Assembly: GCF_000384815.1 (NCBI RefSeq)
Contig: NZ_ARQF01000021.1
Location: forward strand, 310,001-374,000
Length of the DNA: 64,000 nt
Reading direction: 5' to 3'
Source of the DNA: Halodesulfovibrio aestuarii DSM 17919 = ATCC 29578
GTDB taxonomy: Bacteria; Desulfobacterota; Desulfovibrionia; Desulfovibrionales; Desulfovibrionaceae
The position numbers were made by a program, and so were the translations under genes. Numbering within the stretch: position 1 is the stretch's first letter; each line of letters opens with the position of its first letter. The notes under the pieces were generated by a model. The model was given only the letters and a program-made list of their open reading frames with translations, ran no database searches and had not been told where the DNA came from. Below are positions 1-64,000 of this stretch, one piece after another.

Positions 1-1
1 A

Positions 2-1012
2 GCTGCTAAAATTGCTCCAGGGGACCTGGAGGAGATTTTACAGTCCCTGCCACGGGCTACAGAAAGCGAAAAGGGTAGGGTTCTCACTGGTACGACAAAT
101 AATGAAGATGCAGCTATTTTGTCTTTTCCGGCAGGGAAAGCTATAGTGCAGACTCTCGATTTTTTTACTCCTATTGTAAATGATCCGTATCGCTTTGGTC
201 AGATCGCTGCAGCGAACTCATTGTCGGACGTATATGCCATGGGGGGGACTCCGTGGTGCGCTATGAATATTGTTTGTTTCCCTGTAAAAAGCATGCCGAA
301 AACAATGCTGAGTGAAATCATTCGTGGTGGGTATGACAAAATAGTTGAGGCTGGTGCAGTGCTCGCAGGTGGGCATAGTGTTGAAGACACAGAAATAAAA
401 TATGGTCTTTCTGTAACAGGTTATGTTGAGCCGGATGCCTATACCTCCAATGCAGGTTTACAGAAGGGGGATATTTTAATTCTCACCAAACCGGTTGGAA
501 CCGGAGTGCTTGCCACAGGTATTAAGGCCAGCTGGGATGGCTGCGATGAAATGGAAGAGCTGCTCTATAAGTGGTCAGCAAAACTGAATAATGTCGGTGG
601 CGAGTTGATTCAGCATATGAGACTTAAAGCCGCAACAGATGTTACTGGTTTTGGGCTTGGCGGGCATATAATAGAGATGGCTCAAGCATCAAAAGCATTG
701 GTTGCTATTGACTCTGAGGCCATACCTGTGCTTGATAAGGCCCTTGAGTTGGCTAGCATCGGGTTGGTGCCTGAGGGCAGCCATGCAAACAGACTTCATT
801 GTATAAATGCTACAGAAGTTGCTGAGGGTGTTGACTCTTTGCGGGTTGATCTTATATTTGACGCTCAGACTTCTGGTGGACTTGTTTTGGCAGTCCCCAA
901 AGCCCGAGTTGAAGAAGCTGTTTTGTTCCTTACAGAACGGGCCGAGATGGCTGCTGTGATCGGCGAAGTGCTAAAAAGCGGCACAGAGTGCGGGACATTA
1001 CTTATTCGTTAG
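2..1012 (+). CDS. selD: Selenide, water dikinase (selenophosphate synthetase), 5' partial
   Basis: SelD makes selenophosphate from selenide and ATP for selenocysteine and selenouridine synthesis in the cytoplasm. The frame is open from base 2, so the gene enters from outside the window; 336 residues are visible. The first residues (AAKIAPGDLEEIL) match the segment just after the catalytic Cys/Sec, and the third residue is the conserved Lys. Downstream are the NDPYRFGQIAAANSLSDVYAMGG and AGGHSVED segments, the DVTGFGLGGH motif and the C-terminal DAQTSGGL motif typical of the family. Position 1 is an a, the third base of the codon aligned to the catalytic residue. That fits TGA (Sec) and excludes both Cys codons. 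Identity is very secure; Sec use is inferred. Confidence 0.95.
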   Translation, partial: AAKIAPGDLEEILQSLPRATESEKGRVLTGTTNNEDAAILSFPAGKAIVQTLDFFTPIVNDPYRFGQIAAANSLSDVYAMGGTPWCAMNIVCFPVKSMPKTMLSEIIRGGYDKIVEAGAVLAGGHSVEDTEIKYGLSVTGYVEPDAYTSNAGLQKGDILILTKPVGTGVLATGIKASWDGCDEMEELLYKWSAKLNNVGGELIQHMRLKAATDVTGFGLGGHIIEMAQASKALVAIDSEAIPVLDKALELASIGLVPEGSHANRLHCINATEVAEGVDSLRVDLIFDAQTSGGLVLAVPKARVEEAVLFLTERAEMAAVIGEVLKSGTECGTLLIR

Positions 1013-1036
1013 TAATAATGACGTAAAAATGTTTGT

Positions 1037-1066
1037 AAGTAGCTTCGTCTACTTAGAGCTTTTTTT
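1037..1066 (+). terminator. Probable intrinsic terminator after selD
   Basis: A 6-bp stem (AAGTAG / CTACTT, arms 1037-1042 and 1049-1054) is followed after a short spacer by a run of seven T. The stem is short, so strength is uncertain. Confidence 0.45.
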
Positions 1067-1214
1067 CACAAGAAATGCTAATAATCGCATTTTTATGCTT
1101 GAACTCTGTGCGCAGCAATGGTAAATGTCTGCGCCTTCGACATGTTACCAACCAAGCAAACGAGGAAGGACATACAAATCCTTCTTCCGGTAAATGTCAT
1201 ACATATGATTGAAT

Positions 1215-1299
1215 GCGAGAGTGGCGGAATTGGTAGACGCACCAGATTTAGGATCTGGCGGTTAACCCCGTGAGAGTTCGAGTCTCTCCTTTCGCACCA
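1215..1299 (+). tRNA. tRNA-Leu(UAG)
   Basis: The 85-nt gene folds as a class II tRNA. The acceptor arm pairs GCGAGAG with CTTTCGC and ends in discriminator A plus an encoded CCA at 1297-1299. The D arm contains TGGTAGAC. The anticodon stem CCAGA/TCTGG encloses the loop TTTAGGA, so the anticodon TAG is at 1249-1251. A variable arm and a GTTCGAGTC T-arm follow. It reads CUA and related leucine codons. It stands alone between selD and tig. Confidence 0.97.
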
Positions 1300-1380
1300 T
1301 ATATTTTTATCCGGTACTTAACATTGTTGGTGACCGGAGAATTTTTCTAATTTTCCACTGGACAAGAAGGAGCGTGTGCC

Positions 1381-2694
1381 ATGGAATATAAAGTAGAAGA
1401 TCTGTCTCCGGTTAAGAAGCAGATTAATATTACTGTTCCTGTGGACGAGGTTAATGCTGCACTTGCTGCAACAATCGCAATGTACCGTACCAACGTAGAC
1501 CTCAAAGGTTTCCGTAAAGGTAAAGTGCCTTCCAGCGTAATCGAAGGTCGCTTTAAGAAAGAAGTTTATTCTGAAGCAACTCAGGACCTCGTTAACGTTC
1601 ATATCAACGAAGTAATCGGTGAAGGCGAGCTTTCTCCGGTTTCACGTATTGACTTTGACGGCGGCGAGCTCGTTCGTGATGAAGAGTTCTCCTACGCAAT
1701 CTCCTTCGAAGTTATGCCTGAGTTTGACCTTCCAAGCTACGAAGGCATTGAAGTTGAAGAAGAAAAAGTTATCGTAGACGAAAAAGAAGTTGATGAAGTA
1801 ATCGACCGCATCCGTGGCAACATGGCTGAAAATGTAGTAATCGCGGAAAACCGCGCTGCTAAAGACGGTGAGATTGCAGTAATCGACTTTGCTGCTTATG
1901 AAAACGGTGAGCCTCTTGAAGGCGTATCTGCTGAAAATTTCCAGATGACTCTTGGCGACAAGCAGGCTCTCGAAGATTTCGAAGCTCTCGTAAAAACAAT
2001 CACTGTTGGTGAGTCCGGCGAAGGCGACGTTACCTTCCCTGAAGACTTCATCAACCCTGAGTTCGCAGGTAAAACTGTGACCATGAAAGTGACTGTACAC
2101 GCTCTTCAGGAGAAAAAACTTCCTGAACTCAACGACGAACTCGCTAAGAAAGCTGGCGGCTTCGATTCTGTTGAAAAAATGCGTGAAGCTGTTGTAGAAT
2201 CTTACAAAAGCAGCCGTCTGCAGCTTAACAAATCTCAGGCTCAGAAAACCATGCTTGATTCCCTGCTGAAAACTGTAGACTTCCCGCTTCCAGATTCCAT
2301 GGTTGACGGTCATGTAGACAGCCTCATTCAGGAACGTATCGAACGTCTCGAGCGTCAGGGCAAGTCTGTTGAATCTCTTGGCAAAACTCCTGAAGAACTT
2401 CGTGCAGAAGTTCGTCCAGAAGCAGAAGAGATTGCAAAAACTCAGGTTTTCCTTATTGCAGTAGCTAAGAAAGAGGGCGTTGAAGTAACTGACCAAGAAG
2501 TTGATATGCAGCTTCACCAGATCGCAATGCGTGCTGGTCAGGAATTTCATGTTGTTAAAGATTACTACTCTAAAAACAACCTTCTCTTTAGCCTCCGTGA
2601 CCGTCTCCTTGCTGATAAAGCAATGGATGCAATCTACGAAAAAGCTAACGTTACTGAAGTTGAGCCAAAGAAAGAAGAAGAAAAAGAAGACTAA
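1381..2694 (+). CDS. tig: Trigger factor, ribosome-associated chaperone and peptidyl-prolyl isomerase
   Basis: Trigger factor binds the ribosome exit tunnel and holds nascent chains. The 437-residue protein has the usual three-part layout. The N-terminal ribosome-binding domain carries the signature around FRKGKVP (residues ~44-50). A central FKBP-like PPIase domain spans ~150-240. The C-terminal helical chaperone domain ends in a Lys/Glu-rich tail. The start ATG follows an AAGGAG ribosome-binding site at a good distance. The gene opens the classic tig-clpP-clpX-lon quality-control neighbourhood but has its own strong terminator, so clpP is probably transcribed separately. Confidence 0.98.
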   Translation: MEYKVEDLSPVKKQINITVPVDEVNAALAATIAMYRTNVDLKGFRKGKVPSSVIEGRFKKEVYSEATQDLVNVHINEVIGEGELSPVSRIDFDGGELVRDEEFSYAISFEVMPEFDLPSYEGIEVEEEKVIVDEKEVDEVIDRIRGNMAENVVIAENRAAKDGEIAVIDFAAYENGEPLEGVSAENFQMTLGDKQALEDFEALVKTITVGESGEGDVTFPEDFINPEFAGKTVTMKVTVHALQEKKLPELNDELAKKAGGFDSVEKMREAVVESYKSSRLQLNKSQAQKTMLDSLLKTVDFPLPDSMVDGHVDSLIQERIERLERQGKSVESLGKTPEELRAEVRPEAEEIAKTQVFLIAVAKKEGVEVTDQEVDMQLHQIAMRAGQEFHVVKDYYSKNNLLFSLRDRLLADKAMDAIYEKANVTEVEPKKEEEKED

Positions 2695-2730
2695 GTTCTC
2701 TCTTTACCTTCTTCAGACTAGACAATCTAA

Positions 2731-2762
2731 ACGGGGCGGCATCTATGCCAGCCCCGTTTTTT
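2731..2762 (+). terminator. Intrinsic terminator of tig
   Basis: Perfect 7-bp GC-rich outer stem ACGGGGC / GCCCCGT (2731-2737 and 2751-2757) with an inner GGCAT...ATGCC extension, followed by a run of six T. Confidence 0.9.
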
Positions 2763-2812
2763 GCATTATATAGTAAGTTATCACAAATTGAGTCTCTTTG
2801 CTTCTTGAGCAG

Positions 2813-2842
2813 TTGGGTCAACTTCTGCTAGGTTGTTATAAG
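2813..2842 (+). promoter_or_regulatory. Possible sigma-70 promoter of clpP
   Basis: A TTGGGT hexamer (2813-2818) and a TATAAG hexamer (2837-2842) are separated by 18 bases, about 115 bases upstream of the clpP start and downstream of the tig terminator. This is a consensus match by eye only. No convincing heat-shock (sigma-32) promoter was found here. Confidence 0.3.
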
Positions 2843-2956
2843 TCCGTTTGTAAGAACGGGTGGTACGCATCAGTTATATTATGTTGCGTGCATTCGCTGC
2901 CCTTTCTTTTTCCAAGCCTACAACATATACTTTTTTACCACTGTTAGGAGTGCGTT

Positions 2957-3559
2957 ATGGCAGTGCCTATTGTTATTGAAACCACCGGTCGGTCTGAACG
3001 TGCCTACGATATTTACTCCCGTTTGCTTAAAGACCGGATTATTCTTCTTGGAACCCCTATTGATGATCAAATCGCCTCTTTGATTTGCGCTCAACTCCTG
3101 TTCCTTGAGTCAGAGAATCCTGAAAAAGAAATTTATATGTACATTAACTCCCCTGGTGGAGTTGTCACAGCAGGAATGGCAATCTATGATACTATGCAGT
3201 ATATTTCTTCTCCTGTTGCAACTCTATGTATGGGACAGGCTGCAAGTATGGGGGCTTTGCTTCTGGCTGCCGGTGCTGCTGGTAAACGCTACGCATTGCC
3301 GCATAGCCGAATTATGATTCACCAGCCTCTCGGTGGATTTCAGGGGCAGGTAACGGATATTGATATTCATGCCAAAGAAATGTTGCGGTTAAAAGATTCC
3401 TTGAACGGTATTCTTGCACATCACTCAGGGAAACCAATCGAAACTGTTGTGGAACATACAGAACGTGATTACTTCATGGGTGCGGAGCAAGCAAAGGATT
3501 TTGGTATCATCGACGAAATCCTCGTATCCCGTAATGACATTCTCAAAACAGAGAAGTAG
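2957..3559 (+). CDS. clpP: ATP-dependent Clp protease proteolytic subunit
   Basis: ClpP is the tetradecameric serine peptidase of the ClpXP complex. The 200-residue protein has the standard length and the catalytic triad Ser97 (GQAASMG), His122 ([10 protein letters not shown]) and Asp171 (ERDYFMG). The INSPGG oxyanion region lies at 64-68. The start ATG follows TAGGAG. The clpX start codon lies 12 bases after the stop, so the two are co-transcribed and probably translationally coupled. There is no sign of a propeptide beyond a few residues. Confidence 0.98.
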
Positions 3560-3570
3560 TGGAATACCCT

Positions 3571-4821
3571 ATGGATAAAAACTCTACCGAACAAAACGAA
3601 GAGCTTAGTTGTACATTCTGCGGCAAAGGTCAGGATCAGGTTGCTCGTCTTATCGCAGGGCCTGAAGTCTACATTTGTGATGAATGCATTGCTCTTTGTA
3701 ACGAAATTATCGCGCAGGAAAGTGCTGAAATCATAGAAGATGACGGTCAGCTACTTACTCCTGAGGAAATTAAGAGTAAGCTCGACGAGTATGTTATCGG
3801 GCAGCATCAGGCTAAAAAAATTCTGTCTGTTGCTGTGCACAACCACTATAAGCGCGTGTTCTTTGAGCACAAACTTGGTGATGTTGAGCTTGAAAAAAGC
3901 AACATTCTTCTTGCCGGTCCATCCGGCAGCGGTAAAACCCTGCTTGCAAAAACTCTTGCGCGTGTTCTGAACGTTCCGTTTGCAATTGCAGATGCAACGA
4001 CCCTTACTGAAGCAGGGTACGTTGGTGAAGACGTCGAAAATATTCTTGTGCAGCTTTTGCAGAATGCTGATTATGATATCGAATCTGCTGCAAAAGGTAT
4101 TATCTACATCGATGAGATTGATAAAATCTCCCGCAAAGGTGACGGACCTTCCATCACCCGTGACGTTTCCGGTGAAGGTGTACAACAGGCATTGCTTAAA
4201 ATTATTGAAGGCACTGTAGCAAACATTCCTCCAAAAGGTGGCCGTAAGCATCCGCAGCAAGAGTTTATCCGCATGGATACCTCAAATATCCTGTTCATTG
4301 TCGGTGGTGCGTTCATTGGTCTTGATAAGATCATTGAAACACGCATGAGCGGCAAAGCAATGGGCTTTGGTGCGAAGATTACTGCTAAGGAAGAGTTGTC
4401 ATATTCATCCTTACTGAAACAGGTACAGCCGAACGACCTTGTCAAGTTTGGCCTTATTCCAGAGTTTATTGGACGTATCCCTGTAATTACATGTGTTGAA
4501 GAACTTGGTGAAGACGACTTGGTGCGTATTCTTACTGAGCCTAAAAATGCACTTGTACGTCAGTATCAGAAATTATTTGAATTCGACAAAGTTTCGTTGC
4601 GAATTACCACGAACGCACTTAAGGCAATTTCCCGTCAGGCCATAGAGCGTAAGACAGGCGCACGAGGGTTGCGTAACGTTATGGAAACTATCATGCTGGA
4701 GATTATGTACCACCTTCCTTCCCTTAAGGGAGTTAAGGAGTGCGTAGTAAACAAATCGGTAGTTGAAGAAGGAAAAGAGCCAATGCTCATTTATGAGAAT
4801 GAGGCGAAAACTGCTTCTTAA
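3571..4821 (+). CDS. clpX: ATP-dependent Clp protease ATP-binding subunit ClpX
   Basis: ClpX is the AAA+ unfoldase that feeds substrates, including tmRNA-tagged proteins, to ClpP. The 416-residue protein has an N-terminal four-Cys zinc-binding domain (CTFCGKG...CDECIALC), a Walker A motif GPSGSGKT, a Walker B IIYIDEID, and the pore loop GYVGED. An in-frame GTG at 3559 overlaps the clpP stop and would add four residues. The ATG at 3571 is preferred because it gives the usual family N-terminus; neither start has a strong ribosome-binding site. It forms an operon with clpP. Confidence 0.97.
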
Positions 4822-4832
4822 TTAGATGGTTA

Positions 4833-4868
4833 TCAAAGTGCATCGCATGAATGTGTGATGCACTTTGA
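4833..4868 (+). other. Perfect 12-bp stem-loop between clpX and lon
   Basis: TCAAAGTGCATC (4833-4844) and its exact complement (4857-4868) enclose a 12-base loop. No T-tract follows, so it is not a classic intrinsic terminator. It could stabilise the clpPX mRNA end, act as a Rho-associated or partial terminator, or be a processing site in a clpP-clpX-lon transcript. Confidence 0.7.
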
Positions 4869-4975
4869 GTATATTCAGCTGAAGCAATTGACAATTCGGC
4901 ACCGTGACTTACCTATCTCAAGGTGCCTCTTGTCTTCCTTGCGGAAGAGTGCATGGCACGAAACGAGGAGGATAT

Positions 4976-7444
4976 ATGACTGAGACTGGAACAAGCGACG
5001 AAAAGCGTCTTGCTACCATTCAACTCCCACTGATGTCCCTGCGGGAAGTAGTAATGTTCCCGCGTTCGATTATTCCTTTGTTTGTTGGTCGAGAGGCCTC
5101 CATCAAAGCTATCGAGCATGCTATTGCTGATAGTAGTAAAGAAATTTTTCTTGTTGCCCAGCGTGAGCCGGAAATGGAAGTGCCTGATGCAGAGGATCTT
5201 TTTGAGATCGGTACTGTTTCTAAAGTACTTCAGATGCTCAGGTTGCCTGACGGTACCATTAAGGTACTGTTTGAAGGGTTGTACCGTGCGCGCTGGACAT
5301 CTGCCGGTGTTGAAGCGCTTGAGGCAGAAGAAGAGGGCGAAGAAGAAGTAACTTTTGTTCTCGCCGACGTTACTCCGATAGATGAAAATGACATTGAAGG
5401 TACAGAGGCAGAAGCTCTTGCCCGTGCTTGCCATGAATCTCTGGAAGAGTACGCAAAAATTAATAAAAAACTTGCTCAGGAAACCCTGCTCGCTATCAAC
5501 GCAGTAAGTTCTGTTGGCAAATTGGCAGATGCCATTATGCCGCACCTTAAGGTTGATTACCGTATGAAGCAGGAAGTGCTGGAGCACACAGATCCTGTGC
5601 AGCGTCTTGAGAAAGTGTATGAGCTTCTTCAGGGTGAAATTGCGATTACATCTATGGAAAAACGCATTAAAAATCGCGTTAAGCATCAGATGGAACGTAA
5701 CCAGAAAGAATATTATCTCAACGAGCAGATCAAGGCGATCAATAAAGAAATGGGTCGCGACGATGACCCGCAGGAAGAACTCAACGAGCTTGAAGCAATT
5801 CTTCATAGCAAAGACATGCCTGATGAAGCCCGTGATCGCGGCTTGCGTGAGCTTAAAAAGCTGCGCGGCATGCCTGCTTCTTCAGCTGAGTACACCGTTG
5901 TTCGGAACTACATTGATTGGATTGTAGACCTTCCTTGGAACAAGCTTAAAGATACTCCGATTGATATTGATGAAGCACGCACAATTTTGGATGAAGATCA
6001 TTTTGGTCTTGAAAAGCCGAAAGAGCGTATTCTGGAATTCCTCGCAGTACAGAAGCTTGCTACCAAGCTGAAAGGCCCTATCCTTTGCCTTGTGGGCCCT
6101 CCGGGTGTTGGTAAAACTTCACTTGCTCGTTCTATTGCACGTGCGACAAACCGTGATTTTGTACGCCTGTCTCTTGGCGGTGTGCGTGACGAAGCGGAAG
6201 TACGTGGGCACAGACGTACGTATGTCGGGGCGTTGCCGGGTAAAATTATTCAGTCTCTTAAGCGAGTGGATTATAATAACCCGCTCTTCTGTCTTGATGA
6301 AATTGATAAGATGAGTACTGACTTTAGAGGTGACCCTTCTGCGGCACTGCTTGAAGTACTTGATCCGGAACAGAACGGCACTTTTAATGATCACTACCTT
6401 GATTTAGACTACGATTTGTCTCAGGTATTTTTCATTACTACTGCCAACAGCTTGCAGTCCATTCCGCTTCCGCTTCAGGACAGAATGGAAATTATTCAGC
6501 TACCGGGCTATCTTGAGACAGAGAAAAAACGTATTGCACGTGATTTCCTGCTGCCGAAACAGATTGATCAGCACGGCATTAAGAGTAGCAACCTGCGTAT
6601 GTCTGACAACGTGATCATGGATATTATCCGTTACTACACTCGTGAAGCTGGTGTGCGTAGCTTGGAACGCGAAATTGCATCCATTTGCCGTAAAGCAGCT
6701 ATGCGTGTTGTAGAAGCAGACGATATGGATAAGCTTATCTCTATCACGACTCAGAACCTTTCTAACATGCTCGGTGTTAAGAAATACCGCTACGGTGAAA
6801 GGGAAGATGAAGCACAGATTGGTGTAACTACCGGTCTTGCATGGACAGAGCTGGGTGGTGAGCTGCTGTTGGTTGAAACCGCAATTATGCCGGGCTCCGG
6901 TAAGGTTTCTACAACTGGTAAGCTTGGTGAAGTTATGACAGAGTCTGCTCAGGCTGCTCTCTCATACATTCGTTCACGCTCCAGTCTGTTTGGACTGAAA
7001 CCTGACTTCCATAAGTCCATTGACATTCATGTCCACGTACCTGAAGGCGCGACTCCTAAAGACGGCCCTTCTGCCGGTATTACCTTGTGTACTTCTATCG
7101 TGTCTGCTCTGCTCGGTATTCCAGTACGTAACGATATTGCTATGACTGGTGAGATTACCCTGCGTGGTCGTGTTCTGCCGATTGGTGGATTACGCGAAAA
7201 GCTTCTGGCTGCCCGTCGTGGTCTCATTACAACTGTGCTTATTCCGAAAGATAACCAAAAAGATCTTAAGGATATTCCAGCTGATGTTCTTAAAGGTATG
7301 ACGATTGTTCCCGTTGAGAATGTCGATGAAGTGCTTCCGTATGCACTCGACTCTGCGGAGCTTTATCAGGGAAAGTGCCAGACAAGGGAGCTTCTTGACT
7401 CTCTGAAAATCTGTGAACCTGAAGCAGCACAAGTTACACACTAA
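4976..7444 (+). CDS. lon: ATP-dependent protease Lon
   Basis: Lon is the hexameric AAA+ serine protease that degrades misfolded and regulatory proteins. The 822-residue protein shows the N-terminal substrate-binding LON domain (~20-220), a coiled-coil middle, Walker A GPPGVGKT, Walker B FCLDEIDK, and the protease domain with the catalytic dyad Ser699 (DGPSAG) and Lys742 (LREKLLAA). The frame extends 24 codons upstream, but the ATG at 4976 has a strong GAGGAGG ribosome-binding site and is the likely start. Lon follows clpPX after a hairpin and ends in its own terminator. Confidence 0.97.
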
Positions 7445-7470
7445 CTGCTCACATTGAATACAAAATATAA

Positions 7471-7500
7471 AAGACCGTCCGTTGGGCGGTCTTTTTTTTT
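7471..7500 (+). terminator. Intrinsic terminator of lon
   Basis: A 10-bp stem with one G-U pair (AAGACCGTCC / GGGCGGTCTT) and a 3-base loop is followed by a run of nine T. Confidence 0.92.
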
Positions 7501-7615
7501 TGCTCCAGAGAGCTATGAGATTCTATTTAAGTTTTCCTACCCGACGCCGATAGTAAAGTAACTCGGCAAATAATGAACGCACCTGAACTGGTACGAACTG
7601 ATATGGAGGACTGGC

Positions 7616-8434
7616 ATGTCTAATGCTTTTCGTGGCGTAGTTATCACGCTCTTGGTTATTATAGTTGGCGTCCCGAAAGTGTGGGCAGATGAACCGCCAC
7701 AACAAAAAGTGTATGGTGCTGTTGAAAGCATGGTGCCTGAATCGGTAGATGCTACGTATCAGGAAGATACATCCCTTACCTCGGTTACACCTGTCGTTAA
7801 TTATGATAACGGCGTAATGCTTCCGGATGGAACAGGTGGTATGCTGTGGCGCAAAGGCAAGGTAGAGCCGGATGTGCCGGCGGTTGATAATGCCCGTGAA
7901 GTAAAGCTGAAGGTTCGTGAGCTTGCAGACCAGCTGTTAACCAACCTTGATATGGAAACTTTCAAGAATGCAAGCATACTTCCGGTTACTTTTGTAGAGC
8001 AGGATAATTTTGAGCGGAGTTCAGCATTCGGCCGCTATATTGCTGAGGCGCTTATTTATGAATTCAATCAGCGAAATGTGCCTGTAAAAGAATACCGCAT
8101 CGGTAATGAGATTAAAGGCCGGAAGAGTGAGGGTGAGTTCATGCTGACCCGTAACCATCGCACGTATGTAAAGAATAGAAGGTCATTGGCAATTGTCGGT
8201 ACCTACTATCAAGTAAAAGGCAGTGTGTTTGTCAACGCGCGTATTGTGCGGGTTTCTGACAACTCTGTATTGCGAACAGCACAGCTTGTGTTCCAGCAGT
8301 CAAGTGTTGTCCGAAGAATGTTGGCAGATACCGGTCCGAAGTTAAGTTCCGGATTTGTTTCAATGCGCGATTTTGAAACTATGACAAGGGCAAATGATCT
8401 GACAGCTATCGATCTTGGCGAAGACCTGCATTAG
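7616..8434 (+). CDS. Exported FlgO-domain protein A
   Basis: The 272-residue protein has an N-terminal signal peptide (hydrophobic TLLVIIVGVPKVWA, likely cleaved near residue 25). A low-complexity linker follows, then an FlgO-like domain at ~100-250, recognisable by the order ELADQLL...ASILPVTFV...AEALIYEFNQRNVPVKEYRI...GEFMLTR...AIVGTYY...VNARIVRVSD. FlgO proteins of Vibrio are outer-membrane proteins that assist the flagellum, but the domain also occurs outside flagellar loci. Here it begins a three-gene operon with a lipoprotein (gap 8) and a second FlgO protein. No flagellar gene is nearby. The start follows ATGGAGG. Function is inferred only as envelope-associated. Confidence 0.8.
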   Translation: MSNAFRGVVITLLVIIVGVPKVWADEPPQQKVYGAVESMVPESVDATYQEDTSLTSVTPVVNYDNGVMLPDGTGGMLWRKGKVEPDVPAVDNAREVKLKVRELADQLLTNLDMETFKNASILPVTFVEQDNFERSSAFGRYIAEALIYEFNQRNVPVKEYRIGNEIKGRKSEGEFMLTRNHRTYVKNRRSLAIVGTYYQVKGSVFVNARIVRVSDNSVLRTAQLVFQQSSVVRRMLADTGPKLSSGFVSMRDFETMTRANDLTAIDLGEDLH

Positions 8435-8442
8435 GAGCTGAC

Positions 8443-8739
8443 ATGAAACGTGTATTACTACTCTCATTAATGGTTGCTCTTTCAGGATGCAGTGCGCTGA
8501 CAAGCAGCAAGCCTGTGGCGGTGCAGCGTCCTGCTGAATATAAGGTAGTTGCTTCTCCTTACAGCAGCAATTCAATGCAAAATTTATATTTAGGCAGACA
8601 GTATGTCGCGCAGCAGCGGTATGAGTTGGCACGAGAGCATTTCCTGCTCGGGCTGGCGTCTGCAGAACATGAAAATATGCGTGAGCAGCTCGTTTCTGAG
8701 ATTACAGCTGTAAACCGCTTACTCGAAACGCTTCGGTAG
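8443..8739 (+). CDS. Small outer-membrane lipoprotein with TPR-like helix
   Basis: The 98-residue protein has a clear lipoprotein signal, with the lipobox LSGC placing the lipidated Cys at residue 16. The next residue is Ser rather than Asp, which suggests outer-membrane sorting by the enterobacterial rule. The mature part has a helical segment (LYLGRQYVAQQRYELAREHFLLGLASA) that resembles a single tetratricopeptide unit. It lies between two FlgO-domain genes, 8 bases after the first and 11 before the second. It could be a partner or anchor for them. I do not recognise a named family. Confidence 0.75.
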   Translation: MKRVLLLSLMVALSGCSALTSSKPVAVQRPAEYKVVASPYSSNSMQNLYLGRQYVAQQRYELAREHFLLGLASAEHENMREQLVSEITAVNRLLETLR

Positions 8740-8750
8740 AGGAGGGTAAA

Positions 8751-9389
8751 ATGATTCGTTGTATTCTTACCACACTGGTTATGTTTGTGTGCCTGCTGCT
8801 CCCGTTTGCCGCTTCTGCCGGAACATATGAAGATTTTATTGCAGCAAAGCAGAAAGCGACAGAGGCTGCCCCCGTTGAGAGGAAAACAATCCCTGTTGTT
8901 GCAGATACACTTGCGATGCAGCTTGATGCACAGTTGCGGCAGAGATTAGATTTGGATGAAGGTGACGTCGAAGGATACGATGTTATTGTAACCACCCCTG
9001 TAGCACTTAATGATTTGGAAGAGACCAGCTCGCTTGCCCGTCAGATGGGTGAAGAGCTTTCCCGCTGGTTTGTCACTTCCGGTTACAAAGTGCAGGAAAT
9101 CCGTAAAGGTCGCTCCGTTCTTTTTGAACCACGTGGTGGTGAATTTGTGCTCAGCCGCCGTACTCATGTACTTGCTAATGAAAATGTACGGGCAACGATT
9201 ATTGTTGCAGGAACTTACACACAGACATTGAATCGTGTGCGATTCAATATGCGTTTCATTCATGCACCAACGAATGAGGTACTTGCAATGGCGACACAAA
9301 CTTTGCCATTGAATGCAGAAATGCGTCTGCTTACAGTTGGAAGTAATGATAAACGTGGCATTGTTCCGAGCGTCGGTACAACCTTTTAA
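8751..9389 (+). CDS. Exported FlgO-domain protein B
   Basis: The 212-residue protein has a signal peptide ending ASA around residue 23. Its FlgO-like domain is diverged from the gene two upstream but keeps the same order of elements: LAMQLDAQLRQ, then LARQMGEELSRWFVTSGYKVQEIR, GEFVLSRR, IIVAGTYTQ, and FNMRFIHAPTNEVL. It probably arose by duplication of protein A followed by divergence. The start follows GAGGAGGG. It ends the operon before a strong terminator. The exact partner and envelope location are unknown. Confidence 0.78.
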   Translation: MIRCILTTLVMFVCLLLPFAASAGTYEDFIAAKQKATEAAPVERKTIPVVADTLAMQLDAQLRQRLDLDEGDVEGYDVIVTTPVALNDLEETSSLARQMGEELSRWFVTSGYKVQEIRKGRSVLFEPRGGEFVLSRRTHVLANENVRATIIVAGTYTQTLNRVRFNMRFIHAPTNEVLAMATQTLPLNAEMRLLTVGSNDKRGIVPSVGTTF

Positions 9390-9413
9390 GAAAATTGATA
9401 TTTGATGAGATGG

Positions 9414-9447
9414 AGCCCCTGCACAATGTTGTGCAGGGGCTTTTTTT
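9414..9447 (+). terminator. Strong intrinsic terminator after the FlgO operon
   Basis: A perfect 13-bp stem (AGCCCCTGCACAA with its complement, arms 9414-9426 and 9429-9441) is followed by seven T. There is no T-tract on the opposite strand, so it mainly serves the + strand operon. Confidence 0.93.
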
Positions 9448-9462
9448 GATACGGTGGCTGAG

Positions 9463-10263
9463 CTACTTGCAGAGTTGTTCAAAGCCGACCACTGTAAAGA
9501 ATGTGACGGAAGCTACTGCAATGATGCTGGCTCCTGATGTAAGGTTGAACCAGTATGCGATAAAAAGTCCAAGCATGCAGAAGAGCATACTCCAGAAGAC
9601 AGCAGCACCCATCATGGTCGCAAGACTGTGCGCTTTCCGTTCTGCGATAAAAGGCGGAATAGTCAGCAGGGCAATGACAAGGATAAGTCCCACCACGCGG
9701 ATGATCATAACAATTGATAATGCCGCCATGCATACAAGCAGTGTGTGCAGGAGTGAAGCTGGCAGCCCTCGGGATTCTGCATATTCCGCATCAAAAGAAA
9801 TGCTGAGCAAGCCGGGGTATGCAAGAATTGTCACCCCGACAATAAAAATATCCAGCCCAAACATGAGCCAGAGATCAAAAGAGGATACGGTAAGGATGGA
9901 GCCGAAAAGAAAGCTCATCAGATCAACATTGTACCCCGGAGTGAGGTCAATAAGAATAATGCCGAAGGCCATACCTGCTGCCCAGAGAACACCAATGACG
10001 GTGTCTGCTTTTTCTTTGTACTTTCTGGCTATAGTGGACATAGCAACAGAAGAACCAAGAGTGAATCCTAGCGTGCAGGGTAGTACTGGCAGCCCGAAGA
10101 AAAAAGCTAAACCAACTCCTCCATAGGCGGCATGAGCAACACCACCGGCAAGAAAAACAAGGCGGTTAAGGACAACAAGCGTGCCGACGATGCCGCAAGC
10201 AACGGAAGCTAACAATGCGGCAGCAAGGGCATTCTGCATGAAGGGGAGTGTAAGTATGTCCAT
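9463..10263 (-). CDS. znuB: Metal (probably zinc) ABC transporter permease
   Basis: The 266-residue protein is an ABC-3 family permease with about seven to eight hydrophobic segments. It has typical family stretches such as AAGMAFGI, GGVAHAAYGGVGLAF and LTIPPFIAERKAHSLATMMG. It forms the inner-membrane channel for a cluster A-I solute-binding protein. It is last in a tight minus-strand operon (binding protein, ATPase, permease) with a 5-base gap to the ATPase gene. Zinc is the default guess, but manganese or iron is possible from sequence alone. Confidence 0.88.
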   Translation of the reverse strand: MDILTLPFMQNALAAALLASVACGIVGTLVVLNRLVFLAGGVAHAAYGGVGLAFFFGLPVLPCTLGFTLGSSVAMSTIARKYKEKADTVIGVLWAAGMAFGIILIDLTPGYNVDLMSFLFGSILTVSSFDLWLMFGLDIFIVGVTILAYPGLLSISFDAEYAESRGLPASLLHTLLVCMAALSIVMIIRVVGLILVIALLTIPPFIAERKAHSLATMMGAAVFWSMLFCMLGLFIAYWFNLTSGASIIAVASVTFFTVVGFEQLCK

Positions 10264-10268
10264 AGCAC

Positions 10269-11084
10269 TTATCCCTCGGTATCCGGCAATGTTATTGAGA
10301 ATGGTTTAAATGAGAGCATTTGCGGAACGTTATTCATAAAGGCTCCCATCGGGCATGTGTTGTCGTGTGTGCCATATAAATGAGCAAGGAAGTCCGGTGT
10401 AATATTGTTTCCATCGTGATATGACAAACTGCGGTTTACAACTGCAATGCCGGTAAATGGTGATGCCGCAATGGAAATGTCGTGGCTGACGACAATGGTT
10501 GTAATGTCGTCCGGAAGCTTCGCAAGAAATTCATAAAAACAGAATTTACCACTTGGATCAAAGTTTGCGGTTGGTTCATCCAAAAGCAGCAATTTCGGGT
10601 CTGACATAAGCGCGCGGGCAACAATAACCCTTTGGCGTTGCCCTCCGGAAAGATTGCATAATCTTTCTTTTTCTTTTCCATTAAGACCCACTTTGCGTAA
10701 CGCTTCAACAGCTTTTGCTTCATTTAGCTGACGTTGCTTTCGTGAAAACGGAAAGAGCAGTGGGCTGGTGATGGCTCCCATCATTACAACATCAAGTAAA
10801 TTGGCAGGAAAGAAATCCTTTGTAGTGGCGTACTGTGGAACATATCCAATGTATCGTACGCATTCCGGCGGTTTTCTTCCAAAGACCGTTATGTTGCCGG
10901 CCTGTGGTGTGAGGAGTCCCAAAATGCATTTTAATAGCGTGGTCTTTCCACCGCCATTTGGGCCCAGAATGGCAATATACGCCCCTTTTTTTACTGTGAA
11001 GTTTAAGTTGTCCAGCACAGTGTAACGGGAAGCATTAGGATATGCGTAGGTCAGTCCGGATATATCGATAACTGGTTGGTTCAT
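10269..11084 (-). CDS. znuC: Metal (probably zinc) ABC transporter ATP-binding protein
   Basis: The 271-residue ABC ATPase has Walker A GPNGGGKT, the signature LSGGQRQRV, Walker B LLLLDEPTANFD and the switch His in VVSHD. It powers the importer formed with the adjacent permease. The C-terminal 30 or so residues after the Walker region include TLYGTHDNTCPMG-like sequence with Cys and His that may contact metal. The start codon lies 2 bases after the stop of the binding-protein gene. Confidence 0.9.
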   Translation of the reverse strand: MNQPVIDISGLTYAYPNASRYTVLDNLNFTVKKGAYIAILGPNGGGKTTLLKCILGLLTPQAGNITVFGRKPPECVRYIGYVPQYATTKDFFPANLLDVVMMGAITSPLLFPFSRKQRQLNEAKAVEALRKVGLNGKEKERLCNLSGGQRQRVIVARALMSDPKLLLLDEPTANFDPSGKFCFYEFLAKLPDDITTIVVSHDISIAASPFTGIAVVNRSLSYHDGNNITPDFLAHLYGTHDNTCPMGAFMNNVPQMLSFKPFSITLPDTEG

Positions 11085-11086
11085 GA

Positions 11087-12067
11087 CTACTCAGAAAGGA
11101 TAAAAGATGCTGCGAGTTTTTTAGAAACTTCGCGTAAATTTTCTTCCCAATTTTCCGCTAGCGGGTTCGCAACTATTATAGAGGCGTTAATTGAGTCTGC
11201 AATAGCCCTCGCGCTTGATTGCGAAAACTGAGGTTGTACAAAGATAGTACGTAGATTTCTTTTCTTAGCAATGCTTGTGATTTGCTCAAGAACTTTAGGT
11301 GTCGGTGCTTTTCCCTCAAACTCAATCGGGATTTGAATAAGGTTGTACGTCATTGCGTAATATCCCCATGACGGGTGAAACGTCATAAAGGCACGCTGTT
11401 CTGCTGGAATGGGTTTAAAGAGTGTGTCAATTTCTTCATCCAGTTCATCCAGTTTCTTTGTAAAAGCGCGTGCGTTAATACGATACAGTTTGGCGTGTTC
11501 CGGTGCTACCTTGCTAATGGCAAGGCGCGTGGGTTTTGTCATCGCCTTCACCCAACGTGGCGAAAGCCATACATGTGGATCAAGCATACCTTTGTGTTCA
11601 TGCATTGCATGATTGTGTTCAGTATAGTCCTCTGGATGGCTGGCTTCCTCGTTTCGGTAATCGTGCAAAATAGTACCGCGCGGGCTTGCGTCAATATCCA
11701 TTGCATTCGCAGCCATTGGAAGTTTGCGAAGTTTTTTTTCTACATGAACAATTTTGAGTTTTGGATTTGTAGACTGAATGCGGGGAAGCCATGTGCGTTC
11801 AAATGGGACACCGATGGCAAGGTATACATCAGCCTTGGCTAGTGCCGCCATTTGGCGAGGTCGTGGTTCATACGTTGCAGGGCTGGCGCCGGGCATAACC
11901 ATAACCTCTACATCCACAGTGTCACCTGCAATTTGTTCTACAAAATATTTTTGTGGAAGAATGCTGACAAAAATCACAGGCCTTTTTGCTAGCGCTGAGT
12001 TTGAGAATGGGGCGGCAAATAGAAGTGCAACAAATAGAAATAATAGTGCTTTTTTATGTAGCTGCAT
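11087..12067 (-). CDS. znuA: Metal ABC transporter substrate-binding protein, ZnuA-like (cluster A-I)
   Basis: The 326-residue protein has a signal peptide ending ALA near residue 27 and acts in the periplasm. The family pattern is clear: ILPQKYFVEQIAG, then GASPATYEPRPRQM, a His-rich loop at ~143-153 (HNHAMHEHKG), DPHVWLSP, and TFHPSWGYYAM. In classical ZnuA the first metal ligand is a His in the PHxY segment; here that position is Ala64. The DPH and FHP histidines remain. This variant motif is seen in a subfamily, so metal specificity is less certain. It is the first gene of the operon; the upstream region shows no convincing Zur box. Confidence 0.88.
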   Translation of the reverse strand: MQLHKKALLFLFVALLFAAPFSNSALAKRPVIFVSILPQKYFVEQIAGDTVDVEVMVMPGASPATYEPRPRQMAALAKADVYLAIGVPFERTWLPRIQSTNPKLKIVHVEKKLRKLPMAANAMDIDASPRGTILHDYRNEEASHPEDYTEHNHAMHEHKGMLDPHVWLSPRWVKAMTKPTRLAISKVAPEHAKLYRINARAFTKKLDELDEEIDTLFKPIPAEQRAFMTFHPSWGYYAMTYNLIQIPIEFEGKAPTPKVLEQITSIAKKRNLRTIFVQPQFSQSSARAIADSINASIIVANPLAENWEENLREVSKKLAASFILSE

Positions 12068-12258
12068 ATTGGCTCACTTTGACGTGTGGAGAAGTAAAAA
12101 GGTTGTCAGCTCGGATGGCTATTGAATTGTAACGTATTTATTAGATACAAGGCAATGTGGCTGTGTAACCTATAACCTTAGTATTGATGACAAAAAGATT
12201 GGTTTAACCATATCGATGGTCTTGATCTGCAGGTTCGTGGTCATGACGTGCTCAGCGC

Positions 12259-12300
12259 AGTCTGCATGGGTGGGGTATGCATGTAGACTCGATTTTTTTT
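12259..12300 (+). terminator. Intrinsic terminator with no annotated upstream gene
   Basis: A 10-bp stem with one G-U pair (AGTCTGCATG / CATGTAGACT, arms 12259-12268 and 12280-12289) is followed by CGA and eight T. The only upstream gene is znuA on the opposite strand, so the transcript it ends is unassigned. The ~130 bases before it could be a small RNA. Confidence 0.65.
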
Positions 12301-12636
12301 ACTTCAAAAAATGGAGAAGATAGTTAACGAACATATCTTCCTTATTGTGATTTTAATCTACATAAGACTTTTTGTGATAATAGTATTCAATCCTGACTTG
12401 TCAATACAAAATCGATCTACCATTAGACTTGGCTTGCTATATGAAATGCAGTAATGAGAATGGATTGTTTTTGAAACATTCCTTGGGAAGTTATGATAGG
12501 AAAGTAGAGCATGTAAAATAAAACAGTTGTTTATTTGTAAGCTCTTGTATGTTTGTCATAAGGGTGTGTTATTAGATTGTAGTCAATTTTTTCTGCTGGC
12601 TTTTTGAAGGGTGCAAGACGGAAGGGGAGGGAGAGG
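12301..12636. other. AT-rich intergenic stretch without recognisable gene
   Basis: This is part of a 743-base gap between znuA and ispG. It is AT-rich and has no credible coding frame on either strand. A weak 7-bp inverted repeat (GAAGATA / TATCTTC) lies near 12312-12343. I see no other structure. Confidence 0.5.
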
Positions 12637-12666
12637 CAGACGTAATGGTTTACGTCTGTGTTTTTT
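12637..12666 (+). terminator. Second orphan intrinsic terminator upstream of ispG
   Basis: A perfect 9-bp stem (CAGACGTAA / TTACGTCTG, arms 12637-12645 and 12650-12658) with a 4-base loop is followed by six T. It lies 144 bases before ispG and has no protein gene before it on this strand. It may end a small RNA or act as a leader attenuator of ispG. Confidence 0.75.
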
Positions 12667-12810
12667 CCTTATGATATAGCGGATTGTAGCTGGCATGGCA
12701 TATGATTTACAATAAGTAGCAGCCGTTAAAAGCGTAGGCAGCCATACGCGTAGGTATAGCAACGTGTTTGTTTTTGAGCAGCTCTGCATAGTAAGGAGTA
12801 AAAGGAAGTT

Positions 12811-13890
12811 ATGTCCTTAGAAAGAAGAAAGACTCGGGAAGTGACCGTAGGGTCACTTAAAATCGGCAGTGAGCATCCCGTAGTTGTGCAGAGCATGACT
12901 AACACAGATACTCGCGACGTAGAGTCAACCGTTGCTCAGATTGAAGAACTTGTAGAAGGCGGGTGTGAACTCGTGCGTGTTGCAGTTCTGGATGAGCAGG
13001 CAGCATGGGCAATTTCCCGAATTAAGGATCAGGTCTCTGTTCCGCTTATTGCTGATATTCACTTTGATCACAGACTTGCTATTAAGTCTTTGGAAGCTGG
13101 TGTTGATGCGTTACGCATTAATCCGGGTAACATTGGCGGTGCGGCAAATGTGGATAAAGTGGTAGATGCTGCCAAGGCACATAATGCTGCTATCAGAGTT
13201 GGAGTCAACAGTGGCTCTGTAGAAAAAGCATTACTGGAAAAATTTGGTGGTCCCACTCCCGAGGCCATGGTAGAGAGTGCTATGCACCATGTTGCTATGC
13301 TTGAAAAACGGAAATTTTTTAACACCAAGATTTCTTTGAAGTCTTCTTCTGTGATGCATACCATTGATTCCTACAGGTTGCTTGCAGACAGATGTGATTA
13401 TCCGTTGCATATCGGCGTAACAGAGGCGGGCACCCTGTTGCGTGGAGCGATAAAATCTTCAGTAGGTCTTGGTGTATTGCTCTGGCAGGGCATTGGTGAT
13501 ACTTTGCGCGTTTCCCTTACGGATGATCCTGTTCAGGAGATGACTGTAGCTTGGGAGCTTTTGCGTGCTCTTGGTTTACGTGACCGCGGGCCGGAGATTA
13601 TTTCCTGTCCTACATGCGGCAGAACCGAAATTGGTCTTATTAATCTTGTTGAAGTCGTTGAAAAACGTCTTGAAGGCGTTATCGACCCTATCAAAGTTGC
13701 CGTTATGGGCTGCGTTGTTAACGGGCCGGGCGAAGCTCGCGAGGCTGATATCGGCATTGCCGGTGGCAGAGATAAAGGGATTATTTTCCGTAAAGGAAAA
13801 GTTATTAGAACGGTTAAAGGCGGAGCAAATTTGCTTAACGCCTTTATGGAAGAATTAGACAATTTTCTTATAGAACGAAATAAAGGATAG
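12811..13890 (+). CDS. ispG: (E)-4-hydroxy-3-methylbut-2-enyl-diphosphate synthase (flavodoxin or ferredoxin)
   Basis: IspG (GcpE) is a [4Fe-4S] enzyme that converts methylerythritol cyclodiphosphate to HMBPP in the MEP isoprenoid pathway. The 359-residue protein has the TIM-barrel N-terminus ([27 protein letters not shown]). The C-terminal cluster-binding cysteines sit in [10 protein letters not shown] and [13 protein letters not shown]. The length fits the short two-domain bacterial form. The start follows AAAGGAAG. proS begins 2 bases after its stop, so they form an operon. ispA and dxs of the same pathway lie a few kilobases downstream. Confidence 0.97.
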
Positions 13891-13892
13891 CT

Positions 13893-15620
13893 ATGCGCTG
13901 GAGTCGTTTCTACATTCCTACGCTTAAGGAAGCACCTGCTGACGCAGAAGTTGTCAGTCATAAGCTGCTTACCCGTGCGGGTATGATCCGTAAACTTACA
14001 TCCGGTATCTACACTTATATGCCGCTTGGTTTACGTTCCATCACCAAGGCTTCTGCTATTGTCCGTGAAGAAATGGACAAAGCAGGCGCTAATGAAGTGA
14101 GTATGCCAATGGTGCAGCCTGCCGACTTGTGGCAGGAATCTGGACGCTGGGATTTTTATGGCAAGGAATTGCTTCGCCTGAAAGATCGTCACAACCGTGA
14201 CTACTGTCTTGGACCAACTCACGAGGAAGTTATTACTGATCTCGTGCGTGGTGAAGTGCGTTCCTACCGCCAGCTGCCTATGAATCTTTACCAGATTCAA
14301 ACTAAGTTCCGTGATGAGGTTCGTCCTCGTTTCGGTCTTATGCGTGGTCGTGAATTCATCATGAAGGATGCTTATTCCTTCGATAAGGATCAAGATGGTC
14401 TGGATGAAAGCTACAAAGCCATGTACGCAGCATACAATGCGATTTTCACACGTATGGGACTTCAGTTCCGTCCGGTTGAAGCAGACAGCGGCTCCATCGG
14501 TGGCAGCTTCTCTCACGAATTTATGGTGCTCGCAGAAACAGGCGAAGATACTATTGTAGTATGTGATTCCTGTTCTTATGCAGCAAACGTAGAACGTGCA
14601 GAGATTCTGTGCTCTGGCGAAGAGTGCGACGCTCTTGAGACTCCAATGGAAGAAGTTTCTACTCCAAATGTACGCACCATTGAAGAAGTTTCCGGCTTCC
14701 TCAACGCACCTGCTACGGCATTTATTAAGACTCTTCTTTTTGATGCAGACGGTGAGCCTGTGGCTGCGCTTGTTCGTGGTGACAGAGAGCTTAACGACGT
14801 AAAACTCAAAAATCTGATTCAGGCTGACACTCTTGAGATGGCAACTCCTGAACAGGTTCGAGAGTGGACTGGCGCTCCTGTTGGTTTTGCAGGCCCTGTG
14901 AAACTCAACATCAAGCGTATTTACGCAGATAACGAACTGCGTTTTGCTACTGACTGGATTGTTGGTGCAAACAAAGCAGACGCACACCTTCAGCACGTTT
15001 GTCTGAAGCGTGATGTTGAGCTTACCGGCTATGCAGACCTTCGCGTTATTACTGAAAATGACGTATGTCCTAAGTGTGGTAAAGAAATCAGCCTCACTAA
15101 AGGCATTGAAGTAGGTCACGTATTCAAGCTTGGCACTAAGTATTCAGAGTCTCTTGGCTGTACTTTCCTTGATGAGAACGGCAAAGATAAAGTTATGCTC
15201 ATGGGTTGTTACGGCATCGGTGTTTCCCGTGTTGTTGCTTCCTGTATTGAGCAGAACCATGATGAAAACGGTATCTGTTTCCCGCCTCCGCTTGCTCCTT
15301 TTGAAGCACTTGTTGTCAACCTCGACATTAAGAGTGACGAAGTGAACGACAAGGTAGATGAAATCTACACCTTCCTGAAAGAGCAGGGCATCGATGTTCT
15401 CGTTGATGACCGCAAAGAGCGCCCGGGCGTTAAGTTTAAAGATGCAGACCTCATCGGTATCCCAATGCAGATCGTAGTGGGCGGCCGTGGTCTTAAAAAT
15501 GGCATCCTTGAAGCTAAAGATCGTCGTACCGGTGAGAAATCAGAACTGCCTGTTGAAGGCTTTGCTGAAGCATTCAAAGAGTGGAAAGAAAAAGTATACG
15601 CAGGGTGGAACATCGGTTAA
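13893..15620 (+). CDS. proS: Prolyl-tRNA synthetase, bacterial type with insertion domain
   Basis: ProRS charges tRNA-Pro. The 575-residue protein is a class II synthetase with motif 1 near the N-terminus ([12 protein letters not shown]), motif 2 [19 protein letters not shown], and motif 3 [10 protein letters not shown] at ~440. Between motifs 2 and 3 lies the bacterial INS editing insertion (~235-390). The C-terminal anticodon-binding domain carries [18 protein letters not shown]. The start ATG lies 2 bases after ispG. It ends with a strong terminator about 95 bases downstream. Confidence 0.97.
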
Positions 15621-15714
15621 TCCGCCGTTCCAGTCTACATGCATACTTGTCTGATCTACTAGCGCAGTAATCAGAATAAATATGCAGTAGCTGTTATATT
15701 TGATACAATATTAT

Positions 15715-15752
15715 GCTCCTGTTGCGCATCCACGCAGCAGGAGCGTTTTTCT
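15715..15752 (+). terminator. Intrinsic terminator of ispG-proS
   Basis: A GC-rich 7-bp outer stem GCTCCTG / CAGGAGC (15715-15721 and 15738-15744) with an inner TTGCG-type extension is followed by T5. Confidence 0.88.
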
Positions 15753-15810
15753 AGCCTTAGCTTTCATTGCGCTAATTTGATTGCCGAATGTCTAAGCAGC
15801 TTCGTTTATT

Positions 15811-15876
15811 CGGGGCAAGGGAACAGTGTCCCTTTGCGGATGCAAAATGGAGCCTGCCCGTCGGAGACTAAAAATT
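15811..15876 (+). repeat. Dispersed intergenic element, copy 1
   Basis: The core CCTTTGCGG-ATGCA and the tail TGCCCGTCGGAGAC are shared with related stretches near 28744 and 52600. A hairpin AAGGGA / TCCCTT lies at the 5' end. The tail overlaps the ribosome-binding region of xseA, so the element's GGAG may serve xseA translation. Read in one frame, all three copies give C-[PS]-F-A ... [LM]-P-[VA], which suggests either a decayed coding repeat or coincidence. The family has no name known to me. Confidence 0.5.
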
Positions 15877-15877
15877 A

Positions 15878-17278
15878 ATGAGTCAGATTTTTACAGTCCG
15901 AGAATTAACTGACGCCCTTAAGAAGACTCTTGAGGGTGCGTTTCCGTTTGTGTGGGTACGAGGGCAAGTTTCCAACCTTTCGCGTCCAGCGTCCGGCCAT
16001 ATGTATTTTTCTCTCAAAGATGCAGACGCTGTGTTGAATTGTGTCTGGTTTAAGGGGAACCAACGCGGCGATGAGCGGTTCGATCCTCTTACTGGTGAAG
16101 TTTTTGAAGATGGCCCGCGTCCAAGTCTGGCTCGCACCATGCAGAATGGCACAGAGATCATGTGCGCGGGCAGACTGAATGTGTACCCGCCGCGTGGCAG
16201 CTATCAACTTGTAGTTGAACTGGCGCAGGATGTGGGACTTGGTAAGCTCTTTATGGAATTTGAAGAGCTGAAAAAAAAGCTGAGTGCTAAAGGATTCTTT
16301 GAATCCATGCGTAAGCGTTCGCTTCCGTATCATCCGGAAAAGGTGGCAGTGATTACGGCTCCTTCCGGTGCGGCTATTCAGGATTTTTTGCGTATTTCCG
16401 GTGCACGCGGCTGGGGGGCGCAGATTCGTATTTATCCTGCTCTTGTGCAGGGGGAGCTTGCAGCCGGGCAGCTGGCAGCGCAAATGGATCGAATTAATGC
16501 CGAAGGGTGGGCAGATGTTATAGTGCTTATTCGTGGCGGCGGCTCTCTTGAAGATCTATGGGCGTTTAATGATGAAACACTCGCTGAAAAAATTTTTGGT
16601 TCCGCAATTCCAGTTATCGCCGGTGTGGGGCATGAAGTTGACACGACTATTGCCGATATGACTGCGGATGTCCGCGCAGCCACACCAAGCCATGCCGCAC
16701 AGTTGTTGTGGCCTGAACGCTCAATGCTGATTCAGTCTCTTGATGAGTTGGAAATCCGGCTTGCACGCAGAATAGAACAGCAGTTGGGCTCTAAGGAGCA
16801 CAGCTTGACGACACTTGAGCGTGGATTGGGCTGGCTGTCCCCGCTTCAACGGTTGAAGCGTCTTGATGAGCAGTTTGTCGGGTTGACTGATCGTCTTGAC
16901 AGGGCAATAGCGTTGAAGCTTGAGACTGCCGAACGTACAGTGAGTTATGGCGAAGAGCGAATAAAAAGAGCTTTTGGTGAATCTTCTATAACCTATCAGT
17001 TGCAGACGGTTCAAAGCTTGCAGCGCCGGTTGCATTGGGCAGGCGATGGCTTGCTTATAACCGCAGAACGTACGCTTGATCGTGCAGCTATTATGTTGGA
17101 AAGTCTTGATCCGCGTAAGCCACTGGAACGAGGCTACAGTCTTGTGCAGAAAGCGGACGGTACGTTTATTCGTAGCGTTGATGATGTGGCAACAGGTGAA
17201 CATCTAAATGTAATGGTTGCAGATGGTTCCCTAGGGGTTCAGGTTGAAACGTTGGAAAAAAATAGGAGTGAAGGATGA
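15878..17278 (+). CDS. xseA: Exodeoxyribonuclease VII large subunit
   Basis: XseA is the catalytic subunit of exonuclease VII, which degrades single-stranded DNA from both ends. The 466-residue protein starts with an OB-fold (ELTDALKKTLEGAFPFVWVRGQVSN). It then has the catalytic core with TAPSGAAIQDFLRI, the conserved IRGGGSLEDLWAFNDE, and GVGHEVDTTIADMTADVRAATPSHAAQ. A long coiled coil (~290-400) follows, as usual for XseB binding. The C-terminus has DPRKPLERGYSLV. A GGAG lies 11 bases before the ATG. The last 4 bases overlap the next gene (ATGA). xseB is two genes downstream. Confidence 0.96.
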   Translation: MSQIFTVRELTDALKKTLEGAFPFVWVRGQVSNLSRPASGHMYFSLKDADAVLNCVWFKGNQRGDERFDPLTGEVFEDGPRPSLARTMQNGTEIMCAGRLNVYPPRGSYQLVVELAQDVGLGKLFMEFEELKKKLSAKGFFESMRKRSLPYHPEKVAVITAPSGAAIQDFLRISGARGWGAQIRIYPALVQGELAAGQLAAQMDRINAEGWADVIVLIRGGGSLEDLWAFNDETLAEKIFGSAIPVIAGVGHEVDTTIADMTADVRAATPSHAAQLLWPERSMLIQSLDELEIRLARRIEQQLGSKEHSLTTLERGLGWLSPLQRLKRLDEQFVGLTDRLDRAIALKLETAERTVSYGEERIKRAFGESSITYQLQTVQSLQRRLHWAGDGLLITAERTLDRAAIMLESLDPRKPLERGYSLVQKADGTFIRSVDDVATGEHLNVMVADGSLGVQVETLEKNRSEG

Positions 17279-18132
17279 TTCGTCATGCAGTATTGTTGAT
17301 ATGTTTTGTGCTACTCAGTGCTGGTTCGGCATTAGGGGCACTCCGTATTGATCTGCCTGAAAAGGCAATGAACGGCAGGGCGTTTCTTGTTACAATACAT
17401 ACTGATTCCCAAGGCCCTGTACTGTTGAAATGGGATAAGAAAAATGTTTCCGTTAACTGCGAGAAAGATAGCAACGAGTACAACGGCGTAGCGTTGTTAT
17501 CGCTTCCTCGTGATTTTTCAAAGAAGACGTTGCAAATTTCAGCGGTAGAAGAAACACTCGACGGTGTTAATACTGTTACGCGTACCATTCCGGTACAGCA
17601 TAAAAAGTATCGCGAACAGCATCTTACCGTAGATAGAAAATATGTTGAGCTGAGTAAGAAAAATTTAGATAGATTTTATGCAGAGCGGGAAACCGTTCGG
17701 GGTATGATGAAGTCCCTTAGCGCTAATCGTATGTGGGATGCTCCCTTTGTTCGTCCTGTGGCTGGTGGTGTAAGCAGTGAGTACGGAGTGCAGCGATTTT
17801 TTAATGGTAAGCCGCGTAAGCCGCATAGCGGTATTGATTTGCGCGGTAAAAAAGGAACACCGATTAAAGCTTGTGCAGACGGTGTAGTCCGCATTGCCGC
17901 CTCGCATTTTTTCTCTGGTAATTCTGTATACATTGATCATGGGCAGGGTGTTGTGAGTATGTATTTTCATATGTCAAAATTACTTGTGCATGAAGGGGAA
18001 ACGGTTAAGAAGGGGCAGAGTATCGGCGAGGTTGGAGCAACCGGTCGTGTTACAGGACCTCATCTGCATTTTGGATTGAGAGTCTCAGGTGTGCTTGTTG
18101 ATCCACTCCCGCTTTTGGCAGATAAGAAATAA
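17275..18132 (+). CDS. Exported M23 (LytM-type) peptidoglycan endopeptidase
   Basis: The 285-residue protein has a signal peptide ending ALG near residue 21. An immunoglobulin-like N-terminal part follows, then an M23 zinc peptidase domain at ~165-280. Metal and catalytic residues are visible in HSGIDLRG (His and Asp of HxxxD) and GPHLHFGL (HxH). It probably cleaves peptide cross-links in the cell wall, or activates an amidase. It is inserted between xseA and xseB, overlapping xseA by 4 bases and 11 bases before xseB. It is thus in the same operon despite an unrelated role. Confidence 0.9.
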   Translation: MIRHAVLLICFVLLSAGSALGALRIDLPEKAMNGRAFLVTIHTDSQGPVLLKWDKKNVSVNCEKDSNEYNGVALLSLPRDFSKKTLQISAVEETLDGVNTVTRTIPVQHKKYREQHLTVDRKYVELSKKNLDRFYAERETVRGMMKSLSANRMWDAPFVRPVAGGVSSEYGVQRFFNGKPRKPHSGIDLRGKKGTPIKACADGVVRIAASHFFSGNSVYIDHGQGVVSMYFHMSKLLVHEGETVKKGQSIGEVGATGRVTGPHLHFGLRVSGVLVDPLPLLADKK

Positions 18133-18143
18133 GAGAGTGAGTT

Positions 18144-18383
18144 ATGGCAGCAAAAAAGAAAAATTTTGAAACGCAGTTAAAGCGGCTCCAGACTATTGTT
18201 GAATCTTTAGAGAATGGTGAGCTTGCGTTAGAGAAAAGTGTGGCGTTGTACAAGGAAGGTATGACTCTTTCTAAAGAATGCCGTACCCAGCTGGAAAACG
18301 CGCGTAATGAAATTCGCCTTTTCACAGAAGAGGGTGAAGCGCCGTTTGATGAAGAAACAACCTCTGCGATCATAACAGACTAG
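18144..18383 (+). CDS. xseB: Exodeoxyribonuclease VII small subunit
   Basis: XseB is the small helical subunit that coats the XseA coiled coil. The 79-residue protein has the family pattern [33 protein letters not shown], then a second helix with [12 protein letters not shown]. The length is typical. It sits between the M23 peptidase gene and ispA. ispA begins 12 bases after the stop, so the genes are co-transcribed. Confidence 0.95.
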
Positions 18384-18395
18384 GTGGAATTGATA

Positions 18396-19301
18396 ATGAC
18401 TACGATGAGTGTGCAGGAGTTTAAATCCGTACTGAAGACAGAGGCTTCTTCTGTTGAAGAATATCTTTCTACCTGTCTGCACAATAGAAATATTCCTCAA
18501 CGGTTGCTGGATTCAATGGAGTACAGCCTGCTTGCTGGTGGCAAGCGTTTGCGTCCTGTACTGTGCCTTGCGGTTGCAGCCATGTTCGGCGTCAAGAAAG
18601 AGCAGGTAATGCCATTTGCTTCTGCTATTGAATGCATTCACTCCTACTCGCTTATACACGATGACTTGCCAGCTATGGATGATGATGACTTGCGCCGCGG
18701 TAAGCCTTCCAACCACAAGGCGTTTGACGAAGCAACAGCCATTCTTGCCGGTGACGGTCTGTTAACAGAAGCTTTTGTTTTGATGACAGAGACTGCGGAG
18801 AATCTTCCTGCGGCTTCTGTATTAACTGCGCTTAACACCATGGCGAGTGCTGCAGGTTCCGGCGGTATGGTCGGTGGTCAGCAGCTTGATATGGATTTTA
18901 CCGGCCGCAACGATGTTTCGCTTGAAGAATTGCAGACTATGCACGCAATGAAAACAGGTGCGTTGATTCGATGCTCCTGTGAGTGTGGAGCCATACTGGG
19001 TGGTGCCGGTACTGAAGATCAAGAACGCATTCGCACGTATGGAGCAAATATTGGCGCAGCGTTTCAGATTGTAGATGATATTTTGGATGAAATCGGAACT
19101 GAGGAAGAACTCGGAAAGCCTGTGGGTAGCGATATAGAGCAGGGGAAAAATACGTATCCAAGTATGCTTGGTATTGAGAAAAGCCGTGAACTTGCCCAAG
19201 GGCTTGTAAATAGTGCTGTTAAGCAGCTTGCCGTTTTTGACGGAAGTGACGCTCTTTTCCTGCGTACTCTTGCCCAGTACATTGTTGACAGAGTTTCATA
19301 A
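18396..19301 (+). CDS. ispA: Short-chain polyprenyl (farnesyl) diphosphate synthase
   Basis: The 301-residue enzyme condenses isopentenyl diphosphate with dimethylallyl and geranyl diphosphate, giving farnesyl (or geranylgeranyl) diphosphate. The first aspartate-rich motif is DDLPAMDDDDLRRG, the second DDILDEIG. The GGKRLRP segment at the N-terminus is also present. An in-frame GTG at 18384 would add four residues; the ATG at 18396 is preferred because GGTGGA lies at a suitable distance. The xseB-ispA-dxs order is common in proteobacteria. Chain length cannot be fixed from sequence alone. Confidence 0.93.
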   Translation: MTTMSVQEFKSVLKTEASSVEEYLSTCLHNRNIPQRLLDSMEYSLLAGGKRLRPVLCLAVAAMFGVKKEQVMPFASAIECIHSYSLIHDDLPAMDDDDLRRGKPSNHKAFDEATAILAGDGLLTEAFVLMTETAENLPAASVLTALNTMASAAGSGGMVGGQQLDMDFTGRNDVSLEELQTMHAMKTGALIRCSCECGAILGGAGTEDQERIRTYGANIGAAFQIVDDILDEIGTEEELGKPVGSDIEQGKNTYPSMLGIEKSRELAQGLVNSAVKQLAVFDGSDALFLRTLAQYIVDRVS

Positions 19302-19367
19302 AGAGTACACTACCTTTGTCAGCATGGTTTGACGCTTCATTCCTAACTCATAGCACCCGGATTTATA

Positions 19368-21281
19368 ATGTCTGATAAGAGCCAATCTTCTCCTCGTCTA
19401 CTGGACAGCATTAATTTGCCGTCTGATGTTCGTAAGCTTGATCAAGCCCAGCTTGTTCGGCTTGCCGGGGAGTTGCGTGATGAGATAATTTCCGTAGTTT
19501 CCCAGACAGGTGGGCATCTTGCTCCTTCACTTGGAGTTGTAGAACTGACTCTTGCCTTGATGTCTGTTTTTGATTTTGACCATGACAAAGTGGTATGGGA
19601 CGTAGGGCATCAGGCGTACGCCTGGAAGCTTTTGACCGGACGTAAGGATGACTTTCATACACTAAGAACAAAAGATGGTGTGAGCGGTTTTCCTAAGATG
19701 TCTGAAAGTCCGTATGACCATTTTGGCGTGGGACATTCCTCAACTTCCATCTCAGCTGCATTAGGTATGGCTGTTGCGCGTGATCTTTCCGGTAAAAAAA
19801 ATGAAGTAATTTCTATTATCGGGGATGGTTCCATGACTGCCGGCCTTGCTTTTGAAGGACTCAATCAGGCAGGCCACATTGATAAGAAAATGCTCGTTAT
19901 TCTTAACGATAACGAGATGTCTATCTCTAAAAATGTTGGTGCCATGTCCCATTTTATGTCCCGCAACTTGTCTTCTCGCTGGGTGCGTAGATTCAAGAAA
20001 GATATGGAGACAATCCTCAACGCGGTTCCTGCTATTGGCGAAGAGATGCTTAACTACGCCCGCCGTAGTGAGCATAGCTTAAAGAGTTTCTTTACGCCCG
20101 GAATGCTGTTTGAAGCGTTCCAATTTAACTACATGGGACCAATTGACGGACACGACATCAAAGCATTGCAACGAGCATTCAGGCTTTATCAGGATTTGGA
20201 TGAGCCGGTGCTGCTGCATGTTCTCACCAAAAAAGGCAAGGGCTATGCTCCTGCTGAATCCAACCCGACTTTCTTCCATGGTGTTGGCCGGTTTGAGCCG
20301 GAAACCGGTCAGGCTCGAAAGGTTGCTCAGATTAACTCTGTGCCGACGTATACAGACGTGTTTGGTGATACCTTGTGCCAATTAGCGAAGCAGGATGACC
20401 GTATTATGGCGATTACTGCGGCTATGCCTGAAGGGACTGGAACGGCCTGTTTTGAAAAAAAATTTCCCGAGCGCTTTATTGATGTAGGCATTTGTGAACA
20501 GCATGCTGTAACTTTTGCAGCAGGGCTTGCTACACAGGGGTATCGACCTTTTGTGGCCATTTACTCCACCTTCATGCAGCGCGCGTATGATCAGATTGTG
20601 CATGATGTCTGTTTACAGAATCTGCCTGTAACGTTCTGTCTGGATCGCGGTGGGCTAGTGGGTGAAGATGGCCCTACTCATCACGGTGTATTTGATTTGA
20701 GTTTTATGCGTCACATTCCGAACATGACTGTACTGGTTCCTTCCAGCGAAGCAGAGTTGGCGGACTGTATGGCAACCGCACTCACTCATGACGGGCCGGT
20801 CGCTATCCGGTATCCGCGTGGTGCAGGGTATGGCGTTCCACTGAAAGAAAAGCCGGAACCGTTTGCTCTTGGTACTGGTGAAGTGATGATTCAGGGGGAA
20901 GGTGTTGCGGTTGTCGCTGTCGGTTCCCGCACATACCCTGCGATTGAAGCCGTGAAGGAATTTGCGGCGGAAACAGGAAAGCAGGCAACCGTGTTTAATG
21001 CACGTTGTGTAAAACCGTTGCCGGAAAAACAGTTGCTTGAACTTGTGAATACGCATCATTCTCTTGTCTTGCTCGAAGAAAATACTCTACAGGGTGGTTT
21101 TTCCTCTGCTGTGCTTGAGTTTTTATCAGATAGCGACGCACTTGGTAACTGTAAGATCAAGCGTCTGGGTATTCCGGACGAGTGGGTTGAGCACGGCACG
21201 CAAATTGAATTGCGCGAGCAACTTGGTATTAATACAAGTGGTATTAAAAAAGTTGTTCAGGAATTGTTCGATAAAAATTAG
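19368..21281 (+). CDS. dxs: 1-deoxy-D-xylulose-5-phosphate synthase
   Basis: DXS joins pyruvate and glyceraldehyde 3-phosphate, using thiamine diphosphate, in the first step of the MEP pathway. The 637-residue protein has the transketolase-like layout. His in GQTGGHLAPSLG-like sequence lies near 45-50, and the ThDP motif GDGSMTAGLAFEGLNQAG at ~150. The pyrimidine-domain segment is DVGICEQHAVTFAAGLA, and the C-terminal transketolase domain has LVLLEENTLQGGF. It starts 66 bases after ispA, with no obvious ribosome-binding site. Two strong terminators follow. Confidence 0.97.
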   Translation: MSDKSQSSPRLLDSINLPSDVRKLDQAQLVRLAGELRDEIISVVSQTGGHLAPSLGVVELTLALMSVFDFDHDKVVWDVGHQAYAWKLLTGRKDDFHTLRTKDGVSGFPKMSESPYDHFGVGHSSTSISAALGMAVARDLSGKKNEVISIIGDGSMTAGLAFEGLNQAGHIDKKMLVILNDNEMSISKNVGAMSHFMSRNLSSRWVRRFKKDMETILNAVPAIGEEMLNYARRSEHSLKSFFTPGMLFEAFQFNYMGPIDGHDIKALQRAFRLYQDLDEPVLLHVLTKKGKGYAPAESNPTFFHGVGRFEPETGQARKVAQINSVPTYTDVFGDTLCQLAKQDDRIMAITAAMPEGTGTACFEKKFPERFIDVGICEQHAVTFAAGLATQGYRPFVAIYSTFMQRAYDQIVHDVCLQNLPVTFCLDRGGLVGEDGPTHHGVFDLSFMRHIPNMTVLVPSSEAELADCMATALTHDGPVAIRYPRGAGYGVPLKEKPEPFALGTGEVMIQGEGVAVVAVGSRTYPAIEAVKEFAAETGKQATVFNARCVKPLPEKQLLELVNTHHSLVLLEENTLQGGFSSAVLEFLSDSDALGNCKIKRLGIPDEWVEHGTQIELREQLGINTSGIKKVVQELFDKN

Positions 21282-21343
21282 ATATAAGTGGTTGTGGGTG
21301 AGGCGCTATCGCACCTATGGCTGTATAAAAACAGATATTGATG

Positions 21344-21370
21344 AAGCCGGAGCAGTATGCTCCGGCTTTT
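21344..21370 (+). terminator. First of two tandem terminators after dxs
   Basis: A perfect 11-bp stem AAGCCGGAGCA / TGCTCCGGCTT with a 3-base loop is followed by TT and A/T-rich sequence. Confidence 0.88.
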
Positions 21371-21377
21371 ATATTTG

Positions 21378-21411
21378 AAAAAGCCAGAGAGTGGATATTC
21401 TCTGGCTTTTT
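21378..21411. terminator. Second tandem terminator, bidirectional
   Basis: A perfect 13-bp stem AAAAAGCCAGAGA / TCTCTGGCTTTTT (21378-21390 and 21399-21411) has T-tracts on both strands. It can end dxs from one side and the small minus-strand gene at 21467 from the other. Confidence 0.9.
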
Positions 21412-21466
21412 ACTTGAGACATGGTCGTATGTCTGATTGTGCTTAGGCTTTATGTCGCTAAAGAGA

Positions 21467-21772
21467 TTAGCGGTTTGTGATATGGGTTTCATCGTGCGCT
21501 ATGTGAGAGGGTTGGGCGCAGTATTTGTATGTGAAGTACGTGTTATAATCGCTTCCGGCTTCGGTGAGAGAGTCTTCACTGGTTGGTGAGATTGAAGGTG
21601 TCTGTTTTCGTGCTCGTCCGAGTGTTACATAGTTATCGGAAGGAATGTGCTGAAAAAGACACTGTAGGTCTTTATGGTCGGTCTCAACGCTTTGTTCATC
21701 GGTGCAGCTCTGTATATCAATATTTGTATAGGGAACTGTTGTTATATCTACGGTACTAGTTAAAAATGTCAT
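21467..21772 (-). CDS. Small hypothetical protein (101 aa)
   Basis: I do not recognise this protein. The longer frame starts at 21874, but the ATG at 21772 has a good ribosome-binding site (TGAGGTAATT before ATG) and is chosen. The product is hydrophilic, without signal peptide or membrane segment. Its C-terminal half is rich in Ser, Thr and Tyr (TPSISPTSEDSLTEAGSDY) and it ends with several His. A bidirectional terminator sits 56 bases downstream, and the upstream region holds large inverted repeats. It could be a real lineage-specific gene; without a homologue this is uncertain. Confidence 0.5.
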   Translation of the reverse strand: MTFLTSTVDITTVPYTNIDIQSCTDEQSVETDHKDLQCLFQHIPSDNYVTLGRARKQTPSISPTSEDSLTEAGSDYNTYFTYKYCAQPSHIAHDETHITNR

Positions 21773-21856
21773 AATTACCTCATGGCACATGCAATGAAGT
21801 TTTTGTATTGAATTATCATGCATGTGTATTTTTTGTGCATAGTAACTATGTAGTTG

Positions 21857-21972
21857 GTAACATGATGGCCACATTACAATGCACAGTGCATCGAATATAT
21901 AACGGATAGAGTAAAAATCGATCTACAACAGCGTAGTTGAGCGACCTCATAATAATGTGACCATCATGTTAC
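21857..21972. repeat. Large inverted repeat, 20-bp arms
   Basis: Arm 21857-21876 and arm 21953-21972 are complementary at 19 of 20 positions, with a 76-base interior. The interior has a palindrome ATGCACAGTGCAT and a CTAC...GTAG hairpin. This could be a MITE-like remnant, a structured RNA or a regulatory cruciform. I found no clear target-site duplication. Confidence 0.75.
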
Positions 21973-22073
21973 ATGTAAAGAACATTACACATCTTCTAAA
22001 GCAATAGGTGTACCAAAACTTCGATCATGGTATTTCAACCAGTTGCAGCCATCATACTTTGAGAATGAAAGGT

Positions 22074-22116
22074 TGTGTGCAAATTATCTACTAAGATGTG
22101 TATGTATTTGCACATA
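22074..22116. repeat. Second inverted repeat in the same empty region
   Basis: TGTGTGCAAAT (22074-22084) and ATTTGCACATA (22106-22116) pair over 11 bases with one G-U pair. The loop is 21 bases. No T-tract follows. The rest of 21773-22213 contains no credible ORF. Confidence 0.55.
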
Positions 22117-22213
22117 CTGGGAGTGAGGGATCGTACTTATGTGCATTTGTTGCGCAGCGATTGGTTATAGTCCATAGGCGCGTAAACTAGTGGTGGCCGG
22201 AGCCTGATAATAG

Positions 22214-22248
22214 AAAAGCCTCTCTTACATGCGTAGGAGAGGCTTTTT
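22214..22248. terminator. Bidirectional intrinsic terminator downstream of the marC-like gene
   Basis: An 11-bp stem AAAAGCCTCTC / GAGAGGCTTTT has T-tracts on both strands. It lies 18 bases past the stop of the minus-strand marC-like gene, and ends the dnaE-queD-marC transcript. Confidence 0.88.
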
Positions 22249-22265
22249 GTGGGTATGAGTATGTT

Positions 22266-22880
22266 TTAGAACGACACTACGAACATGCGGATGCCGTCTT
22301 CAAGCATTTGGACTGCCATAAAGATGAGAATTAGTCCCATAAGGCGCTCTGTTGCCCGTAAGCCTCGTTGACCTAATATTTTGGTAAGGGATGAGGCGCA
22401 GAGCAGAATTATTGCGGTAACAACCCATGACAGGAAAATAGCTGTTAACAGTTCTGCATTACCGTGTGTGCTTTCCTGAGAACGGGCTGCATAGAGCATA
22501 ACTGCAGCCAGCAAGGATGGGCCTGCCAGTAGAGGAACTGCAATAGGAACAATGAACGGATCTTTTTCAAGGTCTGTTGAAGATCCATTTCCTTGTGGAA
22601 AGACCATTTTCATGGAAATGATGAGCAGGATAACACCACCCGCAATACGCAACGTAGAGTGGTGGATGTTAAGCAGACCCAGAAGATTGTCACCAAGGAA
22701 CGTGAATAACAGGATGATTCCGAGCGCGATAACAAGCTCTCGAAACATTATTCGTTGTTGCTGCTTAGGCGTAAAGGCGCCTAGCATTGGTAAGCACATT
22801 GCCGCGTTACCCAGAGGATCGAAGATCAAAAAGAGTGTAACGGAGATTTCAAAAATTACCTGCCAGTTCAAATCCATCAT
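22266..22880 (-). CDS. MarC-family integral membrane protein
   Basis: The 204-residue protein has about six hydrophobic segments and the MarC (UPF0056) pattern. LFLIFDPLGNAAMCLPML lies near the N-terminus, FLGDNLLGLLNIHHSTLRIAGGVILL in the middle, and PFIVPIAVPLLAGPSLLAAVML near residue 115. The family was once linked to multiple antibiotic resistance, but that role is not supported; its substrate is unknown. It is the last gene of a minus-strand group with dnaE and queD, with a 3-base gap to queD, and is followed by a terminator. Confidence 0.88.
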   Translation of the reverse strand: MMDLNWQVIFEISVTLFLIFDPLGNAAMCLPMLGAFTPKQQQRIMFRELVIALGIILLFTFLGDNLLGLLNIHHSTLRIAGGVILLIISMKMVFPQGNGSSTDLEKDPFIVPIAVPLLAGPSLLAAVMLYAARSQESTHGNAELLTAIFLSWVVTAIILLCASSLTKILGQRGLRATERLMGLILIFMAVQMLEDGIRMFVVSF

Positions 22881-22883
22881 GCC

Positions 22884-23270
22884 CTATAACTCCAGATATG
22901 TCGCAGACTGTGCAGCTTTTTCGGATACAGTTACAGAGTAAACACGTACTCCGTATGACTCAATACGTTTACCCAACTCTTGATAAATGAAACGGGCAAG
23001 ATTTTCGGAAGAAGGGTTCATGGTATCAAACGGAGCGGTACAGTTTAAATCTTTATGATCAATAAGCTCTGTCACTTCTTTCAGCTTTGTTTTCATTACC
23101 TTGAAATCAAGCAAAATTTCAACATCTTCAGAAAGCTTGTCGCCTTCTACAACAGCTTCAACCGCAAAGTTGTGTCCGTGAATGTTTTCGCATTTACCAT
23201 CGTAGTTGCGAAGTGCATGTGCGGCTGCAAAATCGGAACGCACAGTAAGCCGCCAGATACCATTAGCCAT
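22884..23270 (-). CDS. queD: 6-carboxy-5,6,7,8-tetrahydropterin synthase, QueD family
   Basis: QueD converts dihydroneopterin triphosphate to carboxy-tetrahydropterin in queuosine synthesis. The 128-residue protein has the zinc-binding histidines in SDFAAAHAL and CENIHGHN, the catalytic Cys four residues before the first His of HGH, and the late Glu in SVTVSEKAA. The frame is open 32 codons farther upstream, but the ATG at 23270 has a GGAG site. It overlaps the end of dnaE by 8 bases. Other queuosine genes are not in the window. Confidence 0.93.
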   Translation of the reverse strand: MANGIWRLTVRSDFAAAHALRNYDGKCENIHGHNFAVEAVVEGDKLSEDVEILLDFKVMKTKLKEVTELIDHKDLNCTAPFDTMNPSSENLARFIYQELGKRIESYGVRVYSVTVSEKAAQSATYLEL

Positions 23271-26200
23271 GGACAACTCCTTTCCAATTGGCAAAGTCTT
23301 TTTCGAATTGAGGGCCCGGATGAATAGAGTATGCTTCATCCAGACTGAAAATTGCATCAGAATCACTTATCATAGCCCGCACATAGACTGGTACCGGACC
23401 GTTGTGTTTTACTAAAATTTCTTTGAGGTCTGCGATGGCCTGCAAACAAAGTTTATTATGCGGTATGTCAATTGTTGTCGGCTCAAGGTTGCATTGACAT
23501 GCTTCAGTGAGAGACTCAACTTTTTCACATAACAGCTTAATTTCTTTTACTGCATCTTCGTCGTCAGAATCTTCGTTGTTCTGCTGGTCACTGATTCGTG
23601 CAGTTAACAGCAGTGGCTCTTCGCTGAGGAACAACTCTTTACCTTCAGCATACGCCTCGGGAAATACAACAAGTTCGCCGGAAGCTGTAAGGTCTTCAAT
23701 ATCCATGAAGGCCATTTTGCTGCCTTTCTTGGTAATATGCTCTTTCATGGCAGTTACCAGAATGGCACATTTGATTTCACCGCCTTGTTCAAGGTCCAGA
23801 GCTTCTTCGAGAGGCTGCAAATGCAGGCGGTGCAGTTCGCGACGGAATGGCTGCAATGGGTGACTTGTTAAGTAGAACCCAAGAGCATCTTTCTCAAATC
23901 GCAATTTTTGCTCGTCATCAAATTCTTCAAGAGTCTGCTCTTCGCAATCAAATCCGATTCCGCCAATAACCTTTGGTTCTTCGGCGATCATAGTGAACAA
24001 AGAAACCTGATTAGAATCTTTGTCTTTTGCTTTTTTCTGCGCTTTGGCAACAACGTTGTCCAATGCAGCGAGCATGCCTCGGCGGGAAACGCCGAAGCAG
24101 TCCATTGCTCCACCTTTAATAAGGTTTTCCAGAACACGTTTGGTGACTTTGCGAAGGTTAACGCGGCAGGCAAGATCCAGCATGGATTGAAATTCTCCGT
24201 CAGCTTCGCGTGCCTCCACAATTTCTCGGATAGCTTCGTCACCTACCGTTTTAATGGCACCAAGGCCGAAAATAACTTTGCCTTCGTGTACAGTGAACTG
24301 GCGGCGCGATGCCTGTACGGTTGCTTGCTCTACGGCAACATCCATGTCGCGACATGCTGCAACATATTTAAGAACTTTATCCTGGTTCCCCATTTCAGAA
24401 GTCATAAGGGCAGCCATGAATTCTACTGGATAATGAACCTTGAGGTATGCCGTCCAGTAGGAAATAAGCGCGTACGCAGCAGAGTGGGATTTGTTGAAGC
24501 CGTATGCTGCAAACTGTTCCATGAGGTCGAAGATTTCTTCAGCCTTTTCTTTTGGAATCTCGTTTTCAGCTGCACCGGCAACAAACTTGGTACGCTCCTG
24601 CGCCATAGCGTCTGCATTCTTTTTACCCATTGCACGACGCAGCAAGTCCGCACCACCAAGGGTGTAGTTGCCGACAATCTGTGCAATTTGCATAACCTGT
24701 TCCTGATATACGATAACCCCGTATGTCGGCTTCAGGCAGTCTTCAAGAGATGGCAGCGGGTATACCACAGGGACTTCGCCATGCTTACGCTTAATAAATT
24801 CGTCAACCATACCGGAGTTCAATGGCCCCGGACGGTAGAGGGCGAGCATAGCAATAATGTCGTCGAAGCAACTCGGTTTGAGCATGCGCAAGTAGGTACG
24901 CATTCCGGAAGATTCTACCTGAAAAATACCGTCTGTGTCGCCGCGCTGGTACAGATCGTATGTCGCTTCATCATCGAATTGGAGTGTGTCGAGATCTGGT
25001 TGCGGTTTACCCGCAAAGCCGATGTTATCCACAGCGTCCTGAATAACGGTCATAGTGCGCAGACCGAGGAAGTCGAATTTTACAAGGCCGACTTGCTCAA
25101 CCTTCTTCATGTCAAACTGTGTTACCCTGCCGCCTTTTTTATCTCGATACAATGGCAGGTATTCGACCATTGGTTTGTCGGAAATAACAACACCCGCGGC
25201 ATGGGTGGAGGCGTGGCGGCAAAGGCCTTCCAGGCGTTGGGAAATATCGATAAGTTTTGTAACAGTAGGATCTGTACGGTAGAGGTCTGCCAGTTCAGGT
25301 TCTGCCGCCAGTGCTTTTTGGATGGTCATTTTCATTTCATCAGGGATAAGCTTGGAAATCTTATCACCTTCCTGAAATGTCAGTCCCTGAGCGCGGGCAA
25401 CATCTTTGATTACCGCTTTTGCCTTCATTTTACCGAAGGTGGTGATCTGCGCAACTTTGTCTTCGCCGTACCGCTCCATTGTATAGCGGATAACTTCACC
25501 TCGACGGCGTTCGCAGAAGTCAACGTCGATATCCGGCATAGATACACGTTCAACGTTCAAGAATCGTTCGAAGAGTAAGTCGTACGGGAGAGGGTCAAGG
25601 TTGGTAATGCGCAGTGCCCATGCAACAATAGAACCCGCAGCAGAACCACGGCCCGGTCCGACAGGGATGCCGTTGTCTTTTGCCCAGTTAATAAAGTCCT
25701 GTACGATAAGGAAGTAGGCTGGGAATCCCATGTCATTAATAACTTTAAGCTCAAGCTCAAGTCGATCCCAGTAAGCTTTCTCGTCGATTTCGTATGGAAC
25801 AACATCTATACGCTTTTGTAGACCCTCACGACACATGCGGCTGAATTCGTCAGCCATAGTCATGCCTTCCGGCAGTTCGTATTCAGGGAAGTAGTATTCC
25901 CCCAAAGTGAGCTTGATATCGATCTGGTCGGCAATTTTTATTGTATTAGAAATAGCTTCCGGAACATGGGCAAAGGCAGCTTTCATCTCTTCAGGAGATT
26001 TATAGTACAGTTCTGTTGTTTCGAAACGCATGCGGCGTTCGTCCTGCACTTTTGCACCGGTCTGGATACAAAGGAGAGTGTCATGTGCTTCAACGTCTGT
26101 TGCGTTCAAGTAGTGGCAGTCGTTGGTTGCCACCAACGGAAGTCCGGTGCGTTTGGACAGCTCAATGAGTTTTTCGTTGAGTTCATCCTGTTCTTTTAAC

Positions 26201-26733
26201 CCGTTGGATTGTAACTCAAGATAGAATCTGTCCGGGAAAATTTCAGCATATTCCTGTGTAATCTCTTCTGCTTCTTCCATTGTGTGATTGAGCAGATACC
26301 GAGGGACTTCACCTGCAAGACATGCGGAAAGAGCAATGAGGTCGTCGCTGTGCTGGCGTAGTACCTCTTTACTTACACGCGGCTTGTAGTGGAAGCCGTT
26401 TACACAACCTTCTGTTACAATTTTACAAAGATTTTTGTACCCGTTTTCGTTTTTAGCAAGCAGCACCAGATGGTAGCGTTTTTTTGCAAATTCACCGGTT
26501 TTTTCTGTGTGATCGCCGTGCGAAACATATACCTCGCACCCGATAATTGGTTTAAGACCGGCTTTTTGAGCCATGAGGTAAAAGTAGACAGCACCGTACA
26601 TGTTGCCATGGTCTGTAATGGCAACGGCAGGCATATTGAAATCAGAAGCTTTTTGACAAAGGTCTTCTAAACGGATAGCGCCATCAAGAAGGCTGTATTC
26701 TGTATGGCAATGTAAATGTACAAAATCTGACAT
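23263..26733 (-). CDS. dnaE: DNA polymerase III subunit alpha
   Basis: DnaE is the replicative polymerase subunit. The 1156-residue protein begins with the PHP domain (HLHCHTEYSLLDG). It then has the palm with GPGRGSAAGS and PDIDVDFCERRR, where the catalytic aspartates lie. A thumb and fingers region and helix-hairpin-helix segment (~860-930) follow, then a C-terminal OB fold. The length is normal for the DnaE1 type. An in-frame TTG three codons upstream is possible; ATG 26733 is chosen. Neither has a clear ribosome-binding site. It heads the dnaE-queD-marC group. Confidence 0.97.
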   Translation of the reverse strand: MSDFVHLHCHTEYSLLDGAIRLEDLCQKASDFNMPAVAITDHGNMYGAVYFYLMAQKAGLKPIIGCEVYVSHGDHTEKTGEFAKKRYHLVLLAKNENGYKNLCKIVTEGCVNGFHYKPRVSKEVLRQHSDDLIALSACLAGEVPRYLLNHTMEEAEEITQEYAEIFPDRFYLELQSNGLKEQDELNEKLIELSKRTGLPLVATNDCHYLNATDVEAHDTLLCIQTGAKVQDERRMRFETTELYYKSPEEMKAAFAHVPEAISNTIKIADQIDIKLTLGEYYFPEYELPEGMTMADEFSRMCREGLQKRIDVVPYEIDEKAYWDRLELELKVINDMGFPAYFLIVQDFINWAKDNGIPVGPGRGSAAGSIVAWALRITNLDPLPYDLLFERFLNVERVSMPDIDVDFCERRRGEVIRYTMERYGEDKVAQITTFGKMKAKAVIKDVARAQGLTFQEGDKISKLIPDEMKMTIQKALAAEPELADLYRTDPTVTKLIDISQRLEGLCRHASTHAAGVVISDKPMVEYLPLYRDKKGGRVTQFDMKKVEQVGLVKFDFLGLRTMTVIQDAVDNIGFAGKPQPDLDTLQFDDEATYDLYQRGDTDGIFQVESSGMRTYLRMLKPSCFDDIIAMLALYRPGPLNSGMVDEFIKRKHGEVPVVYPLPSLEDCLKPTYGVIVYQEQVMQIAQIVGNYTLGGADLLRRAMGKKNADAMAQERTKFVAGAAENEIPKEKAEEIFDLMEQFAAYGFNKSHSAAYALISYWTAYLKVHYPVEFMAALMTSEMGNQDKVLKYVAACRDMDVAVEQATVQASRRQFTVHEGKVIFGLGAIKTVGDEAIREIVEAREADGEFQSMLDLACRVNLRKVTKRVLENLIKGGAMDCFGVSRRGMLAALDNVVAKAQKKAKDKDSNQVSLFTMIAEEPKVIGGIGFDCEEQTLEEFDDEQKLRFEKDALGFYLTSHPLQPFRRELHRLHLQPLEEALDLEQGGEIKCAILVTAMKEHITKKGSKMAFMDIEDLTASGELVVFPEAYAEGKELFLSEEPLLLTARISDQQNNEDSDDEDAVKEIKLLCEKVESLTEACQCNLEPTTIDIPHNKLCLQAIADLKEILVKHNGPVPVYVRAMISDSDAIFSLDEAYSIHPGPQFEKDFANWKGVVHG

Positions 26734-26981
26734 GGTTCGCAACTAAGGTGGAAGGTTTCTGAGCAGTCTTTATAGAATCAGTTTTACGGAATAACAGGTA
26801 CTAGTTAGTATCAAGTGAACGTAGCAGAATCACCACAGTGGGACAACTGGATTTCCCCATGTCTACTTGTACTGTTTTGAAAAAATAGAAGAATATTTTT
26901 TTATATGTACTTATGTACGCTGTATGAAGATAATCCCTCTTCGCATACATTCGAAGAGCAGGTGTAATACCGGAGGTTGTA

Positions 26982-27269
26982 GTGTTTGAAAAGTTCTTAT
27001 CGTGGATTCAGGCTGTTGCCGAATCAAAAACTTTTGATGAAGCCATAACTAATTTTATTTCAACCAAATATGGGCAGTATGCGCTCATATTTGTTTTTTT
27101 TATGTTTATCATTATCTATCTACGAGTCCTCTTTGGCCCAAAAGGTTTTTTTAGAGAGAAAAAGTGGGACGAGTGGAATGATGAGGCAAAAGCCGAGCGT
27201 GAAGCGGAAAAAGCTGCGCGAGAGGCTGAAGCAAAAATACGTGCAGAGAAAATCGCTCAAAAAAAATAG
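26982..27269 (+). CDS. Small single-pass membrane protein with charged coiled-coil tail
   Basis: The 95-residue protein starts with GTG at 26982, after a strong CGGAGG site. One hydrophobic segment (YALIFVFFMFIIIYLRVLF, ~33-51) is followed by a highly charged, Ala/Glu/Lys-rich helix that should form a coiled coil and face the cytoplasm. I do not recognise a family. It is first in a three-gene group with an HD phosphohydrolase (gap 8) and a methyltransferase-like protein. It might anchor one of them at the membrane. Confidence 0.75.
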   Translation: MFEKFLSWIQAVAESKTFDEAITNFISTKYGQYALIFVFFMFIIIYLRVLFGPKGFFREKKWDEWNDEAKAEREAEKAAREAEAKIRAEKIAQKK

Positions 27270-27277
27270 AGACAGAC

Positions 27278-28084
27278 ATGGTTCCGGATATCACACTGTA
27301 CCAAAAATGGTTTGAGCAGTATGTCGTGCCTTATGCTCAGGCAGATAGTGAAGATCGGCAATATATTGATCTGAAACGTGATCATACGTTGCGTGTATTC
27401 GATAATGCAAAGCAGATTGCTGCTTCCTTATCATTAACTTCGCGGGATATGAAAGTCGCGCTGTTAGGTGCGCTGTTCCATGATGTCGGGCGGTTTGAGC
27501 AGTTTAGGATGTATAAAACCTACAGTGACCGGAACTCCGTGAATCACGGCTTGCTTGGCAGTCGTATATTAAAATATGAAAATGTCTTAGCGAAGGAACC
27601 GAAAGAAATACAACATGCTGTAAGGGCAACTGTCGCGATGCACAATAAGCTTGCTCTTCCTAAGGGGCTTCCAGAGCATATTCGCATAGCCACAAATATC
27701 GTGCGTGACAGTGACAAACTGGATATTTTCCCTGTGCTTGTTTCTAATTTTACACATGATGGTTCAAAGAGTGATGTTGTAACAATGGGGCTTGAAGAGG
27801 GGGCAACAAAATATACTCGTCAGGTGTTGTACAAGCTTTTGCATGGTGAATCGATACGATATGATGATATGCGGTATGTAAACGATTTTAAGTTGCTTCT
27901 TGCCAGCTGGGTGTTTGGATTGGAGTATGGTGTTTCCATGCAGTTGTTACATCAACGCGGCATAATGGAACGTTTGCTTGATACCTTACCGGCGTTACCG
28001 GAAATGGAGAAGGTTAAGCGCGTTGTGCGTGAGGAAATGGAACGGGTGTTGGCTGAAGATTGTTTTGGAGAAGAAGGGGAATAG
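27278..28084 (+). CDS. HD-domain phosphohydrolase
   Basis: The 268-residue protein has an HD domain near residues 35-150. The metal-binding pattern is visible as DHTLRVFDNA, then ALFHDVGRFEQF (the HD pair), then NSVNHGLLG, and a later DSDKLDIF. Members hydrolyse phosphate esters, often of nucleotides or cyclic nucleotides, but the substrate is unknown here. It is 8 bases after the small membrane gene and 1 base before the methyltransferase-like gene. There is no GYP extension, so it is not a standard cyclic-di-GMP HD-GYP enzyme. Confidence 0.87.
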   Translation: MVPDITLYQKWFEQYVVPYAQADSEDRQYIDLKRDHTLRVFDNAKQIAASLSLTSRDMKVALLGALFHDVGRFEQFRMYKTYSDRNSVNHGLLGSRILKYENVLAKEPKEIQHAVRATVAMHNKLALPKGLPEHIRIATNIVRDSDKLDIFPVLVSNFTHDGSKSDVVTMGLEEGATKYTRQVLYKLLHGESIRYDDMRYVNDFKLLLASWVFGLEYGVSMQLLHQRGIMERLLDTLPALPEMEKVKRVVREEMERVLAEDCFGEEGE

Positions 28085-28085
28085 C

Positions 28086-28655
28086 ATGAATGCCATAACC
28101 ACTTTTTTATGGAAGAAGATTCTCGCAAGTACTGTTGAGCAGGCTGTGCGGCTTGTGGGTAAGGCACGTGCCCGTCGCGTACTTCTTATTGGTGAAAATA
28201 CAAACGCGTTGTCACATGCCTTGAGTGATTCAGTAGAGCAACTTGAAGTTCTTAATCATAATGCGTTGCATACCTTGCTTGTCCGTTCACAAAAAAAAAT
28301 ACAAGCTGGGCGACCATTTTTAGACGCTAAAGACGGTTCGTTTGACCTGTGTCTTGTGAGTTTTGGTTTGCATCAAGTTGAGCCGGAAGTGGCAGAGCAG
28401 ATTGTACGGGAATGTATGCGAATTGCTCCAACTGCATTGCTTATAGACTTTGCCTTGGCTGAACGGAATATAGAGTTGCCTTCCCAATATATCTGTTCGA
28501 TTGCGGAACAGTTTCTTCATCGAGGACATTGGGATATTTATAAAAAGTACATACGCGTTGGTGCGTTGCACGGCATCGCGCATCGGGCGCAGACAAGTGA
28601 GTTTTCTAACATTACAATATGGGGTGGTGGCATTCGCTTGTTGTTGGTCGGGTAA
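28086..28655 (+). CDS. Class I SAM-dependent methyltransferase-like protein
   Basis: The 189-residue protein shows a degenerate Rossmann pattern: ARRVLLIGENTNALSHAL in place of the usual glycine loop (VLDIGCGxG), and SFDLCLVSFGLHQVEPEVAEQIVRECMRI like motif IV of small-molecule methyltransferases. The glycine-rich SAM loop is weak, so activity is uncertain. The ATG at 28086 is chosen because AAGGGGA precedes it; an in-frame upstream extension overlaps the HD gene. It is co-transcribed with the HD gene. Confidence 0.65.
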   Translation: MNAITTFLWKKILASTVEQAVRLVGKARARRVLLIGENTNALSHALSDSVEQLEVLNHNALHTLLVRSQKKIQAGRPFLDAKDGSFDLCLVSFGLHQVEPEVAEQIVRECMRIAPTALLIDFALAERNIELPSQYICSIAEQFLHRGHWDIYKKYIRVGALHGIAHRAQTSEFSNITIWGGGIRLLLVG

Positions 28656-28743
28656 TGCGTGAATTTATATCCCGCTTTTTTTATTTTTATTTAAAAGGGT
28701 TGCAGTACACCTTTTGGCTAATCTTTTTCTCCTGAGATTTTCT

Positions 28744-28808
28744 GGGGGAAGAGGGCTGTGTTCCTTTGCGGGATGCAGGGGCAAAACCATGCCCGCTGAA
28801 GGCAACAG
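28744..28808 (+). repeat. Dispersed intergenic element, copy 2
   Basis: The segment from GGGGGAAG to ATGCA matches copy 1 (15811) at most positions, including the shared CCTTTGCGG-ATGCA core, and ends ATGCCCGCTGAAGGC like the tails of the other copies. The stem GCGGG / CCCGC is also present. It sits between the methyltransferase-like gene and a terminator, so it is probably transcribed as the 3' end of that mRNA. Confidence 0.5.
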
Positions 28809-28817
28809 TTTTTCGCT

Positions 28818-28855
28818 AAAAAGAAAGGCACGACAGGGCGTCGTGCCTTTCTTTT
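28818..28855. terminator. Strong bidirectional terminator
   Basis: A 14-bp perfect stem (AAGAAAGGCACGAC with its complement, 28821-28834 and 28840-28853) has T-tracts on both sides. It separates the + strand HD/methyltransferase operon from the convergent sulfatase gene. Confidence 0.93.
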
Positions 28856-28859
28856 TGTA

Positions 28860-30851
28860 TTATTTTTTAGATAGCGGCTTGTTCGGTGTCACGATGTTAA
28901 ACCAGAACGGGAAGTTGTCGAGCATCCCCAGAAGGTCATGAAGTTTTTTCTCGTCGCCTCTAACTGTGACTTCTTTGCTTTTTAGTGCATCATCGAGTGT
29001 GGTTTCCTGGAGGAATACCTTGTTAAGTAAGGCTCGTGGAATGTCTATAGAGAGGTCTGCCTTATCAGCAGTGCCGATGCGATTGGAGAGTGCTGAGTTA
29101 CGAAGTTCCAGAACGTATTTTTCAGACGAATCAGTGAGAGCCAGATTGATTGTAATTACCTTGCCAGCGGCTTTTTCCGGATTCAAGCGTATCGCTGTGT
29201 AGTCAAGTAACATACTCGTATCTACAGCTTTAATGATATCAGGTGCCGCTGTGTTTGGAGTAGGCAGTTCCTTTACTCCATTACGTAACTCTTGCGCACC
29301 CGTCAGGTAGAAGTTGCGCCAAGGGCCGGATTCAGCTTGATAACCCAGTTGCTCCAGTGCATCCGCAACCAGCATGCGGGCTTCTTCATTTGAAGGATCA
29401 GCAAACACAACATGGTTGCCGACTTCTGCTACCCAGCGATATTCACCTTTTTCGTAAGCCTTACGTGCTTTGGTAAGTATTTCTTGCGCGCCGCCCATAT
29501 ATTCAACGTATTTTTTAGCAGCTTCAACAGGTGGAAGCACATGCAGGTTAGATGGGTTACCATCAAACCAGCCAAGATAGAATACGTAGGTTGCTTTTAC
29601 ATTATGATATACGGAACCATAGTACCCGCGCATTGCCCAATGTTGAGCCAATTTTTCCGGAAAGTGAATTTGTTCTGCGATTTGATCCGGTGTGTAGCCC
29701 ATGTTGGCAAGACGGAGGGTCTGGTCGTTGATATACCGGTACCCATCCCGAGCCATTGCTAAATTTTCAATAACGGCGTCATGTCCCCATACAGGCCAGT
29801 GGTGCATGCCGTAGAGAATTTCTGCATCTTTTCCCCATAGTTGAATAGTTTCATTGAGATACTTTGACCATGCAAGAGGGTTACGAATTTTTGCACCACG
29901 CAATGTGTACGTGTTGTGTAATGTATGGGTGCAGTTTTCTGCGGCAGAAATGGCTTTAAGCTGTTTTACGTACCAATGCATTTCAGCAGGTGCTTCTGAG
30001 TCTGGAGCCATAAGAAATTCGAAATCCAGTCCGTCAATACTCATTTTTTGACCGGTTTCTTTGATAAGGTCTGTAGGGAGAATAAGGGTGATGGTCCCTG
30101 TGGATGTTGTAGTGCCGAGACCAGCGCCGACCTGTCCTTGCGGGGATGGAGGGAGCATGTTTCCATACATGTATGTAGCTCTGCGGCTCATAGCATTACC
30201 AGCATATAAGTTTTCAGAAACGGCAGCTTCGGTAAATCCTTCCGGAGCAATAATTTTCACTTTTCCGTCTCTTACATCTTTTTCGTCAATGATGCCGCGC
30301 ACCCCGCCATAATGGTCAACGTGACTGTGGGAATAGAATACAGCGACAACCGGCTTTTTCGGGCGGTGGGCGTAATAGAGATCAAGCGCTGCTTTTGCCG
30401 TCTCTGTTGAAATGAGCGGGTCTATAACGATAATGCCTGTGTCGCCTTCAATGATTGTCATGTTTGAAAGGTCAGCATTGCGTATCTGGTAGAGCCTGTC
30501 ACAAACTTTGAATAAGCCACCCTGCATAACCAGCTGCATTTGACGCCATAAGCTAGGGTTTACAGTCTCTGGGGATTTTTTTTGTTCAAGAACAAATTTG
30601 AATAGCTGCATGTTCCAAACGACACGGCCTTTGGCGTCCTTAATAATGCCGTTGTTTGGTAATGGCGCAACAAGACCTTTAGTGGCATCTTTAAAATCCT
30701 GTTCGTTAGCAAAAGGCAGAATTTTTAGCCATTGAGCGTTCGCTGCTTTTGTAATGTCACTTGCAGGATTTGGTGAAACATTTGCAAGCGTAGTGTTCGA
30801 AAGAAAAGGAATGGCCAGCCAGATAAAAAAGAATAGCCGTATGCCTTTCAT
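28860..30851 (-). CDS. Alkyl/aryl-sulfatase of the metallo-beta-lactamase (SdsA1/BDS1) family
   Basis: The 663-residue protein has a signal peptide ending TLA near residue 23. The N-terminal half is a metallo-beta-lactamase domain with the metal motif H175-S-H177-V-D179-H180. A dimerisation helix region follows, and the C-terminal part (~540-660) is an SCP2-like lipid-binding fold (KVFLQETTLDDALKSKEVTVRGD). Known members hydrolyse primary alkyl sulfates such as SDS to alcohol plus sulfate in the periplasm or outside the cell. In a sulfate reducer this would also supply an electron acceptor. It is transcribed alone, after a GGAGAG site. Confidence 0.93.
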   Translation of the reverse strand: MKGIRLFFFIWLAIPFLSNTTLANVSPNPASDITKAANAQWLKILPFANEQDFKDATKGLVAPLPNNGIIKDAKGRVVWNMQLFKFVLEQKKSPETVNPSLWRQMQLVMQGGLFKVCDRLYQIRNADLSNMTIIEGDTGIIVIDPLISTETAKAALDLYYAHRPKKPVVAVFYSHSHVDHYGGVRGIIDEKDVRDGKVKIIAPEGFTEAAVSENLYAGNAMSRRATYMYGNMLPPSPQGQVGAGLGTTTSTGTITLILPTDLIKETGQKMSIDGLDFEFLMAPDSEAPAEMHWYVKQLKAISAAENCTHTLHNTYTLRGAKIRNPLAWSKYLNETIQLWGKDAEILYGMHHWPVWGHDAVIENLAMARDGYRYINDQTLRLANMGYTPDQIAEQIHFPEKLAQHWAMRGYYGSVYHNVKATYVFYLGWFDGNPSNLHVLPPVEAAKKYVEYMGGAQEILTKARKAYEKGEYRWVAEVGNHVVFADPSNEEARMLVADALEQLGYQAESGPWRNFYLTGAQELRNGVKELPTPNTAAPDIIKAVDTSMLLDYTAIRLNPEKAAGKVITINLALTDSSEKYVLELRNSALSNRIGTADKADLSIDIPRALLNKVFLQETTLDDALKSKEVTVRGDEKKLHDLLGMLDNFPFWFNIVTPNKPLSKK

Positions 30852-30974
30852 GTTACTCTCCTGATAAACTTTAACGAGGTCACAGCGTGATTGTAACGTC
30901 TAGGGTTTATCAGTCAGTGATATTCTCAGGGCTTTTTGCTGGCTGTGTCTTGTATCAAGTTGGGAGCTTGATCT

Positions 30975-31637
30975 TTAACGGGATGTTATCTGTAGAAAAA
31001 GATCCCAGCAATCTGCTGCAATGAAATCCGGATGTTCAGCTTCAAGCTCTTCCCGCGTGGCTTCCCCTGTACATACTCCGGCTGTGAGTGTTCCTGCCGC
31101 CTTGCCGGTGTGAATGTCCATAATGTGGTCGCCTGTCATTATTGCTTCTTCAGGTTGGCAGCCGACAAGTGCGAGTGCTCTATGCAGATGATCCGGGTCT
31201 GGTTTTACCATCGGTACATCGTCACGGGTGAGTACAATGGGGCAGTACTCATCAACATCCGGAAAAACAATATGTACTGCTTCTGTGCAGTTGCGGGTGA
31301 CAATACAAGGGATGATGTCGCGTTTCAGCAGTTCCGATAGTAACTTGCGCCCCCATGTAAATATGTCGCTTCGTGCAGCAGCTTCAAGTTCAACATCTTT
31401 TGTGGCACTGATTGCGGCTTTTTCTATTGCCTCTGCAATAGATAGTTTTTCCTGTGCCGCCTGTTTTTGGGCCATATCAAGCCATTCAAGAAGAGGGAGC
31501 CCATTGAGATCCGGAAGGTTGGGGTACACCCCCTTGACCGCAGTATGTGCCCGTTGCTTCATTTCATTAAAATTAATGGTCGGGATAGCAAGGGTGCCGT
31601 CGAAGTCGAAAACAACAGCTTTGAGTGAATGTATCAT
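30975..31637 (-). CDS. HAD-family phosphatase, phosphoglycolate-phosphatase-like
   Basis: The 220-residue protein has the haloacid dehalogenase motifs: motif I DFDGTLA with nucleophile Asp near residue 11, motif II IVTRN at ~113, motif III Lys in VKPDPDHL, and motif IV MTGDHIMDIHTGKAAG. A helical cap lies between I and II, as in subfamily IA. The substrate cannot be assigned, and the DHIMD form of motif IV is a variant of the usual GD..ND/D. The gene has a GAGGA site and stands alone on the minus strand. Confidence 0.85.
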   Translation of the reverse strand: MIHSLKAVVFDFDGTLAIPTINFNEMKQRAHTAVKGVYPNLPDLNGLPLLEWLDMAQKQAAQEKLSIAEAIEKAAISATKDVELEAAARSDIFTWGRKLLSELLKRDIIPCIVTRNCTEAVHIVFPDVDEYCPIVLTRDDVPMVKPDPDHLHRALALVGCQPEEAIMTGDHIMDIHTGKAAGTLTAGVCTGEATREELEAEHPDFIAADCWDLFLQITSR

Positions 31638-31939
31638 GTTTTTCCTCGTGTCAGAGCGAAGGGCTCTCGATGCGGCGTGTAGTTAATCGTAAGCCGGAAC
31701 AGTTGTATTTTTATAGGGCGCACTCTGGAAGGTCAATACGGCAGTTGCGGCGGTATAGGTACTGTTTTGCCAGACGGGGTGTTGGTATACATAAATTAAT
31801 ACGATGACAAACGCTGGCACGTCATATGGTGTTATAATTCGTGTCGGGATAGTAGGGAAAAGTGAAGCAGGACATACAGGGAATACTAAAAGACGTGGAG
31901 AGGTGAGGCGTATATTCTACAGAGAAATGCGTGTCAGGC
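31638..31939. other. 302-base intergenic stretch without a gene
   Basis: This lies upstream of the HAD gene and downstream of the tRNA-Met terminator. A TATAAT-like hexamer is present on the + strand near 31834, but no credible gene follows it. The + frame across the tRNA has no ribosome-binding site and reads antisense to the tRNA, so it is rejected as coding. Confidence 0.5.
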
Positions 31940-31966
31940 AAAAAAAAAGACCCTTAAAAAAGGGTC
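31940..31966 (-). terminator. Intrinsic terminator of tRNA-Met
   Basis: On the minus strand a 7-bp stem GACCCTT / AAGGGTC is followed by nine T. It lies 9 bases beyond the tRNA 3' end. Confidence 0.9.
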
Positions 31967-31975
31967 GTAATTTTA

Positions 31976-32052
31976 TGGTAGCGAGGGAGGGAATTGAACC
32001 CCCGACACTGCGGATATGAGCCGCATGCTCTAACCAACTGAGCTACCTCGCC
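31976..32052 (-). tRNA. tRNA-Met(CAU), elongator type
   Basis: On the minus strand the gene starts GGCGAGG and ends CCTCGCT-A-CCA, giving a 7-bp acceptor with a G-U pair at 1:72 and an encoded CCA. The D-arm is AGCTCAGTTGGTTAGAGC, the anticodon loop CTCATAT (anticodon CAT) and the T-arm GGGGGTTCAATTCCC. CAT also occurs in lysidine-modified tRNA-Ile2 and initiator tRNA. The paired 1:72 position argues against the initiator; Ile2 is possible but less likely. Confidence 0.9.
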
Positions 32053-32236
32053 ATCAAATCTAAACCATGTGTAAAAACATGATCGCTAAGTGCGAGATGT
32101 TTTTTGAATAAAACAGGCGGGAAAGTCAAGCTAAAAAATAAAAAAGTACGGAGAGCATGAACTGGTTATACGTTCTGGAGGACGCATGCAGACACGGTTC
32201 ATGGACGTACTACCAAACAATATCCAGAGGGAGATT

Positions 32237-32890
32237 ATGGAGTTTTTTATTGATACCGCTAGTATAGAAGAAATTACAATTGCCCAAGAGCAGGGTCTAA
32301 TTGATGGAGTGACTACTAATCCCACTTTGCTTTCACGTGAGGGCATAGACTGGCGTGTTCGAGCGCAAGAGATTCTAGAAGTAGTGAAGGGGCCTGTTAG
32401 TCTGGAAGTTGTTGCGGAAGACGCTCCGGGCATGATTGCACAGGCGCACGATCTGAAAAAAATGGGTGATAATGTTGTCGTAAAAATTCCTATGACACCG
32501 GAAGGGTTAAAGGCCATTAAAGCGCTTTCTGATGAGGGTATTGATACAAATGTCACGCTGGTTTTTTCATCTTTACAGGCGCTGCTTGCTGCGAAATCTG
32601 GTGGTGCATATGTCAGCCCGTTTATCGGTCGTCTTGATGCTATCGGCAGTAGTGGTATGAATTTGGTGGAAGAAATCCGTACCATTTATGATAACTACGG
32701 ATACTCCACCAAGATTCTTGTCGCGAGTGTCCGTCATCCTGTGCATGTACTTGATGCGGCGTTGATCGGTGCGGATGTGGCAACAGTTCCTTTTGCTGTG
32801 TTACAGCAGTTTGTACATCATCCGCTTACAGATAAAGGTCTGGCTAGCTTCCTTGGTGACTGGCATAAGCTGACAGGCGGTAATTGGTAA
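32237..32890 (+). CDS. Transaldolase-like (TalC/fructose-6-phosphate aldolase family) protein
   Basis: The 217-residue protein is a short TIM-barrel aldolase. It has the N-terminal [11 protein letters not shown], then [13 protein letters not shown], the Schiff-base Lys in [13 protein letters not shown] near residue 84, and [12 protein letters not shown]. Short members act as transaldolase in the pentose phosphate pathway or as fructose-6-phosphate aldolase; sequence alone cannot decide. The track start at 32186 adds 17 residues; the ATG at 32237 has an AGAGGGAG site and the standard N-terminus. Its terminator overlaps the convergent yibE/F gene. Confidence 0.93.
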
Positions 32891-32979
32891 CCGGATAAAG
32901 AGGCTGACGGAGCGGGCTAATGTTCTGACTGGTTGGTCTGGTTTCAGGTAGAGATGTAGTGTCGCCATACTGCGCCGCG

Positions 32980-34149
32980 CTACGGATTTTGTAATACAGT
33001 GCTCAGTTGCTTTTGCGGTTGAGCACTTTTTCTTTTTTGTGTGAAAAGAATTGCCCCGATACTTGCAGTAAACGGTGCGACAAGAACAAGCCCAAAACTT
33101 CCAACGAGGGTTTTGACTACTTCCGCTGCAACGTAAAGCATGTTGAACATATTGATGACGGGAATCCCCTGCGCCATAAATGCCATGAGTAAGGTCACAT
33201 AGCCGCCTGAATAGGCAAGGAGCAGTGTGGTTGTCATAGTTCCTACAACTGCGCGTCCAACTCTGAGGCCGGAAAGTAGTGCTTCCCTTCTGCTGATTGA
33301 AGGATGGGTATCCACTACCTCTTGCAAGCTTGCAGCTACATCCATTGCTAAATCCATGACAGCGCCGGACGCTGCAACAAAGATGGCAGCCACATATATT
33401 TGTGTAATATTAAGATGCGCGTAGCCTGCATAGAGCAATGTTTCTGCAAAAGGCATTATCGCGCCATGCAGTTTGAAGGCGGAGGTTGCCCATATTGCCA
33501 GAATACAGCTGCTTGTTACTCCGAGCATTGCTCCCAGAAATGCCACTGTTCCCATGCGGCTAAGTCCTGCTACAAGAAAAATGATTGTCCCTGTAAGGAT
33601 TGCTACAATGGCCAGCGCAAGCCAAATAGGATCAATGCCGAGCAGCAAGGACGGAATGAAAATTTTCCATAGGACAAGTCCGGTGAAAATAAAACTGAGT
33701 AGAGCCTTTGCGCCGGTTTTTCCACCAAAAAGAATTAATAGTAGTGCAAAAAGGCAAAGCAATCCTAACTCAAGACCGATCCGGTAATGATCCTGAGGGA
33801 CGATGGTGTCTATTTTTCCTTCGGGGGTATGAGTGACAACAAGTAGCGCGGTGTCCCCCACGGAAAATGCTTTGTCTATGTCCAACCGCCCCATGAGTGG
33901 GTTCGTTACAGTGAATATTTCGCCTTTATGTGCACCTTCAAGCATCTTCACATCAAGAATCTGGACCCCCACCGTGACCAGTGAGTGTCGTTGAAGCTGA
34001 CTGTTGTCTACAGAAAGAACAGCTCCCTTATATTGATCCGCAGTGTCGTCGATTCTGTCATCAAACGGCGTCGGGATATTCCATAGAACTATAGAAAGGA
34101 GCAGGAAAACGCCAATAAGGATGGTGTCACGTGTTGTTGTCTTTGTCAT
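32980..34149 (-). CDS. YibE/F-family multi-pass membrane protein
   Basis: The 389-residue protein has an N-terminal membrane segment, an extracytoplasmic domain (~30-125, KGAVLSVDN...VQILDVKMLEGAHKGEIF), and about seven further hydrophobic helices. The family signature is in the middle: ASGAVMDLAMDVAASLQEV and ALLSGLRVGRAVVGTMTTTLLLAYSGGY. Function is unknown. The ATG at 34149 is chosen because AAGGTGA precedes it; the upstream extension lacks one. The tal terminator lies inside its 3' end on the other strand. Confidence 0.88.
   Translation of the reverse strand: MTKTTTRDTILIGVFLLLSIVLWNIPTPFDDRIDDTADQYKGAVLSVDNSQLQRHSLVTVGVQILDVKMLEGAHKGEIFTVTNPLMGRLDIDKAFSVGDTALLVVTHTPEGKIDTIVPQDHYRIGLELGLLCLFALLLILFGGKTGAKALLSFIFTGLVLWKIFIPSLLLGIDPIWLALAIVAILTGTIIFLVAGLSRMGTVAFLGAMLGVTSSCILAIWATSAFKLHGAIMPFAETLLYAGYAHLNITQIYVAAIFVAASGAVMDLAMDVAASLQEVVDTHPSISRREALLSGLRVGRAVVGTMTTTLLLAYSGGYVTLLMAFMAQGIPVINMFNMLYVAAEVVKTLVGSFGLVLVAPFTASIGAILFTQKRKSAQPQKQLSTVLQNP
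32998..33031 (+). terminator. Terminator of the transaldolase gene, within the yibE/F 3' end
   Basis: An 8-bp perfect stem AGTGCTCA / TGAGCACT (32998-33005 and 33020-33027) is followed by T5. It overlaps the last coding bases of the opposite gene. Confidence 0.8.
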
Positions 34150-34227
34150 AAGATTCACCTTGCTATGGGGAGAAAGGAAATGGCGGCACAGGGGGTGCAC
34201 CGCCATTTCTGGAGTCATGGACTGATG

Positions 34228-35712
34228 TTACTTAGAGGCTACGCTTACTTCTGGAGCAATTCCCATGACAGCCATAATCTTTTTGGCGATTTCAGACTGG
34301 TGATAGTTGTTTCTAAAACTTTCTGCACCAACACCAATTGCGCTGGTTACAACCGGAGTGCCTGTGTGTTTAAAAGATGTCCATGCAAGACCGGCTTTGT
34401 TGTTTATAGTGTGGGTTACGGCTACAACAAGCGGGTCATAGCTCCCGTACAGGATGGCTGCCTGTGGTGAATTATTTTGGATAAGGTGGCCTGCCATGGA
34501 TTGGACAAAGGCTTCTTGAAGGTTTGCAACCTCGAATGGCTTAAGCACCATAGCGTCTTTTTTAGGGTCGCCTTTGAATTTAAGACCGAAGTATTTTGTG
34601 ATCTGAGGTTTAAGGTCTTCAAATGTGTTCTTACCGTGTGCAGAATTTTTAAACGGCTCCATGACTTCCTGAGTGAATTTTTCAAAGGAAACATTCTGCG
34701 CTGCAAGGACATCAAAATGGCTTTCGTATTTTGTTCCTGCAAAACCAAGAGTCATACCGCCTGTTTCATGGTCACCTGTAACAACGATCAGGGTATCGTT
34801 CGGGTGCTTTTTGTAAAAATCCACAGCTTCTTTTACTGCGTTGTTAAAGGCTACGGTGTCCATTATTGCGGCTTTTGCATCGTTCGCATGGCAAGCCCAG
34901 TCTATTTTACCGCCTTCAACCATCATGAAAAATCCCTTTGGATTGTCGAGCAGTGAGATGCCTTTAGCCGTGAATTCTGCAAGAGAAATATCCTGTGCAC
35001 GTCGGTCAATTTCGTACGGAGTTGCACCGGCATCCTGTAACCATTCGTTGTATGTCAGTACCTTGCCGCTCTTTGGGGATAATTTATCAAAGCCATTACG
35101 GGTTGAAACAATTTTGTACCCGGCTTTTTGAATAGCGTTGAATGCGTTGCCGCGAGCTTCGATACCCTTACGGGTGCCCTTAGGATCTTTCAGACCGCCC
35201 CCTGCAAAGTAATCAAAATTGGAAGCTGCAAGGGCGTGATCGATATAATGGTACTGGGAGCGTTTCGGGACATGAGCATAGAATGCAGCAGGTGTTGCAT
35301 GGTCAATGGAAACACTGGATACAATTCCCACTTTCTGACCTTTGTCATGCGCCATTTCTGCAATGGTTTTTACGTCTTTTCCTTGAGGGGACATGCCGAT
35401 CATACCAATGTTTGTGATTTGACCGGAACTCATTGCAGTTGCGGCGGCAGCTGATCCTACAATAAATCTGTTATTCGCCTGTGTTGTTGTGATGCCCTGA
35501 ACAGGGAAGTTGTCAAAGGTCAGTTTTTCGCCGGTAATTGCTTCTGTAGACATTTTTTGCGCAATGCCCATGCCATCACCGATGAAGAGAAACACGTATT
35601 TAGCTGGTTTTCCAGAGTAGTATTCTCCGGCATGAGTTGTACAGACTGAGCTTGTCAGCACAATAAGTGCACAAGTAATTGCTGCAATAGAACGTAGGGT
35701 TAAGAAACGCAT
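34228..35712 (-). CDS. phoA: Alkaline phosphatase (PhoA family)
   Basis: The 494-residue protein has a signal peptide ending THA near residue 28 and acts in the periplasm. Metal-site residues include Asp46 in FIGDGMG, the nucleophile Ser87 in VGSAAAAT, and DHETGGM with Asp/His near the C-terminal half. The usual Asp before the Ser (DSA) is Gly here, a known variant in other lineages. It hydrolyses phosphomonoesters. The ATG at 35712 is chosen because AAGGAG precedes it; the frame extends 41 codons upstream without signal. No PHO box is obvious; the leader carries a hairpin. Confidence 0.93.
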   Translation of the reverse strand: MRFLTLRSIAAITCALIVLTSSVCTTHAGEYYSGKPAKYVFLFIGDGMGIAQKMSTEAITGEKLTFDNFPVQGITTTQANNRFIVGSAAAATAMSSGQITNIGMIGMSPQGKDVKTIAEMAHDKGQKVGIVSSVSIDHATPAAFYAHVPKRSQYHYIDHALAASNFDYFAGGGLKDPKGTRKGIEARGNAFNAIQKAGYKIVSTRNGFDKLSPKSGKVLTYNEWLQDAGATPYEIDRRAQDISLAEFTAKGISLLDNPKGFFMMVEGGKIDWACHANDAKAAIMDTVAFNNAVKEAVDFYKKHPNDTLIVVTGDHETGGMTLGFAGTKYESHFDVLAAQNVSFEKFTQEVMEPFKNSAHGKNTFEDLKPQITKYFGLKFKGDPKKDAMVLKPFEVANLQEAFVQSMAGHLIQNNSPQAAILYGSYDPLVVAVTHTINNKAGLAWTSFKHTGTPVVTSAIGVGAESFRNNYHQSEIAKKIMAVMGIAPEVSVASK

Positions 35713-35826
35713 CACGAACTCCTTGAGCTTGATTCTCGGGCAACGGTGTAAAATGCATGTTGCCTGATAAAAGCTGTTCGACGCTATTGAGTCACATACA
35801 TATGGTTTTGCATGCTTTTGGCGCAC

Positions 35827-35861
35827 AAAGCGCAACCTCTAAAAAGTATTGCGCTTTTTTT
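35827..35861 (+). terminator. Terminator-like hairpin upstream of the phosphatase gene
   Basis: A 9-bp stem AAAGCGCAA / TTGCGCTTT (35827-35835 and 35849-35857) is followed by T-rich sequence on the + strand. No + strand gene precedes it. On the minus strand it would lie in the phoA leader, so it may be a leader structure instead. Confidence 0.55.
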
Positions 35862-35951
35862 GCAATCTGCATGTTACTTGGTGATGGCGTTGAAAAAACT
35901 TTTTAGTGAAGAATGTTAAGGTGTTGTGACGTGAGTAGGTTTTGCTGAATC

Positions 35952-35982
35952 AAAAAAAGAGAAGCGGTCAGGCTTCTCTTTT
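35952..35982. terminator. Bidirectional terminator of the amino-acid ABC genes
   Basis: A 9-bp stem AAGAGAAGC / GCTTCTCTT (35957-35965, 35972-35980) has an A-run on the left that gives seven T on the minus strand. Confidence 0.85.
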
Positions 35983-36005
35983 GAGTTGGATATGTATGCG
36001 GGCTG

Positions 36006-36779
36006 TTAGTGATTCAGGATTTGCTCAAGGAACCTTTTGCAGCGTTCTTCACGCGGTTGGGTGAAGAATTCTTTTGCCGGTGCATACTCAACAATCTGCC
36101 CTTGATCCATGAATACCATGGTGTCAGCTACTTCGCGGGCAAAACCCATTTCGTGGGTAACGCAGATCATGGTCATGCCTTGGTCTGCAAGTTCGCGCAG
36201 TACGTCGAGAACTTCTTTGATCATTTCAGGATCAAGTGCGGATGTCGGTTCGTCAAAAAGCATGATTTTCGGTTGCATGGCAAGCGCGCGAGCGATTGCA
36301 ACGCGTTGTTGCTGTCCACCGGAAAGCTGCCCGGGGAATTTGAGTGCCTGTTCGCCGATACCTACGCGCTCAAGGAATGTGTATGCTATTTCTTCTGCTT
36401 GCTTACGAGGGATCTTGCGTACCCATATCGGGCCGATAGTGACGTTGTCGAGAATAGACAGGTGCGGGAACAGGTTGAACTGTTGGAAAACCATACCCAC
36501 TTCACGGCGAATCAGTTCAATATTTTTTGTATCGTTTGTCAGGGTAGTTCCATCAATAATGATATTGCCTTCCTGATGTTCCTCAAGACGGTTTAATGTT
36601 CTGATGAGGGTGGATTTTCCCGAACCGGAAGGCCCGCAAATAACTACTTTTTCCTGTTGACGAACTTGGAGGTTGATATCTTTTAATACATGGAACAGAC
36701 CGTACCATTTGTTTACGCCGTCCATCTCAATAATGACTGGGGTATTGGCAAGATTGGGTGCTGTATATATCTGACTCAT
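36006..36779 (-). CDS. Polar amino-acid ABC transporter ATP-binding protein (AapP/GlnQ type)
   Basis: The 257-residue ABC ATPase has Walker A GPSGSGKS, signature LSGGQQQRVAIARALA, Walker B IMLFDEPTSALDPEM and the switch region CVTHEMGFA. It closely fits the AapP/GlnQ group that powers general L-amino-acid or glutamine uptake. It lies downstream of the binding-protein gene with 127 bases between. No permease gene is present between or beside them, which is unusual for this family. It is followed by a terminator. Confidence 0.92.
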   Translation of the reverse strand: MSQIYTAPNLANTPVIIEMDGVNKWYGLFHVLKDINLQVRQQEKVVICGPSGSGKSTLIRTLNRLEEHQEGNIIIDGTTLTNDTKNIELIRREVGMVFQQFNLFPHLSILDNVTIGPIWVRKIPRKQAEEIAYTFLERVGIGEQALKFPGQLSGGQQQRVAIARALAMQPKIMLFDEPTSALDPEMIKEVLDVLRELADQGMTMICVTHEMGFAREVADTMVFMDQGQIVEYAPAKEFFTQPREERCKRFLEQILNH

Positions 36780-36906
36780 AATTATTCCTTGCTAATCAAC
36801 TTGGGCGCATATTCTTTTCGAGGAGTAGACTGTTCGGGACAGTGATTAGAAAAGAGACCAGTCTTAGAGCGTTACAACTACGCATGCTTCTTTCAATGTA
36901 TATTTC

Positions 36907-37914
36907 CTAGCGGAAAGGTGGCGCGTAAATGAGACCGCCATTGTTCCACTGGTTGTTGTAGCCGCGTTCGAGACGAAGCGGAGTGTTCTTGCCAAGGTTA
37001 CGATCAAAGATGTTGCCGTAATTTCCGACCATTTTGATGACGCGGATTGGTGCGTTGTTATCAAGACCAAGGTTTTTCCAGAGGGTACCGGTAACGCCCA
37101 GCATTCGCTGAACTTCAGGATCTTTGGTTTCTGTTGCTACCTTATCTATGTTTTCAGCTGTGATGCCCTTTTCTTCAGCAGCCATGGTAAGCCAGATTGT
37201 CCAGCGCACAATGTCTGCCCACTGGTTGTCACCTTGGCGTACGACAGGCGCAAGTGGTTCTTTGGATAGAAGCTCTGGAAGAATGATGTGATCTTCTGGT
37301 TTTTTCATAAGAGAACGTTGCGCTGCAAGGCTGGAAACGTCGGTGGTATGTACGTCACAGCGACCAGCCTCGTATGCAGTACGCACGGCTGGCTGTTTGT
37401 CGAAAGCAACTGGAGTAAATTCCATATTGTGCTTACGGAAGTAGTCAGCAACATTGAGTTCAAAGATAGAACCGGTCTGAAGACAGACAGTTGCACCGTC
37501 GAGTTCGCTTGCTTTGGTTATGCCGAGCTTTTTACGAACCATAAATCCCTGACCGTTGTACAGCGTTACAACAGTAAAATCGAGACCGAGGTTAGTGTCT
37601 CGGCTCATGGTCTGGGTCATGGTGCGGGAGAGCAAGTCAATTTCACCGGACTGCAAAGCGGGAAGGCTTTCTTTGGAAGTAAGTGGTGTGTATTTTACCT
37701 CAACGTTAATAGCCGCACCGACAGCGCGGCAGAAATCAACATCAAAGCCAATACGGTTGCCAGAGTTGTCCACTGTCGAGAAGCCCGGAGCAGCAATGTG
37801 CGTGCCGCACTTAAGATAGCCACGCGTTACTACGTCTTCAAGAGTAGACGCAAAAGCGCATGAGGCAGAAAGAACAAAAGCAAGAGCGAACATAAGAGTG
37901 CGTGCTGTGCGCAT
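36907..37914 (-). CDS. General L-amino-acid ABC transporter substrate-binding protein (AapJ type)
   Basis: The 335-residue protein has a signal peptide ending AFA near residue 23, then the AapJ/YhdW pattern: LEDVVTRGYLKCGTHIAAPGFSTVDNSGNRIGFDVDFCRAVGAA, and LGLDFTVVTLYNGQGFMV. It binds polar amino acids in the periplasm. A second in-frame ATG at 37929 lacks a ribosome-binding site; the ATG at 37914 has GGAAGG. The ATPase gene follows. The AapQ and AapM permeases are absent from this locus and may be encoded elsewhere. Confidence 0.9.
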   Translation of the reverse strand: MRTARTLMFALAFVLSASCAFASTLEDVVTRGYLKCGTHIAAPGFSTVDNSGNRIGFDVDFCRAVGAAINVEVKYTPLTSKESLPALQSGEIDLLSRTMTQTMSRDTNLGLDFTVVTLYNGQGFMVRKKLGITKASELDGATVCLQTGSIFELNVADYFRKHNMEFTPVAFDKQPAVRTAYEAGRCDVHTTDVSSLAAQRSLMKKPEDHIILPELLSKEPLAPVVRQGDNQWADIVRWTIWLTMAAEEKGITAENIDKVATETKDPEVQRMLGVTGTLWKNLGLDNNAPIRVIKMVGNYGNIFDRNLGKNTPLRLERGYNNQWNNGGLIYAPPFR

Positions 37915-38271
37915 AATAAAACCTTCCATGAGAAAATCAGAGCTGACCTGATGGGCACTGTTGAACTAAAACGTGGCAGCTGACCAAAGACTGTGTGAAA
38001 GTCTGTGTCTGTAGCCATCATTATACAACCGAACTGCTTGAAGCAGAAGAGACTACCGTAGAGAATCATATTGAAGATTGAAAAGAAAAAACGCTCTTCA
38101 TGGCATGTTACATAGTTACAGAAACAATATGATTTGTTTGCTGTCTAATTTGAAACAGGCTGGTTTGCAAGAAAAGGCATGGTGTCTTTGTTTAGGAGTA
38201 CGGGCTATGTGTAAATCATTTTCAGCAGATATAAGTCATGTATGCTGGATGGGCAGACATGGAGGCTGAAG
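37915..38271. other. Intergenic stretch between aapJ-like gene and small membrane ORF
   Basis: About 350 bases. One + frame (54 codons from an ATG near 38105, Cys-rich) ends 2 bases before the small membrane ORF, but it lacks a good ribosome-binding site. I see no other structure. Confidence 0.4.
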
Positions 38272-38400
38272 ATGATGCGTGATGTAATGTGGGCAGTTGC
38301 GACAGTTTTTTTTCTTGTAACTGTTTTTTTTGCAGGACTTGTTGCTTTATGGCTTTTACCCTTTGTGTTGATATTTATGCTAATGACGCGTCGCTTTTAA
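38272..38400 (+). CDS. Small membrane protein (42 aa)
   Basis: The 42-residue frame starts ATGATG after a GGAGG-type site (TGGAGGCTGAAG). Almost the whole protein is hydrophobic (VFFLVTVFFAGLVALWLLPFVLIFML), with a charged MTRRF end. It could form two short or one long membrane helix. A bidirectional terminator follows at once, which supports a real gene. I do not recognise a family. The frame is too short for most gene callers. Confidence 0.6.
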   Translation: MMRDVMWAVATVFFLVTVFFAGLVALWLLPFVLIFMLMTRRF

Positions 38401-38406
38401 AGCGCG

Positions 38407-38434
38407 AAAAGCCACAGTGTTTACTGTGGCTTTT
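38407..38434. terminator. Bidirectional terminator between small ORF and galM
   Basis: A perfect 12-bp stem AAAAGCCACAGT / ACTGTGGCTTTT with a 4-base loop has T-tracts on both strands. Confidence 0.92.
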
Positions 38435-38436
38435 AT

Positions 38437-39522
38437 TTATTTAACATTGCAACTGGTGATTACTTTATTGAATGTGAATTTGGTTTTTTGCGTGTATGTG
38501 TGTTCGGGGAGAAGTACTGTTGGAGGAAAATCAGGACGGTTGGGAGAGTTTGGGAAGTGCTGTGTTTCAAAAGTAATAGCCCCGTGTCTTGGAACGATTA
38601 TGTCATTCCTATACTGTGTCGTACCATCAAGATTATTTGCTGTGTATATTTGAATGCCGGGTTCAGATGTTGCGATGCTGATACTGCGCCCGGAATCAGG
38701 GTGAGTGAGCATAGCTGCCAGCCGCACTATGTTATCGTGATCTTTTGAAAGGACATAAGTGTGGTCAAATCCACCTGCAAAAACGAGCTGTGGATCTTTC
38801 TTGTTTATTTTATCTCCGATGACAGTAGGAATAGTCAGATCCATAACCGTGCCTACAACGGACTGTGGAGCATTGGCAGTAGGGATGCATTCTTCATTAA
38901 TAGGAAGATAGTCTTCAGCGTGGACAGTAAGTATATGATCTGAAATGCTTGAACCGATTTTACCGGATAGATTGAAATAGGTGTGATTGGTTAAGTTAAG
39001 AACAGTTGGTGCGTCTGTGAATGCTGAATAATCAATGGTTAAGGTGTCCTGTTTGTCCAAGGTGTATGCAATCTGTACAGAAAGTGTACCTGGAAAGCCC
39101 ATATCACCATCGGGTGAAATGTGTTGCATAATAACAGAAGCGCTTTCTTCATGTTCAACCATGTGTGCGTTCCACACATATTTATCAAAACCCTGTGAGC
39201 CGCCATGGATATGGTGGCTGCCGTTATTTTTGTCTAAATGATAAGTCGTCCCGCCCAACCGGAACGTTGCACCTTCAATTCTGTTTGCGTATCTACCAAC
39301 AATAGAACCGAAGTGATGGTTCTTTGTCAGATAATCTTCCAAGGTATCAAACCCTATGGTTATATCACCTACATTACCCCCACAGTCTGGTGTTGCTATC
39401 TTTAAGATGGTGGCACCGTACGTCATTAACTCAACAGTTATCCCTCTGTCGTTATTAAGAGTATAACGCTCTATGACTTCTCCAGAGGGAGTAATCCCAA
39501 AAGAATCAATTGCTACCTTCAT
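38437..39522 (-). CDS. galM: Aldose 1-epimerase (mutarotase)
   Basis: GalM interconverts alpha and beta anomers of hexoses. The 361-residue protein has the family signatures: YGATILKI, GRYANRIEGATF, NNGSHHIHGGSQGFDKYVW with the catalytic His, NLTNHTYFNLSG, and FDHTYVL. The Glu base near the C-terminus is in AITFETQHFPNSPN. The frame extends upstream, but the ATG at 39522 has GGAGGAAG. No galactose genes are adjacent. It is divergent from the alcohol dehydrogenase gene and ends at a shared terminator. Confidence 0.94.
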   Translation of the reverse strand: MKVAIDSFGITPSGEVIERYTLNNDRGITVELMTYGATILKIATPDCGGNVGDITIGFDTLEDYLTKNHHFGSIVGRYANRIEGATFRLGGTTYHLDKNNGSHHIHGGSQGFDKYVWNAHMVEHEESASVIMQHISPDGDMGFPGTLSVQIAYTLDKQDTLTIDYSAFTDAPTVLNLTNHTYFNLSGKIGSSISDHILTVHAEDYLPINEECIPTANAPQSVVGTVMDLTIPTVIGDKINKKDPQLVFAGGFDHTYVLSKDHDNIVRLAAMLTHPDSGRSISIATSEPGIQIYTANNLDGTTQYRNDIIVPRHGAITFETQHFPNSPNRPDFPPTVLLPEHTYTQKTKFTFNKVITSCNVK

Positions 39523-39726
39523 ACTTCCTCCAAAAAGTACTGTCGGACTATGACTAAGAGCGTAACCAAGCTTTTGCCTACGTGTAAGGATTTTTCTCAC
39601 AGAGACTAACAGAGCAGTCTGTTACATTAATTAAAACAAATTTGTGATTTTTGTAACAAAGCTTTCAGACTCTTGTCGGATAAGTAGATTATGAGGATTG
39701 ACCAAAATTTTGTTTGCACTTCACTG

Positions 39727-39822
39727 TTTGTGAATAAAAGAACATTCAACGCGACCGTCACCTTTTTTTTTCAGTGTAAAAAGGTTCGTACTGTGAGTAA
39801 AAAAAAAAATTTGTGAGTAAAG
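39727..39822 (+). repeat. Three direct repeats upstream of the alcohol dehydrogenase gene
   Basis: TTTGTGAATAAAAG (39727-39740), CTGTGAGTAAAA (39791-39802) and TTTGTGAGTAAAG (39810-39822) share the core [TC]TGTGA[AG]TAAA. The shared GTGA steps are 63 and 20 bases apart, close to six and two helical turns. They may be binding sites of a regulator. Confidence 0.45.
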
Positions 39823-39862
39823 ACTCTCGTGTGTATTTATAAACTACGACACGGGTTATCTA

Positions 39863-39879
39863 CTTCGCGGTGCGCGAAG
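39863..39879 (+). other. GC-rich leader hairpin of the alcohol dehydrogenase gene
   Basis: A perfect 7-bp stem CTTCGCG / CGCGAAG with a GTG loop lies about 47 bases before the start. With no T-tract, it is likely a 5' UTR stabilising structure. Confidence 0.5.
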
Positions 39880-39925
39880 GTAATAACAATTTTTCATACA
39901 CTGATACTTTCTACGGAGATGTCTA

Positions 39926-41107
39926 ATGGCTGTACGTGAAGAAGTGAATGGATTTTTTATTCCTAGTGTTACTTTGATAGGAATTGGTGCTCATAAAGAA
40001 ATCCCAGCAAAAATTCGTGCCTTGGGTGGTAAAAAGCCTCTCTTGGTTACAGATAAAGGGATTACTGCAGTTGGTATTACTAAGCAGATCGTTGATTTGC
40101 TTGCATCAGAAAACATGGAATGCGTTGTTTATGATGAAACTATTCCTAACCCAACAGACACAAATGTTCATGACGGCGTTGATGTGTATCGTAAAGAAGG
40201 TTGTGATTCACTGATTACCCTTGGTGGTGGTAGCTCTCATGACTGTGGTAAAGGTGTCGGCCTTGTTGTTGCTAATGGCGGAAAAATTCATGATTACGAA
40301 GGGGTAGATAAGTCTACTAATCCAATGCCTCCATACGTTGCTGTTAACACAACTGCTGGTACAGCATCAGAAATGACTCGCTTCTGCATTATTACAGACA
40401 CTTCCCGCAAAGTTAAAATGGCTATCGTTGACTGGCGTGTAACCCCGACTATCGCATTGGATGATCCAATGCTTATGGTAGGTATGCCTCCAGCACTTAC
40501 TGCTGCAACAGGTATGGATGCTTTGACTCACGCTGTTGAAGCATACGTTTCTACTATAGCAACTCCGCTTACTGATGCATGTGCTGAAAAAGCTATCAGA
40601 CTTATTGCCAAGCATCTTCGTGCCGCTGTTGCAAATGGTAAGGACCTCGAAGCCCGAAACGGCATGTGCTACGCTCAGTATCTGGCTGGTATGGCATTTA
40701 ACAACGCAAGTCTTGGTCACGTTCATGCAATGGCTCACCAGCTTGGTGGCTTCTACGATCTTCCACATGGCGAATGTAATGCTATCCTTCTGCCACACGT
40801 TGAAAAATTCAACATGATTGCTAAGATGGATCGTTTTGCTGACATGGCAGTTTGGCTGGGTGAAAACATTGATGGTCTAAGCACTCGTGAAGCAGCTGAA
40901 AAATGTCTGAAAGCTATCCGTGAACTTTCCCACGACGTAGGTATTCCTAAGGGCTTGAAAGCTCTTGGCGAACGTTACGGTAAGAAAGTAAGCGTTGATG
41001 ATATTGCAACCATGACTGCAAACGCACAGAAAGATGCCTGTGGTCTCACAAACCCTCGCTGTCCTACTGATCAGGATGTAATGGAAATTTACGAAGCAGC
41101 TATGTAA
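39926..41107 (+). CDS. Iron-containing alcohol dehydrogenase
   Basis: The 393-residue enzyme is a group III NAD-dependent alcohol dehydrogenase. It has the nucleotide-binding GGGSSHDCGKG near residue 95, TTAGTASEMTRFC, and the metal segment with Asp in ALDDP or DACAEK regions and the His cluster GHVHAMAHQLGG plus DLPHGECNA. It oxidises ethanol or related alcohols in electron-donor metabolism; homologues are abundant in Desulfovibrio. The start follows ACGGAG. The long leader carries repeats and a hairpin, which fits a regulated promoter. A strong terminator follows. Confidence 0.94.
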   Translation: MAVREEVNGFFIPSVTLIGIGAHKEIPAKIRALGGKKPLLVTDKGITAVGITKQIVDLLASENMECVVYDETIPNPTDTNVHDGVDVYRKEGCDSLITLGGGSSHDCGKGVGLVVANGGKIHDYEGVDKSTNPMPPYVAVNTTAGTASEMTRFCIITDTSRKVKMAIVDWRVTPTIALDDPMLMVGMPPALTAATGMDALTHAVEAYVSTIATPLTDACAEKAIRLIAKHLRAAVANGKDLEARNGMCYAQYLAGMAFNNASLGHVHAMAHQLGGFYDLPHGECNAILLPHVEKFNMIAKMDRFADMAVWLGENIDGLSTREAAEKCLKAIRELSHDVGIPKGLKALGERYGKKVSVDDIATMTANAQKDACGLTNPRCPTDQDVMEIYEAAM

Positions 41108-41132
41108 TTAGCACGCACTATAATTCAAATGT

Positions 41133-41164
41133 AAAGCGGAGGGGAAACTCTCCGCTTTTTTTTT
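41133..41164 (+). terminator. Intrinsic terminator of the alcohol dehydrogenase gene
   Basis: A 9-bp stem AAAGCGGAG / CTCCGCTTT is followed by T9. Confidence 0.9.
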
Positions 41165-41309
41165 ATATGACTAACGTATACATGCGCCTATAGTGAAGGC
41201 TTGTACGAAGTGTGCATCCATTATATAATTTATGTAAATCTGTGATGGCATGCAAATGCGCTAGGGAAAGGTTTTGCGAGCAGATCGGAATACAATATCC
41301 GGAGGCATT

Positions 41310-41495
41310 ATGAAATTTGTAGCTGGAGACGTTATTCAGTTAAAGTCCGGCGGGCCGGAGATGACTGTGATCGAATTTGATGCCGCTACAGGATGGGTAA
41401 GCTGCAGCTGGTTTGTAGGCAGCGAGTTGAAGACAGCATCATTTCCTGTAGAAGCCGTAGGTGAATGTAAACTGTTCGTAGATGGTGCATATTAA
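41310..41495 (+). CDS. YodC-like small protein (DUF2158)
   Basis: The 61-residue protein matches the short YodC/DUF2158 family, with GDVIQLKSGGPEMTVIEF near the N-terminus followed by a C-x-W-F segment (VSCSWFVGSEL) and an aromatic end. Function is unknown. The ATG at 41310 has a good GGAGG site and is preferred over an earlier ATG at 41274. It is followed closely by a terminator and so is monocistronic. Confidence 0.85.
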   Translation: MKFVAGDVIQLKSGGPEMTVIEFDAATGWVSCSWFVGSELKTASFPVEAVGECKLFVDGAY

Positions 41496-41499
41496 AGGG

Positions 41500-41529
41500 A
41501 AAAGCCTTGTCGTTAGACAAGGCTTTTTG
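41500..41529. terminator. Terminator of the YodC-like gene, bidirectional
   Basis: An 11-bp stem AAAGCCTTGTC / GACAAGGCTTT with a GTTA loop has T5 on the + strand and T4 on the minus strand. Confidence 0.9.
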
Positions 41530-41546
41530 TTTAATCAGGTATAACA

Positions 41547-41621
41547 TTAAAAACATGTGTACGTTGCCACACTGAAGAGAATAGAACACGCAAGAATTAT
41601 AAGCACAATGTAACGTTCCAT
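41547..41621 (-). CDS. Possible 24-aa membrane peptide
   Basis: A 24-codon frame follows AGGAG at 8 bases. The peptide is one hydrophobic helix (YIVLIILACSILFSVATY) with a charged start (MER) and a Cys near the end. A terminator lies just downstream. It fits the size class of small membrane peptides or toxins, but nothing identifies it as one. Alternatively it is chance. Confidence 0.4.
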   Translation of the reverse strand: MERYIVLIILACSILFSVATYTCF

Positions 41622-41776
41622 AAGGTTTTCTCCTTGTTGCGTTTTCGCTCATTTTATTCTTACTAGCGACTATATCATAATAATATTAGATTGTTATTAT
41701 GAATTCTTACTAGGCATAAATAAGCTCTTACCGCGTTAATCAGTAAGAGCTTGGTCGTCAAAAAAGATAACTTCAG

Positions 41777-44700
41777 TCAATTTGAAGGAGGCAGGGGATT
41801 GTCTTTGAAAATGAAACGGGTGTAGAACCAGCTAAGCCCTAATAGGCAGAGTCCTAATCCTAAGAAGGAGAATACCCGGTACAAGCCGGTCAGTTCAGAA
41901 GCATCATACAGGAACACCTTCCCGACCGTTACAATCATGACTACAAGGGAGGTATATCGCAGCAGTTTGGCTTTTGAAATAACGCCTGCAAGCAGTAAGG
42001 TAATAGCAAGAATAAGCCATGCAACAGAGTAGGTGTAGATTTCTGTATTTGTAGTGATTCCGACCCCCAGATATTCCCCGTGGAAAAAATAGCGGACGTT
42101 CATATTGATCAAAACAAAGAGTAAGAGAAGGGCGAATCCACGAGTGGCGTTGGACCACAGTTTTCTATTTTCGAGAGGGAGTATGCTTTCAGCAATCAGT
42201 GTCCAAAGTATGGGGAGCCCATAAGGTAGTAGTAAATTGTTGCACACAAGCCATCCTTCAATTTTTTGGTGTGTCCAGAGTGGATTGTAGAATAAAAAAT
42301 CATAAAATATGATTCGAAAAATGCCAATTGCGCATAAGCCTACGCCGCCTAACGTCAACGCAAATCGATCAAAGTAGTTACCGAAGAATAGCCATACGAA
42401 GCCAATTATGAATAGAATGTTAGTGAAGATGCCTCGCTGCAAAAAATCCGCTTTAGCAAAGAGTATATCGTTCAGTTCAACATAGAACGCATGGCGCGTC
42501 AGGTAATATCCCATTACAGCAGTCAAGATGATTGCTGCCAGCTCTAAAATCTGTACCCAAATGTCATCGTGATCCCGTCTCAGAAAGTAACTTGCACCAA
42601 TAAACATCGCTGCTGGAACACCAAGTTGGAAGACTGGCCATTGAATAATCGGGAGGCTTACTCCTTCTACTATGCTTTGTTTCACTCCCCCTATTTTTGA
42701 TATCATCAGGAGGGTCCCCAATATGTGTAGTTGGGGAAGTAACAGAATGACGAAAGCTAGTGCTAGTGCCATGCAGATAGGACGTAATGCTTTGATAGGG
42801 ATCCGGCTATAGATCCATGCAATGGCAAACATTTCTGCTGTGAATGCAACGGGCAGGAAGTCGCGTTGTAATTCAATAGTGAGTGCGATGGAAATAAATG
42901 CTGCACTCGTTGCTGCAAATAATGCCAGCAAGTGATCTTGTTTTGGATGATCACGGTAGTATACTCGTATTTTATGCACTGTGTAGACAGCTATCCCTGC
43001 AAGCGTGATAGCTGTGACGCTCCAGAAAGATGGAATAGAATCGACCAGTTCAGTATGTCGTAGCTTGAAGTAAGCCAGTAGGTAAAAAGCAATACTGGTT
43101 GCTCCCGTTAATCCTGCCCAAAGTAGCGGGATCTTGGTGCGCCACAGACAAAAATATCCGGCTCCTGCAAAAGCTAATGCAAAGGCCGTAAGTATAAAAG
43201 CATACGTGGATACCTCTGCTGTATCCCACGCAATGAGCATTCCTATTGTTACGGTTACGGATACCAAAGGTACAAATCCGTATAACCGATCATTAAGGTA
43301 CGCCAGACAAATGCCTCCAGCTGCTAACAAGCCAAATAACGACCATTCGAAAATGTCGAATCCGGCTTTTCCTGTGATAATTCCCAGCAGTATTAGGGCA
43401 CCACTAAGCCCGATATAATTTAAGATGGACGTAAAATACGATGTCTGATTTTTATCAGTGCTTTCTTGTTCATAAGAATTTTTTGAACAGATAACGATGG
43501 TGGCACTGACTGCAATTAAAAATAATCCAAGCCAAAGTGCATCACTTTGGGCAAATACGCTGGTTGTCCAGAATACGACCCAGAAAAATGCACCAAGCAA
43601 GGTGGGGAAGGATAGTATCCACCAGTTCTTACGGCTGATGACAAGCAGCAGGCCGAAGAACAGCAGGTAAAGATAAACAAAGAATGTTAGAGAGTGTGGA
43701 GGAGTGGGGCCTAGCAAGGCAGGGGTGCAAAAACCGCCTATAAGACCAAGCAACGCAATGGGAGGGCCGTGCATTAATGAGAGAGCAACCGCCGTTGCGG
43801 TAACAATAGCCATGCCTGAGAAGCCCAGAGGATATGAGATAAGCTGATATAAATTGGTTGCAGCGAAGAGAGAGGCGTAAAGTACTGCTATTCCTGCTCC
43901 GGATAGGGATTGCGCGATACGGACACCGTTTTGAAAGTGCGTTTTTTTTCGTACCCATTCAGCACTATAAAGCAATGTTCCACCCAGTAATCCCCCTAAA
44001 ACTACGCGTACTGCAGGAGTGAGCAGATTAATATCAATCGAATATTTAACTAGAAAAACTCCAGCAAGCGTAAGGGCTATACCGCCTATCCAAACAGGGA
44101 GTCGTACGCCAAATTGTTGTTCAAATCCAATATGTTTTTTTGATGCTGGTGTAGCTTCACTTGATTTTGAAGCCGGTTCTTCTTTTTCAAATGTGAATTC
44201 TGGTTCCTCATTATCCGTAACCTTGTTTTGTGATATGACTTCAGGAGCATCTTGGGGGGGCGCATGGTGTAAGGCTTTTTCGCTCTTGAGCGTTTTTGGG
44301 GGATAACTTCCTTCTATTTCAAAAATGGTCGTTAATTCTTGAACGATAGAACGAAATTGGTCTGATTCATTCTGTAATTTGTTGATAATGTGCCTATTTA
44401 TCAAACAAAATATCCCAAGTCCTCCGCAAATAATGGTTACTATCGAAATGTGCAGTTGGAATAATGCTACAGAAATAAGGAAGATAACGACGCACAAAAT
44501 CATCAGTTGTGTATGGAAGGGGTGCTTAATGTTATCGGCAATAGTATCAGGCGCTGTTGCACATGTCTTGAGGATAGCCTCTTTCATTTCAGGATGCTCT
44601 TTCCATTTTAGAATAACTTCGAGTTTTTTAGTAACAGTAGTCAGCTGTTCAGTTTCTGTATGCAGTTTCTTGATGCTGCTGCGATTTATCCATGGCAAAA

Positions 44701-45145
44701 TTAAGCAGCATAACCAACCCGTTAATCCAATGAAGGCCTCCATTACCTTTCCAAGTAGTATAAATCCTGCAAACAGAAGGAGAATGCTGCCGCCCAAAAC
44801 TTGCGTCTGGACTCCAAAGAGGGTTTCAGTATTGGGCTTTGTATTGTCTTCTGCTTCCGAGTTTTTTTCGGGGTGTGGTTGAGATTCAGAAGAAGCCTGT
44901 TCATTCTTAAGGTTTATGAGAACATCATTTTCGTTTTTTTCAAAAAGGAAACGCATATCCTTTATGTTAGTGGCAAGCTGAACATGCTTTATTCGTAGTT
45001 TGTTAATTCGGCTGCGGTTTATCAATGGCATGACGAGTGCTGAAATTAAGAAGAATATCCCGCTGCAGAGAATTACAATTCCAATTATGCCCATGAATAC
45101 TCCCATAAAATAGGGTGCGTCCGCCATGTAGGGCATTTCCATCAT
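41777..45145 (-). CDS. Very large DUF2339 multi-pass membrane protein with triplicated N-terminal module
   Basis: The 1122-residue protein carries the DUF2339 core from ~340 onward. It starts with EQQFGVRLPVWIGGIALTLAGVFLVKYSI, followed by about 20-25 hydrophobic helices. Usual members have one N-terminal helix plus a coiled coil. Here a module of hydrophobic helices plus a basic helix is repeated three times, with basic helices near 42-68, 153-179 and 249-275. All share I-N-R-x-x-I-x-K-L. Acidic linkers separate the modules. The function of DUF2339 is unknown; cell-envelope or transport roles are guesses. The start follows AAAGGA. It is monocistronic. Confidence 0.9.
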   Translation of the reverse strand: MMEMPYMADAPYFMGVFMGIIGIVILCSGIFFLISALVMPLINRSRINKLRIKHVQLATNIKDMRFLFEKNENDVLINLKNEQASSESQPHPEKNSEAEDNTKPNTETLFGVQTQVLGGSILLLFAGFILLGKVMEAFIGLTGWLCCLILPWINRSSIKKLHTETEQLTTVTKKLEVILKWKEHPEMKEAILKTCATAPDTIADNIKHPFHTQLMILCVVIFLISVALFQLHISIVTIICGGLGIFCLINRHIINKLQNESDQFRSIVQELTTIFEIEGSYPPKTLKSEKALHHAPPQDAPEVISQNKVTDNEEPEFTFEKEEPASKSSEATPASKKHIGFEQQFGVRLPVWIGGIALTLAGVFLVKYSIDINLLTPAVRVVLGGLLGGTLLYSAEWVRKKTHFQNGVRIAQSLSGAGIAVLYASLFAATNLYQLISYPLGFSGMAIVTATAVALSLMHGPPIALLGLIGGFCTPALLGPTPPHSLTFFVYLYLLFFGLLLVISRKNWWILSFPTLLGAFFWVVFWTTSVFAQSDALWLGLFLIAVSATIVICSKNSYEQESTDKNQTSYFTSILNYIGLSGALILLGIITGKAGFDIFEWSLFGLLAAGGICLAYLNDRLYGFVPLVSVTVTIGMLIAWDTAEVSTYAFILTAFALAFAGAGYFCLWRTKIPLLWAGLTGATSIAFYLLAYFKLRHTELVDSIPSFWSVTAITLAGIAVYTVHKIRVYYRDHPKQDHLLALFAATSAAFISIALTIELQRDFLPVAFTAEMFAIAWIYSRIPIKALRPICMALALAFVILLLPQLHILGTLLMISKIGGVKQSIVEGVSLPIIQWPVFQLGVPAAMFIGASYFLRRDHDDIWVQILELAAIILTAVMGYYLTRHAFYVELNDILFAKADFLQRGIFTNILFIIGFVWLFFGNYFDRFALTLGGVGLCAIGIFRIIFYDFLFYNPLWTHQKIEGWLVCNNLLLPYGLPILWTLIAESILPLENRKLWSNATRGFALLLLFVLINMNVRYFFHGEYLGVGITTNTEIYTYSVAWLILAITLLLAGVISKAKLLRYTSLVVMIVTVGKVFLYDASELTGLYRVFSFLGLGLCLLGLSWFYTRFIFKDNPLPPSN

Positions 45146-45339
45146 TTTTTTTCCTTTTAGGTTGGGGCTGGTTTATTCAGATCATACCGTATTCTTGTCA
45201 GTGTGCACTGCATATAGATGTTGTTCGATGATAAGCAGCCGAGGGAAGTTTGATACAACTAATTTTATTGGTCGTATTTCTAGAAGGAGCTAAAATTGTT
45301 GAAGGCTGGTATCTGGTGGGGTAGTTTTGTTTTAAATTG

Positions 45340-45440
45340 TATAATTACATAGACATAGGGCAAGAAGAAACAGATGCCAGCAGCCACGAGTTCGATCCTT
45401 AAACTGGAAATCGAATTGGCAATTTGTTTTTCTTCTTAGC
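45340..45440 (+). ncRNA. Candidate structured small RNA or leader
   Basis: TATAAT (45340-45345) is followed by an extended imperfect hairpin, 45362-45437. Outer arms AAGAAGAAACA pair with TGTTTTTCTTCTT, then TGCCA with TGGCA, then TTCGAT with ATCGAA. It ends in T-rich sequence. It could be a free RNA or the leader of the acetyltransferase gene 84 bases downstream. No known family was recognised. Confidence 0.4.
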
Positions 45441-45523
45441 TTTCACAACCTTTTCGAGTAGGCATTTTCGGTACAGTCTGGTTGTGTTAAGTGCTTGCCG
45501 TAATCTGATATCAAGGTGGAAAA

Positions 45524-45967
45524 ATGAATATTACACATGGAACAAAACATGATTACGAAGTTATTATTAATGTCTGGGAAGCTTCAGTAAGAGCGACCCA
45601 TGCTTTTGTGCGAGAAGAGTATCTTCAGGAACTGAGGGTGCTGATATTAGATTCTGCTCTGCCTGTCGTTGATATTTATCTGATTAAAGATGAAATAGGC
45701 AATGTTATGGGATTCATGGGAATTTCTGGTGAAATGTTAGAAATGCTGTTTGTTGCTCCTGAACACTTCCGCAAAGGACTTGGCAAAGCTTTAGCTACAT
45801 ACGCTGTTGAAGAGTGTGGTGTTACTAAGGTTGATGTGAATGAGCAGAATCCAGAGGCACACAAATTTTATCTTGCTCAGGGATTTAAGGTTGTAAGACG
45901 GTCGGCTACAGATGGCATGGGTAAACCTTATCCAATACTTCATATGGAGCTAGATAAGGTTTGCTAA
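45524..45967 (+). CDS. GNAT-family N-acetyltransferase
   Basis: The 147-residue protein has the GNAT fold. The acetyl-CoA loop is EHFRKGLGKALATYAVEE (R/Q-x-x-G-x-G/A near residue 87), and AHKFYLAQGFKVV is the typical C-terminal strand-helix. The substrate is unknown; it could be a small molecule, an amine or a protein N-terminus. The ATG has AAGGTGGA. The upstream region has a structured segment. The convergent tmRNA gene follows, separated by a terminator. Confidence 0.88.
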   Translation: MNITHGTKHDYEVIINVWEASVRATHAFVREEYLQELRVLILDSALPVVDIYLIKDEIGNVMGFMGISGEMLEMLFVAPEHFRKGLGKALATYAVEECGVTKVDVNEQNPEAHKFYLAQGFKVVRRSATDGMGKPYPILHMELDKVC

Positions 45968-46000
45968 CAATGCTTAAGCCAAAAGGGTAGAAAGATAGAA

Positions 46001-46040
46001 ACAAAAAAAGCTCTAATCCTTTGAAAGGATTAGAGCTTTG
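46001..46040 (-). terminator. Intrinsic terminator of tmRNA
   Basis: A long perfect stem around 46007-46039 (AAAGCTCTAATCC with its complement) is flanked by an A-run that becomes seven T on the minus strand. The + strand side has only a short T-tract. Confidence 0.93.
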
Positions 46041-46048
46041 TTACCTCA

Positions 46049-46408
46049 TGGTGGAGGCGGCGAGAATCGAACTCGCGTCCGAGAATGGTCCACTCGAAGC
46101 ATCTACAGGTTTAGTTCCGGATTAATTTATCTCACGTTACGCTTTGCCCCAGAACAGGCGACGTAAGGCCAGTTCGCTGTATAAGTTTCGCTCCAGCTGC
46201 AGCAAACGCCTACTGAAACTAGTCGGATGGTGTTTTGTCATTCTCTAAGTCTATCTGACGTCAACAAAGAGAACGTGGCGGTCAATTAAGCTGCCATTGC
46301 GTATTCGTAATCGTTTGCAATTACTTTAGTGCCGCTTTTTACGAGGCCAGCGGCGCCTCGACCTGCAACTCCGGTTTCTTCTATCCCCGTCGAAACCAGT
46401 GCGCCCCC
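46049..46408 (-). ncRNA. ssrA: Transfer-messenger RNA (tmRNA)
   Basis: The RNA is about 360 nt. The 5' end GGGGGCGCACTGGTTTCGACGGG pairs with the 3' CGCCTCC-A-CCA to form the acceptor stem of the tRNA-like domain, and the 3' part has the T-arm GTTCGATTC. The tag frame at 46286-46318 encodes ANDYEYAMAA followed by TAA; the resume codon is GCA. Between lie pseudoknot-forming segments. It rescues stalled ribosomes with SmpB and marks products for ClpXP and Lon, both encoded in this window. Confidence 0.97.
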
Positions 46409-46483
46409 AATTGGGAGTATCTGTTTGCCAGAAAAAATGGGAACTGACATCAGATGGTTTAGTATGCGTTGTAATGGTCTATT

Positions 46484-46550
46484 CTGCAAGCAGAATGCAT
46501 TTACGCAGGCGAAAGTAACTACGCTTTTTTATATTTCCCTGCAAGCAGAA
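46484..46550. repeat. Pair of direct repeats upstream of tmRNA
   Basis: CTGCAAGCAGAA occurs at 46484-46495 and again at 46539-46550, 55 bases apart; each is also a small CTGC/GCAG hairpin. They lie between the end of lpxB and the tmRNA 5' end, where the tmRNA promoter should be. A binding-site role is speculative. Confidence 0.45.
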
Positions 46551-46632
46551 AAAGATAGTGTTTTAGTGATAGTTTTCCTTTCACACCAAATATTATAATG
46601 CGGAAAATTCACTTGTCCAGATGGCAACGCGT

Positions 46633-47748
46633 TTATTTCGATAAATCTTCGATAATAAGTTTTGCAGCACGGTTCGCAGCGCCGGGGGCACCTACTTTGG
46701 TGCGGAGTGTCTCTAGGTCTTTACGGATAGCCGCGAGTTTTCCGGGAGTGTTGAGCCATGCAAGCGCACGTTGCGCAACCACATCTCCGTTAGCATCTTC
46801 CTGCAAAAGTTCTGGAAATACTTCACGCCCCATGATGAGGTTTGGCAATCCCACGTATGGAACTTTGACGAACTTGGTTCCCAGAAAAAATGTCAGTTTG
46901 GAAAGCTGGTAGGTAATTAATGTCGGCGTGCCGACAAGGGCGGACTCCAGCGTTACGGTACCGGATGCCGCAATGAGCATGGTACAGCCGCGCATGAATT
47001 CGTATCTGTTTTCTGGGCTGTGAATTGTGAGAGGGACCGAGCATGTCCATAGGGCTCGTAGTTGGTCCTGCGAAATCCCCGGAGCTTGGATGCAGTGGAA
47101 CTCCAGTTCGGGATTTGTTTTTGCCATAATTGAAGCAGCAAGTGCAAATTGAGGCATGAGTGCTTCAATTTCTTTTTTGCGGCTTCCTGGCAAAATACCA
47201 ATGCGGTTTTTTTTGGGCTGAATATGGTCAATGGAAGGCCAATTAATTACATCAACAAGCGGGTTTCCAATGTAATCGATGTCCATGTTGAACTGCTTAT
47301 AGAACTCAACTTCAAACGGTAGAATAGAAAAAAGACGGGTCACGTGCTTGGCAATAAACTTGGCTCTGCCTGTACGCCACGCCCAGAGTTTAGGGGATAT
47401 GTAGTAGTAGACAGGTATACCAAGGTTATAAGCATATTTTGCTACACGGAAGTTGAACTCCGGTGCATCAATAAGAATGACTGCATCTGGGCGACGTCGC
47501 GTAAGTTCATTTTTGATCTGCTTCAGCATCTTGAAAATTTCGAACAGGTTACCAAGAACTTCCGTGAAGCCCATGACGGAAAGATCTTCGACACGCAGGA
47601 CTGTATCAAGACCTTTGAAACGCATTTCCGGTCCGCCCATTCCACAGAACGTGGTGGCTGGTGCGATGGAAGAAATGGCTTCCATGAGTTTTCCACCATG
47701 TAGATCTCCGGAGGTTTCTCCGGCGTTGATCCATATATTTTTACCCAT
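46633..47748 (-). CDS. lpxB: Lipid-A-disaccharide synthase
   Basis: LpxB joins UDP-2,3-diacylglucosamine and lipid X in lipid A assembly at the inner membrane. The 371-residue protein has the N-terminal INAGETSGDLHGG, then GMGGPEM, VLIDAPEFNFRVAK and LPGSRKKEIEALMP, and the C-terminal nucleotide-binding segment AASGTVTLESALVGTP. A TTG one codon upstream is possible, but ATG 47748 is chosen (AAGGA site). It lies 12 bases downstream of the nucleoside-recognition gene, so they are co-transcribed. It confirms a lipopolysaccharide-bearing envelope. Confidence 0.96.
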   Translation of the reverse strand: MGKNIWINAGETSGDLHGGKLMEAISSIAPATTFCGMGGPEMRFKGLDTVLRVEDLSVMGFTEVLGNLFEIFKMLKQIKNELTRRRPDAVILIDAPEFNFRVAKYAYNLGIPVYYYISPKLWAWRTGRAKFIAKHVTRLFSILPFEVEFYKQFNMDIDYIGNPLVDVINWPSIDHIQPKKNRIGILPGSRKKEIEALMPQFALAASIMAKTNPELEFHCIQAPGISQDQLRALWTCSVPLTIHSPENRYEFMRGCTMLIAASGTVTLESALVGTPTLITYQLSKLTFFLGTKFVKVPYVGLPNLIMGREVFPELLQEDANGDVVAQRALAWLNTPGKLAAIRKDLETLRTKVGAPGAANRAAKLIIEDLSK

Positions 47749-47760
47749 CAAAAATCCTTG

Positions 47761-48708
47761 TTAATCCAAATCGTTGACTGCTATGGCTGGCTCGTTTGAG
47801 TAAAAGCGCATCATGACTCCAACAAAAATTATTGCAAAAAGAAGGCGAGTCCAGAGAGTGCCGCTGATATGTGCACCAATAAGCATCATTAATAATGTGT
47901 CTTCAATTAGTGCGTGAGCGAGCCCCATAAGTGTTAATGATGCAAAGACATCACGCTTGGATAATGATCCTGATTTTATTTCATGAATAATCAAACCGCT
48001 ACCATATGTAATACCTAAGGATAGACCTAGTACGGTAAGGGTTGCAGCGTCTTTGCCTATGCCGATGGCTTGAAGAATTGGCCTGAGCAGCTCGTTAAGT
48101 TTTTCTGTTATGCCATAATATGTGAGTAAACGCATTAAGGCAAAAAGGGCAAGGATGATAACGAAAATGTATGCAAGGTTATTAGCTTCGTTCAAAGCCC
48201 ATGGGATAAGGCCGGGTTCAGGCAGTTGGGGTTCCAGAAGGATTTTGCTTGGTTCTGCAAAGATGCCTGTTTTTGAAAAAACAAGATGCATAAAAAAGCC
48301 GACAAAAAATGCTGAGAGTATGCGGACAATGAGTTGGCCCATCATGGAGATACCACATTTTTGTGCAACCTTGCATTCAACGGGGAGAGAGTGAGCAATG
48401 AGCATCATGGTCGCGAGCGTTGTTATTTGAGCAACACTAAGCGGTGCCATTGTCGGAACCATTGAGATATAAACGATTAATCCACTGTATAGATTGACGA
48501 TCATTGACGTCGCCCAAACCAGCCCCATTTCTGCAGGAAGTCCTGCAATACCCATAATAGGTTTAAGTGGTACTGCTAAATATTGGATAAGATCCAGTTC
48601 CTGAAGCAACTTAACGATAATGATGACAGGAATCATCACTTTGTATAGATCGAAGCTGGCGGAGGCCGCATCTTTTATGAGTGTCTTACATGCATTAACG
48701 AGCTTCAC
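47761..48708 (-). CDS. Nucleoside-recognition (Gate) domain membrane protein
   Basis: The 315-residue protein has about eight hydrophobic helices and two Gate-like halves. The N-terminal half has GLPAEMGLVWATSMIVNLYSGLIVY and the C-terminal half IGKDAATLTVLGLSLGITYGSGLIIHEIKSG. This domain occurs in spore maturation proteins and nucleoside transporters; in a non-sporing organism the role is unknown. It starts with GTG (AAGGA site 8 bases upstream) and precedes lpxB in an operon. Confidence 0.85.
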   Translation of the reverse strand: MKLVNACKTLIKDAASASFDLYKVMIPVIIIVKLLQELDLIQYLAVPLKPIMGIAGLPAEMGLVWATSMIVNLYSGLIVYISMVPTMAPLSVAQITTLATMMLIAHSLPVECKVAQKCGISMMGQLIVRILSAFFVGFFMHLVFSKTGIFAEPSKILLEPQLPEPGLIPWALNEANNLAYIFVIILALFALMRLLTYYGITEKLNELLRPILQAIGIGKDAATLTVLGLSLGITYGSGLIIHEIKSGSLSKRDVFASLTLMGLAHALIEDTLLMMLIGAHISGTLWTRLLFAIIFVGVMMRFYSNEPAIAVNDLD

Positions 48709-49031
48709 AGACGTATCCTTTCAACTGTTCAGTGATGTGGTGAGTTTCTTTTTTGATTGATAAAAAGAGGGAGGTTGCGTTTTGTTACTAGCCCATGTTT
48801 GAAAAATAGAATGCTCTGGTAACGTATTTTATGGCAGCGACGCTCTTTCTCTAATATTAATCAGGCCATATGTTATGATTCGGTGTTGAGCAGTATGTAA
48901 TTACTGAGTGAGTAAATACTCTTATGGTAATGCGTCAAGAGAGAATCAAACAAAGAGAAGAAGCTACTATACTGCCGAGTTGGTATGGTGGCTTGTAGAA
49001 AAGTTGCGTGAGTGGCCGGATAGAATAAGTA
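48709..49031. other. 323-base intergenic stretch without a gene
   Basis: AT-rich divergent upstream of the Gate-domain gene and downstream of rfbB. No credible ORF or strong hairpin was found apart from the stem-loop at 49032. Confidence 0.45.
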
Positions 49032-49069
49032 CGCCACTGAAATTGTGCAAATGCTCATTTTCAGTGGCG
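49032..49069. other. Perfect 11-bp stem-loop downstream of rfbB
   Basis: CGCCACTGAAA (49032-49042) and TTTCAGTGGCG (49059-49069) enclose a 16-base loop. Neither strand has a clear T-tract, so it may be a partial terminator or mRNA-end structure for rfbB, whose stop is 28 bases away. Confidence 0.65.
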
Positions 49070-49096
49070 GTTAGATACTAGGATGTAAGATGGAGT

Positions 49097-50119
49097 CTAA
49101 CTATTTCCATACCATTTTTTCATAAATTCAAGGTAGGCACCTGACTGGACATCTTTTAGCCAGTCAGTATTTTTTTTGTACCAGTTCAGAGTTTCTTTAA
49201 TTCCGCGTTCAAAGGAGTACTCTGGTTCATATCCAAGTTCTTTCTGGGCAAGAGAGTAATTCATTGCGTATCTACGGTCATGCCCCGGGCGGTCTTGTAC
49301 AAACGTGATTAAGTCTTCTGATTTGTCAAGATCATGTAAAATAGTGCGGATAACTTCAAGGTTGGTACGTTCTGCATTACCGCCAAAGTTGTATGCTTTA
49401 CCGGCTTTCCCTTTCATCAACGTCAGATGCACTCCTTTGCAGTGGTCAGATACGTGGATCCAGTCACGGATATTCATGCCGGTTCCATATACAGGTAATG
49501 GTTTATCGGCAGATGCAAGTGTGAAGATCAAAGGAATGAGCTTTTCAGGGAATTGGTATGGTCCGTAGTTATTGGAACAACGGGTGATGGAAACGTTATA
49601 GCCGTAGGTGCGGTAAAATGCGTATGCAAGCATATCCGCGGAAGCTTTAGACGCAGAGTACGGGCTACTTGGATGAAGTGGCGTTTCTTCCGTAAATGCC
49701 GGATCATCAAGAGATAGATCTCCGTAAACTTCATCAGTGGAAACATGCACAAAACGTTCAATCTTTGCATTGCGGGCCGCTGTAAGCAAGACTTGTGTGC
49801 CCATAACATTAGTAGTGATGAACGGTGACGGATCGTTAATGGAACGGTCAACATGCGATTCAGCTGCGAAGTTAACAACAGCATCGATGTCGTATTTTTC
49901 GAAGATGGAATTTACTGCGTCGGCATTCGCTATGTCAGCGTGTTCGAAAAAGTAACGTGTTCCACCGTATTTTTTTTCAATGGCCTGTAAGTTTAAAAGG
50001 TTACCCGCGTAGGTGAGCTTGTCTATATTGATGACTGTAATGTCGCTGAATGTATTGAAAATATAGTGGATATAGTTTGAGCCGATAAAACCGCAACCAC
50101 CCGTAACGAGTAAATTCAT
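49097..50119 (-). CDS. rfbB: dTDP-glucose 4,6-dehydratase
   Basis: RfbB makes dTDP-4-keto-6-deoxyglucose, a precursor of rhamnose and other deoxysugars in surface glycans. The 340-residue SDR protein has the NAD loop VTGGCGFIGSNY, HVDRSI, STDEVYGDL, the catalytic YSASKAS and NNYGPYQFPEK. The frame extends 50 codons upstream without features; the ATG at 50119 has a GAGG site and the normal N-terminus. The other dTDP-rhamnose genes (rfbA, C, D) are not adjacent, so this copy is unlinked from them. Confidence 0.96.
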   Translation of the reverse strand: MNLLVTGGCGFIGSNYIHYIFNTFSDITVINIDKLTYAGNLLNLQAIEKKYGGTRYFFEHADIANADAVNSIFEKYDIDAVVNFAAESHVDRSINDPSPFITTNVMGTQVLLTAARNAKIERFVHVSTDEVYGDLSLDDPAFTEETPLHPSSPYSASKASADMLAYAFYRTYGYNVSITRCSNNYGPYQFPEKLIPLIFTLASADKPLPVYGTGMNIRDWIHVSDHCKGVHLTLMKGKAGKAYNFGGNAERTNLEVIRTILHDLDKSEDLITFVQDRPGHDRRYAMNYSLAQKELGYEPEYSFERGIKETLNWYKKNTDWLKDVQSGAYLEFMKKWYGNS

Positions 50120-50476
50120 AAGAAGACCTCTAGAAAGAAAAATTTGTGCTGTTGTAACGGTAGATAGAAACAAGGTCAAACAGGAAGGGCTGGGGTAAAA
50201 AATAGTAAAATATTCAGCAGATAATATGTTATTGTTCTTTGTGTTGTATAATAACAAATGTGACAGCATTCGATTTTAGAAGGAGTGTAACACATTTTGT
50301 ATAGTACTCACAGAGTTGAAGAAGGAGTAATTAGGGATAACCTTGCTAATTTTGCATAGATTAGCTAATTTATTTTGTTCAAATTTACTGATTTCACTTC
50401 GTGCAGCTAGCTTCTGACAACGGCTTCCGGCTTTCATGCCCTCTATTCACCACCAGACTTATTCCAGCGTGTGTAT
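50120..50476. other. Divergent intergenic region between rfbB and cbiK
   Basis: 357 bases, AT-rich, without a credible ORF. It has a 7-bp inverted repeat TGTTATT / AATAACA (50227-50233 and 50250-50256) and a pair of GCTAATTT repeats near 50345-50375. It should hold both promoters. Confidence 0.45.
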
Positions 50477-51259
50477 ATGAAGAAAGGTATTTTACTTGTA
50501 GCATTTGGCGCTAATAATTTGCAGGCCCATCAAACGCTCAGGCTTCTTGATGAGCGGGTGCGTATGCGTTTTGATGGAGTGAACGTGCGATTAGCGTTTA
50601 CTTCTGAACTTATTCGTGACCGTCTTGCTGCACAGCGTGTCAAACGCGATTCTGTTGTTAAGGCGCTGGAAAAAATGGCTTTTGAAAAATATACGCATAT
50701 TGCTGTGCAATCTTTGCATATTATTCCCGGAGTAGAGTATGAGGATCTATGTGCTCATGCACAGGCTCTTGTAACTTCGGGGCGTTTGCAGAACGTACGT
50801 GTCGGGGCGCCGTTATTGGATTCAGCAGAAGATATTGCGCAGGTCGTTTCGGCAATTGTCCGGCATATTCCTCCCGGCCGCAACTCAGAGGAAGCAGTGG
50901 TTTTCATGGGGCATGGATCATCTCATGAAGGTGATAGTTGTTATGATGCTGTATACCAAAAGCTGCAAGAAGTTGATCCGAATATTTTTCTTGGCACGAT
51001 GGACGGTAATCACACGCTTGAACATATTTTGCCGGAACTTCTAAAGAGAGAGACTAAGCACGTCTGGCTGATGCCGTTTTTATCTGTGGTGGGGCGCCAT
51101 GCCCGGAATGACATGGCAGGTAGCGATGCCGGTTCCTGGAAATCGCAGATCGAAGCAGCTGGCTTACGCTGCACACCTATGGTGCTCGGTCTTGCTGAGT
51201 ATTCCGGTTTTGTAGATATTTGGTTGGATCATTTGGATGCTACGTTGAAGCTTTTGTAA
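50477..51259 (+). CDS. cbiK: Sirohydrochlorin cobaltochelatase, CbiK type
   Basis: CbiK inserts cobalt (or iron) into sirohydrochlorin for B12 or siroheme/heme d1-like pathways. The 260-residue protein has the N-terminal KKGILLVAFG, FMGHGSSHEGD and the metal-site segment LMPFLSVVGRHARNDMAG. It has no signal peptide, so it is the cytoplasmic form known in Desulfovibrio rather than the periplasmic one. The ATG at 50477 is preferred over a GTG two codons upstream. No clear ribosome-binding site is seen. An FlgP-like gene follows after 24 bases, perhaps by read-through. Confidence 0.92.
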   Translation: MKKGILLVAFGANNLQAHQTLRLLDERVRMRFDGVNVRLAFTSELIRDRLAAQRVKRDSVVKALEKMAFEKYTHIAVQSLHIIPGVEYEDLCAHAQALVTSGRLQNVRVGAPLLDSAEDIAQVVSAIVRHIPPGRNSEEAVVFMGHGSSHEGDSCYDAVYQKLQEVDPNIFLGTMDGNHTLEHILPELLKRETKHVWLMPFLSVVGRHARNDMAGSDAGSWKSQIEAAGLRCTPMVLGLAEYSGFVDIWLDHLDATLKLL

Positions 51260-51283
51260 TGTGGTAGTAATTGAGAGGGTGAC

Positions 51284-52570
51284 ATGGTGAGTAAAAGAAT
51301 GCTGGCAAGTGTATGTATGGCAGCATTGTTAATAGGAACTCAGGCCGCAGCAGAAAATGCGGGGGTAGATTCTGTTGCAGATAATGTTTCAAGCACGACA
51401 GCAACATCTGCTGTTAAAATGGGAAGCACGGAAGCAACGCAGATTCAACTTATTGAGCAGGCAATACGTGAAGTGGAAGCGGAGGTTCAGCATGATAAGA
51501 AGAAGATGCATGAAGCTTCCGGTAATTCTCCCGTTACGTTGAGTAAAGAAGCTTCAACGCTTCAGTATGAGGCGCAGCAGCCTGTACAGACTGCTCGAAA
51601 TGAGCAGTCCACTGGAGGACATGTCGTTTCTGCCGTACCGCCGTTGTATCAAGGTGGAACTGAAATTTCAGCAGAAGTGCCGAACTCACCGTTATTTCCG
51701 AAAGATGATTTAGAACTGGAGAAGGTTACTCCATACGAACCTGGCTATATTCAGGAATACGAACATGGTGTAATCAATTGGCTTACAGGTACTGTGACAG
51801 CCAAGGGCGAAAGCCTTTTCTCAGGACTTGCGGTAAGTAGTCGTCAGGCACGTTTAAAAACAGTGCGTGCAGCGACCATTGAAGCTCGTAAAAATTTGCT
51901 TGAAATTTTGAGCAAAATTCCAGTGACAGAGAATGTTCGCGTACAAAATATTTTGCATGCAGATGAAGATGTTATGCAATTTGTGCGTGGGGATATGCAG
52001 AACTCGCGTATAACTTCAGCAACCTTCACTACAGATGGCGTTGCGACCGTTACCGTAAGTATTACGCTGCGCGGCATGTTCCTTGAGAAGCTTCTCGGTA
52101 ACCATGTGCTATTTCATAGAGTAAGTGACAATCCGTATTCAGCTGCCAATGCAGTTGCAGAATCTATTGAAAAAGCTGTGTTGTCTAAGTCTCAGGATGA
52201 GGCTCCAGAGGTAGACGCTGCTTTACCGACTGCATATACCGGATTACTTATTGATGCGCGAGAACTCGGGATCAGCCCTGCGATCACGTTTACTGTTGCG
52301 GATGAAGAAGGGCATATCCTGTACAGCCCTCGCGTAGTAAACCGCGATGTAGCATTAAAAAACGGTATGGTGGAATACGCAGGTACATGGGAAGAAGCTA
52401 TTGCGTCAAAGCGGACTTCCTCTAATCCGTTGGTTCTTAAGGCTGTCAGTGTTCAGGGTAAAATGCACAGTAATATTGTGATCTCTGATGAACAGGCGTT
52501 GTTGTTGAAGCAAATCAACAACGCACATAAGTTCCTCGAAGAAGGACGCGTGGTGGTGGTTTGTAAGTAG
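51284..52570 (+). CDS. Exported FlgP/LPP20-like protein
   Basis: The 428-residue protein has a signal peptide ending AAA near residue 23, without a lipobox. A low-complexity region (~25-140) is rich in Ser, Ala and Gln. An LPP20/FlgP-like domain follows at ~170-265 (LKTVRAATIEARKNLLEIL, then FVRGDMQNSRITSATFTTDGVATVTVSITLRG). The C-terminal part (~310-428) has YTGLLIDARELGISPAI and YSPRVVNRD. In Vibrio, FlgP is an outer-membrane protein acting with FlgO and FlgT. Here it has moved away from the FlgO-domain operon and lies after cbiK. The start follows GAGGGTGAC. Confidence 0.8.
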   Translation: MVSKRMLASVCMAALLIGTQAAAENAGVDSVADNVSSTTATSAVKMGSTEATQIQLIEQAIREVEAEVQHDKKKMHEASGNSPVTLSKEASTLQYEAQQPVQTARNEQSTGGHVVSAVPPLYQGGTEISAEVPNSPLFPKDDLELEKVTPYEPGYIQEYEHGVINWLTGTVTAKGESLFSGLAVSSRQARLKTVRAATIEARKNLLEILSKIPVTENVRVQNILHADEDVMQFVRGDMQNSRITSATFTTDGVATVTVSITLRGMFLEKLLGNHVLFHRVSDNPYSAANAVAESIEKAVLSKSQDEAPEVDAALPTAYTGLLIDARELGISPAITFTVADEEGHILYSPRVVNRDVALKNGMVEYAGTWEEAIASKRTSSNPLVLKAVSVQGKMHSNIVISDEQALLLKQINNAHKFLEEGRVVVVCK

Positions 52571-52599
52571 ATTGGTTGCCAGTTGTGATGTGACATTAA

Positions 52600-52690
52600 G
52601 CGAGGGAGTGTCGTGTTCATTCGCGATCGAAAGTGCGTTTCTTGTCGCGTGCAAGCAAGAAGCCGACATGCCTGTCGGAGACAAAAAAAA
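52600..52690 (+). repeat. Dispersed intergenic element, copy 3
   Basis: The stretch ends ATGCCTGTCGGAGACAAAAA, matching the tail of copy 1, and begins GAGTGTCGTGTTCATTCGCG, related to the core. It is longer than the other two, with an insertion in the middle. Read in the same frame it gives C-S-F-A ... M-P-V-G-D-K. It is followed by a terminator, like copy 2. Confidence 0.45.
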
Positions 52691-52708
52691 ATTAGAAAAA
52701 GATAGTAA

Positions 52709-52741
52709 AAAAGGGGTGAATCCATCGGATTCACCCCTTTT
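52709..52741. terminator. Strong bidirectional terminator
   Basis: A perfect 15-bp stem AAAAGGGGTGAATCC / GGATTCACCCCTTTT with a 3-base loop separates the FlgP-like gene from the convergent peptidase gene. Confidence 0.95.
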
Positions 52742-52760
52742 CATATTTATACTCAGATCG

Positions 52761-55373
52761 CTACGGAGCTACGCGAAGGATGTATGCTTTATCTACGTTA
52801 AGATATTTTTTAGCAATTTCCTGAACATCTTTCGGAGTCAGTTTTTGTACTTGTTCCACAATGTCTTTGTTGTAGCTAAGCGGCAACTGTGCTGTTGCCA
52901 GTCCTGCTGCTTCTGCACTGCGGCTGCCGAGGCTCTGGTGACCACGGTAGTACTGACCTCGCATTAAGTTCTGTCCACGTTTGATCTGTTCTTCGGAAAG
53001 CGGTTTGTCCTGAATCTCTTTAATGATTCTACGGAAACCATCCATAGCGGCTTCTTCTTTATCCGGTTCAGTACCAATATAGAAGTATGTAAAGCCGGTA
53101 ATGGTGGACTGCCAGCTGGATGCTGTCACGGTGTAACCGAGGCCGTGTTTATCACGCAGGTCATTGAAGAGTAATCCACTCTGCCCAGCAAGGATTGTCT
53201 GCATAAGCTCAAGGCCTGCTGTATCCTTGTTCGTAAGCGGCACTGTTTTAAAGATCATGAAAAGATGAGCCTGATTACGATCTTTGAGGGCGATGGACTT
53301 GATGCGGTCTTTGTTCCATGTAGGCTCAAAATTTTCAGGACGTTTTTCTGTTGGCGTTGGCAGTTGTTTTGCAAATTCGATGATTGCATCACGGTCAAAT
53401 TCGCCGGCAACAGATATTGTCCACGGCATTGCTTTCTGCTTTTTCCAGAAACCAGCAACGTCATCCTGAGTGAAGTTGGCAACATGTGCCGGAATACCTG
53501 CATGATAATAACTGTAGATAGAATCTGTGAACAGGAACGGGAACAGGTTGCGTGTTGCCAAGCCGAGCGGCTGGTCTTCGCGCAGTTTAATTCCTGCTAC
53601 CTGATCAACTTTTTCACGATCAACTTCTTCATCAGCTATTGTAGGGGACTGTACCATCTGGGAGAAGAGTTTGAGAATATCATCTGAGAAGCGGGCAGGG
53701 TAGCGTGCACTCAGAGAGAATGTTCTTCTACTTGCAGATGCTGCAATAGATGCAGCGCGGTCAGCAAGATATTCTTCGATTGCAGGAGCATTCATTGAAC
53801 CTGTGCCCTTTGTTAGGACACGAGCTGCAAGAACGGAAAGACCTTCCTGACCTTTTGTAATGAGGGAGTCACCACCCATAAAATCCATATCGATTGCAAC
53901 ATATGGCAATGTGTTGTCAGGAATCAGAATCAGCTGGCGACCGTTTCCGAGATCAACAACTTCTTTTTTACCGATGGCGTTTTCAGCAGTAGTCTGTTTT
54001 TTTACTGCATCCTTTGATTCCCAATTGTTGACGATTCGTGCTGTAAGTGTAGTTTCGCTTACAGAAGCTTCTTGCGGGGCAAGAACTGTCGCCTGCAGAC
54101 GCTCAGGTTTAATGTAGGTATCAATGAGGTTCTGAAGCTGTTCGCGATTTACGTTTTCAACTTCATCGAGGTAGTTTTTTTCGCCCTGTTCTCCGCCAAA
54201 GAAGAACCCGAACATGCCGATCTTAGAAGTAAGACCGGAAAGCGTTTCCTTTGCACGGAAAAGAGAGTCCTCAAGGTTTAAGCGAACGCGGGCAATGTCT
54301 TCATCTTTGAATTCAGACGCCTTGAGGTTGCTTAAATCTTTCATTAATTCCGGCCAGAATTCGTCCAGCTTATCTGCATCAAGTACTGCAGTAATGTAGA
54401 TAAGACCTGCGCGCTCAAAAGCGTATGCTGATGCAGAAATGGAATCAACAAGCTGTTTTTCATACTGATATTTGCGATAGAATGGGGATGTTTTATCGCC
54501 ACCCATGAGCTGTGCCAGCATGTCGATACCTGTGGTGTTAACATCTTCAAATCCCGGGATAGGGAAAGAAATACCAAGGTATACTTTGTTCCACTTGCCT
54601 TTCACTACCTGAACGTTAGGGCCGGACATGTCTAACTTGTCAATGTTGACAACAGAAGGTGGAGTAACGTTAGAAGTGTTTTCTAAGCCACCGTAAAGTT
54701 TTTCTGCTTCCGCAAGTACTGTTTTTTCATCCACATCACCGCACACAACCAGCAGCATTTGCTGCGGTTGATAATGCTTTTTAATGTAGTTGGTAATATC
54801 TTCGCGTGTGAAAGAGTTGATAGTATCGCGGTAGCCGATAATAGGCCATGCGTAGGTAGTTCCTTTCATTGTCTGCTGTTGCAGTTTTTTGAAAAGAAGG
54901 CCGTACGGACTGTCTTCACCGCGTTCCAGTTCGGAAATAATAACTTTTTTTTCTGACTCAAGTTCTTTTGGATCAATGTTAGCAAAAAATGCCTGATCAC
55001 GTAAAACTTTCAAGCCAGTTTTCCATGCATCCGCAGGAAGATCTGCAATATATACTGTATAATCAAAACTGGTAGCAGCGTTGAGGTAGCCACCTAATTC
55101 TTCGATACTTGCAGCGATCTGGCCTTTTGCATAGTTTTTTGTACCTTTAAAAACCATATGTTCAAGCACATGGCTGATGCCAGCTTCCCTCGGCTCTTCA
55201 TAGCCGGAACCAGCATGTACATACAGTCTTGTTGAGACAAGCGGAAAGCGCTTGTCTTCATGAATCAAAACCGTAAGACCATTTTTGAGTTTAGTCACCG
55301 TTGCCGCAGATGCTGCGGTTGCAGTGCTCATCATAAGAACTCCACAAAAAAGAATAAAAAGTCGTTTGAACAT
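52761..55373 (-). CDS. Periplasmic M16-family zinc peptidase (two-domain)
   Basis: The 870-residue protein has a signal peptide ending SAA near residue 24. The first M16 half has the catalytic motif HVLEHMVF (HxxEH, inverse zincin) with the later Glu in SELERGEDSPYGL. The second half has no HxxEH and is the inactive partner, including GLGYTVTASSWQ and FYIGTEPDK. It resembles pitrilysin or PqqL-like proteases that degrade peptides in the periplasm. The frame extends upstream, but ATG 55373 has AGGAGG. It is divergent from the CheA-like gene. Substrate unknown. Confidence 0.93.
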   Translation of the reverse strand: MFKRLFILFCGVLMMSTATAASAATVTKLKNGLTVLIHEDKRFPLVSTRLYVHAGSGYEEPREAGISHVLEHMVFKGTKNYAKGQIAASIEELGGYLNAATSFDYTVYIADLPADAWKTGLKVLRDQAFFANIDPKELESEKKVIISELERGEDSPYGLLFKKLQQQTMKGTTYAWPIIGYRDTINSFTREDITNYIKKHYQPQQMLLVVCGDVDEKTVLAEAEKLYGGLENTSNVTPPSVVNIDKLDMSGPNVQVVKGKWNKVYLGISFPIPGFEDVNTTGIDMLAQLMGGDKTSPFYRKYQYEKQLVDSISASAYAFERAGLIYITAVLDADKLDEFWPELMKDLSNLKASEFKDEDIARVRLNLEDSLFRAKETLSGLTSKIGMFGFFFGGEQGEKNYLDEVENVNREQLQNLIDTYIKPERLQATVLAPQEASVSETTLTARIVNNWESKDAVKKQTTAENAIGKKEVVDLGNGRQLILIPDNTLPYVAIDMDFMGGDSLITKGQEGLSVLAARVLTKGTGSMNAPAIEEYLADRAASIAASASRRTFSLSARYPARFSDDILKLFSQMVQSPTIADEEVDREKVDQVAGIKLREDQPLGLATRNLFPFLFTDSIYSYYHAGIPAHVANFTQDDVAGFWKKQKAMPWTISVAGEFDRDAIIEFAKQLPTPTEKRPENFEPTWNKDRIKSIALKDRNQAHLFMIFKTVPLTNKDTAGLELMQTILAGQSGLLFNDLRDKHGLGYTVTASSWQSTITGFTYFYIGTEPDKEEAAMDGFRRIIKEIQDKPLSEEQIKRGQNLMRGQYYRGHQSLGSRSAEAAGLATAQLPLSYNKDIVEQVQKLTPKDVQEIAKKYLNVDKAYILRVAP

Positions 55374-55577
55374 TCCATGCCTCCTGTTGCCTAAGCAAAC
55401 AACATGTTCAAAAGGTAGTGTACGCAATGGTTACAATTTGGCAAGGAGAACCATCGGTTGTGACATACAGGTTATAGTGGTACTTCGCAAGCTGTGTGTA
55501 CATTGGACTCATAACAGGGTATGGTGCTGCAACGTATTGCATGCCAAGGGAATTTCCCCATACGGAGTGATGTTTGA

Positions 55578-57122
55578 ATGCTGGATTCGCTTGTTGGAAC
55601 AATTCTGACAGACGTACGAACTGTACTTGAAGACTTGGATCCATTCCTTTTGGAACTGGAAGTGTCTGCTGAGCGCGCAGATGCAGCTCTGCTTTCTACA
55701 ATATATAATACAACCCCGTTGCTTTCTAACTGTTTTAATTTACTTGGGCTGACTGATGCAGTGGCTCTGGTTGATTTGTTGCAGCTTGTGACCGGAGCGT
55801 TCCGGAAACATGTATTATCACTTTCGTATGTACATATTCGGGAAGTTATACGTGGTTTCAGTGCATTGGTGGCGTTTCTTGAAAATGCCGATGCTGAAAA
55901 AATTTCTATTGCAATTGATGCATTGAAACAGTTGGTTGAAGAGGCTTGGCCAGCTGAGTCAAAAACAATGCTTGCAGCACATTCGTTGCGTGATCCTCTA
56001 GGTCACGTTGCTTTTTCTATTCTCGGGTATGTCTTGCAGGATGACTTCATGCATGAGTGCACATGTTTTGTGCTTGAACTGGATGACAGTGGTGTTCTTG
56101 CAGGAACTCAGTTTACTCCATTTTCCTTATTACAATTCCTTTATAAAAGTGGGCAGGTGCTGGACGTGCAGTTTGCTCCTCCAGAATCTGAAGCATACTT
56201 GCAAGTTCTGTTTGCGACTGTACTTGATGAAGAGCAGTTACAGATGGTGCTCGATATTCCTGCAGATGCTATCCATGTTGTTTCCACTTCTTCATTTGGT
56301 TCAAAGAGTCCTGCATGGGACGTTACAGCCTGGACGGATGCCTTTAGTGGCGCCGATGGTATGCACCACAACGCTATAGAAGAAGTTGATAAATCCAGTG
56401 TTGGTGCAGGGACTTCAGAGGTCGGTGATTCGGTTGATGGCTGTTTGTACGAAGATGCTAAGGGGCAAAATGTACCTGCTTCTTGTGGAGTAGTTGAAGA
56501 CTCATATCAGCAGAGTGAATATGCACCACATGCTTTTTCTTCCAATTCGTCAGCAGCTGATAAATTTGCGTTGCTCGAAGCAGAGTTGGAAGGAGAATTG
56601 TTTGAGGAAGCGCTTTCGGCAGGTATTGCAGCTCAATCGTTTGATAAAGCAAAACAGGAAGTAGCGGAAAAGGCAGAAGCAACACCTTCTTGTCGTAGCG
56701 AAATTTCGTCAGATGAAAAGCAGACTCCAGCCAGAATTCCTGATGACCTTCATAGTGAGATAAGGCAGGAACCGGTTCGACAGACAAAAGAACTGCACGG
56801 CTTTGTTTATGAAAGTGATCATAACAATGTTAGTTTGTATGTCTCCAAAGTTGAGAATGCTGTGGAAGCAGAGCAATTGCGAGCAGCATTGCTTGAGTTG
56901 TTGTCATCCCACGCGGATGTTGAACTGGTGTTACGTACCCCGATTCGGGGAAATTTAGAATTGCTGCAATTGCTGTTGGCAGCGGCGATGACAGCAGGGT
57001 TACGTCGCCAGAACTTTCGAGTTTCCGGCGAAGGAAGAGAAAGTGTTGCCGAGTTGCTTGCAAGTTGCGGCATAACGTTTGATGTGCTGAAAGCGCAAGG
57101 TATTGCTGACTTCTTAGGCTAG
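55578..57122 (+). CDS. Degenerate CheA-like protein: HPt-like, P2-like and STAS-like domains, no kinase
   Basis: The 514-residue protein begins with an HPt-like helical domain (~5-105). The usual H-x-x-K-G segment reads TTPLLSNCFNLLGL, so the phospho-accepting His is replaced by Pro47. Residues ~150-235 (FVLELDDSG...FTPFSLLQFLYKSGQVLDVQF) resemble the CheA P2-like domain. The C-terminal ~410-514 resembles a STAS domain (SLYVSKVENAVEAEQLRAALLELL, LELLQLLLAAAMTAG). There is no ATPase or CheW domain. A Ser/Glu-rich linker joins the parts. It probably acts as a scaffold or anti-regulator in a chemotaxis-like pathway. Confidence 0.7.
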   Translation: MLDSLVGTILTDVRTVLEDLDPFLLELEVSAERADAALLSTIYNTTPLLSNCFNLLGLTDAVALVDLLQLVTGAFRKHVLSLSYVHIREVIRGFSALVAFLENADAEKISIAIDALKQLVEEAWPAESKTMLAAHSLRDPLGHVAFSILGYVLQDDFMHECTCFVLELDDSGVLAGTQFTPFSLLQFLYKSGQVLDVQFAPPESEAYLQVLFATVLDEEQLQMVLDIPADAIHVVSTSSFGSKSPAWDVTAWTDAFSGADGMHHNAIEEVDKSSVGAGTSEVGDSVDGCLYEDAKGQNVPASCGVVEDSYQQSEYAPHAFSSNSSAADKFALLEAELEGELFEEALSAGIAAQSFDKAKQEVAEKAEATPSCRSEISSDEKQTPARIPDDLHSEIRQEPVRQTKELHGFVYESDHNNVSLYVSKVENAVEAEQLRAALLELLSSHADVELVLRTPIRGNLELLQLLLAAAMTAGLRRQNFRVSGEGRESVAELLASCGITFDVLKAQGIADFLG

Positions 57123-57135
57123 TATATAGCGAAAT

Positions 57136-57194
57136 AAAAAAAGGACTGCCGTTATACGTTCTGCGTCCCCCGCCGATCACGTATGTGGCAGCCC
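57136..57194 (-). terminator. Terminator with long imperfect stem
   Basis: On the minus strand GGGCTGCC...ATACGT pairs with ACGTATAACGGCAGTCC over an internal region that is GC-rich, and seven T follow. It ends the small hypothetical gene at 57212. Confidence 0.75.
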
Positions 57195-57211
57195 TCGGAG
57201 TGGTGTAAAAA

Positions 57212-57484
57212 TTATGGAACGTTGCACTCACTACCTTCGCTGCAGTAATTGAAAATAAACTGCCCTATCTGTGTACCCAGATAGACGCATTCAATACCAT
57301 CAATGCAGTCCTGTGCTTCTTTTTTTTCAATGTATGTCATTAATTCATGCTGGTGCTTTGAAAGTTGCGCAACCCATGCTTTTTTTTCGTCATCAAAGTG
57401 AATAGACAATTCAATGTTGTTTTTCTCTATTTCCGGATAAAACGATAATATTTTAGTACGAAGGTTTTCTGGCGTAATGATCAT
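57212..57484 (-). CDS. Hypothetical protein (90 aa)
   Basis: I do not recognise this protein. The start ATG has a clear AGGAG site 8 bases upstream and the gene ends at an intrinsic terminator, so it is probably real. The product is acidic to neutral, without signal peptide or membrane segment, and predicted mixed helix and strand (LRTKILSFYPEIEKNNIELSIHFDDEKKAWVAQLSKHQHELMTYIEKKEAQDCI). It has three Cys near the end (C-V, C-S, C-N) and His residues in the middle. No neighbour suggests a function. Confidence 0.65.
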   Translation of the reverse strand: MIITPENLRTKILSFYPEIEKNNIELSIHFDDEKKAWVAQLSKHQHELMTYIEKKEAQDCIDGIECVYLGTQIGQFIFNYCSEGSECNVP

Positions 57485-57639
57485 GTGTCAGCTCCTTTGC
57501 TTCCTGTAAGCATAGTGGACAGGGCAGGGCTGTACAACATTTGGAACACAGAATATCAAGTGCTTAACTATGAGATAGAGCGTTATCCTCTTCTAATTGT
57601 AAGTTATTTGGTGTCTCTGGGCAGGATAAAAAATAACGA

Positions 57640-57671
57640 AAAAAGCCGTGACCATATGGTCACGGCTTTTT
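57640..57671. terminator. Bidirectional terminator downstream of the NMO-like gene
   Basis: A perfect 14-bp stem around AAAAGCCGTGACC / GGTCACGGCTTTT (57640-57653, 57658-57671) has T-tracts on both sides. Confidence 0.93.
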
Positions 57672-57692
57672 CTGTTAACAGAAAGGAGTGTT

Positions 57693-58790
57693 CTACTTAT
57701 TGGTAGATGAGAATTCATTTCGCAGAGAGTCAATAAGCTTTCTAACAGGAATGATTTCTTTAATACGGTGCACGTTCGTGCCTGAGAATGCGAATCCTCG
57801 GGAAAGGTTGCCTTTTTTAGCGTTAAGCAGTGCTGCAGCGATGCAGTACGGACTTTGTTCGTGTGCGCAATTGTGAATACACTCAAATGGGCATTTGAAC
57901 GGCTTTTTAAGGCCCTTGCGGGAGTCTTCAACGAATTTGTTTTTAAGAGCGCGACCAGGAAGCCCGACAGGGCTTTTGATGACAGTTACGTCTTCTTCTG
58001 TTGCTTCAACATACGCTTGTTTAAAGCGGTCGTCAGCATCACACTCATCTGTGGCAACAAATCTGGTTCCCATCTGTACCCCTGCTGCACCCATTTCGAT
58101 GAATTTTTTAATATCTTCACCGGTGTAGATGCCCCCTGCAGCGATAACAGGAATGGTTTTTCCTGATTTGGCTTCAAACTCTTTAACCGCATCGATGACT
58201 TCACTTACAACTTTTTCAAGTGCGAAGTCAGGGTCTTCGAGCTGTTCAGCTTTAAATCCAAGATGGCCGCCTGCTTTGGGTCCCTCAACCACAAAAGCGT
58301 CCGGCAGGTAATCATACTTGGATGCCCATTTTTTACAAAGAATCTTAGCAGCGCGAGCTGATGAGACGATAGGCACAAGCTTAGTGTGAGCCTTTTCCTT
58401 GTGTTCTTCGTAGTATTCTTTCAAGTACGCAGGTAAATCTAAAGGAAGTCCTGCTCCAGAGAATATTACGTCGATTTTTTCATCAAGAGATGTTTTTACG
58501 AGGTCGGCAAAGTTTGTAAGAGCAACCATAATGTTTACTCCGAGTACGCCTTTGGTCATCTCTTTTGCTTTACGAATTTCTTTACGCATTGCACGGATGT
58601 TTGCTTCCAAAGGATTTTTGCCTACGTCAGGTTCACTCATTCCGATCATAGCTCCAGCGATAACTCCGATGCCTCCCTCATTGGCAACGGCACTAGCAAG
58701 CTTGGAAAGAGAAATTCCAACGCCCATACCTCCCTGAATAATAGGAGTATTGGCAATAATGTCGCCAATCTTCAAGGTAGGAAATGACAT
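57693..58790 (-). CDS. Nitronate monooxygenase-like FMN flavoprotein
   Basis: The 365-residue protein belongs to the nitronate monooxygenase / FabK-like TIM-barrel family. Visible are the N-terminal PIIQGGMGVGIS, the FMN-binding GVLGVNIMVALTNFADLV, AFVVEGPKAGGHLGF with the catalytic His, and IPVIAAGGIYTGEDIKKFIEMGAAGVQMGTRFV. A C-terminal Cys-rich segment (CPFECIHNCAHEQSPYC) is less usual and could bind a metal or form part of a lid. It may detoxify nitronates or reduce enoyl groups; the substrate is unproven. The start follows GGAGG. Confidence 0.88.
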   Translation of the reverse strand: MSFPTLKIGDIIANTPIIQGGMGVGISLSKLASAVANEGGIGVIAGAMIGMSEPDVGKNPLEANIRAMRKEIRKAKEMTKGVLGVNIMVALTNFADLVKTSLDEKIDVIFSGAGLPLDLPAYLKEYYEEHKEKAHTKLVPIVSSARAAKILCKKWASKYDYLPDAFVVEGPKAGGHLGFKAEQLEDPDFALEKVVSEVIDAVKEFEAKSGKTIPVIAAGGIYTGEDIKKFIEMGAAGVQMGTRFVATDECDADDRFKQAYVEATEEDVTVIKSPVGLPGRALKNKFVEDSRKGLKKPFKCPFECIHNCAHEQSPYCIAAALLNAKKGNLSRGFAFSGTNVHRIKEIIPVRKLIDSLRNEFSSTNK

Positions 58791-58918
58791 GATTCAGTCC
58801 TCCAAATGCGGCGCTTCAATTCCGCATTGTGATTATATGTACTGCGCGGTGTCTCGCAGTCAGAGTACAACAGTTGATTTAGACATACTGTACCCTATTA
58901 TTTACTTCGTTCTACTCA

Positions 58919-61816
58919 TTACATAGAACAGCCCGCAGTGCAAGTGCACCATTGGCAATGGCGACCCTTTCGAGGTCGAATTATGGGTGATTTTTCGATG
59001 TGTCTGAGTATGAACTGGAGAATAAGCGGGATGTGCACAGTGATAATTTCATCGTGGAGTTCGTCATCAATTTTTTCAAAGAAAAGATGTTCCTTACCGT
59101 CCTTTTTTAATTCAACCCATCCGGCGTCACAAGATGATGTGAGCTTAGGATTGTGCATCATGTACAAGTAGGCAGGCAACTGCAGGTTAAGAATTTTCTC
59201 TGCTAATTGGTCAAGCGGGTCTTCAACGCCGCCATCCCATGTACGGATTTGTGCCATCAGGAACTCATCCTGCCATAGCCCGTTGTCAGGTTTATGTATG
59301 TTGCCTGTCTTGTAGTCCAGAATAACCCGCGTATTGTCCCTGATGTCGATACGGTCAGCTATTCCTGTTATGGAGCGTTCTTTGTTGTCGACTCCAATAG
59401 TTTTAATAAGTCTTTTTTCCAGAGAGTCAATTTTTGCCATGGGCTGATTTTTTAGAAAACGGCGTAAGCGTTCTTTGCCTGCTGTTTCTAACATAACAAA
59501 GGAGTCGTAAGGCACTTCCTGCTTGATATTGGATTCATGAAGCATTTGTACAAATAGACGTTGCAGTGGCTCTGGATCAAGTTTGCTGAACTCGGTTTCT
59601 TTGTGCAGATATCCAGTAAAAAACTTTTCTAAAACTTTATGGAATAAGTCTCCGATGGCGGCAAAATCTTCGGCTTCATTAACCTCGTCTACCGGGCGCA
59701 AATTACCTATGCGTTCCAGATAAAATTGCATTGGGCAATTCAAATACGTGTTCAGTGCGGAAGGTGACACGGGCTTAGCTAAAAAGTCTTCAATCCTGCC
59801 ATTGATGGTTGAAGTTCTTTGGATGACATGATCATCTTTTTTTATGGTGGAAACGGGGTAGCTGATGCTATGCAATGGGGCGTCTCCAGCTTTTAGCAGC
59901 TTGCCTTGTTTGCACTCTTCTTTCCACAGAAGTTCTTCTACAAAGCGTGAGCGGATGTGCTTTTCTTCAAAGATACCGCTTCGTTCTGATCCTGTCTGAT
60001 AGAGCACATGGATATTCGTTGCTCCGTGAATTAGACGGTAGAAGTTGTATGCTGCGACACTCTCACGGTGGCGGGCATCCGGTAAGCCTAGCATGGAGCG
60101 CAGACTGTCCGGTAGCAATGGGTCATTTCCCGGTAAGCCCGGAAGCTTGTTTTCTGTGGCATCCAGAACGTAAACGTTTTTAAAATGCAGCAGACGGGAT
60201 TCCAACATGCCAAGAACCTGTAAACCCGTAAGCGGGTCAGCTTCAAACGGAACACGTTCTCCGCGGATTATTTCTCGCAAAATGGTGAACAGCACGCTTT
60301 GTGAAAATTCTTCATGGGCAAGAGAGCATTCGCGTAAGGATGGAATAACCTTGCGCATGATGCGGTACATTGATTCGGCATCAATCGGGAATCGTTCCCA
60401 CAGGTTGCCGCCATGTTCCAGAAGTACTGTACATAAGTCGGCAAGAGTATTGGCAAGCTGTGACGGAGTAGAGATTTCTTCCCATGCGGTGATGGCGTAT
60501 GAGAGAACTCTGTGCAGCAGTTCCTGCATTTCTTCTTCAGATGCTGTAGCGTTATCATCACGGGTGAATGGAATAGTGAACGGGGTATTATAGCTCTTAC
60601 CCCTACGCAGTTCTTTTTCCATATTATGCAGGGTTACACCGAACGGACGTTCTTCTCCGATTGTCAGCATTTTGATGTAGGGATGGCGGATAAGGGAAAT
60701 AATGTCTTTCCAATAATAGCCGTCCGCACGTTTGTTTTCTTGCAGATGTAGAACTACTTCTAACAACTGGAATAAGTTGGAACGCCATAGCGGATAGCCC
60801 ATGGATATGTTCACGTCTTTTCGTGGTAGATGATGGAGCACTGGCATCATCAGTCCTGTGTCCGGCAGAACCACGGCGGTGTCGCTAATGGATTCCTGTT
60901 GCAGGAGCTTTTGTTCCATTGCATCCAGCTGGGAGTGCAGGTCGAATCCTTCGTAGAGTTGCAAATCCTGTTCGCGCTCTTGTGGCGTTTCGCATAGCTC
61001 CATGCCGGCAGCCCATTCTGAAATCCATTTACGATGTTCTCGGCATGCCCAGTGAGTGTGGCCTCCCGTGGTCAGCTCCGCATCAGAATGAATCATAATG
61101 GTTGCACCATACTCTGTGTGCAAAATACGGAAGAGTTCTTTTTCTACCCCTGTGAGACCATAGAAACCTGCAATATAAATTTTCTTGTGAGAAAGGCTCA
61201 TGACGGGTGTTGAGCTTTCTTTGAGTAATTGCAGAACACGGAATGCGTCATATCCCGGGGTGGTCCAGCCGCGATTTTCCAGTTTTTCTGTGTAGGCATC
61301 ATGGATGCGTCCGAGTTGTCCGAGAAGGATTGCGGCAAACGGAACAACCTGACCTTCCATATGATAGTAATCTTCCGGTGTTTGGTTCTGATTGAAGAAA
61401 TCTTCCAGCAATGAGTTAAGACGCATACCCCATGGGAAAAAGCGCTGCGGATCGTTAAGCGGCAAAGATTGAAGAGGACCTGAGGTGAACGTGTCCTTTT
61501 TATTAATATCCTGAATACACTCCATCAACAGACCTACGCGGTCGAGCACTTCGATCACGTGAGGCGGAGTTGGTTCCAGTTCGCTACGGAGCATTTGGAA
61601 AACATCGCTTACCTGAAAGATTTGGGGCATAAGAAACGGCTTCGGCAGTCCTTCATTAAAGCGTAGGCTGTCAGAGAGGTATTTGCGCGGGCGGGAGTGC
61701 GGGAAGATAATCAGCGCATCGCCTGGATTGTTATTTGTGTCTGCAAGCATCCGTTTCATTAGACCGGAGATAAAATCGTTCTGCCAAGGGATAATGACAA
61801 ATGGTTGAGTATGCAT
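58919..61816 (-). CDS. addB: ATP-dependent helicase/nuclease subunit B (AddB type)
   Basis: AddB is the second nuclease subunit of the AddAB double-strand-break repair enzyme. The 965-residue protein has a degenerate helicase-like N-terminal two-thirds and a C-terminal PD-(D/E)XK domain (~690-940) with AIGDLFHKVLEKFF and DRIDIRDNTRVILDYKTG (catalytic Asp and Lys). The iron-sulfur cysteines match AddB: one in YLNCPMQFYL and C954, C957 and C963 (C-x2-C-x5-C). Its start is 2 bases after the addA stop, with a GGAG inside the addA end. The addA-addB order is opposite to the usual one. Confidence 0.9.
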   Translation of the reverse strand: MHTQPFVIIPWQNDFISGLMKRMLADTNNNPGDALIIFPHSRPRKYLSDSLRFNEGLPKPFLMPQIFQVSDVFQMLRSELEPTPPHVIEVLDRVGLLMECIQDINKKDTFTSGPLQSLPLNDPQRFFPWGMRLNSLLEDFFNQNQTPEDYYHMEGQVVPFAAILLGQLGRIHDAYTEKLENRGWTTPGYDAFRVLQLLKESSTPVMSLSHKKIYIAGFYGLTGVEKELFRILHTEYGATIMIHSDAELTTGGHTHWACREHRKWISEWAAGMELCETPQEREQDLQLYEGFDLHSQLDAMEQKLLQQESISDTAVVLPDTGLMMPVLHHLPRKDVNISMGYPLWRSNLFQLLEVVLHLQENKRADGYYWKDIISLIRHPYIKMLTIGEERPFGVTLHNMEKELRRGKSYNTPFTIPFTRDDNATASEEEMQELLHRVLSYAITAWEEISTPSQLANTLADLCTVLLEHGGNLWERFPIDAESMYRIMRKVIPSLRECSLAHEEFSQSVLFTILREIIRGERVPFEADPLTGLQVLGMLESRLLHFKNVYVLDATENKLPGLPGNDPLLPDSLRSMLGLPDARHRESVAAYNFYRLIHGATNIHVLYQTGSERSGIFEEKHIRSRFVEELLWKEECKQGKLLKAGDAPLHSISYPVSTIKKDDHVIQRTSTINGRIEDFLAKPVSPSALNTYLNCPMQFYLERIGNLRPVDEVNEAEDFAAIGDLFHKVLEKFFTGYLHKETEFSKLDPEPLQRLFVQMLHESNIKQEVPYDSFVMLETAGKERLRRFLKNQPMAKIDSLEKRLIKTIGVDNKERSITGIADRIDIRDNTRVILDYKTGNIHKPDNGLWQDEFLMAQIRTWDGGVEDPLDQLAEKILNLQLPAYLYMMHNPKLTSSCDAGWVELKKDGKEHLFFEKIDDELHDEIITVHIPLILQFILRHIEKSPIIRPRKGRHCQWCTCTAGCSM

Positions 61817-61818
61817 GA

Positions 61819-64000
61819 TTAGGCTCCGGTGGAAAGGGTAACGTCTACGGTTTCGCGTGAATCAAGGTAAATAATGGTGCCCAGCAGTGTGCAGTTGTCA
61901 TATGCCGGCATGGCATTCAGTAAATTAAGGTAACGGCGCACCTGCTGTTTATGTGCAGGGTCGTGGCCGCCTGTTTTGTATTCAATAATAGTAATGGCGT
62001 CCGGTTCGCGCACCAGTAAGTCGGCTCTGTGCTGATTACCGTGTTCGTCCATAATGCCTTGTTCCGGTCTGCCGAAGTGTTGCCATTTGGTAAAGTCAGG
62101 CAGGGTGGTGAGCCAGAGCAGCATGTCCGTCAGTTCTTCTTCTACTTCGGCTCTGTTTTCCATTGGTAGCGGATATTCACGCATACCATGTTGAATGGCA
62201 CGATGAATGTCTTCCTGTGGGGTATCTAGAACGCGTAGGTGTTCTAGACATGTATGGACGAGGATACCGCGACGGCGTTCGTCAAAGATAATTTCTTCCA
62301 GCGGGTTACGGAAAATTTTTAAACGCGGCAGCCAATGCATCGGTTTCCATGCGAGGACATCTTCGTGCTCCGGTAGCAGTTTAGTTTGCTCTGCGGTTTC
62401 AACCTGTTTTTCCGCAAGGGTGCTTTCAGGAGCTTCACCAATGGTGATGCATCCTTTTTCGTCCATCTTGTCCTGATAGTCAGCAAGCAATACGCGTAAG
62501 CTTTTAAGGAGCGGAGAAGTGCGCTCGTGTGTTGGAGTCGATGTGATGGCTGCGTGTAACTCTTCAACAGGGCGTGTCCATGCAACGTAAAGCAGGTGCA
62601 GTTGTTCGCGGCAATCTTTACCCACAGCACGGTAGTAGTCGTCCCCTAGTTCTTTACACAGAGGGACAAGAATTTCTTCTCCGTTGAATGTGAAAGTCTC
62701 CTGCCCGGAAGGACGTTGCTGCATTTGATGATGGAATGGGATGACAACTACAGGAAACTCAAGTCCCTTTGATTTATGCATGGTAAGAATGCGGATAGCG
62801 TCCAGATTTTCCGGCATAGGAACTTTTTCTTCTACACCGCCTTCCTGCCAGAAGGTGAGGAAGGCTGAAAGGGAACGTAGCCCGTTTGTTTCTGCTGTGT
62901 GTACAATCTCTAAGAAACGGCGCAGGAAAATTTCATCCTGCGGGAAACGTTTGAATACGTCGAAATGTTCGAAAGCTTCACGTACAGTGTCATAGGCACT
63001 CATTAAGCCTGCCTGAGAATAGAATGGAGCAATCCATTGTTCCCATATTTGTGGATAGTCGGCCTTAAATGCGTTGAAAAGTGTTCCCTTGCGCGGAGTA
63101 GCGAGCCAGTCATCGAGTGCAGTCCTGTCTATTCCTGCCAGATCTCCGAATAGTTCTGAACCGCTGATCACTGACCAGAACGCAACATCGTGAAGTGGAT
63201 AATCAAGAAAAGTAAGCAGGTTGACCACTTGTTGAACAACTGGATGGTCTGCAATGCAGAGGCTGTTCTCAGTAATAACTGGAAAGCCCCATTCCACAAG
63301 CCAATTCGCCAGTATGTTTGCTTCACCGTTAGTGCGAACCAGCATTGCAATATCTCTTAGTTTCCGTCGGTGCTGTAAGTCATCCACAAAAAGTGTTTTT
63401 AGTTTTTTGTGAACCGACTCAAACAAGGCTTCAGTGTTCTCTGCTTCAATGTCATACAATTTTACAAGGCCGCCACTACCTTCTTTGTGTGGTGGAACTT
63501 TCTGTGCTGCACCGGAAAAGCCCGCCATAATTTCAGCCGCAAGCTCGTCCACAACCTCTGCGGAAGCTTTGCCGATCAGGTCATTGGCAATACGCTTTGC
63601 AGTGTCTTCGTCCTCAAGACGTGAGAAGATGTCGTTGTTGAAGAGAACTACATTTTCACTACTGCGCCAGTTGTTATCAAGTGTTGTTCGTTCCGGATCT
63701 TCGGCAACGGCCTGAATAGCATCCTCATTCAAAATGCCGTCAAAAAGGTCGGAATCCCCACCGCGCCAACCGTAGATAGCCTGTTTTACATCACCAACGT
63801 AAACAACAGTACCTTCTTTTGCGAGACACTCAACAGCGAGAGGCTCAATAGCTTTCCATTGTGTTTTGGATGTGTCCTGAAATTCATCAATAAGCAGGTG
63901 AGTAAGACGTGTACCCATTCGGCAGAAAGCTTCAGATGCTGCATGTTCTCCGCTAAGCACTTTTTGCGCATAGATAGGCCATTGGGAAGCAGGAATAACA
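61819..64000 (-). CDS. addA: ATP-dependent helicase/nuclease subunit A (AddA/RecB type), 5' partial
   Basis: The C-terminal 727 codons or so of a UvrD-family helicase-nuclease run off the right end. Helicase motifs II-VI are visible: LLIDEFQDTS, YVGDVKQAIYGWRGGD, TLDNNWRSSENV, IRILTMHKSKGLEFPVVVIP and LLYVAWTRPVEEL. The nuclease domain has RGILVHTCLEHL and RADLLVREPDAITIIEYKTG. Walker A and the start are outside the window. It is the first gene of addA-addB. It resects double-strand breaks for RecA loading. Confidence 0.93.
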   Translation of the reverse strand, partial: VIPASQWPIYAQKVLSGEHAASEAFCRMGTRLTHLLIDEFQDTSKTQWKAIEPLAVECLAKEGTVVYVGDVKQAIYGWRGGDSDLFDGILNEDAIQAVAEDPERTTLDNNWRSSENVVLFNNDIFSRLEDEDTAKRIANDLIGKASAEVVDELAAEIMAGFSGAAQKVPPHKEGSGGLVKLYDIEAENTEALFESVHKKLKTLFVDDLQHRRKLRDIAMLVRTNGEANILANWLVEWGFPVITENSLCIADHPVVQQVVNLLTFLDYPLHDVAFWSVISGSELFGDLAGIDRTALDDWLATPRKGTLFNAFKADYPQIWEQWIAPFYSQAGLMSAYDTVREAFEHFDVFKRFPQDEIFLRRFLEIVHTAETNGLRSLSAFLTFWQEGGVEEKVPMPENLDAIRILTMHKSKGLEFPVVVIPFHHQMQQRPSGQETFTFNGEEILVPLCKELGDDYYRAVGKDCREQLHLLYVAWTRPVEELHAAITSTPTHERTSPLLKSLRVLLADYQDKMDEKGCITIGEAPESTLAEKQVETAEQTKLLPEHEDVLAWKPMHWLPRLKIFRNPLEEIIFDERRRGILVHTCLEHLRVLDTPQEDIHRAIQHGMREYPLPMENRAEVEEELTDMLLWLTTLPDFTKWQHFGRPEQGIMDEHGNQHRADLLVREPDAITIIEYKTGGHDPAHKQQVRRYLNLLNAMPAYDNCTLLGTIIYLDSRETVDVTLSTGA

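Follow-up and report, generated by a model that had tools for sequence, protein, structure and literature searches.

A possible pseudo-HPt/pseudo-STAS adaptor of Halodesulfovibrio that may link chemotaxis receivers to anti-sigma-type kinases by binding alone

In plants, the pseudo-HPt protein AHP6, which has no STAS or P2-like part, damps cytokinin signalling, and in bacterial partner switches a phosphomimetic change usually weakens the binding of RsbV or SpoIIAA to the kinase. CrsR of Shewanella is a single three-domain protein. Among the closest described systems, the Che1 locus of Shewanella oneidensis has been considered together with CrsR/CrsA, and the available part of that report states that Che1 "could be involved" (PMC9855816). 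The accessible portions of two further reports describe the P. aeruginosa HptB-HsbR-HsbA system, in which an HPt protein, a REC-PP2C-kinase regulator and an antagonist act in one cascade (PMC6482189), and the split CheA3/CheA4 of Rhodobacter sphaeroides, in which the His-bearing part of CheA is encoded apart from the kinase part (PMC6829392).

The gene that we have analysed occupies 55578..57122 of the forward (+) strand of the window (the 64-kb stretch of Halodesulfovibrio aestuarii DNA under study) and is a real ORF, encoding a protein of 514 aa from an ATG start. Five further genomes keep it in the same gene order at 57-70% identity (mean 64%); together with the window sequence they make up a Halodesulfovibrio clade of six, including Halodesulfovibrio spirochaetisodalis (L031), and the frame is open in all six genomes. 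Eleven neighbouring ORFs were compared, eight of which show 84-95% identity and three 49-74%. The end of an ORF in another frame (55285-55608) overlaps the start of the gene. An Rfam scan of the 64-kb window found only a tmRNA and two tRNAs, and a promoter and terminator scan gave no more signals than shuffled sequences, within their spread.

The sequence-only reading had described the order HPt-like, P2-like, STAS-like without kinase or CheW parts, and this is upheld by the Pfam matches of relatives, by structural models and by a family profile. The window protein matches over its full length the order-wide profile of kinase-less HPt-P2-STAS proteins (487.7 bits over positions 1-430); the profile has 22 rows, the window protein itself among them, and a single-sequence search with this protein recovers the relatives independently of it. 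Pfam detected in it no dimerisation, HATPase or CheW domain, so it does not qualify as a CheA histidine kinase. The only domain of the proposed set that Pfam matched directly was STAS_2, weakly and below the cut-off (E 0.022); no HPt model was matched, NCBIfam returned nothing, and L031 matched neither Hpt nor STAS_2. A Pfam match to S1_2 (E 0.15) was taken as chance. A PDB search with profiles built from the six clade sequences alone retrieved neither HPt nor STAS chains, and a full-length AlphaFold model made from two sequences (mean pLDDT 39) was usable for the STAS part only. The identification of the domains therefore rests on relatives at 19-28% identity, on a separate N-terminal model and on the C-terminal part of the full-length model.

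Within the clade, dN/dS (mean pairwise dN over mean dS) is 0.116 for the HPt, 0.112 for the P2-like and 0.118 for the STAS domain, against 0.70 in residues 245-325 of the linker; the P2-like and STAS values are rough because 5 and 7 of the 15 pairs, respectively, have a saturated dS (0/15 for HPt). The HPt is also the most conserved of the three, with a mean amino acid identity of 88% versus 73% and 72% for the P2-like and STAS domains. By these coding-sequence comparisons, all three domains look to be under purifying selection. The linker (residues 245-403, 56310..56786, +) evolves fast, with 19% identity in 245-325 and 366-403 as opposed to 83% in a helix-like stretch at 328-365. This stretch, DKFALLEAELEGELFEEALSAGI (nt 56559-56672), is possibly a docking peptide and by eye resembles linker stretches of other family members, for example AALEREFERALVAEARASGM in G003; a sequence pattern written for this helix, which proved too strict, matched 4 of 31 members, the window protein not among them. 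At the DNA level, the intergenic region with the first codons (55428-55640) is 83-96% identical in the clade, and the HPt-coding part has a low dS (0.69). Since both usual phospho-sites are lost, as detailed below, and the three folds appear to be selectively maintained, a binding-only function seems most likely. We propose, with about an even chance of being right, that the window protein descends from an HPt-P2-STAS adaptor, has been orphaned, no longer depends on phosphorylation and works by binding alone.

The HPt domain, of the CheA P1 type, spans residues 1-110 (55578..55907, +). An AF2 model of residues 1-123, built from the window and L031 sequences only, has five helices (pLDDT 78.6, pTM 0.71) and agrees with the HPt helical bundle: its top PDB match by Foldseek is Salmonella CheA P1 1i5n (TMq 0.85, probability 1.00, rmsd 2.1, with a modest E of 6.5e-3), and the seven best PDB matches are all CheA P1, designed helical bundles appearing from rank 8. 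The Pfam Hpt cut-off is passed by seven of the eight kinase-less relatives outside the clade that were scanned. In an alignment that is gap-free across the motif (overall identity 19-25%), RTAHSIKGSA of the relatives corresponds to NTTPLLSNCF in the window protein; the acceptor motif H-x-x-K-G thus reads P-L-L-S-N, and Pro47 (codon 55716..55718, +; NTTPLLSN versus RTAHSIKG) takes the position of the phospho-acceptor His. Across 31 kinase-less members this position is His in 23, Pro in six and Thr in two, and all six clade sequences have Pro. A His common to the six was sought throughout residues 1-124 and none was found (His78 occurs in the window protein only, His86 in it and L031). Taken together, the relatives' Hpt matches, the alignment, the model and the lack of a clade-wide His indicate that the HPt fold is very probably present and its acceptor absent. 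The earlier assertion that the phospho-His has become Pro is therefore confirmed, no substitute acceptor turned up elsewhere in the helix, and the two ends of the protein resemble CheA P1 and RsbV/SpoIIAA, respectively, rather than unrelated folds.

The retention of an HPt that is the most conserved of the three domains (88%), with its His replaced in 6/6 sequences, might also be read as a decoy, a possibility already raised by the sequence-only reading, for which AHP6, as far as the available part of its literature goes, is the named parallel. The dead HPt would vie with live ones for binding to CheA or to CheY-like receivers and so damp chemotaxis or phosphorelay signalling, the STAS domain serving only to place or tether it. 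We consider this rather unlikely: a pure HPt decoy would have no need of P2-like and STAS domains with similar dN/dS, and the residues beside the lost His are altered too (K to S, G to N), so the receiver-binding face itself may have changed.

The P2-like domain follows at residues 130-240 (55965..56297, +) and is also found at the P2 position of the 1039-1106 aa CheAs of the order. This position confirms the label P2-like; as a CheY-binding P2 the domain is putative. By hhalign, the clade segment aligns with that of the other family members at E 7.6e-18; the family segment matches the linkers of short CheAs weakly (probability 12%, P = 0.0025), and the clade segment alone does not match them. 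The long CheAs of the sister families score 321-339 bits against the whole family profile.

The STAS domain occupies residues 404-514 (56787..57119, +). In the full-length model, pLDDT is about 53-78 over residues 401-500, and the C-terminal part has a STAS fold by its Foldseek matches to RsbV, SpoIIAA and other antagonists (probability 1.00, E 3.8e-3), among them RsbV in its complex with RsbW, and the STAS_2 cut-off is passed by 7/8 of the scanned kinase-less relatives outside the clade. At the usual Ser/Thr phosphorylation position stands Glu461 (codon 56958..56960, +; N-L-E versus D-V-T or D-S-x-G), and Glu replaces the phosphorylatable residue in all six clade members. Over the 31 family members the site is Ser/Thr in 12, Ala in nine, His, Gly or Asp in four and Glu in the six of the window clade; a phosphorylatable residue is thus not general in the family (Ala 9/31; His, Gly or Asp 4/31), and Glu461 need not mimic phosphate. 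In the operons of relatives, a separate STAS domain fused to an RsbW-type kinase has D-S-x-G in 5/5 examined.

The STAS domain could instead be the sole effector, Glu461 making it a fixed anti-anti-sigma-like ligand of an RsbW-type kinase or of another STAS partner, with the HPt and P2-like parts only folding or dimerising. The window genome offers candidate partners: it encodes three SpoIIE phosphatases, of which the two scanned are dCache-HAMP-SpoIIE proteins, each with genes for an RsbV-like and an RsbW-like protein next to it. Such a role would be in line with the structural match to RsbV in the RsbW complex and to SpoIIAA, and with the invariance of Glu in the clade. No direct link to these two PP2C/RsbV/RsbW sets was found, however, a phosphomimetic residue would usually weaken kinase binding, and the HPt and P2-like domains are constrained to a similar degree, all of which makes this explanation distinctly unlikely.

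A search with the window protein matched 30 of 59 genomes, the window's own included, 22 of them with the kinase-less form and eight with a long open frame only (836-1107 aa), the one of these that was scanned (L052) being a CheA by Pfam; a scan of genome contigs gave one relative (L031). The order-wide search matched 246/297 genomes at E <= 1e-10, a figure that is not a family count because HPt-only matches are among those listed. Surroundings were examined for the 22 members, the window and L031 among them, and nine more from the order-wide search; the resulting 31 members are not a random sample (for example, they include three of at least seven g43 genomes). The sequence-only reading had called the domain order unusual, which is partly right: the architecture belongs to a whole family (22/59 genomes, with the His kept in 23/31 members), and it is the His-to-Pro change that is out of the ordinary.

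In all 18 loci outside the genera g1 and g43, the sequence directly upstream on the same strand matches an RsbW-type kinase and a STAS protein, fused in a single frame in 11 and split over two genes in seven; none of the 13 orphan loci of g1 and g43 has such matches there. In L139, where the target ORF as called extends spuriously upstream, this placement was scored from the start of the profile match; in L049, one frame matches the RsbW half weakly (40.5 bits), and a 142-aa RsbW-like ORF had no Pfam match. A REC-PP2C gene is found upstream in 16/18 of these operon-type loci and a CheA gene downstream in 13/18, the other five having no adjacent CheA with at least 5.8 kb read downstream. Pfam assigned Response_reg + SpoIIE, HATPase_c_2 + STAS and Hpt + H-kinase_dim + HATPase + CheW to proteins of example loci and found the receiver in 6/6 REC-PP2C proteins scanned; a sequence pattern for the phospho-Asp motif of the receiver was present in 2/5. 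The long CheAs offer a comparable picture, with STAS, MCP, CheW, REC-PP2C and RsbW genes alongside L052, and REC-PP2C, RsbW, CheB and CheR genes alongside L053, whose CheW is suggested by clustering with that of L052. This gene content points to an ancestral setting in which a partner switch was coupled to a chemosensory system. The suggestion of a bridge between chemotaxis and stress signalling thus fits the ancestral system, judging by the gene order with CheA, REC-PP2C, RsbW-type and STAS genes; in the window genome, where those neighbours are gone, a bridging role is hypothetical. On this count the interpretation given by that reading is partly supported.

How the window gene became an orphan can be followed with the aid of a divergent upstream gene (52761..55427, -), which, going by its sequence, we take to be an M16-type peptidase and use as a synteny anchor and not as part of the machine. 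It adjoins 13/13 orphans (the window included) and 3/18 operon-type loci. Of these three, G023 has REC-PP2C, RsbW, STAS, target and CheA; G019 has REC-PP2C, RsbW-STAS and target with no adjacent CheA; and G250 has RsbW-STAS and target, with neither an adjacent CheA nor REC-PP2C. The 13 g1/g43 genomes have the target alone, and the operon gene set, sought over 5.4-9 kb on each side, was found in none of them, apart from a weak match to REC alone (29 bits) in G005. The relatives that share the M16-type neighbour thereby show, at the level of gene order, the stages through which the operon would have shrunk stepwise to an orphan gene. In a tree rooted on the long CheAs (a weak root, 53/35), G023, G019 and G250, the 13 orphans and two g16 members form one group of 18 (100/99). 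In G007 (L032), the M16-type gene appears to be split into ORFs of 390, 344 and 152 aa; it measures 870-888 aa in the other five clade members.

Loss of the His requires two changes on this tree, both among orphans: to Pro in the Halodesulfovibrio clade, and to Thr in G005/G006, which nest within a supported group with the His-bearing G003 and G004. The association with orphan status (0/18 non-orphans versus 8/13 orphans, Fisher p 1.6e-4) is not independent evidence, resting as it does on two tree events. The orphans G003 and G004 and three g43 genomes still have the His; by parsimony, then, the partners were probably lost before the His, and orphaning alone does not explain the His loss.

The constancy of the M16-type neighbour, divergent in 13/13 orphan loci, and the length of the stem leading to the window clade (2.24 changes per column) might suggest that the protein has been repurposed outside two-component and partner-switch signalling, for example in a role tied to that peptidase. 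We think this very unlikely, as all three signalling folds are kept and the same neighbour already adjoins the full operon in G023, which makes it inherited synteny. Decay to a gene without function would account for the loss of both phospho-sites and the operon partners and for evolution faster than most neighbours (64% identity versus 84-95% for 8/11), and is rejected as extremely improbable on the dN/dS pattern (about 0.11-0.12 in the three domains), against which the HPt conservation and the open frame in 6/6 genomes also speak.

As for the partners still encoded in the window genome, it has one CheA, of 962 aa with two Hpt domains, in which the family profile found no P2-like domain. This CheA (G000 C21:188000-203000, L124) lies after a CheW gene and, presumably, after CheY-like, ParA-like and CheR-like genes, as we name them from their sequences. 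A search for an RsbW-STAS fusion in the genome gave no match at E <= 0.001, and there was no full-length REC-PP2C among the best five of seven matches; the two PP2C/RsbV/RsbW sets described above, which lie elsewhere in the genome, are candidate partners. Four g1 genomes outside the window clade (L128/G005, L131/G003, L133/G004 and L134/G006) contain what we take to be a REC-PP2C / RsbW-like / STAS set, followed by one gene of 372-387 aa and then, in 3/4, by a presumed motA-like gene; in G004, G005 and G006 this set and the target share a contig, some 21-23 kb apart.

Returning to the adaptor that works by binding alone, we infer its partners, and the direction of the signal in its ancestors, from the order of the genes and the domains that they encode. 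In the ancestral system, chemoreceptors would act on a chemosensory CheA, which probably phosphorylates the HPt His of the adaptor; the phosphate, or the bound state, would be passed to the REC-PP2C phosphatase, which would dephosphorylate one or more STAS proteins controlled by the RsbW-type kinase. This kinase would then release or capture its target, and chemoreceptor input could thus alter the partner switch. In the Halodesulfovibrio clade, the operon partners disappeared stepwise, and Pro took the place of the HPt His and Glu that of the STAS phospho-site. A receiver domain or a CheA partner may still bind to the HPt surface of the window protein, and an RsbW-like protein or another ligand of STAS domains may bind to its STAS domain, which would be fixed in one state; the long variable linker joins the two parts. 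In its most specific form, which we put forward tentatively as a possibility that falls somewhat short of probable, the proposal is that this pseudo-HPt/pseudo-STAS adaptor, after losing both phospho-sites and all its operon partners, provides a constitutive, binding-only link from chemotaxis receivers to anti-sigma-type kinases.

The members of the family form a natural gradation: the complete operon, the operon lacking CheA, the operon lacking the phosphatase, the orphan that has kept its His and the orphan that has not. Along these stages one can follow how a phosphorelay protein becomes independent of phosphorylation. Among the open-access papers searched, none with both 'Hpt domain' and 'STAS domain' was listed; subscription journals lie mostly outside this set, so the fusion may have been published. 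The long CheAs of the sister families (L052-L055 and L059; 1039-1106 aa) also come close to this architecture; they share the HPt and P2-like N-terminal half with the window protein, and downstream of which REC-PP2C and RsbW-type genes lie in L052 and L053. L052, the one scanned, differs in that it lacks a STAS domain and contains kinase, CheW and REC domains.

The separation of the His-bearing part from the kinase part recalls R. sphaeroides CheA3/CheA4, although CheA3, according to the accessible portion of the report, retains its phosphorylated His domain along with a phosphatase domain (PMC6829392), whereas the window protein has a STAS domain instead and no His. Like the window protein, Arabidopsis AHP6 is described, in what was available of the literature, as a pseudo-phosphotransfer protein, an HPt without the acceptor His. 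The domain kinds of HptB-HsbR-HsbA (HPt, REC-PP2C, RsbW-type kinase and STAS) are all present together in the operons of the relatives, where they form a predicted cascade. In the available part of that work, however, HptB is a separate, live HPt that is fed by hybrid kinases and is not fused to the antagonist (PMC6482189); the window protein, by comparison, has neither the His nor a neighbouring REC-PP2C. The relatives' chemosensory/partner-switch operon is also comparable to Shewanella Che1-CrsR/CrsA, although the available text of that report mentions no kinase-less HPt-P2-STAS protein, does not contain 'hpt' and describes nothing phospho-dead (PMC9855816). The intact relatives suggest that in sulfate reducers, too, partner switches are under chemosensory control of the kind put forward for Shewanella Che1, the HPt-STAS fusion forming the joint.
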